Position numbers and translations under genes: made by a program
Notes under the pieces: generated by a model
Told to the model about the DNA's origin: nothing
Database searches by the model: none
What the model saw: only the letters and a program-made list of their open reading frames with translations
Shown here: one piece after another, positions 1 to 48,063 of the stretch
How the letters are laid out: every line of letters begins with the position of its first letter
Position numbering within the stretch: position 1 is the first letter of the stretch
Assembly: GCA_003153435.1 (NCBI GenBank)
Contig: PLYR01000124.1
Location: 1-48,063 of the forward strand
DNA: 48,063 bases
Direction: 5' to 3'
Source of the DNA: Bacteroidota bacterium
Lineage (GTDB): Bacteria > Bacteroidota > Bacteroidia > Palsa-965

Positions 1-967
1 TCTCCCAGAAAATGGCTTCTTCTTCTTCTTCAACTTCGACTGCCACCGGAGGCTCTTTCTCTGAAGAGACAATCTCCATTTCCGCCTTCTCCTCTTTGAA
101 CGTATTCATCGCAATTACTTCTTCCTCTTCATTGTTTGCAGCAATTGCAGGCTCTTTTCGGCTGAACCAGTTAAAAGAAAGATTTACCGCTACGATCAGC
201 CAGGTAAGCACACTAAACACCAGCAGACAAGCAGTACCAATCTTACCCAGCACGGCATTCAGCCACTTGCTCACCTCATACCCAAAAGCACCACCGGGAG
301 CAAAGAGGTTATCGGGAAAGATATATCCAAGTGCAATGGAGCCGACGACAATCATCACTACCGAAAACTTCAGCGCTTTTCCGAAAGGGATGAGTTTTAC
401 TTTGAAAAGAATTTGAAGTCCGCCAATAAAAGAAAGGAATACAAAGAGGAAGGAGGTCAGTCCAAATCCCCGGTTCATAAAAGCATGGGCCATGAGGGCA
501 CCGAGTTTACCCAGGAGGTTGTCTACTTCTGCATTCTGAAGGAAAATCAGAGAACCCCCATACTGTACCAGATAATAATCATGTTCGTAGGTAAAAAGGT
601 AGGACGCAAAAGCCACTGCCAGGTAAGGAGTCACAATGAACAATAAAAAGGCCCCGGTAATCTTGTGAAGTCTTTCGTCTGTTTGGAGATACTCTATGAA
701 TGGAGCAAGCGGGTTCTTCCAGGGTTCTTTAGGAGCTTTCTCTTTCTTTCCGGTCGACTGCCGGCTCTCTTTTTTCTCTGCAGCAGATGTGGTCTCTTGC
801 TTCTGTCGCGATTTTTTCGGGGTAACATCTTCCTCAATATCGTTGGGAGCAAGCTTAGCCTTCGATCCACGTGGACGGATCTCTTCTGGTGCATCCTTCT
901 CTTCTTCGGGAATGGGATCCCGCAGGGTGTTTTTGAGAGGAGGAATATTGCTGTCTTTTCTGGCCAT
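1..967 (-). CDS. ftsK: DNA translocase FtsK, N-terminal part (cut by window edge)
   Basis: FtsK anchors at the division septum through an N-terminal membrane domain and pumps chromosome DNA with a C-terminal AAA+ motor. Only the first 322 residues are here. They show about 100 highly charged residues starting MARKDSNIPP, then four hydrophobic helices at roughly 105-125, 168-188, 201-217 and 243-265, the FtsK_4TM layout, and then an acidic Glu-rich linker at about 280-322 where the window ends. The motor domain lies outside, so the call rests on the membrane domain and linker. The start ATG at 965-967 lies just downstream of a TAATTTTG box. The charged N-terminal extension is long but such tails vary in this phylum. 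Confidence 0.82.
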   Translation of the reverse strand, partial: MARKDSNIPPLKNTLRDPIPEEEKDAPEEIRPRGSKAKLAPNDIEEDVTPKKSRQKQETTSAAEKKESRQSTGKKEKAPKEPWKNPLAPFIEYLQTDERLHKITGAFLLFIVTPYLAVAFASYLFTYEHDYYLVQYGGSLIFLQNAEVDNLLGKLGALMAHAFMNRGFGLTSFLFVFLSFIGGLQILFKVKLIPFGKALKFSVVMIVVGSIALGYIFPDNLFAPGGAFGYEVSKWLNAVLGKIGTACLLVFSVLTWLIVAVNLSFNWFSRKEPAIAANNEEEEVIAMNTFKEEKAEMEIVSSEKEPPVAVEVEEEEEAIFWE

Positions 968-990
968 CTGTACCTGTTCCGTTAATCAAA

Positions 991-998
991 CAAAATTA
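991..998 (-). promoter_or_regulatory. Promoter -7 box (TAATTTTG) for ftsK
   Basis: On the minus strand this reads TAATTTTG, a full match to the Bacteroidota -7 consensus TAnnTTTG, and it ends 23 bases before the ftsK start codon. No convincing -33 TTG lies at the expected 19-21 base spacing. The position in a short intergenic gap supports it, but the motif is short. Confidence 0.45.
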
Positions 999-1120
999 AG
1001 AGAACAGAGGCTGGAATAAGGGGTGCCCGGGGAATGTTTTAAACGAAGTAATGTGTATAACCGCCCAGGACTGACGGAATTTCAGGGTGTTGTTGAAGTG
1101 CCGGGTTCAGGTATCGATTC

Positions 1121-1771
1121 TTAATGCCCCCCTTGAATCATCTTCGTAAGATCATCCTGAGTAACTTCTTTGTACTCCTTGGTATCGATGTTGAATTTAG
1201 CATCATCCACCTTATCGAGGCTAACAGATTTAGCCAGATAGGTTATCTTCATCCCGCCCTGGTTGATTTCGAATTGGAGGGGGTAGCCTTTGATCCCTTT
1301 AATTTGGGAGTTATAACCGTTATTGGCAATGTCATCGGTATAATAAACGGTCACAGGTTCATTCTGCCCACCCATGGTGAGTTCAGCTTTCTTGCATTTG
1401 TAACCAGCAATCTCTTTTGTTTCTGGGAGCTCTTTTACTTTTACTTCAGGTGTTTTGTCTTCCGCTTTGTGGGTGATCTTGAGCTTTTGACCCATGAAAT
1501 CCATCAATACGAAACTGGTCTTGGTCTTAGCATCGGCAATAGAGGTAGTCTTCTGCATGGTCATGTTCACATCGGTCCGTGCTTTTTCGCCTTTCATGAT
1601 CACGGTCATTTCGCTTCCGGCCATCATCTGCTTTGCTTCCGGAGGAAGACCTTCTCCGCTGAAATCAAGGGTATAAACAATGGTACCCTCAAATGTTTTC
1701 TGAGCAGTGGATACTAAAGAAACACAAAGGAGACCTGCACAGAGGATGCGTGAAATAATCGATTTGGTCAT
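1121..1771 (-). CDS. Secreted DUF4412 domain protein
   Basis: A 216-residue exported protein of unknown role. Residues 1-24 form a signal peptide ending STAQ before K. The rest matches the DUF4412 pattern: an early 'EGTIVYTLDF' strand, a 'KGEKARTDV' segment, a central 'IAGYKCKKAEL' motif and a late 'MKITYLAKSV' strand, consistent with a LolA-like half-barrel fold (family knowledge, not shown here). No lipobox cysteine follows the signal, so it is probably periplasmic. The next gene upstream (1840-2520) is a related protein with the same GYxCKxA motif, pointing to tandem duplication. Lipid or ligand binding is possible but unproven. Confidence 0.75.
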   Translation of the reverse strand: MTKSIISRILCAGLLCVSLVSTAQKTFEGTIVYTLDFSGEGLPPEAKQMMAGSEMTVIMKGEKARTDVNMTMQKTTSIADAKTKTSFVLMDFMGQKLKITHKAEDKTPEVKVKELPETKEIAGYKCKKAELTMGGQNEPVTVYYTDDIANNGYNSQIKGIKGYPLQFEINQGGMKITYLAKSVSLDKVDDAKFNIDTKEYKEVTQDDLTKMIQGGH

Positions 1772-1779
1772 GAGGGAAA

Positions 1780-1816
1780 GAATTTTGGGATTTTGGATTT
1801 TTGAATTTTGGGATTT
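1780..1816 (+). repeat. Short direct repeat, 14 bp, 23-base period
   Basis: GAATTTTGGGATTT occurs exactly at 1780-1793 and again at 1803-1816, separated by the related string TGGATTTTT. It lies in the gap between the two DUF4412-type genes, immediately upstream of the start codon of the 1121-1771 gene. It may be leftover low-complexity DNA from the duplication or part of that gene's leader. Confidence 0.6.
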
Positions 1817-1839
1817 CTATTTGGTATTCATAGGGTTGA

Positions 1840-2520
1840 TTAGAAGCCTTCGAATTTCTTGTCCATTTCCCGTTTGTTGATGATCTTATAGTCGGACGGA
1901 AGTTGAAAAAGGCTTTCGTCGATGCTGGCCTTGCTGACAGAGGTACAGGTGAAACGGAGTTCGAGTCCATAACGCTTCAGCTGATATTCCAGCAACACCC
2001 CGTCGATATCATGAAAAGGATTGCTCCAGTTCGGGTTCTCAATGTTCAGTTCCTTGGTATACCAGATATCAAATCCAGGAATGCTCTTGTCTGCATAGCT
2101 GATGCGGGCTCTTTTGCAGGTGTAACCTGCAATCACCTTTGTTTCGGGGGTCTTTTCAATGATGGGTTTAGGATCTGAATCGACATCTTTTTTTACGGAA
2201 TCACCCGCAATAACCAAGGCGAATTTCTGATTGATAAGCTTAACCAGATTAATGAACTGTTTCTTCCCAGGGTCCGAGATAAAAGAGGTGGAGAAGAGTC
2301 CCATGCCTGCAGTCATTTCCGCCTCGGTAAAATTATCCTTGAACTTGACAGTCATTTTGCTAGGTGCGAGAGCAGCCATGGAATTATCGGGATCTACCGG
2401 TGTTGCTTTGTACTCGATGATGCCTTCAGAAATAAATTTCGGATTGGTAGGGTTGGAGCAGGAATCGAAAAGAAAGGAAAGTATAATAACAGTAAGGGTT
2501 ACCGAAAGGCTTTTCTTCAT
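1840..2520 (-). CDS. Lipoprotein related to DUF4412 family
   Basis: A 226-residue predicted lipoprotein: residues 1-16 are hydrophobic and residues 17-21 read LFDSC, a loose lipobox with the cysteine at 21. The mature part resembles its neighbour at 1121-1771: an early 'EGIIEYKATPV' strand, then 'IAGYTCKRARI' and a late 'LELRFTCTSVSK' strand. Similarity is weak outside these motifs, so the duplication is old. The aspartate before the serine in the lipobox is unusual but tolerated. Function is unknown; likely anchored in the outer or inner membrane on the periplasmic side. No clear promoter box was found in the 238 bases upstream. Confidence 0.65.
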   Translation of the reverse strand: MKKSLSVTLTVIILSFLFDSCSNPTNPKFISEGIIEYKATPVDPDNSMAALAPSKMTVKFKDNFTEAEMTAGMGLFSTSFISDPGKKQFINLVKLINQKFALVIAGDSVKKDVDSDPKPIIEKTPETKVIAGYTCKRARISYADKSIPGFDIWYTKELNIENPNWSNPFHDIDGVLLEYQLKRYGLELRFTCTSVSKASIDESLFQLPSDYKIINKREMDKKFEGF

Positions 2521-2758
2521 AATTTTCAGTTCAACTGTATTAAATCGTTCCCTTAATATTCAAAAGGAAGTCCGGATTTAAACTTTTCCTATATAATTTG
2601 TTTGGATTTCGGTTTTCCGATTGCAAATATTGAATTTTTTGCCAGAAATGCAAAATAATCAACACATTATTATTGGGAACTGTTAAAATAAGGAAAAGAA
2701 TCGATTTTCAGGATTTTCTTCCCTTTGCTTGCAGCGAGGAGCATAGATCATGATAATA

Positions 2759-4159
2759 TTAGTACCCCAATGTTTTCAACATCGACTTATAGCTTTGCTC
2801 CTTCGCAAAGAGTTTGGTAATCATTTCCCCTTCTTCATCCCGGTCTATAATGACATGCTTGGGTGCCGGAACGAGGCAGTGCTGGATCCCGCCATAACCA
2901 CCCAGGCTTTCCTGATAGGCTCCCGTATGGAAGAACCCTATATAGAGAGGGTCCTTTGCTTTTAATTCTATCTTAGGCAGAAACACCTGATTGGCATGGG
3001 CCTCTGCATTGTAATAATCTAAACTGTCGCAAGTGGTACCCCCCAAATTGACACGCTGATATTCCTTATCCCAGTGGTTAACAGCAAGGAGGATGAAACG
3101 CTGGTTGATTCCCCAGGTATCAGGTAGGGTGGTAATGAAGGAGGAGTCTATCATATACCAGAGCTCCCGGTCGTTCTGCAGCTTTAAGTCGGTTACCTTA
3201 TATAACGCAGCCCCACTTTCGCCTACGGTGAAGGAGCCAAATTCCGTGAAAATATTAGGTTCCACGATATCGTTGTTTTCGCAGAAATTCTTGATTTGAG
3301 AGATAATCTCCTCAATAATGTATTCATAATCGAACTCAAATCCAAGGGAAGTGCGGATTGGCATGCCTCCACCAACGTTCAGGGAGTCGAGCGTAGGACA
3401 GATCTTCTTCAGTTCCAGGTATACATTCAAGCATTTAGCGAGCTCGGTCCAGTAGTAAATAGAGTCTTTGATCCCGGTATTGATAAAGAAATGGAGCATT
3501 TTCAGCTCGAACTTGGGGTTATTCTGAATCTTTTCCTTGTAGAAATCGACGATATCTTTGTAGCGAATACCTAATCGGGAGGTGTAAAATTCGAAGGAAG
3601 GCTCCTCTTCGGAAGCGATCCGAATACCCATTTTGCACTTATTCTTGATCCCTTTATTATAGAAATCGATCTCATTCACCCCATCCAACACCGGCATAAT
3701 ATTAGTAAAACCATCATTGCTGAGTTCGCAGATATAGTCGGCATACATCTTTTGCTTAAAACCGTTACAAACGATGAACTTTTCTTTATCCAGTTTCCCT
3801 CTTTTATGCAGGTCTTTGATGATCTGAAGATCAAATGCAGAACTGGTTTCGAGGTGTACATCATTTTTCAGGACCTCCTCTATAATGAAAGAAAAATGGG
3901 AGCTTTTGGTGCAGTAACAATAAGTATAAGTACCTTTGTAATCAGCCTTAGCCATAGCTACGTTGAAAAGCTTCTTCGCTTTTTGAATCTGGGCGCTGAT
4001 CTTAGGCAAATACGTGATCTTGAGCGGAGTGCCATATTGCTTGATGATGTCCATCAACGGGATCTCATTAAAATAGAGTTCGTCATCAGCGGTGTGAAAT
4101 CCTTCCTGTGGGAAGTTAAAGGTCTGATCTATTAGTGTGGAATATTTGTTTTCCATCAT
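2759..4159 (-). CDS. speA: Biosynthetic arginine decarboxylase (PLP-dependent, alanine-racemase fold)
   Basis: Decarboxylates arginine to agmatine, the first step of agmatine-derived polyamine synthesis. At 466 residues it has the Bacteroidota ADC form. Visible features: the PLP lysine K85 in CYCTKSSHFS, the glycine loop LNVGGGMP, EFGSFTVGESG in place of the usual EPGR segment, and the catalytic C377 in GGTTCDSLDYY. The start was set at the ATG at 4157-4159 (a second ATG follows directly). The frame stays open to 4255, but those extra residues look like non-coding sequence and would place the start upstream of the TACCTTTG box at 4203-4210. It is divergent from an arginase gene, so two arginine-consuming enzymes share one control region. 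Homospermidine or ornithine specificity is less likely given the length and motifs. Confidence 0.88.
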   Translation of the reverse strand: MMENKYSTLIDQTFNFPQEGFHTADDELYFNEIPLMDIIKQYGTPLKITYLPKISAQIQKAKKLFNVAMAKADYKGTYTYCYCTKSSHFSFIIEEVLKNDVHLETSSAFDLQIIKDLHKRGKLDKEKFIVCNGFKQKMYADYICELSNDGFTNIMPVLDGVNEIDFYNKGIKNKCKMGIRIASEEEPSFEFYTSRLGIRYKDIVDFYKEKIQNNPKFELKMLHFFINTGIKDSIYYWTELAKCLNVYLELKKICPTLDSLNVGGGMPIRTSLGFEFDYEYIIEEIISQIKNFCENNDIVEPNIFTEFGSFTVGESGAALYKVTDLKLQNDRELWYMIDSSFITTLPDTWGINQRFILLAVNHWDKEYQRVNLGGTTCDSLDYYNAEAHANQVFLPKIELKAKDPLYIGFFHTGAYQESLGGYGGIQHCLVPAPKHVIIDRDEEGEMITKLFAKEQSYKSMLKTLGY

Positions 4160-4202
4160 AGCAAATGCCCTATCCGGGTGAGTTAGATTAATAAGAAGGA
4201 TG

Positions 4203-4210
4203 CAAAGGTA
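4203..4210 (-). promoter_or_regulatory. Promoter -7 box (TACCTTTG) for speA
   Basis: The minus strand reads TACCTTTG, a full TAnnTTTG match, 44 bases before the chosen speA start codon. A TTG at 4237-4239 (minus strand) is 26 bases upstream, longer than usual for the -33 element. It lies in the gap shared with the divergent arginase gene. Confidence 0.5.
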
Positions 4211-4257
4211 AGTAACTTGAATGTAGAAATAACTATCAACACTAAAAATTAACATAC

Positions 4258-5202
4258 GTGGTTAGCGTTAAATTTATAGAAGTCAAATCCGAAATAGGTG
4301 CAGGTACAAGAGGGGCCAGCATGGGGGTAGATGCCCTGAAGACTGCCGCCTTGGACCTTGGTAGTTTCATCTTTAACCGCATCCCTTCGGTAGAGATTAA
4401 AACCGAAAATCAGCTTTTGTTTGAAGCTCCCAAACATCCTTATGCCAAGCAGGCTCAAGGGGTGCTAACAGTTTGTGAACGAGTTAGTCATGAAGTCTCC
4501 TCCTGCCTGAAGAAGAAAATATTCCCTATGGTGCTCGCAGGTGACCATAGCACCGCTGCAGGAACGATAGCTGGAATCAAAGCAGCCTACCCGGATTCCC
4601 GTTTGGGAGTCATTTGGATCGATGCTCATGCCGATCTTCATTCGCCCTATACAACTCCTTCCGGTAATATGCATGGAATGAGTCTTTCGATTTCCCTTGC
4701 GGAAGACAATAAAGAATGTGCCATCAATAACCCTGATAAAGAGAGTGTTGAAATCTGGAACAAACTCAAGAAGATGGGCGGGATAGAAGGAAAGTTCTTG
4801 TATTCCGACCTGGTATTCATTGGATTACGCGATCTGGAGCCCGAGGAGACCTATATTCTGAAGAAGAATAAGGTAAAAGTATTTAATGTCCCGGAAATCA
4901 AACGGAATGGGATAGAGATGATTGCCAAGGAAACCCTTCTTTATCTAAATACCTGTACCCATCTCTATATTTCTTTTGATGTAGACAGCATGGATTCGGG
5001 TATTTCCAAAGGCACCGGCACCCCGGTTCGGAACGGAATTACAGAAAAAGAAGCCGGAAGCTTGTGCTCCCGACTCATTCAGAACGAGAAAGTTTGTTGT
5101 TTCGAGATCTGTGAAATTAACCCCACCCTGGATACCGAAAACCTGATGGCTGAAAACTCTTTTGAGATCCTTCAACAAGCAGTCGCTCGTTTAACTTACT
5201 AA
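4258..5202 (+). CDS. Arginase family hydrolase
   Basis: A 314-residue ureohydrolase that most likely cleaves arginine to ornithine and urea with two Mn ions. Metal-binding motifs are complete: GDHS at 95-98, DAHADLH at 122-128 and SFDVDSMD at 239-246. The text around them (SGNMHGMSLS, GTGTPVRNGIT, EINPTLDTENLMA) follows arginases rather than agmatinases, although agmatinase activity cannot be excluded because speA lies next door. The N-terminus (IEVKSEIGAGTRGAS) matches the family, which places the start at or near the GTG at 4258. It is followed by argS after 42 bases on the same strand. Confidence 0.82.
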   Translation: MVSVKFIEVKSEIGAGTRGASMGVDALKTAALDLGSFIFNRIPSVEIKTENQLLFEAPKHPYAKQAQGVLTVCERVSHEVSSCLKKKIFPMVLAGDHSTAAGTIAGIKAAYPDSRLGVIWIDAHADLHSPYTTPSGNMHGMSLSISLAEDNKECAINNPDKESVEIWNKLKKMGGIEGKFLYSDLVFIGLRDLEPEETYILKKNKVKVFNVPEIKRNGIEMIAKETLLYLNTCTHLYISFDVDSMDSGISKGTGTPVRNGITEKEAGSLCSRLIQNEKVCCFEICEINPTLDTENLMAENSFEILQQAVARLTY

Positions 5203-5244
5203 CCTCAACCCGACTTTAGCTCAAACTCGTTTTGCCCTGTTTTT

Positions 5245-7158
5245 ATGACCCATTTAGATTCCCTTCTTTCCCAACAAATCAGTCTTGCTTTATCCTCTTT
5301 ATTTACTTTAGATATTAAGCCTGAATCCATTGTTTTTCAGAAGACTAATATTGAGTTCAAGGGCGATATCACCCTGGTTGTATTCCCTTATACCAAGGCT
5401 ACCAAAAAAAGCCCGGAAGAAACGGCCAAGCTGATTGGGGAATACCTCAAGAACTCGGTTCCAGATGTGGAAGACTATAATGTGGTCAAAGGATTCCTGA
5501 ATCTGGTTATTGCATCTCCTTTCTGGCTCGGTTTCCTGAAAGAAATCCTCCCTCTGGATGCATATGGGTTCAAGAAGAAAGGAAGTTCGGGGCGGACGAT
5601 CATGCTCGAATACTCATCCCCCAACACCAATAAACCTCTCCATTTAGGTCATATCCGGAACAATCTGTTAGGCTCATCGGTTGCTAGTATCTTAGAGGCA
5701 AACGGAAACAAGGTAATTCGGGCCAATCTGGTAAACGACCGGGGGGTGCATATCTGTAAGTCTATGCTTGCCTGGAAGTTATATGGAAATGGGGAGACTC
5801 CGGAATCAACTTCCATGAAAGGAGATCATCTTGTTGGCAAATATTATGTAGAATATGAAAAGCATTTTGCCCCTCAATGGAAAGCCAATTTAGCCGACTG
5901 GAACGCCGGTAAAACAGATAAACTGAATCCAAAAGAGCTGGAAAAGCTCCATACCCTCCTTAAAAACCTGGAAATAGCTTCGGAAAAGAAAAAGGACCGG
6001 GCCCAGGACGAACTAACTGACTTTGCAAAGGAATTGACGCCTTTGATGCAGCAGACTAAAGAAATGTTGCGGAACTGGGAAGCGGGGGATCCGGAAACAA
6101 TTGCGCTTTGGAAGAAGATGAACGATTGGGTTTACGCTGGTTTTGCACAAACATACAAGGCGCTTGGGGTTACCTTCGATAAGATGTACTATGAATCAGA
6201 GACCTATTTACTCGGAAAGAAGATCGTTGAAGAGGGTCTGACCAAAGGGGTATTTCTAAGGCGTGAAGATGGTTCAGTGTGGATTGATCTGACCCAGGAC
6301 GGATTGGATCTGAAGATCCTGCTGCGCTCCGACGGTACTTCAGTCTATATGACTCAGGACGTGGGTACCGCTGCGGAACGTTTCCGGGAGTTCCCGGAAC
6401 TAAGCCAATTGATCTATACCGTAGGGAATGAACAGGATTATCACTTCAAAGTCCTCTTTCTTATATTAAGCAAGCTAGGATATACTCAGGCCAAGAATTG
6501 CTACCACTTGTCCTATGGTATGGTCGACCTTCCGGAGGGGAAGATGAAGTCAAGGGAAGGGACCGTAGTAGATGCGGATGACCTGATGCAAGAGATGATC
6601 GACACAGCCAGGGCCATGACTCTGGAGCTGGGGAAAGTGGATGACTTCACCCCGGAGGAAGCAGAAAGCTTGTATCGTCAGATTGGGATGGCTGCACTTA
6701 AGTACTTTATATTAAAGGTTGACCCCCGGAAGCGGATGGTATTCGATCCCAAGGAGTCGATCGACTTCAATGGCAATACGGGTCCCTTTATACAATACAC
6801 CCATGCAAGGATTCAATCCCTCCTCCGGAATGCCAAAACCAAGGGATTGAATCATGAAGGGAATGATCTTGATCCTGGAAAGATTACCCTTCTGCCCGTG
6901 GAAAAAGATCTGATCAAGGCCATTTACAATTATCCGGATGTGATCCGCCAAGCTGGAGTGGAATATAACCCCGGGGTCATAGCCAACTATGTATTTGACC
7001 TGACTCAGCATTTCTCTACCTTTTATCAAAGCACTCCTATTCTTAAAGAGGAGAATCAGGAGCTCCTGATCTTCCGTCTGAAGCTCTCCCGGATGATCGC
7101 CCAAATTATCCGGAATTCTATGACTTTGCTCGGAATTGAAGTTCCGGAAAGGATGTAG
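5245..7158 (+). CDS. argS: Arginine--tRNA ligase
   Basis: Charges tRNA-Arg with arginine in the cytoplasm. It carries the class I signature HLGH at 133-136 inside YSSPNTNKPLHLGHIRNN, and a KMSKS-like loop KMKSREGT beginning at residue 433. The N-terminal additional domain precedes HLGH, and the C-terminal anticodon-binding helical domain ends at GIEVPERM. At 637 residues it is longer than many Bacteroidota ArgS proteins (about 590-600). The excess sits in a Lys/Glu-rich helical insert at about residues 208-270, between GKYYVEYEKHF and the MLRNWEAGDPE motif. It may be cotranscribed with the arginase gene. A tRNA-Arg gene lies further along at 11864. Confidence 0.95.
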   Translation: MTHLDSLLSQQISLALSSLFTLDIKPESIVFQKTNIEFKGDITLVVFPYTKATKKSPEETAKLIGEYLKNSVPDVEDYNVVKGFLNLVIASPFWLGFLKEILPLDAYGFKKKGSSGRTIMLEYSSPNTNKPLHLGHIRNNLLGSSVASILEANGNKVIRANLVNDRGVHICKSMLAWKLYGNGETPESTSMKGDHLVGKYYVEYEKHFAPQWKANLADWNAGKTDKLNPKELEKLHTLLKNLEIASEKKKDRAQDELTDFAKELTPLMQQTKEMLRNWEAGDPETIALWKKMNDWVYAGFAQTYKALGVTFDKMYYESETYLLGKKIVEEGLTKGVFLRREDGSVWIDLTQDGLDLKILLRSDGTSVYMTQDVGTAAERFREFPELSQLIYTVGNEQDYHFKVLFLILSKLGYTQAKNCYHLSYGMVDLPEGKMKSREGTVVDADDLMQEMIDTARAMTLELGKVDDFTPEEAESLYRQIGMAALKYFILKVDPRKRMVFDPKESIDFNGNTGPFIQYTHARIQSLLRNAKTKGLNHEGNDLDPGKITLLPVEKDLIKAIYNYPDVIRQAGVEYNPGVIANYVFDLTQHFSTFYQSTPILKEENQELLIFRLKLSRMIAQIIRNSMTLLGIEVPERM

Positions 7159-7169
7159 GTCTGTTTTAT

Positions 7170-7177
7170 TAACTTTG
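7170..7177 (+). promoter_or_regulatory. Promoter -7 box (TAACTTTG) for ffh
   Basis: A full TAnnTTTG match in the 45-base gap between argS and ffh, ending 26 bases before the ffh start. No TTG at -33 spacing was found. Confidence 0.5.
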
Positions 7178-7203
7178 TCTCTTCGCAAAACAATAGCTAA
7201 AAC

Positions 7204-8541
7204 ATGTTTGAGAATCTATCCGATAAATTAGACCGTGCCTTTAAGATTCTTAAAGGACAAGGGAAAATCACCGAGGTTAACGTTTCGGAAACGCTTAAGG
7301 AAGTCCGCAAAGCCCTACTGGATGCCGACGTAAACTTCAAAGTAGCCAAATCATTTACCGATGAGGTGAAGCAGAAGGCCATGGGACAGAGTGTCCTGAC
7401 GGCTGTTTCTCCTGGACAACTGCTCATCAAAATCACCCACGAAGAGCTGGCCAAGCTCATGGGAGGAGAGAAAAGTGATATTAAGCTTTCCGGAAACCCT
7501 ACCGTTATCCTAATGAGTGGACTTCAAGGTTCCGGTAAAACCACTTTTACCGGTAAGCTCGGTCATTATCTGAAAACGAAGAAAGGCAAAAAGCCATTGC
7601 TTGTGGCCTGCGATATATACCGTCCTGCTGCGATCGACCAGCTTCATGTACTTGGTGAACAGATTGGAGTGGATGTATTCTCCGACCGCGAGAATAAGGA
7701 TGCTGTTTCCATTGCTAAAAAAGGGATCCAGCATGCCAAAGATAACGGGAACAGTGTAGTTATCATCGATACCGCCGGCCGTTTAGCGGTGGATGAGGAG
7801 ATGATGAATGAGATAGAGGCTGTGAAAAAGGCAGTCAAGCCCGATGAAATACTTTTTGTGGTGGACGCCATGACGGGGCAGGATGCTGTCAACACCGCCA
7901 AGACTTTTAACGACCGCCTCGATTTTGATGGAGTGATCCTTACAAAATTAGATGGTGATACCCGTGGGGGGGCAGCCTTATCGATCCGTTCTGTGGTCAA
8001 CAAACCCATTAAGTTTGTAGGTACAGGAGAAAAGATGGAAGCCCTCGATGTATTCTATCCCGAACGGATGGCCGACCGGATCCTAGGCATGGGTGATGTG
8101 GTAACTCTGGTTGAACGGGCACAAGAGCAGTATGATGAGGTAGAAGCCAAACGCCTTCAGAAAAAAATTGCTAAGAACACTTTCTCTTTTAACGACTTCC
8201 TCTCCCAGCTTGATCAGATCAAGAAAATGGGTAACCTTAAAGACCTGGTAGGCATGATCCCTGGAGTAGGGAAGGCTTTGAAAGATGTAGATATCAATGA
8301 AGATGCCTTCAAAAATATAGAAGCCATCATCCATTCGATGACCCCTCACGAAAGGGAAAATCCGGATGTCATTAATGGGAACCGCAAACAACGCATTGCA
8401 AAAGGAAGCGGTACCAATATCCAGGAAGTAAACAAGCTCATGAAACAGTTTGAAGATACCCGGAAAATGATGAAGATGATGAGTAATAAAGATCAGATGA
8501 TGAAGATGATGCGTAATATGCCTAAACAAGGAGGAAGGTAA
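7204..8541 (+). CDS. ffh: Signal recognition particle protein Ffh
   Basis: The SRP54-type GTPase that binds SRP RNA and signal sequences of nascent membrane proteins and delivers ribosomes to FtsY. Domains in order: N bundle (about 1-90), G domain with P-loop GLQGSGKTT at 106-114, DTAGR at 189-193 and [10 protein letters not shown] at 247-256, then a methionine-rich M domain from about 310 with the RNA-binding helix region and the tail [14 protein letters not shown]. The length of 445 is normal. The SRP RNA gene was not recognised in this window. folD follows after 14 bases and is probably cotranscribed. Confidence 0.97.
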
Positions 8542-8555
8542 AACCAAGCCTAAAG

Positions 8556-9437
8556 ATGATTATTATAGACGGGAAAAAGACTTCCGAAGAAATTCAGAAT
8601 GAGATTGCAAAAGAAGTTGAAGCCATAAAAGCTTCAGGGGGAAAGGTGCCTCACCTGGCCGCTATCCTGGTGGGTAATGACGGTGGCAGCGAAACTTATG
8701 TGGCTTCCAAAGTAAAGACTTGTGAAAAGATTGGCTTTGGATCCAGCCTCTTCCGCTACCCGGATACCATCACCGAAGCTGAACTCCTGATTAAGATTGA
8801 TGAACTGAATAACGACCCGGTGGTGGATGGATTCATCATCCAGCTCCCTCTACCCAAACATATTTCAGATCAGAAAGTTATTGAACGTATTGCTCCCAAA
8901 AAGGATGTAGATGGTTTTCATCCAAGTAATGTTGGACGGATGGCCTTGAATATGCCAACCTATATCTCCGCAACCCCTTACGGGATACTGCAACTTCTTG
9001 AGCGTTATAAAATTGAAACTTCTGGTAAACATTGTGTCGTCATTGGTCGTAGTAACATTGTAGGTTCTCCGATGAGCATCCTCATGGCGCGAAATGCTTA
9101 CCCCGGAAACTGTACCGTAACACTTACACACAGTAAAACAAAAAACCTCCAGGAACTCTGCCTGCAGGCCGATATTATCATTGCCGCTCTTGGCAAAGCC
9201 GAATTTCTTACCGCCGATATGGTGAAACAAGGAGCAGTGGTTATTGATGTAGGGATTACTCGAATCAAATCCGACAAAACAAAAAGCGGTTGGAAGCTGT
9301 TGGGGGATGTTAAATTCGATGAGGTAGCACCCAAATGCGCTTTCATCACTCCGGTCCCGGGTGGGGTAGGACCGATGACCATTGCCTCTCTGCTGATGAA
9401 TACCCTGAAGGCCAGTAAAGGCGCAGTCTACAAGTAA
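8556..9437 (+). CDS. folD: Bifunctional methylene-THF dehydrogenase / methenyl-THF cyclohydrolase
   Basis: Interconverts 5,10-methylene-, methenyl- and 10-formyl-tetrahydrofolate for purine and formyl-Met synthesis. Signatures: Y48-VASK with catalytic K52, the QLPLPKH segment near 96, [11 protein letters not shown] from 117, the Rossmann [10 protein letters not shown] motif and the terminal [15 protein letters not shown]. The length of 293 is typical. It sits 14 bases downstream of ffh and converges with the small gene at 9455-9664; a short hairpin covers both stop codons. Confidence 0.96.
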
Positions 9438-9461
9438 TTGATAGGTAGGGTTATCTAATTA
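9435..9461. terminator. Possible bidirectional terminator hairpin, folD / small secreted protein
   Basis: TAATTGATA at 9435-9443 pairs with TATC at 9452-9455 and AATTA at 9457-9461 with one bulged T, leaving an 8-base loop. It overlaps both convergent stop codons. The stem is AT-rich, so it is only a weak candidate. Confidence 0.3.
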
Positions 9462-9664
9462 TTATAATCAAACCGGGGCCTCTTCCTCATCTTGGTCTTC
9501 CGTCTGTTATGACCAGGTCCGAAGTTTGAATTGTCGTTCCTCAATGGGGCATGATACGCTGGCGTAGAAGCAGCCGTTTTCTTTGGGGCAGCTTTAGGGG
9601 CATCCTGAGCAATAGCACTGTTCAGAAAGAAAAACATCAAGGGTAGGGCGGCTATTTTTTTCAT
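9455..9664 (-). CDS. Small basic secreted protein, function unknown
   Basis: A 69-residue protein that begins MKKIAALPL and has a signal peptide ending SAIAQ before D. Only about 47 residues remain after cleavage. They are rich in Ala, Pro, Lys and Arg (KAAPKKTAA, then NRRKTKMRKRPRFDYNN), with a high positive charge and no cysteine. The ATG at 9662-9664 was chosen over two ATGs further upstream because it begins a typical signal peptide. A TAATTTTG box lies 8 bases upstream, facing an opposite box for the outer-membrane-type gene at 9729. It could be a periplasmic nucleic-acid- or envelope-binding peptide, but nothing proves this. Confidence 0.6.
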   Translation of the reverse strand: MKKIAALPLMFFFLNSAIAQDAPKAAPKKTAASTPAYHAPLRNDNSNFGPGHNRRKTKMRKRPRFDYNN

Positions 9665-9672
9665 GATCATTT

Positions 9673-9680
9673 CAAAATTA
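9673..9680 (-). promoter_or_regulatory. Promoter -7 box (TAATTTTG) for the small secreted protein
   Basis: A full TAnnTTTG match on the minus strand, 8 bases from the chosen start codon, implying a very short leader. It faces the plus-strand box at 9701-9708. Confidence 0.4.
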
Positions 9681-9700
9681 GGCAATTTCTCAATCTTTCT

Positions 9701-9708
9701 TATTTTTG
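9701..9708 (+). promoter_or_regulatory. Promoter -7 box (TATTTTTG) for the 9729 gene
   Basis: A full TAnnTTTG match 20 bases upstream of the ATG at 9729. With the minus-strand box at 9673-9680 it makes a compact divergent promoter region of about 60 bases. No TTG at -33 spacing. Confidence 0.45.
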
Positions 9709-9728
9709 AAATAATTATCCTGTGACTT

Positions 9729-10739
9729 ATGAGGAAAGCCTTCTTTTTTGCCGGATCATTCCTTGTGGTCTTGATCAGTTCCTTGTTCTCCTCGGGAAAT
9801 CTGCTTGCCGGTAATGATCATCACAGCCATAAGCCAGGCAAGCTTTACATACTCAGGGATACAGTGATCGTAAAAAGTGATACTACCGACACTACAGCCA
9901 CCCCTAAGCACCGCACATTCACTCCAGGAGTAGGGTGGGCCAGCAACAATACCTTTATGGGAAGGAAAGATTCGGTTGATCATTATCTGATCACTCCTTC
10001 ATTTGCCTACGAAGGGAAATATGGGTTCAACGCATCGGTCACCGCATCCCACTCTTCCACACCTGCTCCGGTAACCCGGAAAGGAATAACAGGGAAGCCT
10101 GCCAAACAACCCACATTTGATGAATATGATATTGCTGCTGGTTATGATCATGACTGGAACGACCACTTCTCATCCTCCTTGCTCGAAACACATAACTTTT
10201 ATGATTCAAAGACGTTAAGACTCAAATCAACCATAGACAATGACCTTACCCTGGGTTCCAGCTATGATACCAAATATCTTACCGGGGAAGTAACCGGTGA
10301 TTGGGCCCATGGACGTAAGACTACCTATGGGCAGTCGAAAGACTATTTTTACACCTTCATCCTCTCCCATTCTTTTGCCTTCGAAGAAATCTTTCACAGC
10401 AAATGGGAGATGGATATCGAGCCTAAAGTTGATGCGGTTTACGGTACCCAGAATTTTTATAAAATCTATACGAAGGGAAAGCCTATTGATTCTACTCAGG
10501 TCAAACAAGTTGATTACGAAAAGAAACTGGCTGCCTACAACTGGCTGAACACGGAAACAAAACTGATTGTAACCTTTACGAATGATAAATGGAGTTTTGC
10601 ACCTGAATGGGATTACGAAGTGCCTATGAATACTCCCAAAGGAGCATCATCGTTACCTTTCTCCGTTTATACCATCAATCTAACCTACACTTTTACAACC
10701 AAGGATCAGAAAAAAGTAAAAGTCCCCTCACATCTGTGA
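9729..10739 (+). CDS. Secreted protein, probable outer-membrane beta-barrel, family not recognised
   Basis: A 336-residue protein with an N-terminal hydrophobic segment (FFFAGSFLVVLISSLF) and a likely cleavage after LLAG. A Thr-rich, His-containing linker (HHSHKPGK, then a DTTDTTATPKHRT stretch) precedes a body of alternating polar/aromatic strands such as YGFNASVTASHSS, DYFYTFILSHSFAF and KWSFAPEWDYEVP. A typical barrel-closing strand, YTINLTYTF, is followed by a short Lys-rich tail. This suggests an outer-membrane barrel of perhaps 10-14 strands. No substrate or named family could be assigned. It is divergent from the 69-residue secreted protein, and a strong hairpin overlaps its stop codon. 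Confidence 0.6.
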   Translation: MRKAFFFAGSFLVVLISSLFSSGNLLAGNDHHSHKPGKLYILRDTVIVKSDTTDTTATPKHRTFTPGVGWASNNTFMGRKDSVDHYLITPSFAYEGKYGFNASVTASHSSTPAPVTRKGITGKPAKQPTFDEYDIAAGYDHDWNDHFSSSLLETHNFYDSKTLRLKSTIDNDLTLGSSYDTKYLTGEVTGDWAHGRKTTYGQSKDYFYTFILSHSFAFEEIFHSKWEMDIEPKVDAVYGTQNFYKIYTKGKPIDSTQVKQVDYEKKLAAYNWLNTETKLIVTFTNDKWSFAPEWDYEVPMNTPKGASSLPFSVYTINLTYTFTTKDQKKVKVPSHL

Positions 10740-10748
10740 GAGGACTTT
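10719..10748. terminator. Strong hairpin terminator between convergent genes
   Basis: AAAGTCC at 10719-10725 pairs with GGACTTT at 10742-10748, and CTCAC at 10727-10731 with GTGAG at 10736-10740, with one C/A mismatch and an ATCT loop. The TGA stop of the 9729 gene lies inside the stem. A T-run at about 10758-10763 follows on the plus strand. It lies between convergent genes and could act in both directions. Confidence 0.7.
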
Positions 10749-10771
10749 ACCAACGATCTTTTTTAAAAGAA

Positions 10772-11716
10772 TCAGAGTTTATTCTTTCCGGTATCACTTA
10801 ACCGGGTCATGCCGATCAACTGGTTCATTGATTTCTGCATTCCATCGGCTGATCCGTCCAGGAAAATGACATTGCCTTTTCCATTTTCGGAGAAATGCTT
10901 GATGGCTTCTGTCCACATTGAGAACATGATCATCGAAGCATCCAGATTGGCATTCTGCATTTCCTTTGCTGCAACTGACATCCCTTTGGCCACTTCTTCA
11001 CGGAATAGAGCAACCCCCTGACCACGCATCTGTGCAGCTTCCCGCTCGGCATTGGCTGCAATCTTGATGGCATTTCCTTCTGCTTCTGCAGCTTTTGTCT
11101 TTGTGATTAAAAGAGCTTGCCCTTCGTTTTCAGCGGCAGCTTTCAGGTTATTGGAAGCCACGACCTGGCTCATAGACTTCATAATGACTTCGTCAAAAGT
11201 GATATCATTCAGCTGCAGATCCTGCAGGTGATAACCCCATGTTTCGAGGGTTTTGTCGATTTGTTCTTTTACATATTCCACAATATCCCGGCGAAGGGTA
11301 AGCACTTCTGCCTGCTTTCGTGTGGCCACAAAGGAACGGATACTGCCTTCAACGGTTCTGATTAGAGCCTGCATCAGGTCTTTTTCTCCCACAAATTTAA
11401 AAGCCACATTTTTCATAGTTTCCTCATTCTGGTTCAATACCGAATAAAGGAGCATGGCTTTGAAATAAACATTGGCCTGATCAATGGTTGTAGCCTGGAA
11501 CTCCAGTTCTACCGATCGGTTCTGAATAGAAATCTTCTTGTAGATGGCCTCAATAAAAGGGATCTTAAAATTCAAACCGGGTAGCATGACCCGGCGGAAT
11601 TTACCGAATACCGTAATGACTGCAATAGTACCCTGCTGAACAGTCACAAACGATTTAATGATGACTAGTGCCGCAAGAAACAAAACAATTAGAGGGAAAA
11701 TTTTGGCTGGATCCAT
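10772..11716 (-). CDS. SPFH/Band 7 domain membrane protein (stomatin/HflC-like)
   Basis: A 314-residue membrane-anchored scaffold protein. One N-terminal helix (IFPLIVLFLAALVIIKSF) is followed by the SPFH domain (VQQGTIAVITVFGKFRRVM, LPGLNFKIPFIEAIYKKIS) and an Ala/Glu-rich coiled coil (KAAAENEGQALLITKTKAAE) that mediates oligomerisation in this superfamily. The C-terminal tail contains SMWTEAIKHFSENGKGNVIF. Such proteins form membrane microdomains or regulate FtsH-type proteases; which of these applies cannot be told. It appears to be a single-gene unit and converges with the barrel-like gene. Confidence 0.85.
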   Translation of the reverse strand: MDPAKIFPLIVLFLAALVIIKSFVTVQQGTIAVITVFGKFRRVMLPGLNFKIPFIEAIYKKISIQNRSVELEFQATTIDQANVYFKAMLLYSVLNQNEETMKNVAFKFVGEKDLMQALIRTVEGSIRSFVATRKQAEVLTLRRDIVEYVKEQIDKTLETWGYHLQDLQLNDITFDEVIMKSMSQVVASNNLKAAAENEGQALLITKTKAAEAEGNAIKIAANAEREAAQMRGQGVALFREEVAKGMSVAAKEMQNANLDASMIMFSMWTEAIKHFSENGKGNVIFLDGSADGMQKSMNQLIGMTRLSDTGKNKL

Positions 11717-11844
11717 AGAAAAATGGTTTTGATTTGCGTCGAAGATACTAAGAAAGGCACATCCCTCGTAAACTAACGTAAAACATAACAGTGAAGGGCA
11801 GGCGACATAAATTCAATTAAAATCCAATTTTAAAAGAAATTCAC

Positions 11845-11852
11845 TAAATTTG
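11845..11852 (+). promoter_or_regulatory. Promoter -7 box (TAAATTTG) for tRNA-Arg
   Basis: A full TAnnTTTG match ending 11 bases before the first base of the mature tRNA, the spacing expected for transcription starting just upstream of a tRNA. No -33 TTG at standard spacing. Confidence 0.55.
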
Positions 11853-11863
11853 TCGCTTATAAA

Positions 11864-11940
11864 GGTTACGTAGCTCAACTGGATAGAGCATCTCACTACG
11901 GATGAGAAGGTTAGGGGTTCGACTCCCTTCGTGACCACCA
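11864..11940 (+). tRNA. tRNA-Arg (anticodon ACG)
   Basis: A full cloverleaf of 77 nt including an encoded CCA. The acceptor stem GGTTACG pairs with CGTGACC with one G-U. The D arm is GCTC/GAGC. The anticodon stem TCTCA/TGAGA encloses the loop CTACGGA, giving anticodon ACG. The T stem is AGGGG/CCCTT around TTCGACT. A34 is expected to be edited to inosine by TadA so the tRNA can read CGU, CGC and CGA (family knowledge). A -7 box lies directly upstream and a long hairpin starts at its 3' end. Confidence 0.97.
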
Positions 11941-11997
11941 TGAAGCAGAAAACCCCTGAATTGATCTTCGATCTGATTCAGGGGTTTTCGCTTCATG
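11939..11997 (+). terminator. Long hairpin terminator after tRNA-Arg
   Basis: AAAACCCCTGAAT at 11949-11961 pairs perfectly with ATTCAGGGGTTTT at 11976-11988. The outer arms CATGAAGC (11939-11946) and GCTTCATG (11990-11997) extend the stem, and an inner GATC-TTC-GATC closes the tip. The 3' arm supplies TTTT. It is stable and starts within the CCA end of the tRNA, so it probably also marks the 3' processing boundary. Confidence 0.8.
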
Positions 11998-12147
11998 GTA
12001 GGCCCTGAAGTTAATGAGCGGAGAGAGTTCTACTTTAGGATCACTGATACAGAGCGTGAATGAGAGCGATCATTCTCTTTTTTTAATTCTTCATTCTCAT
12101 TCTCATTCTCATTCTCGCTCTCATCCCCATTCTCATTCTGTCCTTCC
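11998..12147. other. Gene-free stretch between tRNA terminator and FkbM gene
   Basis: No open reading frame is supported here. It holds a small hairpin: GAATGA at 12058-12063 pairs with TCATTC at 12070-12075, followed by a T-run at 12078-12084, a weak intrinsic-terminator pattern. The hexamer repeat at 12092-12139 follows. GAATGAGAGCGA at 12058-12069 is also nearly complementary (11 of 12) to bases at 12115-12126 inside the repeat, so an alternative longer fold is possible. Confidence 0.5.
12092..12139 (+). repeat. Hexanucleotide tandem repeat (CATTCT), eight units
   Basis: Eight consecutive 6-base units. Units 1-4, 7 and 8 are exact CATTCT; unit 5 is CGCTCT and unit 6 is CATCCC. The array lies 8 bases past the stop codon of the minus-strand FkbM gene and would be read as AGAATG repeats in its 3' untranslated region. 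A hexamer cannot shift a reading frame, so any length change would affect RNA structure or spacing rather than switch a gene on or off. Confidence 0.9.
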
Positions 12148-13113
12148 TCAGATCCTTGGCTCGAACACCTGAGCAATCAAGGAGTCCATATTCGAAAACG
12201 ATAAGTAGATATGGGTAGATTTCTTCGTTGAGAAAAGGTAATTCATTCCATCCGGATTATATTCTAACTGATCAAGTCTTATCAAAGCCTTCTCGTTGAT
12301 CAGATAAAAATAATAGCCGTTTTCCTTCATGATCCGCTCTATCTCCAGATAATAATTGTTTTCAAAATGCCCTTTGATGCCTTCTGCCTCTGGAAAGAGA
12401 ATCTCCATGATAATAAGCGGTTTGTCACTTTTTAGTAAATTTTTCATTCCCTTCAAAGCTTCTACTTCATGGAACTCGCAGTCGATTTTGATAAGATCAA
12501 TCCTTGGTATTTTTTCTGTTGATTTGAATTTGTCAAGAGTAAGAGAAGGCACTTCAATCTCGTCAGTAGCAGTTATCCAGCCTTTTTTAGTCGAACCTGC
12601 CAATGCAATTTCCTGACCCGTTGGCATATAAAATTTAATTGGGGTTTCAGAATCGCCCACAGCGGCGTTGATGAGCCGGGTGTTTTTTAATTTATTTAGA
12701 TCACAGTTTTTGGCAAGTCTTTTATAGATGGAAGGAACCGGTTCAAATGCATAAATCGTTGCTTTGCTGTTTGCAGAAGCCCCAATAAGTGTATAATAGC
12801 CCACATTTGCCCCAATATCCATGACGACGGAAGACTTCTGAGCGAGGTAATAAAACAGCTTTATAGAGGGTCCTTCATAACCTTCATAACCTTTCCAGTA
12901 CACCAGTGTGGAAAGATAATCATCTCCCCTTGAGTAAATTTTAACGCTTTTTTCGTTGGGCAAATGAAAGCTGATAACGCCATAAACAGGCCAGTGAAGA
13001 GAAAAGAATGCAAAGACCCGATTGCTGAAATGGTATAAACCCTTTACCAGGTATCTAACCGGGCCATTGAACAGAATTGAACCCCGCAGAAACTTGAGTA
13101 TTTGTTTGATCAT
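12148..13113 (-). CDS. FkbM family SAM-dependent methyltransferase
   Basis: A 321-residue methyltransferase of the FkbM family, which commonly O-methylates sugars or other hydroxyls in surface glycans and secondary metabolites. The SAM-binding motif VVMDIGANVGYYTLIG lies at about 96-111, followed by the acidic loop IYAFEPVPS and the motif LIKIDCEFHEVEALKGM that defines the family. The N-terminal 60 residues are basic and hydrophobic and may associate with the membrane. It stands alone between the hexamer repeat and a DUF962 gene. A role in decorating the glycan made by the cluster at 25577-32323 is possible but speculative. Confidence 0.85.
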   Translation of the reverse strand: MIKQILKFLRGSILFNGPVRYLVKGLYHFSNRVFAFFSLHWPVYGVISFHLPNEKSVKIYSRGDDYLSTLVYWKGYEGYEGPSIKLFYYLAQKSSVVMDIGANVGYYTLIGASANSKATIYAFEPVPSIYKRLAKNCDLNKLKNTRLINAAVGDSETPIKFYMPTGQEIALAGSTKKGWITATDEIEVPSLTLDKFKSTEKIPRIDLIKIDCEFHEVEALKGMKNLLKSDKPLIIMEILFPEAEGIKGHFENNYYLEIERIMKENGYYFYLINEKALIRLDQLEYNPDGMNYLFSTKKSTHIYLSFSNMDSLIAQVFEPRI

Positions 13114-13270
13114 GACCGCTCAATCTAAATGGGAAATAAAGCAAACCGAATAAGCCATTGGAGATAGGTTTGTTGCTGGCCAGATACTAAATTACTGAAA
13201 AATGATAGGCAAGCCCTAGGTTCTCATAACACTGGAAGATTTAAGCATGAATTCGAGCTTGAAATGCAGT

Positions 13271-13588
13271 CTAAAATGGAATCCTGCCAATGAAAATATC
13301 CTTCATCATGGTGAAATCACCTGCAAAGCTATAGAGGGGATAACGAAAGGTAGCGGGTTTGTTTTTTTCGAAAAAGAAATGTCCGATAAATCCTGCTCCA
13401 TAACCCATAAGGAGAGAATACAAGAGATTCCAATAGGCTGCACCGGAAAACAAGACATAAAACATCCAGATCACTGCACATAAGAGCCCGATAAAATGGA
13501 GCCTCCTGGATACCTTGTCCTGGTGTTGTTCCAGATAGAAAGGATAGAATTCCCGAAATGAATTGAATTTTCTCATGAGGCCTTCCAT
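13271..13588 (-). CDS. DUF962 (Mpo1-like) membrane protein
   Basis: A 105-residue protein with the DUF962 pattern: FYPFYLEQHQDKVSRRLHF near the start, two hydrophobic segments, and the hallmark GHFFFEKNKPATFRYPLYS near residue 70-90, ending in FTMMKDIFIGRIPF. Yeast Mpo1 of this family is an Fe-dependent dioxygenase acting on 2-hydroxy fatty acids in phytosphingosine breakdown, with conserved histidines; H19, H31 and H69 here would be candidates. Bacterial members are uncharacterised. The start could also be the internal ATG at 13574-13576 (MRKFNSF). A link to sphingolipids would fit this phylum, which often makes them. Confidence 0.8.
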   Translation of the reverse strand: MEGLMRKFNSFREFYPFYLEQHQDKVSRRLHFIGLLCAVIWMFYVLFSGAAYWNLLYSLLMGYGAGFIGHFFFEKNKPATFRYPLYSFAGDFTMMKDIFIGRIPF

Positions 13589-13614
13589 TGGGGTAAACCG
13601 ACAGGTAAAAGTAG

Positions 13615-13622
13615 TAATTTTG
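13615..13622 (+). promoter_or_regulatory. Promoter -7 box (TAATTTTG) for WG-repeat gene
   Basis: A full TAnnTTTG match ending 8 bases before the ATG at 13631, so the leader would be nearly absent. A TTG at 13588-13590 is 24 bases upstream, slightly long for the -33 element. Confidence 0.4.
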
Positions 13623-13630
13623 CCATTCAG

Positions 13631-15736
13631 ATGAGTTTCAGAATAAAAGCCCTTCTCCTATGCCTTCTTTTTCTGCATACCCTTTGGGGGCAACAGAAAA
13701 AGAAGTCTGATCTTTTGCTCGCTCCTGTCCAGCAAGCTATGCGCTACGGACTCAAGGATAAAGAAGGAAAAATCATTATCCCTGCTCGTTTTGAAGAGCT
13801 GATCCCTTCTGCTTCCAAAATTCACAGAGCCCGTGAAAAAGGGAAATGGGGTTTTGTGGATGCTGCAGGAAGCTGGTTAGTTAAACCTTTCCTTGAAGAA
13901 GAAGGAGAGATGATTGGAGGTTGTGCCGTGGGCGCTCTCATCGACTCTGCCAATAAATTCCCCCAGTCTCAGGCATTTCATTATTATAACCATCCTGCAT
14001 CGTCGCTCATCTATGGGATCATTGACAAAAATGGAAACTGGAAATTAAAACCGGCCTACAAACGTTTGATTCTCTGCGAGAAAAACCTCGTGTTGTTCTC
14101 GGAAAATAATCTTTGGGGGGTGATGAAAACAGATGGGACCATTCTGACTCCTGCCAAATACTCCGTGATCTTTCCGTATAGGCAAGGTTCAGCTGTGATG
14201 GTGCAGAGAGATAAAAATGAAATTGGAATCCTGGAGATATACATGGGAGGGCCTGGGGTGATTACCGGAGGGAAGTGGGGAGTACTTGGAACGGATGGGA
14301 AAGAACTCATTCCCCCAAAGTATGCTTACATCTCTAAACTTAGTGATGCGTTGGCTACTTTCAATGAAGGTGGATCTTGGGATATGGAAAGAAGATATGA
14401 TGAAACGAAAGCATTGCATTATGGAAAATGGGGATGTATAGATGCAGTAGGACAAGTGGTTCTTCCTGCCACTTTCGATTCCATGGATGATTTTGAAGAC
14501 GGAACCACAAAAGTTTCTTCCGGGGATTCTACGTATTATATCAATCATTCCGGGAAAAGAATCCCTGCTCCCCCGAAAAAAGGAGAAGAAGACGATTATA
14601 CTCCCAGTGAAATCTATTGCGAACCTGCCGCCTGGGGCTTTATTGATACGATCGGAAAGATGATCATACCTCCTGCCTATGGAAATGCAAGGCCATTTAA
14701 GGAAGGATTTGCTGCCGTTTCCCGTTTAGGCCCTTGTGCGGTTCCTTTGAAACCCAGTGAAACAAGAAAGCGCCTTAATGACTACCCCAATGAGGAGTTT
14801 ATCCATGGGGAGTTTATCCCACCGGCGGCAGATACCTCAGACGCCGATGAGTACTGGAGCTTTATCAATCCACAAGGAAAACTTCTGGTTGACTACCAGT
14901 TCTCCGAGGTGGGTGATTTTTCGGAAGGGCTGGCCGCCGTGTGTCAGGAAGGCGCCTGGGGATTCATAGACCATGAAGGCAATTGGGTCATTAAGCCTAA
15001 ATATGATATGGATACCCAGCATGAGTATCATTTTAAGGATGGACTCGCATTGATACGATTCAAAGGTTTATGGGGATTTATTGATAAAACAGGCAAACAA
15101 GTGGTACCTGCCGTTTATGACATGGCTCAAGAATTCAGCGAGGGGCTGGCAGCGGTGCAAGTAAAGGGTAAGTGGGGCTTTGTTGACAAGACCGGTCATT
15201 TCATCATCAAACCCCAATTCAGCTATGTAGGAGGTTTTAGTGAGGGACTTAGTCTTGCCCGTCTGCGCCTGCCTGACTACCGGGTGGAAGATTGCGGATC
15301 GGATTGTAAGTATGGCTATATAGATACGAAAGGGAACTGGATAGTGGCGCCGGCCTATACATACGCAAAGGATTTTAGCAATGGACTTGCCGCAGTCAGT
15401 GAGTTTAAAGATGGAGAAAATGTATATGGTTTTGTGAATACTTCCGGTTCCCTGGTTATTCCGCTTCAGTATGGAAACGCCTGGAGCTTTAAGAATGGAT
15501 TGGCCTATGTTTCCAAAAGTGGAGTAGGAGTTTATATCGACAAGGCCGGAAGGGTGGTCCTCACCACCAAACAGAATGGATATGACGAACCCAAGGAGGC
15601 ATTATTTTTCGGAGGGCTTGCTGTTTCCGCCGGACCCGGGGGCTTATTCGGGTTCAGGAATATGAAAAGAAAATGGGTTATTGAGCCTGTTTACCAGCAG
15701 GTAAATCATTATTCTAATGTTTATAAAAATGACTGA
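13631..15736 (+). CDS. Secreted WG-repeat protein
   Basis: A 701-residue exported protein with a signal peptide (LLLCLLFLHTLWGQ). The mature part is a chain of about a dozen WG-type repeats of some 40-60 residues, each with a core like KWGFVDKTGHFIIKPQF. Examples are KWGFVDAAGSW, LWGVMKTDGTIL, KWGVLGTDGKEL, AWGFIDTIGKMI, AWGFIDHEGNWV and LWGFIDKTGKQV; the final ones vary to YGYIDTKGN and YGFVNTSG. Repeat spacing widens in the middle. WG repeats probably form a propeller or other beta-rich binding surface, but the role is unknown. The last 8 bases overlap the next gene (ATGACTGA), so the two are probably translated together. Confidence 0.88.
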   Translation: MSFRIKALLLCLLFLHTLWGQQKKKSDLLLAPVQQAMRYGLKDKEGKIIIPARFEELIPSASKIHRAREKGKWGFVDAAGSWLVKPFLEEEGEMIGGCAVGALIDSANKFPQSQAFHYYNHPASSLIYGIIDKNGNWKLKPAYKRLILCEKNLVLFSENNLWGVMKTDGTILTPAKYSVIFPYRQGSAVMVQRDKNEIGILEIYMGGPGVITGGKWGVLGTDGKELIPPKYAYISKLSDALATFNEGGSWDMERRYDETKALHYGKWGCIDAVGQVVLPATFDSMDDFEDGTTKVSSGDSTYYINHSGKRIPAPPKKGEEDDYTPSEIYCEPAAWGFIDTIGKMIIPPAYGNARPFKEGFAAVSRLGPCAVPLKPSETRKRLNDYPNEEFIHGEFIPPAADTSDADEYWSFINPQGKLLVDYQFSEVGDFSEGLAAVCQEGAWGFIDHEGNWVIKPKYDMDTQHEYHFKDGLALIRFKGLWGFIDKTGKQVVPAVYDMAQEFSEGLAAVQVKGKWGFVDKTGHFIIKPQFSYVGGFSEGLSLARLRLPDYRVEDCGSDCKYGYIDTKGNWIVAPAYTYAKDFSNGLAAVSEFKDGENVYGFVNTSGSLVIPLQYGNAWSFKNGLAYVSKSGVGVYIDKAGRVVLTTKQNGYDEPKEALFFGGLAVSAGPGGLFGFRNMKRKWVIEPVYQQVNHYSNVYKND

Positions 15737-16142
15737 ACAATCGCATTCACTCCGGATAAGAAGAAGTTATATAACGATCCTGATTTTCTTAGTCCTCTTC
15801 CTCGTTTCGGCTTTTGGACTCATCAGCACCATTCAGGCCAGGGGAGCGGTGGGCATCGTCTTTATGCTTGCGGTTGCCACTCTGGCCTTCTTCTTTCTTA
15901 CCCTGCTTTGTTTTTTCTCGCCTTACCTTAGGGTAGATGATGACCGTATCATCATACATCATGACCTGCTAAGAAAAGACGTGCTCTTTTTTTATGATTT
16001 GAACCGCATCGAATTCGAAGCAGGTCAGTCGATCTCATTATACCATCTCAACGGTCTCACCCGGGTATCGTTTCGTAAATTCAATGCCATTGACAGGGCG
16101 AAAGTACTCGCTTTCTTTAAAAAGCTTGAATTGGAGAAATAA
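15729..16142 (+). CDS. Two-helix membrane protein with PH-like cytoplasmic domain
   Basis: A 137-residue protein starting at MTEQSHS. Two close hydrophobic helices (ITILIFLVLFLVSAFGLIST and IVFMLAVATLAFFFLTLLCF) are followed by a soluble beta-rich part with LRVDDDRIIIHHDLLRKDV and a Leu/Glu-rich C-terminal helix. This matches the general layout of small bacterial PH-like membrane proteins, though no exact family was recognised. The ATG at 15729 was preferred to one 12 bases upstream because it forms an ATGACTGA overlap with the stop of the WG-repeat gene. The overlap suggests a joint function; no activity can be named. Confidence 0.65.
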   Translation: MTEQSHSLRIRRSYITILIFLVLFLVSAFGLISTIQARGAVGIVFMLAVATLAFFFLTLLCFFSPYLRVDDDRIIIHHDLLRKDVLFFYDLNRIEFEAGQSISLYHLNGLTRVSFRKFNAIDRAKVLAFFKKLELEK

Positions 16143-16198
16143 TGCGTTTTCAACCATAAATGCCTTAAATTCGTGTCCTAAATATTGAAGAACTAACC

Positions 16199-17608
16199 AT
16201 GACAAAAATTAAATTCGGTACCGACGGATGGAGAGCCATCATAGCACAGGATTTTACTGTGGAAAATGTGAAGAGGGTTACAGAAGCAACCGCCAAATGG
16301 CTTAAGAAAAATTTTAAGGAGCCTTCGGTAGTGGTTGGACACGATTGCCGCTTTGCCGGTGAACTATTTGTAGAGACTATTGCCAAGGTTCTAGGGCATG
16401 AAGGAATTCATGTTTATATGGCCAAAGGATTTATTTCTACGCCAATGATTTCATTGGGGACACTTAGGAAAAAGGCTAGTCTGGGTATCGTTATTACCGC
16501 AAGCCATAATCCTCCTTCTTATAACGGGTATAAATTGAAAGGACACTTCGGAGGTCCACTGCTCCCCGATAAGATTCAGGAAATTGAAGACATTATCCCT
16601 CCTAAATCAGCACTGGATACCGAATCAATTTCATTAACAGAACTGGTTCGGAATAAAATGGTCGAGGTCATAGATTTAGAGACCATGTATTGCGATCATG
16701 TGAAAGCTAATTTCGATCTGGATGCAATTCATAAATCCGGACTTAACTTTGCCTACGATGCGATGTATGGTGCCGGTCAAAATGTAATCAAACGCCTTTT
16801 TCCGGAAGTAGAGACCCTTCACTGCGATTACAACCCATCTTTTATGGGACAGGCACCAGAGCCTATTCATAAGAACCTCCTGGAGTTTTCGAAATATATA
16901 AAAGACGCAAAAGGCGATATTGCCTGCGGTCTTGCCACGGATGGTGATGCAGACAGGATTGGTTTGTACGACAGCGATGGGAATTTTGTTGATTCCCATC
17001 ACATCATACTTCTTCTGATCAAATACCTGGTGGAGCAGAAAAAAATGACTGGAAAAGTGGTGACTGCATTTTCTGTGACCCCACGGGTTCTGAAGATGTG
17101 CAAACATTTCAAGCTGGAACAGGAAACAGTAAAAATCGGTTTCAAACATATTGCTGCTATAATGACTACCGAAGATGTGCTACTCGGAGGTGAAGAGAGT
17201 GGGGGAATCGCTGTGAAAGGTCATATCCCTGAGCGTGACGGGATATGGATGGGACTGATCATCTGGGAGTTTATGGCAAAGAGCGGAAAGACCCTTAAAC
17301 AGCTGATCAAGGAAGTATATGAAATCACAGGTTCTTTTGCCTTTGAACGTTATGATCTGCATCTGAAAGAAGAACTTAAAAATGAAATTGTAGAAAACTG
17401 CAAAGCGGGTAAAATGAAAGCCTTCGGAAAATACAAGGTGGAGCGGATGGAAGATACTGATGGATGGAAATATTTCTTCAATAACGATGAATGGTTGATG
17501 ATCCGGGCTTCCGGTACCGAACCTGTTCTTCGAACCTATGCCGAATCTTCCTCGAGAGAAAATGCTTTTGCAATTCTTGATGAAGCAAAAAAGGTGTTGC
17601 TGAATTAG
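16199..17608 (+). CDS. Phosphoglucomutase/phosphomannomutase family protein
   Basis: An alpha-D-phosphohexomutase moving phosphate between C1 and C6 of hexose phosphates, feeding sugar-nucleotide synthesis. All four active-site loops are present: catalytic S102 in TASHNP, Mg-binding DGDADR at 248-253, sugar-binding GGEESGG, and the phosphate-binding RASGTEPVLRTYAES near the C-terminus. Length 469 and the start KIKFGTDGWRAII are standard for the Bacteroidota PGM/PMM group. Glucose, mannose and glucosamine phosphates are all possible substrates. It is a single gene ending in a perfect 13-bp hairpin. Confidence 0.93.
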   Translation: MTKIKFGTDGWRAIIAQDFTVENVKRVTEATAKWLKKNFKEPSVVVGHDCRFAGELFVETIAKVLGHEGIHVYMAKGFISTPMISLGTLRKKASLGIVITASHNPPSYNGYKLKGHFGGPLLPDKIQEIEDIIPPKSALDTESISLTELVRNKMVEVIDLETMYCDHVKANFDLDAIHKSGLNFAYDAMYGAGQNVIKRLFPEVETLHCDYNPSFMGQAPEPIHKNLLEFSKYIKDAKGDIACGLATDGDADRIGLYDSDGNFVDSHHIILLLIKYLVEQKKMTGKVVTAFSVTPRVLKMCKHFKLEQETVKIGFKHIAAIMTTEDVLLGGEESGGIAVKGHIPERDGIWMGLIIWEFMAKSGKTLKQLIKEVYEITGSFAFERYDLHLKEELKNEIVENCKAGKMKAFGKYKVERMEDTDGWKYFFNNDEWLMIRASGTEPVLRTYAESSSRENAFAILDEAKKVLLN

Positions 17609-17613
17609 TGGAT

Positions 17614-17649
17614 TTGCAGTCTCACTGAAAATTAAAAGTGAGACTGCAA
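17614..17649. terminator. Perfect 13-bp hairpin between convergent genes
   Basis: TTGCAGTCTCACT at 17614-17626 pairs without mismatch with AGTGAGACTGCAA at 17637-17649 around a 10-base A-rich loop. It sits between the stop codons of the phosphohexomutase and the convergent lipoprotein gene. There is no clear T-run on either side, so efficiency as an intrinsic terminator is uncertain, but position and stem strongly suggest transcript-end formation. Confidence 0.65.
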
Positions 17650-17655
17650 CCCAAA

Positions 17656-18300
17656 CTAAATCTTAAGCCTGAACAATTCTTCTTTCACCTTATTCTTCCC
17701 TGCACCTGAGGTTACATTCCATTTCACTTTAATGCCTTCCTTTACAAAGGAAACACTTTCAATTCCGCTTCCTGGCTTATCCTGGTCAGCAATATCTTTG
17801 AGTATAATCTTTGCCTTCTTCGTGGTCTTTACATTCACGACATAGTATTCATTCCCGTCAGGATGTTTCTTGCCAAATAACAGATCCCGCTTCGTATCAC
17901 TGGCCAGGTCGTAATCGTAGTTTATCACTGGTCCGTTTTTTTTCAGGGGAAGTAGGCTCAGAGTCCAGCAGGAGGTTCCGCAAGTGTTTCTAAGTCCGAT
18001 GAAATTTTTCCACTCGTTTTTATAGGTATAGGTGCCAGACTGAGGGAGATCAATACCATGGAATACCCTTCGGAATTTTTTGCCCCCGACGGTAATCACC
18101 AGCTTATTCGTGCTGTCAACAGCATATTTCAGTGAATATCCGGCTGGAGTGAGGGTGTCATTTAAACTGACTTTTCGCAGAAGGACCTCGTGAGGGTTTA
18201 CTTTAGCAACTTTAATGGGTGCTGGTTTACTCTCCAAGGGTTCATCGTTTCCGCAAGAGTAGAGGAGGAGCAAGGCAGGTAAAACAAGAATGATTTTCAT
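17656..18300 (-). CDS. Lipoprotein of unknown function
   Basis: A 214-residue predicted lipoprotein: residues 1-16 form a hydrophobic signal ending in the lipobox LYSC, with an acidic NDEPLES start to the mature chain. The body looks beta-rich (KLVITVGGKKFRRVF, TYTYKNEWKNFIGL) and includes a close cysteine pair in RNTCGTSCWTLSL that could form a disulfide. The C-terminal third holds VNVKTTKKAKIILKDI and a Lys-rich end. No domain family was recognised. It is a lone gene facing the phosphohexomutase terminator. Confidence 0.65.
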   Translation of the reverse strand: MKIILVLPALLLLYSCGNDEPLESKPAPIKVAKVNPHEVLLRKVSLNDTLTPAGYSLKYAVDSTNKLVITVGGKKFRRVFHGIDLPQSGTYTYKNEWKNFIGLRNTCGTSCWTLSLLPLKKNGPVINYDYDLASDTKRDLLFGKKHPDGNEYYVVNVKTTKKAKIILKDIADQDKPGSGIESVSFVKEGIKVKWNVTSGAGKNKVKEELFRLKI

Positions 18301-18452
18301 GACTTTGTTTATTTGGTTGCCATAAATGTATACAGGTTCTTGCCCGCAAGATGGGAAGTTCTTTTAAACGCGGCCATTGATTTATTATTCGAAAGTTTTG
18401 AAGTGCAAGAGTTCACAAGTGCCAAGCACAAACCGTCAGATACTAGTTGTCC

Positions 18453-19322
18453 TTATTCGGTGATCACCTTTAAAGCGGAAGGCTGAATAGTAACCTCCAG
18501 TCTGGTGCCCATGACATCCGGTTCCCCGTCAACGTGGACTGGCCCTGGCTCAGTTCTCTCAAGAATGATGTGCTTACCCTTCAGCATGGTTACCCGATGA
18601 GAATGGTGCAGGCTCCGCGCAAACATCCGGTAGACAATTGGAAGACCGGTAAGCAGAGGGAAAGCCTTGATGACGGTGATATCAATAATGCCGTCTGCGA
18701 TGTCAGCCAGAGGAGCAATAAAAGCATCCCCTCCATATTGAGCTGCATTTGCGAAGGTAACCAGAAAGGCTTTGTGTTCGGAGGTCTGACCATCGACAGT
18801 CAGTTTGTATTTCCCAGGTTTGTAAAGGAAAACCTCTTTTAGCGTCATACTGGCATAGCTGATCATTCCTCTCACCCGGCTTTCTGCGAACAGTTTTCCG
18901 ATGTGAGCATCAAATCCTGCACCTGCTGTACAGAAAAAAGGCCTCCCGTTCAGATAACAAGCATCAATGTTCCTGCTTTCTCCAGTGGCCAGTAGGCGGA
19001 TAGATTTCTCAGGTTGAAGCGGGATGCCGAGGTGACGGGCTAATCCGTTACCAGAACCAAAAGGTACAATACCAAGGGTCTTTCCGGTACCAATCAGCGC
19101 TGCTGCCACCAGATTGACTGTTCCATCTCCTCCTGCTGCGGCAATAATTGTATAATCCCCTTCCAGAGCTTTTTTAAAAAGCTCCTCTTTCTGTTCCCGC
19201 TTTTCCCAAACGAGGAGATCGTAAGGAATACCTTCCGGCATAGATTTTCGGATCAGGTCCACCCGATTGTTTTTATGGCTCTGACCCGATTTAGGATTGA
19301 CTATAAACGCTATCTTTCTCAT
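18453..19322 (-). CDS. Diacylglycerol/lipid kinase family protein (YegS/DagK-like)
   Basis: A 289-residue lipid kinase of the DAGK catalytic family, which phosphorylates a lipid hydroxyl using ATP. The ATP-binding GGDGTVN motif starts at residue 64, preceded by FIVNPKSGQ at 7-15. Further family segments are VPFGSGNGLARHLGIP, FFCTAGAGFDAHIG and the C-terminal VHVDGEPDVMGTRLEVTIQP. No membrane segment is obvious, as is usual. Substrate could be diacylglycerol, ceramide/sphingoid base or phosphatidylglycerol; in this phylum a sphingolipid substrate is worth considering. It is a single-gene unit. Confidence 0.88.
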   Translation of the reverse strand: MRKIAFIVNPKSGQSHKNNRVDLIRKSMPEGIPYDLLVWEKREQKEELFKKALEGDYTIIAAAGGDGTVNLVAAALIGTGKTLGIVPFGSGNGLARHLGIPLQPEKSIRLLATGESRNIDACYLNGRPFFCTAGAGFDAHIGKLFAESRVRGMISYASMTLKEVFLYKPGKYKLTVDGQTSEHKAFLVTFANAAQYGGDAFIAPLADIADGIIDITVIKAFPLLTGLPIVYRMFARSLHHSHRVTMLKGKHIILERTEPGPVHVDGEPDVMGTRLEVTIQPSALKVITE

Positions 19323-19410
19323 AGGAATAGAGGCTAAGTTAAGAAGAAAATGAGGTTCAGGGCATTCAACAGAACCCAGGGTTAAAATACTTACCGGGAA
19401 GAAAATCCCT

Positions 19411-19418
19411 TATCTTTG
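19411..19418 (+). promoter_or_regulatory. Promoter -7 box (TATCTTTG) for fabG
   Basis: A full TAnnTTTG match ending 28 bases before the fabG start codon in a divergent intergenic gap. No TTG at standard -33 spacing. Confidence 0.5.
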
Positions 19419-19446
19419 ATCAGTAAAACCCAGAATAAAATTCATT

Positions 19447-20193
19447 ATGAAGTTACTAGAAGGAAAAGTAGCCCTGATCACAGGAGCATCCAGGGGTATA
19501 GGTAAGGGTATAGCAGAATCTTTCGCCCGAAGTGGTGCCTCTGTGGCCTTTACCTACCTCAGTTCCCCTGAAAAAGGAATGGCCCTGGAAGAAGAACTGA
19601 AATCCATGGGCGTAAAAGCTAAAGGCTACCGTTCTGATGCAGGTGACTTCAAAGCAGCAGATGAACTGGTAACTGCAGTATGTGCAGACTTCGGAACTAT
19701 TGATATTCTTGTTAATAACGCAGGGATCACCCGTGATGCACTCCTCATGCGCATGAGCGAGCAGGCCTGGGATGAGGTGATCAACGCCAATCTTAAATCG
19801 GTTTTCAATTTGTGCAAGGCTGTTCAGAAGCCTATGCTCAAACAACGTAAAGGTTCTATCATCAACCTGAGCTCTGTGGTTGGCATTAAAGGAAATGCCG
19901 GCCAATCCAACTACGCAGCTTCCAAAGCCGGTATCATCGGCTTCACTAAATCGGTAGCACTGGAATTAGGTTCACGTAATATCCGCTCCAATGCCATTGC
20001 TCCTGGCTTTATCGAAACAGAGATGACCGCCGCCCTTGACGAAAAGACTGTACAAGGCTGGAGAGATGCTATTCCCCTGAAACGGGGAGGAACAGCGGAA
20101 GATGTAGCCAATCTGGCCGTGTTCCTGGCTTCCGATCTTTCGGCCTACATCACTGGTCAGGTTATCAATGTTTGTGGTGGTATGCTGACCTAA
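19447..20193 (+). CDS. fabG: 3-oxoacyl-[acyl-carrier-protein] reductase
   Basis: An NADPH-dependent ketoreductase of fatty-acid elongation with the short-chain dehydrogenase fold. Features: TGASRGIG cofactor loop at 12-19, NNAG at 90-93, and a catalytic S-Y-K set with the serine at 142/143 (INLSSVVG), Y156 and K160 (NYAASKAG). The C-terminus VINVCGGMLT is typical of FabG, and the full length of 248 residues matches. It is followed after 7 bases by a large von Willebrand-type membrane protein gene, an unexpected operon partner. Confidence 0.93.
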   Translation: MKLLEGKVALITGASRGIGKGIAESFARSGASVAFTYLSSPEKGMALEEELKSMGVKAKGYRSDAGDFKAADELVTAVCADFGTIDILVNNAGITRDALLMRMSEQAWDEVINANLKSVFNLCKAVQKPMLKQRKGSIINLSSVVGIKGNAGQSNYAASKAGIIGFTKSVALELGSRNIRSNAIAPGFIETEMTAALDEKTVQGWRDAIPLKRGGTAEDVANLAVFLASDLSAYITGQVINVCGGMLT

Positions 20194-20200
20194 CAGTAAA

Positions 20201-22318
20201 ATGAGCTTAAAAATAGTCACTGAACTTCCTTCCTGGTTTATTGTTTTTTGCCTTCTGGCCGGAGCTTCTTATGCCTTTTTTCTTTACTTCCGCGAACGCA
20301 AATTTTCAGAAGGCTCTTCCTGGCTGACCACGGCGATGGCTTTTCTTCGTTTTATATCCATAACCTTTATTGCCTTCCTGCTCCTTAATCCATTGCTTAA
20401 AACAATTTTCAGAGAAGTAGAGAAACCAGTCATTGTCATTGCACAGGATAACTCCGAATCAATTGTCATTGGAAAAGATTCTGCTTTTTACCGTAACGAG
20501 TACAAAAAGAAGCTGAGTAAACTCGCGGATGAGCTCTCCGATAAATTTGAAGTCCGGTTGTATAGCTTCGGTGATAAGCTACGTGAACTGCCGACATTTA
20601 CATCGAAAGAGCATGAAACAGATGGCATTACCTTTAAAGACAAGGAGACCGATATGGCTTCTTTTTTCGAAGAAATGGATACGCGGTTTGCTAACCGTAA
20701 CCTGGGTGCTGTGATTATTGCCTCCGACGGGCTCTATAATAAAGGAGTAAACCCTGTTTTTTCTTCCAGTAAACTCAAAGCACCTTTTTTTACGATTGCA
20801 CTGGGAGATACCAATGTGAAAAAGGACCTTATCATCACCAAAGTCATTAATAACCGTCTGGCTTATATGGGTAATAAGTTTCAGGCTGAAGTGGTTGTGG
20901 ATGCAAAGAGATGTAAAGGAGAATCAGCCATTCTCTCTGTAACAAAGGGAGAAACGACAGTATTCACCCAAAAGGTGGAAATACCGAACTCAGACTTCAA
21001 TGTCACAGTCCCTTTCGAACTCGAAGCCAAAGAGCCGGGGCTGCAGCGTTACCGCGTTAAAATTTCGGCCTTGCCCGGAGAACTGAGTCTGGTCAATAAT
21101 ATGCAGGATATGTTTGTGGAAGTGCTGGACGGAAGGGTAAAGGTACTGATCCTTTCGGATGCTCCTCACCCAGATATTGCTGCACTAAAAAGAACCATAG
21201 AACTTAATCAGAGTTATGAGGTGGACGTTGCAGTAGTAAAAGACTTTGACAAAAGCCTCAATAGTTATAACCTGATTATTCTTCATAATCTTCCGTCCGT
21301 GAATGTAATTGCAAAGGTTGTTACCGATGCACTGAATTCAGATATTCCATTACTTTTTATTCTGGGTGCCCAGACCAATATTCGCAATTTCAACACTTTT
21401 CAGACTGGTTTACAGATCAACGGTTCTTCACAGCGGTACAACGAACCCCAAGCTGTTCTGGAAGAGCACTTCCCTTTGTTTACACTCAGTGACGCGTTGA
21501 GGGCTTATATTCCTAAACTGCCGGCATTACAGTCGCCTTTCGGTTCTTATAAGATGAGCAGTTCCTGTTCTCCACTATTTTATCAGGAGATTGGAGTGGT
21601 GAAAACAAAGGACCCGCTGATGCTTTTTAATCAGTTTGGAGAAAAGAAAATAGGGGTGATAACCGGAGAAGGGATTTGGCGCTGGCGTTTGCAGGATTAT
21701 GAAGATCATGCCTCACAGGACCTGTTTAGTGAACTTATAAATAAGACTGTTCAATATCTTTCTGTAAAACAGGATAAGAGTCAGTTCAGAGTGATTTGCC
21801 CTCATAATTTCAAGGAGAATCAGGCCCTGGAAATTGAAGCTGAGGTGTATAACGAAAGCTATGAGCTTGTAAACGGGCCTGAAGTGCATTTTGAAATTCA
21901 AAACAGGGAAGGGCGGAAATTTCCTTTTACCTTCAGCAAAACGTCCAATGCATACCGGCTTACTGCGGGAGTATTTCCTCCTGGGGAATATAAATACAGG
22001 GCTTACACAGAAATGGGAGATAAAGCGATGGTGCAGAACGGTGAGTTCAGTGTCAGTCCACTGTTACTGGAAGCCGTTAACACCACAGCCGACCATCAAT
22101 TGCTTTATAAGCTGGCAAGAAACCACCAGGGTGAAATGATTTACCCCGGGGAGATAGATAAACTGGCTGCTAAAATTATGGCAAGGGAAGATATTAAGCC
22201 AGTCATTTATAACCCCAGAAAACTGATCGACCTTGTGGAGATGAAATGGATCTTCTTCATCCTCTTACTGCTCCTTAGCGCAGAATGGTTCATGCGAAAA
22301 CGAAACGGAGGCTACTAG
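20201..22318 (+). CDS. Membrane protein with von Willebrand factor A-like domain
   Basis: A 705-residue protein. Two N-terminal membrane helices (about 11-30 and 43-65) precede a VWA-like domain that keeps the metal site motif D83-x-S85-x-S87 in VIVIAQDNSESIVI and a later VIIASDGLYNKG segment. A long periplasmic beta-rich region follows (FQAEVVVDAKRCKGESAILS and onward), then a Rossmann-like stretch (VKVLILSDAPHPDIAALKRT), and finally a C-terminal membrane helix (WIFFILLLLLSAEWFM) with a basic tail. This resembles BatA-type and related VWA membrane proteins with a glutamine-amidotransferase-like middle, but no exact family name can be given. It starts 7 bases after fabG and is probably cotranscribed. 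Confidence 0.72.
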   Translation: MSLKIVTELPSWFIVFCLLAGASYAFFLYFRERKFSEGSSWLTTAMAFLRFISITFIAFLLLNPLLKTIFREVEKPVIVIAQDNSESIVIGKDSAFYRNEYKKKLSKLADELSDKFEVRLYSFGDKLRELPTFTSKEHETDGITFKDKETDMASFFEEMDTRFANRNLGAVIIASDGLYNKGVNPVFSSSKLKAPFFTIALGDTNVKKDLIITKVINNRLAYMGNKFQAEVVVDAKRCKGESAILSVTKGETTVFTQKVEIPNSDFNVTVPFELEAKEPGLQRYRVKISALPGELSLVNNMQDMFVEVLDGRVKVLILSDAPHPDIAALKRTIELNQSYEVDVAVVKDFDKSLNSYNLIILHNLPSVNVIAKVVTDALNSDIPLLFILGAQTNIRNFNTFQTGLQINGSSQRYNEPQAVLEEHFPLFTLSDALRAYIPKLPALQSPFGSYKMSSSCSPLFYQEIGVVKTKDPLMLFNQFGEKKIGVITGEGIWRWRLQDYEDHASQDLFSELINKTVQYLSVKQDKSQFRVICPHNFKENQALEIEAEVYNESYELVNGPEVHFEIQNREGRKFPFTFSKTSNAYRLTAGVFPPGEYKYRAYTEMGDKAMVQNGEFSVSPLLLEAVNTTADHQLLYKLARNHQGEMIYPGEIDKLAAKIMAREDIKPVIYNPRKLIDLVEMKWIFFILLLLLSAEWFMRKRNGGY

Positions 22319-22337
22319 CTCAGGCTTTATTTTCTAC

Positions 22338-23117
22338 TTAAGGCAGTAAACCAATTCCAATAAATACGTTGAAGAGCTGATTCCTAATAATATCTGTAAT
22401 GGCTGGGTCGGGGTTGCTTCCATAGATGGATGGGATGTCAGAGTGAAAGGCCTGGCTTAGCAAATTTGTTGTACTGACCCGAATTCCCCGGTCAATAATA
22501 ATGCGGTTAAAAGCAATAAAAGTCTTACCAATAGAATAGGAAAAGGCCACCCGGGGTCCATCTGAAAACCCTTGAAATGATTTAGGGTATGGGGTGATGA
22601 TACTGTATCCATTTGGATTGTACGTCGACACCGTCCCGGCAGAGATGTATTCAATTCCAGAGTACATAAACACCGAAATTTCCGGTTTAACATAACGCCC
22701 AAGGGGGGCAATGGCATTATCACGTTGGCGGAAACGTTTAATATAGAGACTGTAAACCGTTGCATTCCCATTGTAATCATATATTGTTGGATTCTGGGCT
22801 CCCGCATCCTGGGATCCGGGGCTGCTATCGGCGAATTTGAAAAAGCTTACGGAGGCTCCAAGCAAAGCCCTTCTGTTGATGACATATTCCAGACTGAAGC
22901 AATGGCTCATTAGAAAAAATGGATGACTACCGGAAATGGGTTGGTTTGAGATCAGATCTCCGAGCCCGACAACAGCAGGGTGAAAGTTGAATTCATACAT
23001 TGCGATGAACCTGCGCCCCTGATAACCTGGCGCCTTTTGTGCTCCTACCGAACCTGAAAAGATCAGGAATAATAAGAAGACAATGAAACGGATAGAATTG
23101 TTCTTTGTCATATTCAT
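22338..23117 (-). CDS. Secreted barrel-like protein coupled to M48 protease
   Basis: A 259-residue exported protein with a signal peptide ending SGSVGAQ. The body has alternating hydrophobic strands with aromatic ends (RRFIAMYEFNFHPAVVGLG, FSLEYVINRRALLGASVSFF, RVAFSYSIGKTFIAFNRIII) and a C-terminal strand QLFNVFIGIGLLP, consistent with a small outer-membrane barrel. No named family was recognised. Its ATG overlaps the TAA stop of the upstream metalloprotease gene (TAATG), indicating coupled translation and probably a shared envelope process. Confidence 0.6.
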   Translation of the reverse strand: MNMTKNNSIRFIVFLLFLIFSGSVGAQKAPGYQGRRFIAMYEFNFHPAVVGLGDLISNQPISGSHPFFLMSHCFSLEYVINRRALLGASVSFFKFADSSPGSQDAGAQNPTIYDYNGNATVYSLYIKRFRQRDNAIAPLGRYVKPEISVFMYSGIEYISAGTVSTYNPNGYSIITPYPKSFQGFSDGPRVAFSYSIGKTFIAFNRIIIDRGIRVSTTNLLSQAFHSDIPSIYGSNPDPAITDIIRNQLFNVFIGIGLLP

Positions 23118-25399
23118 TAATCTGAATCCTTAGATTGCGTGTCCCTTGTAATGGTCTTGACTTCTTTTGGTTCCTGGTGCATCTGATTGAAGATGTCGTA
23201 ATAATGGGAGTTCAGATTGGAGGCTTTGTCCCGCATTCTTATTTTCCTGGTTTCAGAATATACCGGCTTCTCATTTGCAATATCATAAATGAGGACATAG
23301 ATAAAAGTGGATGGGCGCTTCAATCCTTTGTTGGTTACAGAAACGACTCCGGTCCACATGAAATAGCTGGTCCCGTATTTTGCGAGGATAGCCTCCTTGT
23401 TATCTGTTGCCTCCACCAGCGCCCGTAGGTTATACCCATGCATGAGTCGCTCGTTGATCCAGTCGTTCGTATTTACAAAATCATTATAACTGGAAACATC
23501 CTGTTCTGTCATGTGTTGTGGGTCAAGGCTTACGTAAGCTATCTTGGCTTTGGCTGCATTTTCACTGATGACGGTTTGAAAGTTCTGAAGCCCGGTAACA
23601 GTGGCCTCAAAATCTATTTTTTGGTTTTCATTCAGATCCATATGGTAGAAGAAGGGCTCCACAATGACTACTTTGTCGATTCCGAGAGCCTGGCCATGTC
23701 TTTTTTTGTACTTCATAGCCTTTCGGCTGTTACCATAATAACCATGGTAGAAAGATCCGGAAGCAGGTTGCTTCTGATCAAGGTAGTGTTGGAAACGGTT
23801 TTCAAAGCCTTTGTCTTTCATCAAGTCAACAAACGCGTATCGGGTGAAGTTCTCTTCTGTGTTAGTTTTGATTTCTATCACCTCTTCTTTCTTTTGGATA
23901 GCTTTGATTTTATCATATTTGCTCACTTCGTGCTTAACCGTATCTTCAACCAGTGCAGGTCCTTCGACTTTGGTTACTGGGTTTTTTTTGAGGGAATCTT
24001 CAAGTAAAATTTCTGCTCTTGTTTTTCGTGAATAATCACTGAGTTTTTTTTCATTTCCCTGAACAAGCATAACGAAGAGGGAATCGCAGATCTGTTTTTC
24101 CGACTTATCGGCATAATGAAGCTGGGCATTAAGCTTCCAGGAATAATTCAAGGCAAGGACAGTAGCTTCGTCGGAGCTCAACTTTCCAAGTAAATGATAG
24201 ACTTGCTGAGAATAGCCTTCTATATCTTCATCTGATTTGAGTTCGTATTTGGAGTCGGATCCGAATACATTGGATACGGAAGTGCTTCCATGGAGTACAC
24301 TCTTAGAGGAAGCAACTTCGTAAAGTGATTTTGAAATAATTTTCTTCAGGTATATATTGTCGGGATATTTTTTGAGAAGGATATAAGCCGAATAGATGGC
24401 ATTCGGGTAATCCAAATCTAGTAAGTAAAGGCGGCAGGTCTCGAAACGGGCAATATCTTTTGCATGATCAAACAGGCTTTTGCTGACAATAAATTTTTTG
24501 CGTCCCTTGTTTACATAACTGGCATCGATTCTGCTATTTACAGCCATCTTCCGTTTGCGAATATTGGGATGGGTGCTTTTGGAGTCGTCATAATTATCAT
24601 CAGACTTGATCGGTGCGGTCTTTTCCAGAAAATAATCCTTCGGAAAAACAAGATTCCCGTCTTCCAGGAAGGTACGATCAAACTCCTGTTCGTCAAAAGG
24701 AAGGTAGGAATACTGAAGGACATCAAAAGCTGAGTGAATCGCATCAAAATCGTAGTTGGTTGTTTTAAAAAGCTCGAGGCCAGCTGTATCTGCTTCAGTT
24801 TCATTATCCTTTGAGTAGTTCAGGGCATCTACATCGTTCCTCGATTTTTTGTAATTACTGCTTGATACATTCACCAGGTCCAGATATGCATTGATTGAGT
24901 GTTTGCGTTTATAGTGTATGAGCTCATGACACAGAATAAAGGCAAGCTGTGATTCATCATCAAGCTGTGATAAAAGCCCGGTATTCACGAGGATAATGCC
25001 ATTGTCAAATGAAAATGCATTGACGGTTGGAGATTTGATTATATATAACTGAATGTTCGCTCTGAACTCAGGATCGTTTTTCAGAATTTCGTCCAGAACC
25101 TTATTTACATAGGCACTGATGGAATCATTGAAAAGTATTGCTCCACTCCTGATCAGGTGATCGATGTGAAAATTACTCTCCAGTGCAAACTCCTTTTTTT
25201 TGTTTAGTAAATAGTGGTTTTTGTCATTTAGCTTGCCTACATCTTCAAGCGCTTTCTGAGAAAAGCTCTTTACAAACACCGGAGGGAGAAGTCCGGTGGA
25301 ATGAAGTGGAAGGTAATCCTTTGTAAAATCCTGTGCAGCTATTGTTTTAATTCCGGCTAAGTAGCAGGCAATCCATAAAAAGGCCCGGAGTTGATTCAT
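23117..25399 (-). CDS. M48 family metallopeptidase, periplasmic
   Basis: A 760-residue zinc protease with a signal peptide ending KTIAAQ. The HEXXH site is H158-E-L-I-H162 in LCHELIHYKRKH, with the third ligand E202 in ETEADTAGLELF, as in BepA/Ste24-like peptidases. The region before it (VNAFSFDNGIILVNTGLLSQ) is the standard M48 substrate-edge strand. The catalytic part covers about residues 60-300. The remaining ~460 residues, with TPR-like helical text (YLDLDYPNAIYSAYILLKKY) and a C-terminal beta-rich domain, are unusual for the family and unassigned. It is translationally coupled to the barrel-like gene, so a role in outer-membrane protein quality control is a reasonable inference. Confidence 0.86.
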   Translation of the reverse strand: MNQLRAFLWIACYLAGIKTIAAQDFTKDYLPLHSTGLLPPVFVKSFSQKALEDVGKLNDKNHYLLNKKKEFALESNFHIDHLIRSGAILFNDSISAYVNKVLDEILKNDPEFRANIQLYIIKSPTVNAFSFDNGIILVNTGLLSQLDDESQLAFILCHELIHYKRKHSINAYLDLVNVSSSNYKKSRNDVDALNYSKDNETEADTAGLELFKTTNYDFDAIHSAFDVLQYSYLPFDEQEFDRTFLEDGNLVFPKDYFLEKTAPIKSDDNYDDSKSTHPNIRKRKMAVNSRIDASYVNKGRKKFIVSKSLFDHAKDIARFETCRLYLLDLDYPNAIYSAYILLKKYPDNIYLKKIISKSLYEVASSKSVLHGSTSVSNVFGSDSKYELKSDEDIEGYSQQVYHLLGKLSSDEATVLALNYSWKLNAQLHYADKSEKQICDSLFVMLVQGNEKKLSDYSRKTRAEILLEDSLKKNPVTKVEGPALVEDTVKHEVSKYDKIKAIQKKEEVIEIKTNTEENFTRYAFVDLMKDKGFENRFQHYLDQKQPASGSFYHGYYGNSRKAMKYKKRHGQALGIDKVVIVEPFFYHMDLNENQKIDFEATVTGLQNFQTVISENAAKAKIAYVSLDPQHMTEQDVSSYNDFVNTNDWINERLMHGYNLRALVEATDNKEAILAKYGTSYFMWTGVVSVTNKGLKRPSTFIYVLIYDIANEKPVYSETRKIRMRDKASNLNSHYYDIFNQMHQEPKEVKTITRDTQSKDSD

Positions 25400-25469
25400 A
25401 TTCGGATTCAGTTTTGTAGAGGACCCTTCAGATCAATAATTTCCTTTTTTCCGAAAAAGCCTTGTAAGC

Positions 25470-25477
25470 AAATATAA
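25470..25477 (-). promoter_or_regulatory. Promoter -7 box (TATATTTG) for the M48 operon
   Basis: A full TAnnTTTG match on the minus strand, 70 bases upstream of the protease start codon, in the gap divergent from the glycan cluster. Confidence 0.4.
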
Positions 25478-25540
25478 GCTTAAATCTTATAATTCAGTCG
25501 TTCCTCTTCGGCTAAGGATGGTCATCAGGATTATTCTGTG

Positions 25541-25548
25541 TATTTTTG
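25541..25548 (+). promoter_or_regulatory. Promoter -7 box (TATTTTTG) for the glycan cluster
   Basis: A full TAnnTTTG match ending 28 bases before the first glycosyltransferase gene. It is the only convincing box upstream of the seven-gene cluster. No TTG at -33 spacing. Confidence 0.5.
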
Positions 25549-25576
25549 ATTTTTACCCGGACTGCGTCAGGTATAC

Positions 25577-26506
25577 ATGCTTAAACCCCGAATCTCCATA
25601 ATTATTGTAAGTTATAAGGTCAGGGACCTGCTGCTTAACTGTCTGAGGTCTCTTGTAAAAACCTCCGGCGGAAAAGAGGATTTGGAAATTATTGTAATTG
25701 ACAATAATTCAGGAGACGGAACCCGGGAGGCGATCTTGAATGAGTTTCCCAACGTACAGTTTGTAGAAAACAACTATAATGCTGGTTTTTCGGGAGCGAA
25801 TAATCAGGGTATTAAACTTGCAAAAGGTGACTATATATTCCTCCTCAACCCTGATACGGAGCTTGTCGGTGATGCGGTTCATGAATTGAAGCAATACCTT
25901 GATCTGCATCCTGAATGTGTACTAGTTGCGCCCCAGCTCCTGAATACAGACGGATCTTTGCAAATTTCAGCATGGAAAGATCACAATGTTTCCTCCTTGA
26001 TTATGGAGACATTATTTCTTCATAAATATTTTAATACGATACAATATCCTGATTCTTTTTTTAATAAAACCTTCGAACCGAAGACACTTTCAGGTGCTGC
26101 GCTTTTTTTCAGGAAGTCGCTGACAGAAGCCATCGGCCTACTCGATGAGCAGTTGTTCTGGATGGAAGATATAGACTTCTGCGTGAGAGCAAGATTAAAG
26201 GGTTTGTTGGTTTACTTCCCCGGTGCAAAGGTGATCCATCATAGTGGTCAAAGCCAGAAAAAAAATTATAATGTTGCTATTTCAAACCAATTGCTCAGCA
26301 AACTGAAATATTTCAGAAAACATGAAAAGATCACAATCCGAGTTCTGGCAAATCTGAGCTGTTTTGTCTTCATTTGCACTCGAATCCTTGCATTTTCAAT
26401 GCTTACACCTTTTGGTAAATTATACAGACTTAAGGCAAAAGCTTACTTTTACACGCTGGGCCGATTTTTGAAATACATCTTCATGAACGATCTTGGCGTC
26501 CTCTAA
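25577..26506 (+). CDS. Glycosyltransferase family 2 (WbbL-like)
   Basis: A 309-residue GT-A fold transferase that probably adds one sugar, perhaps a deoxyhexose as in WbbL-type rhamnosyltransferases, to a lipid-linked glycan at the inner face of the membrane. Motifs: ISIIIVSYKVRDLLLNCL, IVIDNNSGDGT, NYNAGFSGANNQGIKLAKG and the DXD-type LLNPDTELV. A later FWMEDIDFCVRARLKG holds the usual catalytic acidic region. The C-terminus is basic and hydrophobic and may contact the membrane. It is the first gene of the cluster; the next starts one base after its stop codon. Confidence 0.88.
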   Translation: MLKPRISIIIVSYKVRDLLLNCLRSLVKTSGGKEDLEIIVIDNNSGDGTREAILNEFPNVQFVENNYNAGFSGANNQGIKLAKGDYIFLLNPDTELVGDAVHELKQYLDLHPECVLVAPQLLNTDGSLQISAWKDHNVSSLIMETLFLHKYFNTIQYPDSFFNKTFEPKTLSGAALFFRKSLTEAIGLLDEQLFWMEDIDFCVRARLKGLLVYFPGAKVIHHSGQSQKKNYNVAISNQLLSKLKYFRKHEKITIRVLANLSCFVFICTRILAFSMLTPFGKLYRLKAKAYFYTLGRFLKYIFMNDLGVL

Positions 26507-26507
26507 T

Positions 26508-27581
26508 ATGAGAATCTGTTATTTTGGCGATGCGGAAAGTATTCATATAATCAGGTGGTGCCTCCATTTTAAAAAGCTTGGCCATGAGGTCCATCTCATC
26601 AGCTATAAGACCGCCGGGATCGATGGGGTTCACGTCTACCCGGTTTATGATAGCAATATCCAGGTCCAGGGAGGAAATTGGAAGGTGATGCTAACGGTTC
26701 CCAAGGTTAAAGCCCTTTTGCGGAAAATTAAACCGGATATCCTGCATGCACATTACGCAACGAGTTATGGTGTTGTGGCAGCACTGAGCGGATTTCATCC
26801 ACTCGTTATTACTACTTTAGGATCTGATGTCCTTATAAGCCCAAAGAAAAGCCGGATGTACCGTATCCTCCTGCGTTATGCTCTTGGAAAAGCAGACTGG
26901 ATCACTGCAATGGCCGAGCACATGAAATTAGCAATGACAGATATGGGAGTGAAGCCTGAAAAAATTAGTATTGTCCCGTTTGGTATTGACCCCCTGATAT
27001 TTAACCCGGAAGGCAGGAAGACCAATAAAAACAAATTTATTATAACCAGTACCCGTACCTTTGGGCCGATCTATTATGTTGAAAACATCATCAAAGCAGT
27101 AGCTCAGCTAAAAGGAACGATACCCGGTATTTTTCTAAACCTAATTGGTGACGGAAATCTCAGGCCTGATCTTGAAAAACTGGTTGTCGACCTCGGTTTG
27201 GAAAATGAAGTTAATTTTTTTGGAATGGTGCCTCAGACCTTCATTGCAGATGTGCTCAAAACCTCAGATCTGTTTGTTTCTCTTTCATCCTCCGATGGTA
27301 ACAATATCTCATTGAATGAAGCTATGGCTTGTGGTGTATTCTCTGTGGTGACCCGTATTGCAGCTAATGAACCCTGGATCGTGGATGGGGTGAATGGATA
27401 TTTTGTGCCTGTGAATGATCTGCCGGCACTTGTTAAACGCGTTCATGAGGTATTTGAGCAGCGGGAGGATTTGCAAAAAGACTGCATGGAAACTTCTGCA
27501 CGGATCATCCGAGATAAAGCGATATGGTCGGAGAATATGGCTAAGGTTGAAAAAAAATACAAACAACTTTGTTCCAAATGA
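26508..27581 (+). CDS. Glycosyltransferase family 4
   Basis: A 357-residue GT-B retaining transferase. It begins MRICYFGDAESIHIIRW, has the N-terminal domain with DILHAHYATSYG, a linker at KISIVPFGIDPLIFNP, and the C-terminal nucleotide-sugar site with the EX7E-like segment NISLNEAMACGVFSVVT. The ATG at 26508 was chosen; an in-frame TTG upstream at 26493 lies inside the preceding gene. It overlaps the next gene by ATGA. Donor and acceptor sugars cannot be told from sequence. Confidence 0.88.
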   Translation: MRICYFGDAESIHIIRWCLHFKKLGHEVHLISYKTAGIDGVHVYPVYDSNIQVQGGNWKVMLTVPKVKALLRKIKPDILHAHYATSYGVVAALSGFHPLVITTLGSDVLISPKKSRMYRILLRYALGKADWITAMAEHMKLAMTDMGVKPEKISIVPFGIDPLIFNPEGRKTNKNKFIITSTRTFGPIYYVENIIKAVAQLKGTIPGIFLNLIGDGNLRPDLEKLVVDLGLENEVNFFGMVPQTFIADVLKTSDLFVSLSSSDGNNISLNEAMACGVFSVVTRIAANEPWIVDGVNGYFVPVNDLPALVKRVHEVFEQREDLQKDCMETSARIIRDKAIWSENMAKVEKKYKQLCSK

Positions 27582-28117
27582 AAACAAAACAAAACCTCTT
27601 GATTGTCGGTGCCGGAGGGCATGGTAAGGTTATTCTAGATGCAGCTATTAAACAGAATCATTATACCATAGTAGGGTTCCTGGATGAGCAGAAGAGCCTG
27701 GGAACGGTTATAGAACAAGATTACACAGTTCTTGGAGGGTTGGAGGGTATAGAGGACTTATTTTCAGCAGAGACCTGCTTTGTGGTAGCAATTGGCGACA
27801 ACATGATCCGCAAACGCATTTATGATAAACTAAATAAAGTGCTTGTGGCAGCCGTGCTGATTCATCCTTCTGCTTACGTTTCAGCTTCTTCCGAGGTCGG
27901 TGCAGGCTCAGTTGTGCTTGCTGGTGCTGTGATTAATTCCGGCTCCACTATTGGAGAAAACTGCATTATAAACAGTCTTGCTTTGGTTGACCATGAAACC
28001 CGTGTTGGAAGTCATTCTCACATCTCCCAGGGCGCATTGATTGGCAGTAACCTGAAACTTCCTGAGTTTTTCACGGCCCGCTTTGGAGAAAGGGTACCTT
28101 CTGTTTCTCACCCATAA
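27578..28117 (+). CDS. NeuD/PglD-like sugar O/N-acyltransferase, C-terminally truncated
   Basis: A 179-residue left-handed beta-helix acyltransferase of the NeuD/PglD family. The N-terminal Rossmann-like domain (LLIVGAGGHGKVILDAA, VVAIGDNMIRKRIYDKL) is intact, as are the first hexapeptide coils with the putative catalytic H139 in LVDHETRVGSHSHIS. After QGALIGSNLKL the hexapeptide pattern stops. The usual remaining coils and the GNPAK/GVPAK-type end, about 35-40 residues that help bind acetyl-CoA, are missing and replaced by PEFFTARFGERVPSVSHP. Neither other frame restores the pattern, so this looks like a deletion or replacement rather than a simple frameshift. Activity is doubtful without the missing part. 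Confidence 0.8.
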   Translation: MKTKQNLLIVGAGGHGKVILDAAIKQNHYTIVGFLDEQKSLGTVIEQDYTVLGGLEGIEDLFSAETCFVVAIGDNMIRKRIYDKLNKVLVAAVLIHPSAYVSASSEVGAGSVVLAGAVINSGSTIGENCIINSLALVDHETRVGSHSHISQGALIGSNLKLPEFFTARFGERVPSVSHP

Positions 28118-28144
28118 AACAATGAACAAATTAAATCTTTCCCA

Positions 28145-29161
28145 TTGAGCCAAGAAACTGTTTCTATAATTATCCCCTGCAGGAATGAAGAGCAGTATAT
28201 AGGAAAGTGCCTCGATTCCATTCTTAAGCAGAATTTTCCTGCTCATAGACTCGATGTGTTTGTTGCAGATGGAACTAGTACTGACAAAACCTGTGAAATC
28301 ATAAAAAGTTATACTGACAGGGATAGCCGCATCCATCTTCTGGTGAATGAGGAACAAACCACTTCTTTCGGCTTAAATCTGGGAATTAAAAAATCAAAGA
28401 GTGATGTTATCATTATTCTGGGTGCCCATGCTGAGCTCCTTCCTGATTATGTTACGGAATGCCTGGCTGCATTCAATGGCAATACCAATATTGGGTGCAC
28501 CGGAGGCATTTTAGAAAACGTATGCGAAAACAAGGCCGCGGAAACCATTGGGCTTGCCATGTCCTCCGGCTTTGGTGTTGGTAACGCACATTTCCGTACC
28601 GGCAATAAGGAGGGTTCTGTTGATACTGTTGCTTTTGGGGCCTATAAAAGAATTGTTTTTGAGAAAGCAGGGCTGTTTGATACGGAATTAGTGAGATGCC
28701 AGGATGATGAATTCAATTATAGAGTCATTAAATCGGGTTTCGAAATTCATCTTTCGAATAAAATTCGTTGCCGGTATTTTGTGCGGGCATCTTACAGCAA
28801 ACTCCTTAGGCAATATTACCAGTATGGATACTGGAAGGTATATGCAGGTAAAAAGCACAAGGCTGTTACTACGCTGAGACAACTGGTTCCTCTCTTGTTC
28901 ATACTGTACATTCTTGGAGGCTTAGCAGCTGGTTTTATTCTCCCGGGACTCTTACCCCTTTACCTTGCCGGGCTAAGTATTTATATCGGGGCTTCCCTTG
29001 GATTTGCAATCAGAGCCAGTAAGAAGTTAAGTCAGATTCTGCCAGTGATGGGTTCTTTTTTTATTCTTCATTTCAGTTATGGGTTAGGATACCTTACGGG
29101 TATCTTCCATTTTATAATACTTAACAGTAAAGTCAAATCAGATGCCAGACTCTCCCGCTGA
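28145..29161 (+). CDS. Glycosyltransferase family 2 with C-terminal membrane helices (ExoA-like)
   Basis: A 338-residue transferase. The GT-A domain shows VSIIIPCRNEEQYIGKCLDS, VFVADGTSTDKT and VIIILGAHAELLPDY, then the acidic RCQDDEFNYRVIKSG segment. After residue 235 come two to three membrane helices (VPLLFILYILGGLAAGFIL and onward), as in succinoglycan ExoA-type enzymes. No ATG or GTG gives this N-terminus, so the TTG at 28145 is the most likely start; an ATG at 28122 is in another frame and hits a stop. It is separated by 27 bases from the truncated acyltransferase. Confidence 0.85.
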   Translation: MSQETVSIIIPCRNEEQYIGKCLDSILKQNFPAHRLDVFVADGTSTDKTCEIIKSYTDRDSRIHLLVNEEQTTSFGLNLGIKKSKSDVIIILGAHAELLPDYVTECLAAFNGNTNIGCTGGILENVCENKAAETIGLAMSSGFGVGNAHFRTGNKEGSVDTVAFGAYKRIVFEKAGLFDTELVRCQDDEFNYRVIKSGFEIHLSNKIRCRYFVRASYSKLLRQYYQYGYWKVYAGKKHKAVTTLRQLVPLLFILYILGGLAAGFILPGLLPLYLAGLSIYIGASLGFAIRASKKLSQILPVMGSFFILHFSYGLGYLTGIFHFIILNSKVKSDARLSR

Positions 29162-29198
29162 AGGCAAAGTGACTCTGGTATAAATTGTTTTCGTAAAT

Positions 29199-30479
29199 TT
29201 GAACGTGTTCGCCCGGCAACTTCATTCCCGCATTCATTTTTTTCTTTCCTGCTTAATAGCGATCCTGCTTCCGTTTAAACAATTCGGAGGAGTTCAAATC
29301 CTTACAATATTAATCAGCTTGCTTTGTCTTAATTGGCTTCTGGAAGGGGATTTTCGAAATAAATTTCAGGCAATTAGGCATAAGCTGGTATTTTGCATCT
29401 TCATTCTTTTTTACCTCCTTCATGTGGCAGGCTTAGCCTGGAGTGTTGACAAACAGGCAGGAGTATTCGACCTTCAAGTTAAGTTTTCGCTCTTCCTGTT
29501 TCCCTGGATTTTTGCTACCCGTCCATTTAACACAGAGAAGCTTGACCAGATCCTGAGCTGCTTTGTGCTCGGCTGTGCTTTTGCAGCTGTATTACTTTTG
29601 CTGCGGGCAACTTATTTTTATGTTTTTGCCGGAGAGAATAAATTTTTCTATGAACAACTTTCATTTTTTATGCATCCAAGTTATTTTTCAATGTATCTGA
29701 ATCTGGCCCTGATCTACCTTCTTTTTTGCCAGTTGAAGAAAGAAAACACCCGACGAGGGCATTGGTGGATATTGATTCCCCTGTTTGTTGTGGTCGTTAT
29801 CCTTTTATCTTCCAAACTCGGACTGATTAGTCTTTTGCTGATTTTAGCCTTAACTGCCGGTTATCTGATTTTTGCCAGAAAAAAATATTTATTAGGGATT
29901 GCAGGGGGAGGGATTATGGTGCTGGGAGTTATAGGAGTGCTCAAATTTTCTCCGGCAATTTATAACCGGGTGAATAATGCCGTTCAGGCTATGTCATCAG
30001 ACAATTCTGATAAGACGAAGACTGAAAGCACCGCCGTCCGGAAGCTGATTTGGGGTGCTTCCCGGGATGTGATTTCAGAACATCCCTTCTTTGGTACCGG
30101 AACAGGAGACTCCAAAGCGATGCTGATGCAAAAGTATAAGCAAGAGGGTATTACAGGAGCTTATAACAAGAACCTTAATTCACATAATGCTTATCTCCAG
30201 ATCCTGGTCTCCTTGGGTTTTACAGGATTTCTTCTCTTCCTCGCTATGCTCTTTCTGCCTCTGACCATTGCCTGGAGTGAAAGAAAGTACTTCTTTATGT
30301 GTTTTATTCTTTTAATGGCTTTGAATTTTATTCCGGAATCCATGCTTGAAACCCAGGCAGGTGTGATGTATTATGCTTTTTTCAATTGCATGCTTTTGTT
30401 TTCAGAAAAGACTGGGTATGGGCTTTATGTTCCCCAACAAGCCTGGTTCAGCACTCACAAGCTGGTCGCCGGTATGTGA
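29199..30479 (+). CDS. O-antigen ligase/polymerase family membrane protein
   Basis: A 426-residue protein with about ten to twelve membrane helices and a large periplasmic loop (about 255-320) ending in NLNSHNAYLQILVSLGF. The conserved histidine and the loop are the signature of the WaaL/Wzy/PglL superfamily. It could ligate lipid-linked glycan to lipid A core, polymerise repeats, or transfer glycan to protein; sequence alone does not separate these. The start is a TTG at 29199 (a GTG two codons later is equally good). Confidence 0.85.
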   Translation: MNVFARQLHSRIHFFLSCLIAILLPFKQFGGVQILTILISLLCLNWLLEGDFRNKFQAIRHKLVFCIFILFYLLHVAGLAWSVDKQAGVFDLQVKFSLFLFPWIFATRPFNTEKLDQILSCFVLGCAFAAVLLLLRATYFYVFAGENKFFYEQLSFFMHPSYFSMYLNLALIYLLFCQLKKENTRRGHWWILIPLFVVVVILLSSKLGLISLLLILALTAGYLIFARKKYLLGIAGGGIMVLGVIGVLKFSPAIYNRVNNAVQAMSSDNSDKTKTESTAVRKLIWGASRDVISEHPFFGTGTGDSKAMLMQKYKQEGITGAYNKNLNSHNAYLQILVSLGFTGFLLFLAMLFLPLTIAWSERKYFFMCFILLMALNFIPESMLETQAGVMYYAFFNCMLLFSEKTGYGLYVPQQAWFSTHKLVAGM

Positions 30480-30515
30480 TATTAATGATTAATTTTGAAG
30501 ACCAAAACCCAGTTT

Positions 30516-31730
30516 ATGATTCCATTTTCTCCACCCCGGATGGACCAGAAAATCCTTGATGCCGTAACCGAAACCCTTAAATCGGGTTGGATAACAACCG
30601 GGCCTAAGACCAAACTGTTTGAAAAGAAGCTGGCTTCCTATTGTGCTGCGGATGCTGTTATTTGTCTTAATTCAGCTACCGCTGGTCTGGAAATAATGCT
30701 GCGTTGGTTTGGAGTTAAGGAAGGAGATGAAGTGATATTACCTGCTTACACTTATTCTGCCACAGCGAATGTAATTATCCACTGCGGGGCTAAGCCTGTA
30801 TTTGTTGATGTAAATCCAACAGATTTCAATATTGCCATATCGGCTATTGAGAAGGCGATAAATAGCCGAACCAAGGTCATTATGCCGGTTGACTTTGGTG
30901 GTTTCCCTTGCGATTACGATGCTATTAATTCGCTTGCTGAAAAGCACGCCAAAGCTTTTACGCCTGAGGGAGATATACAGAAAAAGCTAGGACGCATTTT
31001 AGTGCTAAGCGATTCTGCTCATTCTATAGGAGCTTCCTATAAAGGGAAGAAGGCGGGAGTCTTAACCGATGTATCTGTATTTTCTTTCCACGCAGTAAAG
31101 AATCTGACTACAGCAGAGGGAGGAGCGGTAGTCCTCAATCTTCCAGCACCCTTTGATAATGAAGATATTTACCGTAAGCTTTGTATCAAAACGTTACATG
31201 GTCAGGATAAAGATGCACTTGCCAAAATGCAGAAGGGAAACTGGCGATACGACATCATAGAACCAGGTTATAAATGCAATATGGCTGATCTGATGGCAGC
31301 GATAGGACTCGTTGAACTTGAGCGATATGAACATGAGACCCTGATCAGACGCAGGCATATTTTCGATCTGTATGCTTTTGCTTTTTCAAACTATTCCTGG
31401 GCTCAGGTTCCTGTTTTTGAAAAAGATCACGGCCAAACCCATTCTTCTTATCATCTGTTTGCTCTTCGGATCAAAGGAATTACAGAAGCTCAGCGGGATG
31501 AGATCATCCGCCTGATTTTTCAAGAGGATGTTTCGGTAAATGTGCATTTTATCCCGGTTCCTATGATGAGTTATTATAAAGGACTTGGATATGATGTCCG
31601 AAATTACCCGAACGCCCTGGATAACTATAGCCGGGAGATCTCTCTTCCTGTATTTTATGAGATGAATGCAGAAATGGTACAGACTGTTGTAGATGCCGTT
31701 TCTTCCTCCGTTCAAAAAGTACTGGGATAA
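30516..31730 (+). CDS. DegT/DnrJ/EryC1/StrS aminotransferase
   Basis: A 404-residue PLP enzyme that aminates a keto-sugar nucleotide, for example the 4-keto step in making diamino or amino-deoxy sugars (PglE, WbpE and PorR are relatives). The PLP lysine is K195 in FSFHAVKNLTTAEGG, with D166 in LSDSAHSIGA binding the pyridine nitrogen and the early LNSATAGLEIML binding phosphate. The ATG at 30516 gives the standard start MIPFSPPRMD, preferred to an upstream TTG. The next gene begins inside its stop codon (TAATG). Confidence 0.92.
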   Translation: MIPFSPPRMDQKILDAVTETLKSGWITTGPKTKLFEKKLASYCAADAVICLNSATAGLEIMLRWFGVKEGDEVILPAYTYSATANVIIHCGAKPVFVDVNPTDFNIAISAIEKAINSRTKVIMPVDFGGFPCDYDAINSLAEKHAKAFTPEGDIQKKLGRILVLSDSAHSIGASYKGKKAGVLTDVSVFSFHAVKNLTTAEGGAVVLNLPAPFDNEDIYRKLCIKTLHGQDKDALAKMQKGNWRYDIIEPGYKCNMADLMAAIGLVELERYEHETLIRRRHIFDLYAFAFSNYSWAQVPVFEKDHGQTHSSYHLFALRIKGITEAQRDEIIRLIFQEDVSVNVHFIPVPMMSYYKGLGYDVRNYPNALDNYSREISLPVFYEMNAEMVQTVVDAVSSSVQKVLG

Positions 31731-32323
31731 TGCTTAAACGCAGCTTTGACATAGTGTCTTCTCTGCTGGGATTATTCCTTCTCCTGCCGCTTTTTTTTCT
31801 CATTGGTATTTGGATTCGTTTTGACTCCAGAGGAAAGATCTTTTATAGGCAATTACGTGTTGGAAGGCATGGGAAAGACTTTTTCCTGATTAAATTCAGG
31901 ACCATGAAAATAGGGGCTGACAATGGTGGCCTTTTGACAATTGGAGGAAGAGACCCCAGGATTACCTCCTCTGGTTATTTTCTGCGCAAATACAAACTCG
32001 ATGAATTACCTCAGTTACTGAATGTGATTTTCGGTGAGATGAGCCTGGTTGGTCCAAGACCAGAGGTAAGAAAATATGTAAACAAGTATACTCCTGAGCA
32101 GCTACAAGTTCTCTACGTGCGACCAGGAATTACCGACTACGCCTCCATTAAGTTTTCAAATGAAAATGAACTTCTGGCGAAAGCCCCTGATCCTGAAAGA
32201 TTTTATGTAAATGAAGTGATGCCCGAAAAACTCCGGTTAAACCTGCGCTACATTCACGAACAGAGCTTTATAACTGATTTGAAGATCATTCTTCAGACTA
32301 TCGCTAAAGTGTCTGGAAAATAG
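31730..32323 (+). CDS. Undecaprenyl-phosphate phosphosugar transferase (PglC-like, minimal monotopic type)
   Basis: A 197-residue initiating enzyme that moves a phosphosugar from a UDP-sugar to undecaprenyl phosphate. It is the minimal form: one N-terminal re-entrant hydrophobic segment (KRSFDIVSSLLGLFLLLPLF), KFRTMK near 55, the catalytic D91-E92 pair in DELPQLLNVIFGEM and the GPRPE motif at 108-112. Size and layout match Campylobacter PglC rather than the larger WbaP/WcaJ proteins. Its place beside a DegT aminotransferase and a PglD-like enzyme suggests an N-acetylated amino sugar such as bacillosamine or a relative as first sugar (inference). Confidence 0.9.
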   Translation: MLKRSFDIVSSLLGLFLLLPLFFLIGIWIRFDSRGKIFYRQLRVGRHGKDFFLIKFRTMKIGADNGGLLTIGGRDPRITSSGYFLRKYKLDELPQLLNVIFGEMSLVGPRPEVRKYVNKYTPEQLQVLYVRPGITDYASIKFSNENELLAKAPDPERFYVNEVMPEKLRLNLRYIHEQSFITDLKIILQTIAKVSGK

Positions 32324-32338
32324 GGGAGGGGCCGATTC

Positions 32339-32368
32339 TTGATTTGCAATAAAAGAAGCGTAAATTTG
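32339..32368 (+). promoter_or_regulatory. Promoter with -33 TTG and -7 TAAATTTG for the GPx-bshB1 operon
   Basis: TTG at 32339-32341, then 19 bases, then TAAATTTG at 32361-32368. Both elements and the spacing match the Bacteroidota housekeeping promoter, and the -7 box ends 11 bases before the ATG at 32380. One of the two best promoters in the window. Confidence 0.62.
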
Positions 32369-32379
32369 AAAAAAAAACC

Positions 32380-32931
32380 ATGAAAAAGCTAATCTCACTC
32401 TCCGTAATAATCCTCCCAGTCGTCATACTGTCTATGACCATAGCCCCTAAGTCATTATTTGATTTTAAGGTTAAATCAATTGAGGGTAAGGAATTTGATC
32501 TGGCAACCCTCAAAGGGAAAAAGGTCCTGATCGTTAACACCGCCTCAAAATGCGGATTTACTCCTCAGTATAAAGAACTGGAAGAGCTCTACAAGACATA
32601 CGGGGGTGATAAGTTCATAATCATCGGTTTTCCTGCTAATAATTTTGGATCTCAGGAGCCGGGGACGAACCCGGAAATCCAAGAATTTTGCACAAAAAAC
32701 TACGGAGTAACCTTTCCGATGATGGAAAAAATATCCGTAAAAGGGGATGATATGGCTCCGCTTTACAAATGGCTTACCAGCAAAGCCGAAAACGGGAAGC
32801 TGGATGCTCCTGTAAAGTGGAATTTTCAGAAATTTATGATTGATGAGAATGGATTGGTGGTGGATGTGGCTATGTCAAATGAATTACCCAACTGTGATAA
32901 AATAGTTAACTGGATAAAGGGAAAAAAATGA
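32380..32931 (+). CDS. Glutathione peroxidase family thiol peroxidase, exported or membrane-anchored
   Basis: A 183-residue peroxidase with an N-terminal hydrophobic segment (LISLSVIILPVVILSMTIA) that should send it to the periplasm. The active-site cysteine is C58 in VNTASKCGFTPQY, with Q92 in NNFGSQEPG and W147-N148 in PVKWNFQKF completing the catalytic set. A second cysteine, C104 in EFCTKNYGVTFP, sits where thioredoxin-dependent plant-type GPxs keep the resolving cysteine, so this is probably a two-Cys enzyme. It overlaps bshB1 by ATGA, linking peroxide removal to low-molecular thiol synthesis. Confidence 0.9.
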   Translation: MKKLISLSVIILPVVILSMTIAPKSLFDFKVKSIEGKEFDLATLKGKKVLIVNTASKCGFTPQYKELEELYKTYGGDKFIIIGFPANNFGSQEPGTNPEIQEFCTKNYGVTFPMMEKISVKGDDMAPLYKWLTSKAENGKLDAPVKWNFQKFMIDENGLVVDVAMSNELPNCDKIVNWIKGKK

Positions 32932-33647
32932 AGGTAGATATTCTGGCCATTGGAATTCATCCTGATGATGTGGAGCTTTCCTGTTCAGGAACTCTCATCA
33001 AGCATATAGAGCTTGGTAAAACTGCTGGAATCCTGGATTTAAGTGAAGGGGAACTGGGCACCCGGGGAAACGTAGAACTCAGAAGGAAGGAAGCTGTCGA
33101 AGGTGCAAGGATTATCGGGGTCAGTTTTCGTGATAATCTGAAAATGGCAGATGCTTTTTTTAGGAATGATGAGCAGCACCAGTTGATGCTGATACAGAAG
33201 ATAAGATCATACCAGCCAGAAATAATTCTTTGCAATGCACCTCATGACCGGCATCCCGATCACGGCAGGGCAGCAGCCCTTGTAACGGAATCTTCCTTTT
33301 ATTCAGGGCTCCTGAAAATACAGACCCGGAATAGTGACGGTTCCCTTCAGGAACCATGGAGGCCCAGGGCAGTTTATCATTATATGCAGGACCGTCAGCT
33401 CAAACCTGATTTTGTGGTGGATATCAGCGAGTACATGGACCGAAAGATGGAATCCATCCTGGCCTATTCATCTCAGTTCTATGATCCATCCTCTTCCGAG
33501 CCCGCAACGCCTATATCCTCAGCACAGTTTCTTCAGTTCCTGAAAGGCAAAGATGGAGTCCAGGGAAGAGCCATTCAAGTAGATTATGCAGAAGCTTTTA
33601 TTGTTGATCGCACTCCCGGCGTTGAGAACCTCTTTGATCTTTTATAA
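32928..33647 (+). CDS. bshB1: Bacillithiol biosynthesis deacetylase BshB1
   Basis: Deacetylates GlcNAc-malate to GlcN-malate, the second step in making bacillithiol. A 239-residue LmbE/PIG-L fold protein with zinc motif HPDDVE at 11-16 and the second motif HDRHPDHGRA starting at 106. ELGTRGNVELRRKEAV and the end VDRTPGVENLFDLL are typical of BshB1. bshA and bshC are not in the window. It shares its transcript with the upstream thiol peroxidase and ends at a strong bidirectional hairpin. Confidence 0.93.
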   Translation: MKVDILAIGIHPDDVELSCSGTLIKHIELGKTAGILDLSEGELGTRGNVELRRKEAVEGARIIGVSFRDNLKMADAFFRNDEQHQLMLIQKIRSYQPEIILCNAPHDRHPDHGRAAALVTESSFYSGLLKIQTRNSDGSLQEPWRPRAVYHYMQDRQLKPDFVVDISEYMDRKMESILAYSSQFYDPSSSEPATPISSAQFLQFLKGKDGVQGRAIQVDYAEAFIVDRTPGVENLFDLL

Positions 33648-33675
33648 ACATTCACAGGTAAGGTGTACTAAAATA

Positions 33676-33707
33676 TAAAGCCCCCTTGCTTCAGCAGGGG
33701 GGCTTTA
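33676..33707. terminator. Strong bidirectional terminator hairpin
   Basis: TAAAGCCCCC at 33676-33685 pairs with GGGGGCTTTA at 33698-33707; an inner TTGCT/AGCAG arm extends the stem to a tiny TC loop. The sequence is flanked by A/T tracts on both sides and lies between convergent bshB1 and the T9SS gene. Confidence 0.8.
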
Positions 33708-33725
33708 TTATCGGAGACTTATCTC

Positions 33726-35642
33726 TTATTTAACAGTCATCTTTTGTGTTACCGATGTTTCGTTGTTGCGGATAGTGTAGAAATATACACCAGCTCCGAA
33801 AGAAGAACCATCAACTGTAAATGTGTGGTTTCCGGTAACTGACTTTGTGAATTCTGTATAAACAACCTGACCAAGCAGATTGGTTACTTCCAGAGTTAAG
33901 TCAGAAGATTTTGACATTGTCACATCAATATTGGTGATGCTGGAGAATGGGTTCGGGTAGTTCTGACTAACCATGAACGAAGGATTCTGAACATAACTCT
34001 TAATGCCAGCCTGTACGCCTGCTGTTCCTGCCAAGACACTAGCGGTAGGAACTTTGAGGTACATGATGTCATTGTTTCCGTCTGCTTTCTTATTGGTAAG
34101 AGCAGTTCCTGGAGTCAGGCTGTGCTGGTAGGCAATATGCAGGAAACCTGTTGTAAGTTTTGCAACACTCGCAAATGCTTCTTCTTCCTGTTTGGTGTCA
34201 GTTAAGTTCTGTGCATGACCCCAAGTGTTTCCACCATCTGTAGAAGCTACAACCCAGATGTCTCTGAAACCATCACCTGTTTGTGTGGTATCTCCATCCT
34301 GTACAAGAGAGAAAATGATGTAGATATTGTTCAGAGAGTCAATAGTGATGCAAGGCTTATTCAGAACGCTTCCGCTTCCATAACGGCATTGTGTAATTGA
34401 AGTAGTTGAATCACCAATGCTGTATTTTCCATCACCGTTCTCATCAATATCGGCAAGCGCGATAGGGATATGAACCTTCATCTTGTTGATTTCGTTCCAG
34501 TAAACAAGGTCAATGGTGCCAGGGAAGAAATTCACTCCACCTGCAACAAGAAGTGTTCTGGAGCCAGAGTACGCAACGTGAGCTTTGTTATTTACATCCA
34601 AAGTTACGGATACACTACCATCGTTTGTATTCATAGTATCTGTTGCAGACGCACCAGTCATATTCTTTACAAAAGGAATGGAATCCACAAGTGTTTTTGT
34701 CCAGGTAGATCCGTTGTCCATAGATCTCCAAAGAGCCACATCTTCAGCTAACCCGCCATGTACAATTGCAACGTTGTTGTTCTGGGCATCAATATCGTAA
34801 TCATCGCCAGACTGAAGGTGAGTACGTGTGCTGTCGTTTTTAGGCAAAGGCATGTTGCTTACCGGGAAAGTCTTTCCACCATCCATTGAACGTGCATAAA
34901 GCATTGGAGCTTTAACACCCAGTCTGATAATTGTGCTGTCGGAGCTAAAAACATTAGAAATCATGTGGATGGTGCTGTCACCAGGTCCGGCAACTGCCAT
35001 ACGGTTCCAGATAGTACCGTGACCTGCAGGAGCCATTTGCGGTGAGGCAGGGGTACGAGGAGCAATCGTGTTGTTTACGAAAGCTGCCCATGTTTCTGAT
35101 CCAACAGATACATTGGTAGACTGACGGTAGAGATAATCCGTTGCATCGTGACCGATTACGAATTCATAACGGCCATTAATTACACCGATACTTGGCCATC
35201 CTGTTCTTGGGCCAGCTGCAGTCTCGATTCTGTTTTGGACAGCTGCCGATGATGTTGAAAACCAAGAGGTGCCATTAAAAAACTGGTAACCAGTTCCACG
35301 GGTAGCATAAGAAGGGCCGAAATCTGTTGCGATCGTCCACACCACAGAAAGAGTTCCGTTACCGTGATTGATAATTCTTCTGGAAATTGCGGAGTTAGTT
35401 TGCAGGTCGTAAGTAGTTCCTCCGATTACTGTTCCTGTAGAAGTAAGAGGTTTCACAGAACCATTGGTTTTTGACGGAGCCTTTTTGTTAGTAATGATTT
35501 CGTCACCGGATAGGGCTTTATTTTCAGAGGCAGGATAAGATTTTCCTGCAACGGCTGGTTTCAAGAGTTTCTCGCTCTGATTCTGGGCTACCGAATACAT
35601 TCCGATTCCAAGAGCCACTCCTAATAGTAAGTGTTTTTTCAT
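33726..35642 (-). CDS. T9SS cargo protein with Asp-box (BNR/sialidase-like) propeller
   Basis: A 638-residue secreted protein: signal peptide ending MYSVAQ, a Lys-rich propeptide-like stretch (about 30-65), and a beta-propeller with Asp-box loops SMDGGKTF, SMDNGSTW and STDGGNTW. The T9SS type A C-terminal domain (about 560-638) shows QNYPNPFSSITNI, LLGQVVYTEF, GVYFYTIRNN and TQKMTVK. No sialidase arginine triad could be assigned, so enzymatic activity is doubtful; binding or exoglycan recognition is possible. Its upstream leader is AT-rich and unusually long. Confidence 0.85.
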   Translation of the reverse strand: MKKHLLLGVALGIGMYSVAQNQSEKLLKPAVAGKSYPASENKALSGDEIITNKKAPSKTNGSVKPLTSTGTVIGGTTYDLQTNSAISRRIINHGNGTLSVVWTIATDFGPSYATRGTGYQFFNGTSWFSTSSAAVQNRIETAAGPRTGWPSIGVINGRYEFVIGHDATDYLYRQSTNVSVGSETWAAFVNNTIAPRTPASPQMAPAGHGTIWNRMAVAGPGDSTIHMISNVFSSDSTIIRLGVKAPMLYARSMDGGKTFPVSNMPLPKNDSTRTHLQSGDDYDIDAQNNNVAIVHGGLAEDVALWRSMDNGSTWTKTLVDSIPFVKNMTGASATDTMNTNDGSVSVTLDVNNKAHVAYSGSRTLLVAGGVNFFPGTIDLVYWNEINKMKVHIPIALADIDENGDGKYSIGDSTTSITQCRYGSGSVLNKPCITIDSLNNIYIIFSLVQDGDTTQTGDGFRDIWVVASTDGGNTWGHAQNLTDTKQEEEAFASVAKLTTGFLHIAYQHSLTPGTALTNKKADGNNDIMYLKVPTASVLAGTAGVQAGIKSYVQNPSFMVSQNYPNPFSSITNIDVTMSKSSDLTLEVTNLLGQVVYTEFTKSVTGNHTFTVDGSSFGAGVYFYTIRNNETSVTQKMTVK

Positions 35643-35938
35643 TTTTTTGTTTTATTGTTTTAAAGGTTTGGTTTACAAAATTGATTCATTGTGATTTGGA
35701 AGAACGATAACATTTGGTATTGAAAATTTTTCGGGCTTTTTTGCATCTTAAAAGCAAAAAAATCACAAAAAGCTATAAAATACTAAAATTGGGAATTAGA
35801 ATTTTAAAGGCTAAACTTTTCAAAGTTAACCAAATGATCATACAAACTGTCTGGTTTTGTTAAAATATTTTCGAGTATGTTGAACGGCAATAAGATTATT
35901 TTGAAGAAAAAAATAATAAGGATTACTTGAATTTTCCC

Positions 35939-35946
35939 TACCTTTG
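35939..35946 (+). promoter_or_regulatory. Promoter -7 box (TACCTTTG) for rpsA
   Basis: A full TAnnTTTG match 62 bases upstream of the rpsA start. The nearest TTG (35927-35929) is too close to serve as a -33 element. Confidence 0.55.
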
Positions 35947-35949
35947 CAA

Positions 35950-35982
35950 CCCTTTTAAAGGGAAACCCTGTTCGGACAGGGT
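35950..35982 (+). promoter_or_regulatory. Structured leader of rpsA (two hairpins)
   Basis: CCCTTTTAAAGGG at 35950-35962 is a 13-base palindrome near the expected transcript start. ACCCTGT at 35965-35971 pairs with ACAGGGT at 35976-35982 around TCGG, a tight 7-bp hairpin. The transcript would begin inside or next to the first and carry the second about 27 bases before the first possible start codon. Protein S1 controls its own mRNA leader in Escherichia coli; a similar role here is inference. Confidence 0.5.
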
Positions 35983-36008
35983 ACGTCCAACCCGCTTCTG
36001 ACCCCGAT

Positions 36009-37853
36009 ATGAAGCTTAACTTAAAGCCTTTTAAAATGGCAACAAATTTATCTCACGTAGTACCAGTTGAAGAATTCGATTGGAACGCTATTGGCAAAAA
36101 ACAAGACATTTATTCTGAAAAAGAAGTCTCCAAGCTGGAAGAGCTTTATGGAGGAACTATGAAGGAAGTAGTTGAACATGAGCTTGTTGATGGTGTGGTT
36201 GTAAGTAAAAACCATAAAGAAGTAGTGGTTAATATCGGTTTTAAATCCGATGGTGTAGTTCCCCTTTCTGAATTCAGATACAACCCGGACCTTAAAATAG
36301 GCGATAAGGTTGAAGTTTATATTGAAAATCAAGAAGACAAAACCGGTCAGCTCGTTCTTTCCCATAAGAAAGCACGTGCCATGAAATCATGGGACAGTGT
36401 CAATAAAGCACTGGCTAACGATGAAATCATTAAAGGGTTTGTTAAATGCAGGACTAAAGGCGGTCTTATTGTGGACGTATTTGGTATCGAGGCATTCCTT
36501 CCTGGATCCCAGATAGATGTGAAGCCTATCCGTGATTATGATATCTATGTTGGGAAAACAATGGAATTCAAAGTTGTGAAAATCAACAATGAATTTAAAA
36601 ACGTAGTTGTTTCTCACAAAGCATTGATCGAGGAAGAACTCGAGCAACAAAAGAAAGAAATCATTTCTAAGCTTGAAAAAGGACAGGTACTTGAAGGAAC
36701 TGTTAAAAACATTACTTCATACGGTGTCTTTATTGACCTTGGAGGAGTAGACGGACTTATCCACATCACTGATTTGAGCTGGGGACGTATTTCTCATCCG
36801 GAAGAGATTGTTAAACTGGATCAGAAAATCAATGTCGTTATCCTTGATTTTGATGATGCAAAGAAACGTATCGCATTAGGTCTTAAGCAATTGACACCTC
36901 ATCCATGGGATTCTTTGAGCCAGGAACTTAAAGTTGGAGATAAAATTAAAGGACGTGTAGTAGTGATCGCAGATTATGGCGCATTTGTTGAAATTGCCCC
37001 TGGTGTGGAAGGCCTCATTCACGTTTCGGAAATGTCATGGTCACAACACCTTCGCAGTGCTCAGGATTTCCTGAAAGTGAATGATGAGGTGAACGCAGTG
37101 ATCTTAACCTTAGATAGAGAAGAACGCAAAATGTCTCTGGGTATCAAGCAGTTAATGCCTGATCCTTGGACTGGCATCCTGGATAAATATCCTAAGGGAT
37201 CAAAACATTCAGCCACCGTCCGTAACTTTACTAATTTTGGTATATTCGTAGAGTTGGAAGAAGGTGTTGATGGTTTGATTCATATCTCTGATTTATCATG
37301 GAGCAAGAAAATCAAACATCCATCAGAATTTACTAAAGTAGGCGAGAAGATTGATGTTGTCGTTCTTGAAGTTGATGTAGATAACAGAAGGCTCAGTCTT
37401 GGTCACAAGCAGCTAGAAGAGAATCCATGGGAGGTTTTTGAAACAGTATTTACTGTTGACTCTATCCATCAGGGAACAATCATCTCTGCAAATGAGAAAG
37501 GCGCAATCGTTTCTCTTCCATATGGAGTAGAAGGATTTGCTCCGAACAAGCACCTGGTTAAAGTCGATGGCAAAACAGCACAGGTTGAAGAAACCCTCGA
37601 CTTTAAGGTCATTGAATTTTCAAAAGAAGGGAAGAAGATTATCGTTTCTCATTCCCGCATCCATGAAGATGCAAACAATACTGAGCGTGACCATACCCGT
37701 ACTGATAAAAAATCAGCCGATAAAACCGCTCATAAAGCAGTGAAAAAGGTCAAGGACAGCATGGAAAAAACCACGCTTGGAGATATCGAGGCCCTTTCAA
37801 ACTTACGTTCTGAATTGCATGAATCCGAAAAAGGCAAGGAGGAGCAAAAGTAA
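36009..37853 (+). CDS. rpsA: 30S ribosomal protein S1
   Basis: A 614-residue RNA-binding protein with six S1 (OB-fold) repeats that helps mRNA bind the 30S subunit. Clear repeats include VLEGTVKNITSYGVFIDLGG, IKGRVVVIADYGAFVEIAPG and HSATVRNFTNFGIFVELEEG, each followed by VDGLIHIS/VEGLIHVS. The first two N-terminal repeats are more divergent (ribosome-docking type). The C-terminal tail after about 550 is Lys/Glu/Asp-rich (KKSADKTAHKAVKKVKDS). Either the ATG at 36009 or the one at 36036 (MATNLSHVV) could be the true start; the second has an A-rich upstream typical for the phylum. A strong terminator follows. Confidence 0.95.
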   Translation: MKLNLKPFKMATNLSHVVPVEEFDWNAIGKKQDIYSEKEVSKLEELYGGTMKEVVEHELVDGVVVSKNHKEVVVNIGFKSDGVVPLSEFRYNPDLKIGDKVEVYIENQEDKTGQLVLSHKKARAMKSWDSVNKALANDEIIKGFVKCRTKGGLIVDVFGIEAFLPGSQIDVKPIRDYDIYVGKTMEFKVVKINNEFKNVVVSHKALIEEELEQQKKEIISKLEKGQVLEGTVKNITSYGVFIDLGGVDGLIHITDLSWGRISHPEEIVKLDQKINVVILDFDDAKKRIALGLKQLTPHPWDSLSQELKVGDKIKGRVVVIADYGAFVEIAPGVEGLIHVSEMSWSQHLRSAQDFLKVNDEVNAVILTLDREERKMSLGIKQLMPDPWTGILDKYPKGSKHSATVRNFTNFGIFVELEEGVDGLIHISDLSWSKKIKHPSEFTKVGEKIDVVVLEVDVDNRRLSLGHKQLEENPWEVFETVFTVDSIHQGTIISANEKGAIVSLPYGVEGFAPNKHLVKVDGKTAQVEETLDFKVIEFSKEGKKIIVSHSRIHEDANNTERDHTRTDKKSADKTAHKAVKKVKDSMEKTTLGDIEALSNLRSELHESEKGKEEQK

Positions 37854-37908
37854 TTTCTTCGTTTGTTGATATTTCGGAGAAATCAAAAAACCACGCCATG
37901 GTTTTTGG

Positions 37909-37943
37909 ACCCCTGGAGAGAAATCTTCAGGGGTTTTCTTTTT
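37909..37943 (+). terminator. Intrinsic terminator after rpsA
   Basis: ACCCCTGGAGA at 37909-37919 pairs with TCTTCAGGGGT at 37924-37934 (one G-U) around a GAAA loop. The T-rich run TTTTCTTTTT at 37934-37943 follows directly. A textbook Rho-independent terminator. Confidence 0.88.
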
Positions 37944-37992
37944 CACTCTTTCTCTCCTCTGTTTCTGTTTCTTTCTTACATTTACCAAGAAT

Positions 37993-38535
37993 ATGTCGCC
38001 CTCTCCTCGGATCATTCTGGATGAAAAGCAGCTGGACATCATTATCCACCGCCTCTGCAGACAGCTGATAGAAACCCATTACCAATTCCAGAATTCAGTT
38101 ATCATAGGCTTGCAGCCAAGAGGGGTCTATCTGGCCAGGAGAATACATAAGCAACTTTCAGAAATAACAGGAAACAAACATATTCCTTACGGTGATCTGG
38201 ATGTTACTTTCTACAGAGATGATTTCAGAAAAAGAGATTTAGTGCCCAATAAAACCAATATTGACTTTATTATTGAAGATAAAAATGTCGTCCTTATAGA
38301 TGATGTTTTATTCACTGGTCGTACTATTCGTGCAGGGCTTGATGCAATGATGGCTTTTGGACGACCCGCTGATGTTGAGTTGGTTGTATTGATAGATCGG
38401 AGATTCAGCCGGAATCTGCCGATTCAGGCTAAATATATCGGTAGAACAATTGATTCCGTTGCTTCTGAAAAAGTGAAGGTTGATTGGAAAGAAACTGAAT
38501 CAGAAGACAGGGTCTGGCTCCTGACAAATGATTAA
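37993..38535 (+). CDS. pyrR: PyrR: pyrimidine regulator / uracil phosphoribosyltransferase
   Basis: A 180-residue protein of the PRTase fold. The PRPP-binding loop VVLIDDVLFTGRTIRAG spans about 99-115, with IIGLQPRGVYLARRI and YRDDFRKRDL typical of PyrR. In Bacillus it binds pyr mRNA to cause attenuation and has weak UPRT activity. Whether it regulates RNA here is unclear, as no PyrR-binding attenuator was recognised between rpsA and pyrR or before pyrB. pyrB follows after 15 bases. A near-match promoter box TACATTTA lies just upstream. Confidence 0.93.
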   Translation: MSPSPRIILDEKQLDIIIHRLCRQLIETHYQFQNSVIIGLQPRGVYLARRIHKQLSEITGNKHIPYGDLDVTFYRDDFRKRDLVPNKTNIDFIIEDKNVVLIDDVLFTGRTIRAGLDAMMAFGRPADVELVVLIDRRFSRNLPIQAKYIGRTIDSVASEKVKVDWKETESEDRVWLLTND

Positions 38536-38550
38536 CCAATAGGGTGAACT

Positions 38551-39480
38551 ATGACAAGACTCAGCACAAAGCATTTGCTCGGTATCAAAGACATAACAGT
38601 AGATGATATTGAACTGATCTTTTCAACCGCTGAAAATTTCAAGGAAGTAATTAATCGTCCTATCAAGAAGGTTCCTTCACTGAGGGATATCACGATTGCG
38701 AATCTTTTCTTCGAGAATTCCACCCGCACAAAGCTTTCGTTCGAACTTGCGGAAAAGAGACTAAGTGCCGATGTGATTAATTTCTCTGCTTCAGGCTCGT
38801 CTGTTAAAAAGGGAGAAACATTAATTGATACGGTTAATAATATCCTGGCCATGAAAGTGGATATGGTGGTTATGCGTCATGCAAATCCTGGCGCGGCACT
38901 CTTCCTTTCAAAGCATGTGGATGCGAAAATCATCAATGCAGGCGACGGGGCACACGAACACCCTACCCAAGCCTTACTAGATGCATTTTCAATACGTGAA
39001 AAACTTGGTAGCCTGAAAGGGAAAAAAGTAGCAATCATAGGGGATATTCTTCACTCCAGAGTCGCCTTATCCAACATTCTCTGTATGAAAAAGTTGGGTG
39101 CGGAAGTAATGGTTTGTGGACCGACAACACTCATGCCAAAGCATATCTCTGAGCTAGGAGTTGAAGTTGAATTTGACCTGAGGAAAGCCCTTGAATGGTG
39201 CGACGTAGCCAATATGCTGAGAATTCAGCTGGAGAGGCAGGAGATTAAATACTTTCCCACTCTGAGAGAATATACCATGCAATATGGTCTTGATAAAAAG
39301 CTTCTGGACTCCCTGAATAAGAAAATTCTGATCCTTCATCCCGGTCCCATAAATAGAGGAGTAGAGATCACCAGCGATGTAGCCGATTCAGATCAATCTA
39401 TCATCCTTGAGCAGGTCGAAAACGGGGTTGCGGTGCGAATGGCAGTTCTTTATCTCCTTGCCGGCAGGAGTGAAAATTAA
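38551..39480 (+). CDS. pyrB: Aspartate carbamoyltransferase catalytic chain
   Basis: Joins carbamoyl phosphate and aspartate, the committed step of pyrimidine synthesis. A 309-residue protein with the carbamoyl-phosphate motif STRT at 57-60 in FFENSTRTKLSFE, the HEHPTQALLDAF segment, and the aspartate-domain HPGPINRGVEI motif near the C-terminus. No regulatory chain gene (pyrI) is adjacent, in line with unregulated trimeric forms. It is cotranscribed with pyrR. Confidence 0.95.
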   Translation: MTRLSTKHLLGIKDITVDDIELIFSTAENFKEVINRPIKKVPSLRDITIANLFFENSTRTKLSFELAEKRLSADVINFSASGSSVKKGETLIDTVNNILAMKVDMVVMRHANPGAALFLSKHVDAKIINAGDGAHEHPTQALLDAFSIREKLGSLKGKKVAIIGDILHSRVALSNILCMKKLGAEVMVCGPTTLMPKHISELGVEVEFDLRKALEWCDVANMLRIQLERQEIKYFPTLREYTMQYGLDKKLLDSLNKKILILHPGPINRGVEITSDVADSDQSIILEQVENGVAVRMAVLYLLAGRSEN

Positions 39481-39525
39481 CCTCGAATTGCGCTTTTATA
39501 GCGTGGAACTTATCATATTTTTACT

Positions 39526-39533
39526 TATTTTTG
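39526..39533 (+). promoter_or_regulatory. Promoter -7 box (TATTTTTG) for STAS operon
   Basis: A full TAnnTTTG match 28 bases before the STAS gene start in an 81-base gap after pyrB. A second near-match TGAATTTG lies at about 39546-39553. Confidence 0.4.
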
Positions 39534-39561
39534 TTCTGATTAAAGTGAATTTGAAAAGATT

Positions 39562-39933
39562 ATGTTCGAGATAGACAGACAAGAAAAATATTCTGTAATC
39601 AGAATTAAAGTCGATAAGCTGGATAGCAATGTTGCTCCTGCTTTGAAATCTGAATTGGTTGTCCTTAACTCAGACGGAGTAAGGAACATGATTATTGATA
39701 TGACTGAAGCTAGATATTGCGACTCTTCTGGTCTTAGCTCGATCCTCGTTGCAAATCGTCTCTGTAAAAATGCTCACGGTTCCTTTGTACTTACCGGTTT
39801 GCAGGAACCTGTAAAAAAACTAATCGCTATTTCCCAACTCGATAGTATTCTCAGTATCGCTCCAACACTTGTTGAAAGCATTGATTTGCTTATAGGCGAA
39901 GAAGTTGAACGGGATATGGAGAATGAAGCCTGA
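39562..39933 (+). CDS. STAS domain protein (anti-sigma factor antagonist-like)
   Basis: A 123-residue single-domain STAS protein. The conserved segment ARYCDSSGLSSILVANRLC contains the serine (S55 or S56) that a partner-switching kinase phosphorylates in SpoIIAA/RsbV relatives. The N-terminal strand (YSVIRIKVDKLDSN) and C-terminal helix match the fold. No cognate anti-sigma kinase or phosphatase gene is nearby. It heads a run with a T9SS protein (21 bases later) and ribonuclease Z; STAS next to RNase Z is, as far as I recall, common in the phylum. Confidence 0.88.
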   Translation: MFEIDRQEKYSVIRIKVDKLDSNVAPALKSELVVLNSDGVRNMIIDMTEARYCDSSGLSSILVANRLCKNAHGSFVLTGLQEPVKKLIAISQLDSILSIAPTLVESIDLLIGEEVERDMENEA

Positions 39934-39954
39934 ATTTACTAACCAACCCAACCT

Positions 39955-40725
39955 ATGAACAGAAAATTACTTTTATTCGTTAGCGTATTTGCTGTAACTG
40001 CCATTCAATCCTTTGGTCAGTGTACGATCAATTCTAGTTTAACTACTCCCGGATATTACCCTGCAACAGGTTTTCCTTCCGCTGTAGAAACGGTTCCATT
40101 TTCACAAGTTGTACAGGTACGTGTGCTTGCAGATACAACTGTTGCACCGTTTGGACTTCTTCCGATTGATAATGTTCAGATGGATAGCGTTATAGGAATG
40201 CCTACCGGCTTTTCATATAGCACTAACCCAGCCAATGGAAAATTTCTAGGAGGAACGAATGGATGCCTTATGATTATGGGGACTCCTACTACCGGACAAT
40301 CAACTGGAGGGCCGACTCATAATGGGATTTACCCACTTACGGTTTATTACCATGCAACAGTGAGCATAGCAGGCAGCCCGACGAACGCGGGAACCAGCAA
40401 AAATCAGAAGTATACCATTACTATCATTCCTTTCGCAGCAGGAATCAACGAGGTTCAACTCGATCAGTTCTCTGTGTTTCAGAACACACCGAACCCAACA
40501 GATGGCCGTACCGAAATCAGCTACTGGATGCCTTCTACGGATAATGTTCAGTTCCGGGTTTACAATATGCTGGGGAGCCTGATCACAGATCGCTCTGTTC
40601 ATGCAGACCGTGGTAACAACACTCTTAGCTTTGATACCTCTTCCCTTACACCAGGGATCTATCTTTACTCATTTCAGAGCGGGGGCAAAACCGTTACCCG
40701 CAGAATGATTGTTTCAGCTCATTGA
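39955..40725 (+). CDS. T9SS cargo protein, small, function unknown
   Basis: A 256-residue secreted protein with a signal peptide ending IQSFGQ and then a Cys. The middle (about 25-160) is rich in Thr, Gly and Pro with beta-strand text (VVQVRVLADTT, YPLTVYYHATVSI), perhaps one immunoglobulin-like domain. The C-terminal sorting domain is clear: VFQNTPNPTDGRTEISYWM, VYNMLGSLI, GIYLYSFQSGGKTVTRRMIV. It is translationally coupled to the RNase Z gene (TGATG overlap at 40723-40727), unexpected for a secreted protein beside a cytoplasmic RNA enzyme. Confidence 0.82.
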   Translation: MNRKLLLFVSVFAVTAIQSFGQCTINSSLTTPGYYPATGFPSAVETVPFSQVVQVRVLADTTVAPFGLLPIDNVQMDSVIGMPTGFSYSTNPANGKFLGGTNGCLMIMGTPTTGQSTGGPTHNGIYPLTVYYHATVSIAGSPTNAGTSKNQKYTITIIPFAAGINEVQLDQFSVFQNTPNPTDGRTEISYWMPSTDNVQFRVYNMLGSLITDRSVHADRGNNTLSFDTSSLTPGIYLYSFQSGGKTVTRRMIVSAH

Positions 40726-41663
40726 TGTCTCCTTTTGAGCTAACTATTCTCGGCTGTAGCTCTGCTACTCCTACTTCGACAAGAAATCCAACCGCCCAGC
40801 TGCTTCAGGTAGCCGGGCGGTTTTTTTTAATAGATTGTGGTGAAGCTACTCAGATTCAGCTTCGGAAATACAAGGTAAAGTTTCAGCGCATTGATCATAT
40901 ATTTATCAGTCACTTGCATGGCGACCATTACCTGGGTCTCATGGGTCTGCTTTCTTCTATGCATCTGCTTGGAAGAACGAAAGCCCTCTGGCTCTATTGC
41001 CCTGCGGGTATGGAGGAAATAATTAATGTCCAGCTGAAGCATTCAGCTACCGTGCTTAATTATGAAATCAATTACCGATTTCACGATTCATCCAAACAGG
41101 AATTGATATTTGAAGATGAGAAGGTACTGGTCAAAACGATCATTCTGAACCACCGGATCCCTTGTTGTGGATTCTTGTTTTCTGAAAAGCCTAAACCCCG
41201 GAACCTGAAAAAAGATGCAATAGAATCCTACAAGATTCCACCCTCTGCCATTCCAGCTATTAAACAAGGACAGGATTTTATTGCTCCTGACCATTCGCGG
41301 ATTCCAAATTCTGAACTTGCTTTCCCTGAGACCCAAACGCATTCCTACGCTTATTGCTCCGATACTTGTTATGACGAACATGTTATTGAGCAGGTGAAAG
41401 GTGTTGACCTCCTTTATCATGAATCTACTTTTACAGAGGAAATGAAACAAAGGGCGATAGAGACTAACCACAGTACAGCACAGGATGCCGGAAATGTTGC
41501 CTTGAAGGCAAAGGTTGGTGTTTTGCTCCTTGGTCATTACTCTGCCCGATATACGGATCTTTCACCCCTTCTCGAGGAAGCCAGGAGGGTTTTTCCAAAC
41601 TCACATCTCTCCTACGAAGGTATGAGGTTTGATGTAGAGAAGAAATCTGCTGAATTGGCTTGA
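40725..41663 (+). CDS. rnz: Ribonuclease Z
   Basis: A zinc endonuclease that trims tRNA 3' ends. A 312-residue metallo-beta-lactamase fold protein with the metal motif HLHGDH at 63-68 in FISHLHGDHYLGLMG, an N-terminal LGCSSATPTSTRNPTAQLL typical of RNase Z, the exosite region near FHDSSKQELIFEDEKV, and late histidines in TNHSTAQDAG and LLGHYSARY. The ATG at 40725 overlaps the upstream stop codon (TGATG). Confidence 0.93.
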   Translation: MSPFELTILGCSSATPTSTRNPTAQLLQVAGRFFLIDCGEATQIQLRKYKVKFQRIDHIFISHLHGDHYLGLMGLLSSMHLLGRTKALWLYCPAGMEEIINVQLKHSATVLNYEINYRFHDSSKQELIFEDEKVLVKTIILNHRIPCCGFLFSEKPKPRNLKKDAIESYKIPPSAIPAIKQGQDFIAPDHSRIPNSELAFPETQTHSYAYCSDTCYDEHVIEQVKGVDLLYHESTFTEEMKQRAIETNHSTAQDAGNVALKAKVGVLLLGHYSARYTDLSPLLEEARRVFPNSHLSYEGMRFDVEKKSAELA

Positions 41664-41695
41664 AAATGAGGATGATAAGCCTTCTTTTCATTTTC
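41662..41695 (+). terminator. Possible terminator after rnz
   Basis: GAAAATGA at 41662-41669 pairs with TCATTTTC at 41688-41695; an inner GG/CC contact forms with unpaired bases. T-rich sequence runs through the 3' arm. It overlaps the rnz stop codon. Moderate stability only. Confidence 0.4.
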
Positions 41696-41740
41696 TCGGA
41701 CTACTTTTCATAAAGAGTGTAAAAAAGGACCGTCAGGATC

Positions 41741-41771
41741 TTGCATCCCTCACATTTGCCTGTTACATTTG
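41741..41771 (+). promoter_or_regulatory. Promoter with -33 TTG and -7 TACATTTG for the LuxR-type regulator operon
   Basis: TTG at 41741-41743, 20 bases, then TACATTTG at 41764-41771, 28 bases before the ATG at 41800. Both elements and the spacing fit the phylum consensus. Confidence 0.6.
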
Positions 41772-41799
41772 TATATTATTTAAAATTATTCTAAATAAC

Positions 41800-42471
41800 A
41801 TGTCAGGTAAAATTTCCATTCTTGCATCCGATCCTGATTTCCTGGTTCGAAAGGGAATTGAATCTTTTGTAAAAGAACAAGCGGAGTTTGTTCTGATTCC
41901 TTCAGCAAGTAATGTAAAGGAGATGATGCAATCACTCTCCCTCTTCCATCCGGATGTTCTTATTCTGGATTACAAACACTTTGAAGAAGGGGCAGCGTTG
42001 ATTAAGAAGGTTAGGATACTTTCCCCGTTAACGGGTATATTGATTATTTCCAATCCTGATTATCAGTCAGATATTACTCAGGCATTGAATCAAGGTGCTA
42101 CTAGTTTTCTGCTCCGTGAATGCGAAGAAGTGGAAATCCTTGAAGCCATACAAAATACCGCAAAGCACAAACGTTTTTTGTGCGGAAAGATCATTGAAAA
42201 GCTCACAAATGGTGATGCGTTATCTATGGGTCGTTCTGATACTAGTTGTGCGGGACTTGCCGTGACTGAGCGTGAAATTGAAATTATTAGACATGTTGCT
42301 GAAGGTTTAAGTAATAAGGAGATCGCGGAAAAACTATTCCTGAGCCCACATACGGTAAATACTCACCGGAAAAATATTATGAATAAGTTGCAGGTGAACA
42401 ACACTGCAGGTCTCGTCCTTTATGCAATCCGAAACGATATTCTTAGCCCCAATAAATTTTTGTTCTCCTGA
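41800..42471 (+). CDS. NarL/LuxR-type response regulator
   Basis: A 223-residue DNA-binding regulator. The receiver domain (about 5-125) keeps the phospho-acceptor D57 in VLILDYKHFEEG and the acidic pair D11/D13 (ASDPDF). The usual lysine after strand beta-5 is replaced by arginine (R106 in SFLLRECEE), and S84 sits at the Thr/Ser switch site. The C-terminal GerE helix-turn-helix starts at TEREIEIIRHVAEGLSNKEI and includes LFLSPHTVNTHRKNIMNKL. No histidine kinase is adjacent. The downstream lipoprotein gene starts in its stop codon. Confidence 0.88.
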   Translation: MSGKISILASDPDFLVRKGIESFVKEQAEFVLIPSASNVKEMMQSLSLFHPDVLILDYKHFEEGAALIKKVRILSPLTGILIISNPDYQSDITQALNQGATSFLLRECEEVEILEAIQNTAKHKRFLCGKIIEKLTNGDALSMGRSDTSCAGLAVTEREIEIIRHVAEGLSNKEIAEKLFLSPHTVNTHRKNIMNKLQVNNTAGLVLYAIRNDILSPNKFLFS

Positions 42472-42803
42472 TACGATCCATTTGCATTATTTTTTGCCTT
42501 TTTCTGTTTGCCTGCAGACACCTGCAGATGATACCCTCTGAAAATGAAGTTGCCATTGCGAAGACCAGGTGGAATGATGTCGTATTGGACTCATTGAAGA
42601 AGGGCTACAGTCTTTATACAGGGAAATGCGGTCGGTGCCATGAACTCTATAAACCCGGAGATTATCAGGAAGACGAATGGGAAGACATTCTCCCTAAAAT
42701 GTCAAGAAAGGCAAAGATCACAAAAGGGGAGGCGGAACTTATCCGCCGGTTCGTGATAACCAGGTCCATTTTTACAATCAGTAAAAGGAAACAAAAACAG
42801 TGA
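42471..42803 (+). CDS. Haem c-binding lipoprotein with probable ATA start
   Basis: A small monohaem protein. The first ATG in this frame (42528) gives 91 residues with a CGRCH haem motif and an ILPKM segment that can supply the axial Met, but no export signal, although haem c is attached outside the cytoplasm. Reading the same frame upstream to 42471 adds IRSICIIFCLFLFAC, a lipoprotein signal with a loose lipobox LFAC at residue 15. No ATG, GTG or TTG starts that extension. An ATA at 42471-42473 overlaps the regulator's TGA (TGATA, where TGATG would be usual), and a CTG lies one codon before. In this form C53, C56 and H57 bind haem and M77 is the axial ligand. The gene overlaps the kinase gene downstream (GTGA). 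Confidence 0.68.
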   Translation: MRSICIIFCLFLFACRHLQMIPSENEVAIAKTRWNDVVLDSLKKGYSLYTGKCGRCHELYKPGDYQEDEWEDILPKMSRKAKITKGEAELIRRFVITRSIFTISKRKQKQ

Positions 42804-43663
42804 AGCTCATCGCAGATAGCGGATCAACCAAGACAGACTGGCGTTTTATAAATCCAGCCGGGCAAATCTTTCCTTTTTCCACTCAAGGGTTAAACCCTTA
42901 TTTTATGAGCTCTTCAGATTTGAGCTTAGCATTGGAAGAAGTAAGTCTGCATTTTAAGAAACACTTTGATGGACTGTTGCCTGAAATTTATTTCTATGGG
43001 GCAGGTTGTGGGAGTGGTGAAAACCGGGATAAAATGGAATCATCGATCCTCAATGTTTTTCCTGGAACGTCTGTTTCAGTGGAAAGTGACATGCTGGGCG
43101 CAGCCCGCGCATTATGCGGAAAGGAAGCCGGAATTGTAGGTATACTGGGTACGGGGATGAATTCCTGTTATTATGATGGGGAAAAGATCTCCGAACAAAG
43201 AACCTCTTTGGGTTTTATTCTAGGAGATGAGGGAAGTGGGGCCTACATAGGCAAACAATTTTTAGCAGCATATCTCAACGATGAAATTCCTCCAGTTCTC
43301 CGAAATACGTTTGAACAGAGATTTAAACTCAGCAATTCAGAGATTCTGAAAAAGACCTATCAGGAACAATTCCCAAATCGTTTTTTGGCTTCCTTTAGCA
43401 AATTTATTTTTCAGAACATCAATGACTCTTACTGTTCGGATCTGGTTGCGAATGCCTTTCGTGCATTCTTCGATAAACATATTTGCAAATACCCTCAGTG
43501 GAAAGAACACACTCTTTCCTGTACTGGTTCGGTTGCATTTTGGTTCAGCAATATCCTCCGAAGAGTAGGAGAAGAAAAGGGAATTCAGTTAGGTAGGGTC
43601 GTTGAAACACCGATAGCGGCCTTGTGTTTGTACTATATGGATAAATCGGTTAATGAAGAATGA
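42800..43663 (+). CDS. BadF/BadG-family N-acetylglucosamine kinase-like protein
   Basis: A 287-residue sugar kinase of the ASKHA fold; relatives phosphorylate GlcNAc or MurNAc released by cell-wall recycling. Phosphate-1 motif ADSGSTKTDW is near 5-14, followed by VGILGTGMNSCYYDG (phosphate-2), LGFILGDEGSGAYIGKQFL and a late CTGSVAFWFSNIL adenosine-site segment. The start is GTG at 42800, overlapping the TGA of the haem c gene. Its last 14 bases overlap the end of the convergent T9SS gene. GlcNAc versus MurNAc specificity cannot be decided. Confidence 0.85.
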   Translation: MKLIADSGSTKTDWRFINPAGQIFPFSTQGLNPYFMSSSDLSLALEEVSLHFKKHFDGLLPEIYFYGAGCGSGENRDKMESSILNVFPGTSVSVESDMLGAARALCGKEAGIVGILGTGMNSCYYDGEKISEQRTSLGFILGDEGSGAYIGKQFLAAYLNDEIPPVLRNTFEQRFKLSNSEILKKTYQEQFPNRFLASFSKFIFQNINDSYCSDLVANAFRAFFDKHICKYPQWKEHTLSCTGSVAFWFSNILRRVGEEKGIQLGRVVETPIAALCLYYMDKSVNEE

Positions 43664-45152
43664 ACTTTCCGCTACCGGATTGCCCCCCGATTCTTAATTC
43701 ATAAAAGTACATGCCGGGTTCCAGGCCAGCCTTGTTAAACCGGAGCATTAGTTTTGTATCACCGTTAATTTCCACCTGTTCCACTTGCAATTCTTCAGTC
43801 AGATCTCTTCCTGATACATCAAACAGTCTGATCTTAACAGGCCCGGATTTATCAGGTGATGAAATATCCAGGAAGGCATGATCGGTTACAGGATCCGGAT
43901 AAAGAGGACTGACCCTGATATGGCTAACTAAAAAAGACGCTATTCCAGCGATAATTGGTGGAGTGCCTAAGAGAGAATCTGCTTTAACCAGAAAGAAGTC
44001 CGGTATTCCATTCGTTTTAAAACCGGTAGAGTACCCACACATCAAATAACCATTATCATTTGTACGGCAAATTGAATAACCCACTTCATCACTGGGCATG
44101 GACGAATCTCCAAAGGTATTCCCAGTGATCCAATCCCCATATTGATCGGAGTAGAATGCCCAAAAGTCAAATGTATTATTTGCATAACCGTATGATTTGG
44201 TATTGCAGAGTACGATGCAGCGGGTAGGAGTGAGCTCGATCATGGATTCTGCCCCGTCATCAGCACTGCCTCCCCAATTCAGGATGTGCAGAGAATCACC
44301 GGTGGAGGCCAATTTTCCTGTGATCACATCCTCATTCGAACCTGGGGTGCCCTGGCAGTAACTGTAAGAGCCACCCACAAAATAAAAGGTCGAATCAGCA
44401 AATTCAATGATATCATGTGCATAATCGGTAAACGGGCCTCCGTAACTTTTCTGCCAAAGCATATTCCCATTCGGATCTGTCCTGATGATATAGGCATCAC
44501 CATTGACGGTATCTCTGAAGCTTTTTGTGGTTCCAGCGATTATATAACCACCATCAATTGTTTGTTTCACGGAGCGCCCTTCATCCTGTTTCTTTCCTCC
44601 GAATGTTCTGGTCCAGAGGGTATCTCCGATCGCATTCGTTTTAATCAGGTAAACATCTTCGTCTCCTGTACCATAGCTGTAAGTACCACCGACTAGGATA
44701 TATCCTCCATCAGAGGTCAGACTTACGGAGTAGGCCATATCCCAGTCGGCTCCTCCATAGGTTTTGGTCCACTGTGCTGTTCCGGTTGAATCAGTTTTAA
44801 TCAGGTAACAGTCGTACCCACCTGCACCATAACTATCGGTATAGCCAGCTATAATTAAACCCTGATCGGGCTTTGTTTCCCGGAGGCACATGCCCAGGTC
44901 AACTCCAGTTCCCCCAAACGTTTTCGTCCATCGGGGAAAGCCAGTGGGTAATACTTTAACGAGCCACACGTCAGAGTTTCCTCCTCCGAAACTGCTGGTA
45001 TATCCTACAGCAGCAAATTGGTTATCGGATGTTTGAATGGCGGAACGTCCAATGTCCTGTGAAGGTCCTCCAATGGTATTCTCAAAAAAGATACTTTGGG
45101 CAGGCAGAAGGCCAACCCAAAGACAAAGAAAGAGAGAAAACCATTTTTTCAT
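43650..45152 (-). CDS. T9SS cargo protein with beta-propeller repeats
   Basis: A 500-residue secreted protein with a signal peptide ending LLPAQ. At least six repeats of about 55-60 residues share the pattern 'W-TKTFGG...D.G.S...T.DGGYI..G.T.SYG.G..D.YLIKTD', e.g. WTKTYGGADWDMAYSVSLT and WTRTFGGKKQDEGRSVKQT, building a propeller. The C-terminal domain (about 420-500) has RVSPLYPDPVTDHAFLDI, VKIRLFDVSGRDL and GMYFYELRIGG, a T9SS type A sorting domain in which the usual YPNP is YPDP. It is the last gene of a three-gene operon with a DUF5723 barrel and a lipoprotein. Confidence 0.82.
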   Translation of the reverse strand: MKKWFSLFLCLWVGLLPAQSIFFENTIGGPSQDIGRSAIQTSDNQFAAVGYTSSFGGGNSDVWLVKVLPTGFPRWTKTFGGTGVDLGMCLRETKPDQGLIIAGYTDSYGAGGYDCYLIKTDSTGTAQWTKTYGGADWDMAYSVSLTSDGGYILVGGTYSYGTGDEDVYLIKTNAIGDTLWTRTFGGKKQDEGRSVKQTIDGGYIIAGTTKSFRDTVNGDAYIIRTDPNGNMLWQKSYGGPFTDYAHDIIEFADSTFYFVGGSYSYCQGTPGSNEDVITGKLASTGDSLHILNWGGSADDGAESMIELTPTRCIVLCNTKSYGYANNTFDFWAFYSDQYGDWITGNTFGDSSMPSDEVGYSICRTNDNGYLMCGYSTGFKTNGIPDFFLVKADSLLGTPPIIAGIASFLVSHIRVSPLYPDPVTDHAFLDISSPDKSGPVKIRLFDVSGRDLTEELQVEQVEINGDTKLMLRFNKAGLEPGMYFYELRIGGQSGSGKFILH

Positions 45153-45175
45153 GATCAGTTGCTTAGCCTTTTTCT

Positions 45176-46417
45176 TTAACGAAATGTTTTTGAAAAAGAT
45201 ATAAATGCACCTTGTCCACAGGTATAATCGGGAATTATATAGCCGAGAATGTTATTCGTGCCAAGATGTATACTCATCCCATTATTGAATTTAGCTTGCA
45301 GGGTTAGAGCGCTTTGGAAATTCGCATAGCCTCCATAACCTACCTCAGCAACCAGGGTGTATTTTTTTCCAAAGTGGTACCGGAACTGGCCATAACCATA
45401 CGGATTATAATCGCTGACAAATCGATACCGGATTCCGATCACACACTGATATTTTATTCCACTCGGAACGAACTTGACATCAAGAGTTGCCGGGAGATAG
45501 GAGGCATAACTTGTTTGTTGATAAGGCTTGGCATTGATCACATTTTTTGCCGAATAATGAACGGAACTATCTGCGAGCTGAAATGCATTTTTTACTACAA
45601 ATCCGTCGAAGTGAAAAGTGGTGTCATTTTTATAATGGTTTGTCTGGGAATTCCAATGAATAAATCCGAAATCTGCCAGCTGAATGAAGAGATCTCCTTT
45701 TTGACCATTTGCAAGTTGCAGAGGCATGCGGGCATAAAAATCAAGTCCGGTACCGATACCATTCATTGCCCCAGGGTTGGTGTGAGCCTGGTCTGAGGTA
45801 ATCATGCTGTAACTGGTTTTAAAATCAATATAATCGCCGAATGTACTGGTATACATGGTAGCAGTCTTTGCCTGGAGCATCATAAACTGTTGGCCATTGT
45901 ATACGGATAATCCAACTCCGAATCTATCCGAGCAGAGTCCGGCCTGAAATTGCTGATATTGAACCAGACTCATATTGAATCCACTGAAATCAGCGGTCTG
46001 ACCCTTGTATCCATCGTTCCCATAAAATGCAACATTAAACAAATCCCTGCTGAATGCCATGTTTATATGTTGTCTTGACTTTGCGGAAACGAACCAGGAT
46101 ACATTTTTGTGATGGGTTGCAGAATCGAGTTTCTGCATATAAAAAATTCCTCCATTTACATCCCCTCCTAATCGGTTATTGTTAGTTAGTTTATTTCTTA
46201 CCCGCGATTTTTGGGTGGAATCAATGAATTGTCCGGAGTAAAATTTATTGATGAAACTATTCGTAATGGCATTGGACCCGACATCGTAATTCGCGAATAC
46301 TCCTGCAGCGCATCGGATCGTAGTGTCTGAATTCATTTCAAAAAATGGGGAGTTGTTCTGGGCAAACAGAGCAGAGCAAGAAAAGAAGAGGATTAAGATT
46401 AGCGAAATTTTCTTCAC
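45176..46417 (-). CDS. DUF5723 family outer-membrane beta-barrel protein
   Basis: A 413-residue predicted outer-membrane protein. The GTG at 46415-46417 gives a clean signal peptide (VKKISLILILFFSCSALFAQ) and lies one base after the stop of the upstream gene; the longer frame back to 46453 overlaps that gene and is less likely. The body shows many amphipathic strands and the DUF5723 text WFVSAKSRQHINMAFSRDLF, GIGTGLDFYARMPLQL and YLPATLDVKFVPSGIKY, ending in a barrel strand. Members are found across the phylum next to T9SS proteins, but their function is unknown; an FadL-like channel fold has been proposed for relatives. Confidence 0.75.
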   Translation of the reverse strand: MKKISLILILFFSCSALFAQNNSPFFEMNSDTTIRCAAGVFANYDVGSNAITNSFINKFYSGQFIDSTQKSRVRNKLTNNNRLGGDVNGGIFYMQKLDSATHHKNVSWFVSAKSRQHINMAFSRDLFNVAFYGNDGYKGQTADFSGFNMSLVQYQQFQAGLCSDRFGVGLSVYNGQQFMMLQAKTATMYTSTFGDYIDFKTSYSMITSDQAHTNPGAMNGIGTGLDFYARMPLQLANGQKGDLFIQLADFGFIHWNSQTNHYKNDTTFHFDGFVVKNAFQLADSSVHYSAKNVINAKPYQQTSYASYLPATLDVKFVPSGIKYQCVIGIRYRFVSDYNPYGYGQFRYHFGKKYTLVAEVGYGGYANFQSALTLQAKFNNGMSIHLGTNNILGYIIPDYTCGQGAFISFSKTFR

Positions 46418-46418
46418 C

Positions 46419-48038
46419 TCAATGTAGTTTGATCGTATAATTGAAGTCCCCACTGAGTCTGAAGTCTAGACGGTAATCATTATATATTTTGATGTAGTTG
46501 GGCTTGGCGCCTGTGTTGAAACGGGCAATGATGAGGATTTTCTTAGCGTGAATCAAATCGTTGATCTTTTGTGCTCCTACGGGGATTTCGAGTATTGTCT
46601 GTCTTTGATCGATGGCTTTAAGATTCGCATCCAGAGGGGCTTGGTCGATCAGATTGTTGGTTCCTATAAGAGAATCAGTCACCATATTGTTTTTGTCTAG
46701 GGTATACAGCTGAATATTGGCTGTAAAGGGGAACCCGTTGGAGGCATATAAGGTTAGCAGGCAATGGTGCAGACGTTCAATATTGGAGGCGCTTTGATCA
46801 AAATTAACCGGAACGGTATCAGCAAGTGTGAGGTTGTTTGCAACGAGAGACAGAGGAATAGTAAGATCTAAACCTGCTTTGATCCCGTAACCGTAGTAAA
46901 TAAAGTCGTTAAACCCGCTTACATTACCCATTGGATTCGGATAGATCCCCATTTTATAACCAATTTTATCAGGTAAGTTCTGTACCAGATTCCGAATATT
47001 GGAATTACTATTATTCAACGTGATAGAATATAGAGATGGAACTTCCGGTGGAATGGAAAAGGTTTCGGTTGCCCGATTCAGATTTATAGGATTACTGATA
47101 ATAGGAGCCGTAAGGTGAATAGTGGATCCGGTTCTGGAGTTACGGGAATAAATATCAGGTATGATAACTCTTGCATCCGCTCCAATCCCGTTTTCAACAT
47201 GAAACTCCAGTTGAACGCTTTGTAAAAGCAGGCTTCCGGAGGAGATTTTGGAAAACAAAGGAAAATTATTCTCAGAAGGTCCTGCGTTCTGAACCGTTTG
47301 TCCGAAATACCCTTTTGCATATTCCGGAACCATTTGCTTGAAGTTTGTACTGATCACCAGTGGATCATTGTTTGTTACATAAACCGTGTCGGAGCAAGTA
47401 GGGTCTATCCATGCATTAATCGTGGTCAGGACCGTATTGATTGAATTGTGATTTGGCCCCGTCATGTCAATAGTATAGCCTGAAAGATCATAATCGGCAT
47501 GGGTATGACCAGGCATGTTTCCGGTTCTTCCATCTACCCATGCAACTGTATTAAAGGGAACACCATTAAGCGTGGCTGAGGGTATCTGATACTGAATTTT
47601 TATTTTTTTTCTTACTTTGTTGACGATATCTACTCCCATCAAACCCGAACGCAGAATACAGGTTTTGAGTCCGACTCCATTTAAAGGGTAAGAAGTTTGT
47701 GTGGTATTGCCTGGATATGCTGGAGTAATTGCCTGACCACAATTGAATTGATAGGACGGGAGAGGAAGTACATACGTGTTTTTGATGGTTGTATCTGGAA
47801 TTTTAATAAGAGAATCTAACGCAAAATTATACAGATTGCTCTTATATGTCAAGGTCAGTGTGGAATCGGGATTTTTTACTAGAAGTGAATCAGTAATAAG
47901 GTTGTCAATTCCAAAAGATGTTTTGAAGATTGGGCTGCTGATATCCGTATCCCAGGATGGTCCGCCCCGCCTGCATGACGAAATGATCAGGAGCACTGCT
48001 AAAACTAATACGTAGGAAAGCACAGTTTTTCTGACCAT
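46419..48038 (-). CDS. Large lipoprotein of unknown function
   Basis: A 539-residue predicted lipoprotein: signal VLAVLLIISSC with the cysteine at 22, then RRGGPSWDTDI. The mature part is beta-rich with repeated Asn/Thr/Ser strands, no catalytic motif and several SLYSITLNNSNSNIRNLV-like segments; a C-terminal part (about 400-539) may form a jelly-roll-like domain (NYIKIYNDYRLDFRLSG). It is the first visible gene of an operon with the DUF5723 barrel and a T9SS propeller protein, so the three probably act together at the cell surface. The promoter would lie beyond the window end or in the last 25 bases. Confidence 0.65.
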   Translation of the reverse strand: MVRKTVLSYVLVLAVLLIISSCRRGGPSWDTDISSPIFKTSFGIDNLITDSLLVKNPDSTLTLTYKSNLYNFALDSLIKIPDTTIKNTYVLPLPSYQFNCGQAITPAYPGNTTQTSYPLNGVGLKTCILRSGLMGVDIVNKVRKKIKIQYQIPSATLNGVPFNTVAWVDGRTGNMPGHTHADYDLSGYTIDMTGPNHNSINTVLTTINAWIDPTCSDTVYVTNNDPLVISTNFKQMVPEYAKGYFGQTVQNAGPSENNFPLFSKISSGSLLLQSVQLEFHVENGIGADARVIIPDIYSRNSRTGSTIHLTAPIISNPINLNRATETFSIPPEVPSLYSITLNNSNSNIRNLVQNLPDKIGYKMGIYPNPMGNVSGFNDFIYYGYGIKAGLDLTIPLSLVANNLTLADTVPVNFDQSASNIERLHHCLLTLYASNGFPFTANIQLYTLDKNNMVTDSLIGTNNLIDQAPLDANLKAIDQRQTILEIPVGAQKINDLIHAKKILIIARFNTGAKPNYIKIYNDYRLDFRLSGDFNYTIKLH

Positions 48039-48063
48039 TTACATGTAAATTTAATAATAATCA

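Follow-up and report, generated by a model that had tools for sequence, protein, structure and literature searches.

Where does translation begin in a haem lipoprotein gene that offers no ATG, GTG or TTG codon ahead of its export signal? This question is raised by a locus in the draft genome of a Bacteroidota bacterium, within a stretch of 48,063 nucleotides (contig PLYR01000124.1 of assembly GCA_003153435.1) that is called the window here. A first-pass annotation of the window had reported an open frame with a lipobox and a haem motif, the missing start, and the sequence TGATA at the junction with the upstream gene, and all of these were found to be exact to the base. A non-canonical start, a base error and a loss of the start codon had been offered as explanations; this was the right set, with none of the three singled out.

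Results

A lipoprotein frame without a canonical start ahead of its lipobox

The features of the locus are collected in Table 1. The frame is opened by a TAA codon (42453 to 42455), closed by a TGA codon (42801 to 42803) and has no internal stop codons. Its lipobox ends in the Cys codon at 42513 to 42515, and the only start-like codons in frame before it are ATT, CTG and ATA. The first-pass annotation had named ATA and CTG, both of which stand, and had omitted the ATT at the upstream end of the frame. The TGA codon of the luxR-type gene (42469 to 42471) shares one base with the candidate ATA, so that no canonical start lies on the upstream stop as it would in a TGATG overlapping pair. The third base of this ATA is the A at 42473, and an Arg codon follows directly, which gives a lipoprotein-like N terminus. 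Counted from ATA, the signal peptide has 14 residues, which is short; the shortest found in a relative has 12. Taken as given, the sequence leaves the functional protein with no possible ATG, GTG or TTG start.

Table 1. Coordinates of the features at the cytochrome locus, as positions in the window
Feature	Position	Strand	Remarks
LuxR/NarL-type response regulator gene	41800..42471	+	Pfam GerE E = 9.7e-21, Response_reg E = 1.4e-9
Stop-to-stop reading frame of the monohaem c-type cytochrome lipoprotein	42456..42803	+	Matches in 34 of 99 genomes, own genome included
Candidate start ATT	42456..42458	+	19 codons ahead of the lipobox Cys
Candidate start CTG	42468..42470	+	15 codons ahead of the Cys; highest-scoring upstream context among the three candidates
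Candidate start ATA (favoured)	42471..42473	+	14 codons ahead of the Cys; lowest-scoring context among the three candidates
Lipoprotein signal peptide (I/M)RSICIIFCLFLFA-C with LFAC lipobox	42471..42515	+	From sequence, alignment and relatives
First canonical ATG	42528..42530	+	Within the mature protein; a start here would give a haem protein that lacks the export signal
CGRCH haem c attachment motif	42627..42641	+	Cys, Cys and His invariant in two alignments
BadF/NagK-type kinase gene	42800..43663	+	GTG start; 4-base overlap (GTGA) with the cytochrome stop

The earlier identification of the product as a haem c lipoprotein was supported by the conserved haem motif, the lipobox Cys and the hydrophobic stretch. 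C58, C61 and H62 of P0001 were invariant in 13 sequences and again in a second, partly overlapping set of 13, and the lipobox Cys was aligned in 11 of 12 relatives. M82 of P0001 (M77 in the second alignment) was present in at least 90% of the rows and may serve as the distal haem ligand. The alignment profile matched the dihaem cytochrome c 3u99 with E = 2.2e-7 (2.7e-5 with the second alignment). The Pfam family DHC (PF09626) scored 17.0 bits, which is under its curated cut-off of 22.2; the protein started at ATA had no Pfam match at E <= 0.01, a level at which 8 of the 13 aligned sequences match DHC. An AlphaFold model, which was made without haem, was confident, with a pLDDT of 86.2. With this haem-free model, Foldseek returned 18 matches at E <= 10 and none at E <= 0.001; the best VIA row was the quinohaemoprotein alcohol dehydrogenase 1kv9 (Z 6.6, rmsd 2.8, 75 aligned), and the next row was an unrelated protein with a Z of 5.5. 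The region of the haem motif can be aligned with 3u99, DHC proteins and other small cytochromes c, whereas the window protein differs from DHC and 3u99 in its single haem motif, its lipoprotein anchor and its Pfam score under the cut-off. The single haem motif, the nearly invariant Met downstream of it and the profile match to 3u99 identify the protein as a small c-type cytochrome, which most likely acts as a lipid-anchored electron carrier.

Conservation of the export extension and the gene body

The region ahead of the haem motif was compared at 38 loci, consisting of the window, 29 loci from a protein search of 99 genomes, the locus of a syntenic congener and seven loci from a scan of named genomes. 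The protein search gave 44 matches, of which 13 weaker or second matches were left out of the counts; one of those left out is a distant relative in the same genome (C39), in which ATG codons precede the Cys. The contigs of the named genomes yielded no loci when searched with the single protein and 12 when searched with an alignment of the congeners' proteins, five of them duplicating loci already in the set. A hydrophobic stretch ending in Cys preceded the haem motif in all 37 relatives; relatives without it had been named in the first-pass annotation as the finding that would count against its reading. The spacing from Cys to haem motif was 38 residues, as in the window, in 17 of the 37 and 35 to 81 residues in the other 20. 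These results indicate that the hydrophobic export extension is real. Each of the 37 relatives had at least one ATG, GTG or TTG codon 12 to 40 codons before the Cys. ATG was among them in 35; of the other two, L042 had only TTG and L015 only GTG. The window was the sole locus of the 38 without a canonical start, and its unusual start was kept in none of the 37 relatives.

The remainder of the gene is complete. There were 11 alignment columns in which at least 11 of 12 relatives agreed, and the window agreed with them in 10, departing only at the initiator Met, a column in which the M of one relative stands for TTG. Over 75 codons, differences from four relatives were most frequent at third codon positions (48 of 99, 44 of 99, 51 of 106 and 52 of 106). 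Such a complete gene body would be compatible with a recent loss of the start as well.

Unusual start codons and start contexts in this genome

The gene for initiation factor IF3, infC, has an unusual start codon in E. coli that is autoregulatory. In the genome studied here, infC (L057, G000:C128, match at 6551 to 6802, minus strand) had no ATG, GTG or TTG codon in the stretch running from the previous stop to the conserved part of IF3 and, provided that the frame is sound, would have to use ATT or ATA. The same lack was found in 13 of 25 relatives, and thus in 14 of the 26 genomes with a match; in these, ATA, ATC or ATT would have to serve. The remaining 12 of the 26 had a canonical codon somewhere in the stretch between stop and conserved sequence. 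The ribosomes of this genome therefore evidently accept such codons. Whereas the unusual start of infC recurs across relatives, that of the cytochrome gene was seen in a single genome. The infC pattern resembles the autoregulation by IF3 that is described for an ATT start in E. coli and an ATC start in Streptomyces, where a GTC start of sigR is also under IF3 control (PMC5472188).

The upstream context of each candidate was scored with a profile for which 121 ATG starts in the genome were used. Relative to these true starts, CTG ranked highest, at the 31.4th percentile, ATT and the ATG at 42528 both stood at the 16.5th, and ATA was lowest, at the 10.7th. Percentiles this low speak against any of these codons being a strong start; the profile picks out no single candidate but favours CTG over ATA. 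In Bacteroidetes, A at positions -3 and -6 is reported to help initiation in place of a Shine-Dalgarno sequence (PMC6847099), and reinitiation, at overlapping pairs included, is described as using no Shine-Dalgarno motifs (PMC6728339). In a count over 199,554 bases of this genome, six other one-base stop-start overlaps (four TAATG and two TGATG) were found among 174 ORFs taken as genes. A special initiator tRNA was considered as well. A tRNA scan of the genome gave 30 tRNA-like places, with an ARAGORN tRNA in 29 of the 30 loci and a CAT anticodon in three, initiator and elongator unsorted. The list seems to be missing entries, as it contains no tRNA for Asp, Phe or Val and no GAT-Ile tRNA, and it speaks neither for nor against a changed initiator.

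Assembly quality and the frequency of startless lipoprotein frames

The genome is a draft of 149 contigs with 2-N gaps and a contamination estimate of 2.05; the window has no ambiguous bases. One sampled stretch (L049, 5169 to 6626) holds a 485-residue lipoprotein-like ORF whose start region is interrupted by a 2-N gap in the assembly; further 2-N gaps occur in the sampled stretches L050, L051 and L053. A mechanical lipobox scan of 199,554 bases (the window plus 151,491 sampled bases) gave 16 ORFs with a canonical start and three without. These three were the cytochrome frame, one ORF on a 2-N gap and one of 87 amino acids that we judged to be spurious; some of the 16 look spurious too. Startless lipoprotein ORFs are thus rare in this sample, and an assembly defect accounts for the only other one of appreciable size.

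These data bear on the possibility that an assembly or consensus error, or a call made from a mixture of strains, affects base 42473 or a neighbouring stretch, and that the start is an ordinary one in the living cell. We regard this as unlikely, though it is a serious contender. The draft state and the contamination estimate speak for it, as do the single comparable ORF lying on a gap and the canonical starts of all 37 relatives, given that a change of one base would be enough. Conversely, the lack of ambiguous bases in the window counts against an error, and the syntenic relative described below has neither ATG nor overlap at this place.

Neighbouring genes and the history of the junction

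All 12 of the family's genomes, including that of the window, had a match to the LuxR-type gene. The kinase assignment rests on a Pfam match to PF01869 (E = 7.7e-6) of 26.0 bits, which is under the cut-off of 31.5. A kinase gene adjoined the relative of the cytochrome gene in two of the 29 relatives' loci from the protein search (L007 and L014) and also in L042. A small haem lipoprotein gene directly 5' of a BadF/NagK-type kinase gene was observed in three families of the class. In one congener (G002:C252, covered by L042 and L116), the same order was found as in the window: a metallo-beta-lactamase (RNase Z-like) gene, the luxR-type gene, the cytochrome gene and the BadF-type kinase gene. The cytochrome gene of this congener did not overlap luxR and had a TTG start 44 bases past the luxR stop, followed by the signal peptide MKKTYILLFISGMSAVLLWC-C. 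The distance from the luxR stop to the lipobox Cys was 41 bases in the window versus 104 in this relative.

Elsewhere in the family, no match to the cytochrome was found at eight of nine relatives' luxR loci (3.6 to 3.7 kb searched per locus), and in four of those eight (L035, L036, L038 and L040) luxR and the kinase gene were present without it. This indicates that the gene is dispensable at this place. The protein closest to that of the window came from another congener (53% identity), at a locus without these neighbours, and the history of the locus is therefore not simple. It had been pointed out that a change of one base would give an ordinary TGATG start. A simple ancestral TGATG at the junction is possible, but the syntenic start is a TTG 44 bases downstream without overlap, and a deletion that brought the signal peptide up against the luxR stop would be equally compatible with that comparison.

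A true loss of the start codon, by a point change or a deletion, would leave a gene that is silenced or becoming a pseudogene, which we also consider unlikely. The uniqueness of the window among 38 loci fits such a loss, as do the shortened distance between luxR stop and Cys, which is compatible with deletion of an older start, the weak contexts of the remaining candidates and the dispensability of the gene. The intact gene body counts against it, though a recent loss would leave no trace there. A cytoplasmic protein starting at the ATG at 42528, the first canonical start and the one that a gene caller would pick, is very improbable: haem c is attached outside the cytoplasm, the context of this codon is no better than those of the other candidates, and we rejected it in view of the export extension conserved in 37 of 37 relatives. 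The two frames are both open across 42456 to 42471, but a fusion of regulator, membrane helix and haem protein through a -1 frameshift late in luxR is scarcely credible: no slippery heptamer in the right phase was seen by eye, all 37 relatives have a start of their own, and a stop in the cytochrome frame of G002 between luxR and the start led us to reject the fusion.

Discussion

The reading that we tentatively prefer, at a little less than an even chance, is that the gene is functional and that its lipoprotein would be made at a low level by reinitiation on a non-canonical AUA (or CUG) codon. Ribosomes finishing the luxR-type gene would stop at its TGA and reinitiate in place, either at the AUA that overlaps this stop or at the CUG just upstream of that AUA, with the codon read by the initiator Met-tRNA. 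The product would begin with the short signal peptide MRSICIIFCLFLFAC, be exported and receive its lipid at the Cys, and haem would be attached outside the cytoplasm. The yield would be low and, as for infC, subject to limitation by IF3. We infer the codon used, the reinitiation, the low yield, the control by IF3, the export and the haem loading; the frame, the lipobox, the haem motif, their conservation, the missing canonical start and the tight overlaps between genes are observed. ATA is tentatively preferred to CTG as the start codon because of its one-base overlap with the luxR stop and the Met-Arg N terminus that would result, yet CTG has the better context.

In favour of reinitiation on a non-canonical codon, we count the extension in 37 of 37 relatives, the intact body, the overlaps on both sides, the genome's own infC, the published AUA precedent and the two relatives with only the weaker canonical starts (TTG in L042 and GTG in L015). 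Against it are its occurrence in one genome only, the poor contexts, the short signal peptide, the dispensability of the gene at this place and the draft state of the assembly.

The closest precedents come from S. aureus, in which an AUA start was identified by ribosome footprint for infC and measured for ccpN and for a lineage-specific citZ; the ccpN and citZ starts gave about 10% of the yield of AUG in poor medium, and in rich medium the ccpN start reached as much as 30% (PMC13009471). These are AUA-initiated protein genes, as is proposed here, and citZ is likewise restricted in its distribution, being specific to a lineage (PMC13009471). They differ from the cytochrome gene in two respects. 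The S. aureus starts come from ribosome profiling, with reporters for ccpN and citZ, while that of the cytochrome is proposed from the sequence, and an extended Shine-Dalgarno sequence is predicted at S. aureus infC and ccpN (PMC13009471), whereas no use of such a sequence is expected here. For CUG, a study cited by PMC11497404 gives a start yield of 0.86% of that of AUG. The reinitiating TGATG pairs of PMC6728339 likewise share a base between stop and start in packed, co-directed genes, but the start here is ATA rather than ATG.

A more speculative view, for which we see only a slim chance, is that the AUA overlapping the stop acts as a switch. In this lineage, in which Shine-Dalgarno pairing is not used, only ribosomes that have just completed the regulator would initiate there, so that the lipoprotein would be made in a fixed low proportion to the regulator and would rise when IF3 is short.

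In our literature search no AUA start was found to be reported for Bacteroidota; this does not prove that there is none. The start of the cytochrome gene would be a further example of a kind of non-canonical initiation that is already known, and its significance is modest unless sequencing reads confirm the A at 42473; if this base is an error, the lesson is limited to draft genomes. A gene caller restricted to ATG, GTG and TTG would place the start wrongly here and so assign an exported haem lipoprotein to the cytoplasm. Should the ATA prove genuine and in use, it would represent natural AUA initiation outside infC in Bacteroidota, without help from a Shine-Dalgarno sequence, and would suggest that a very weak start can be rescued by overlap with a stop codon.
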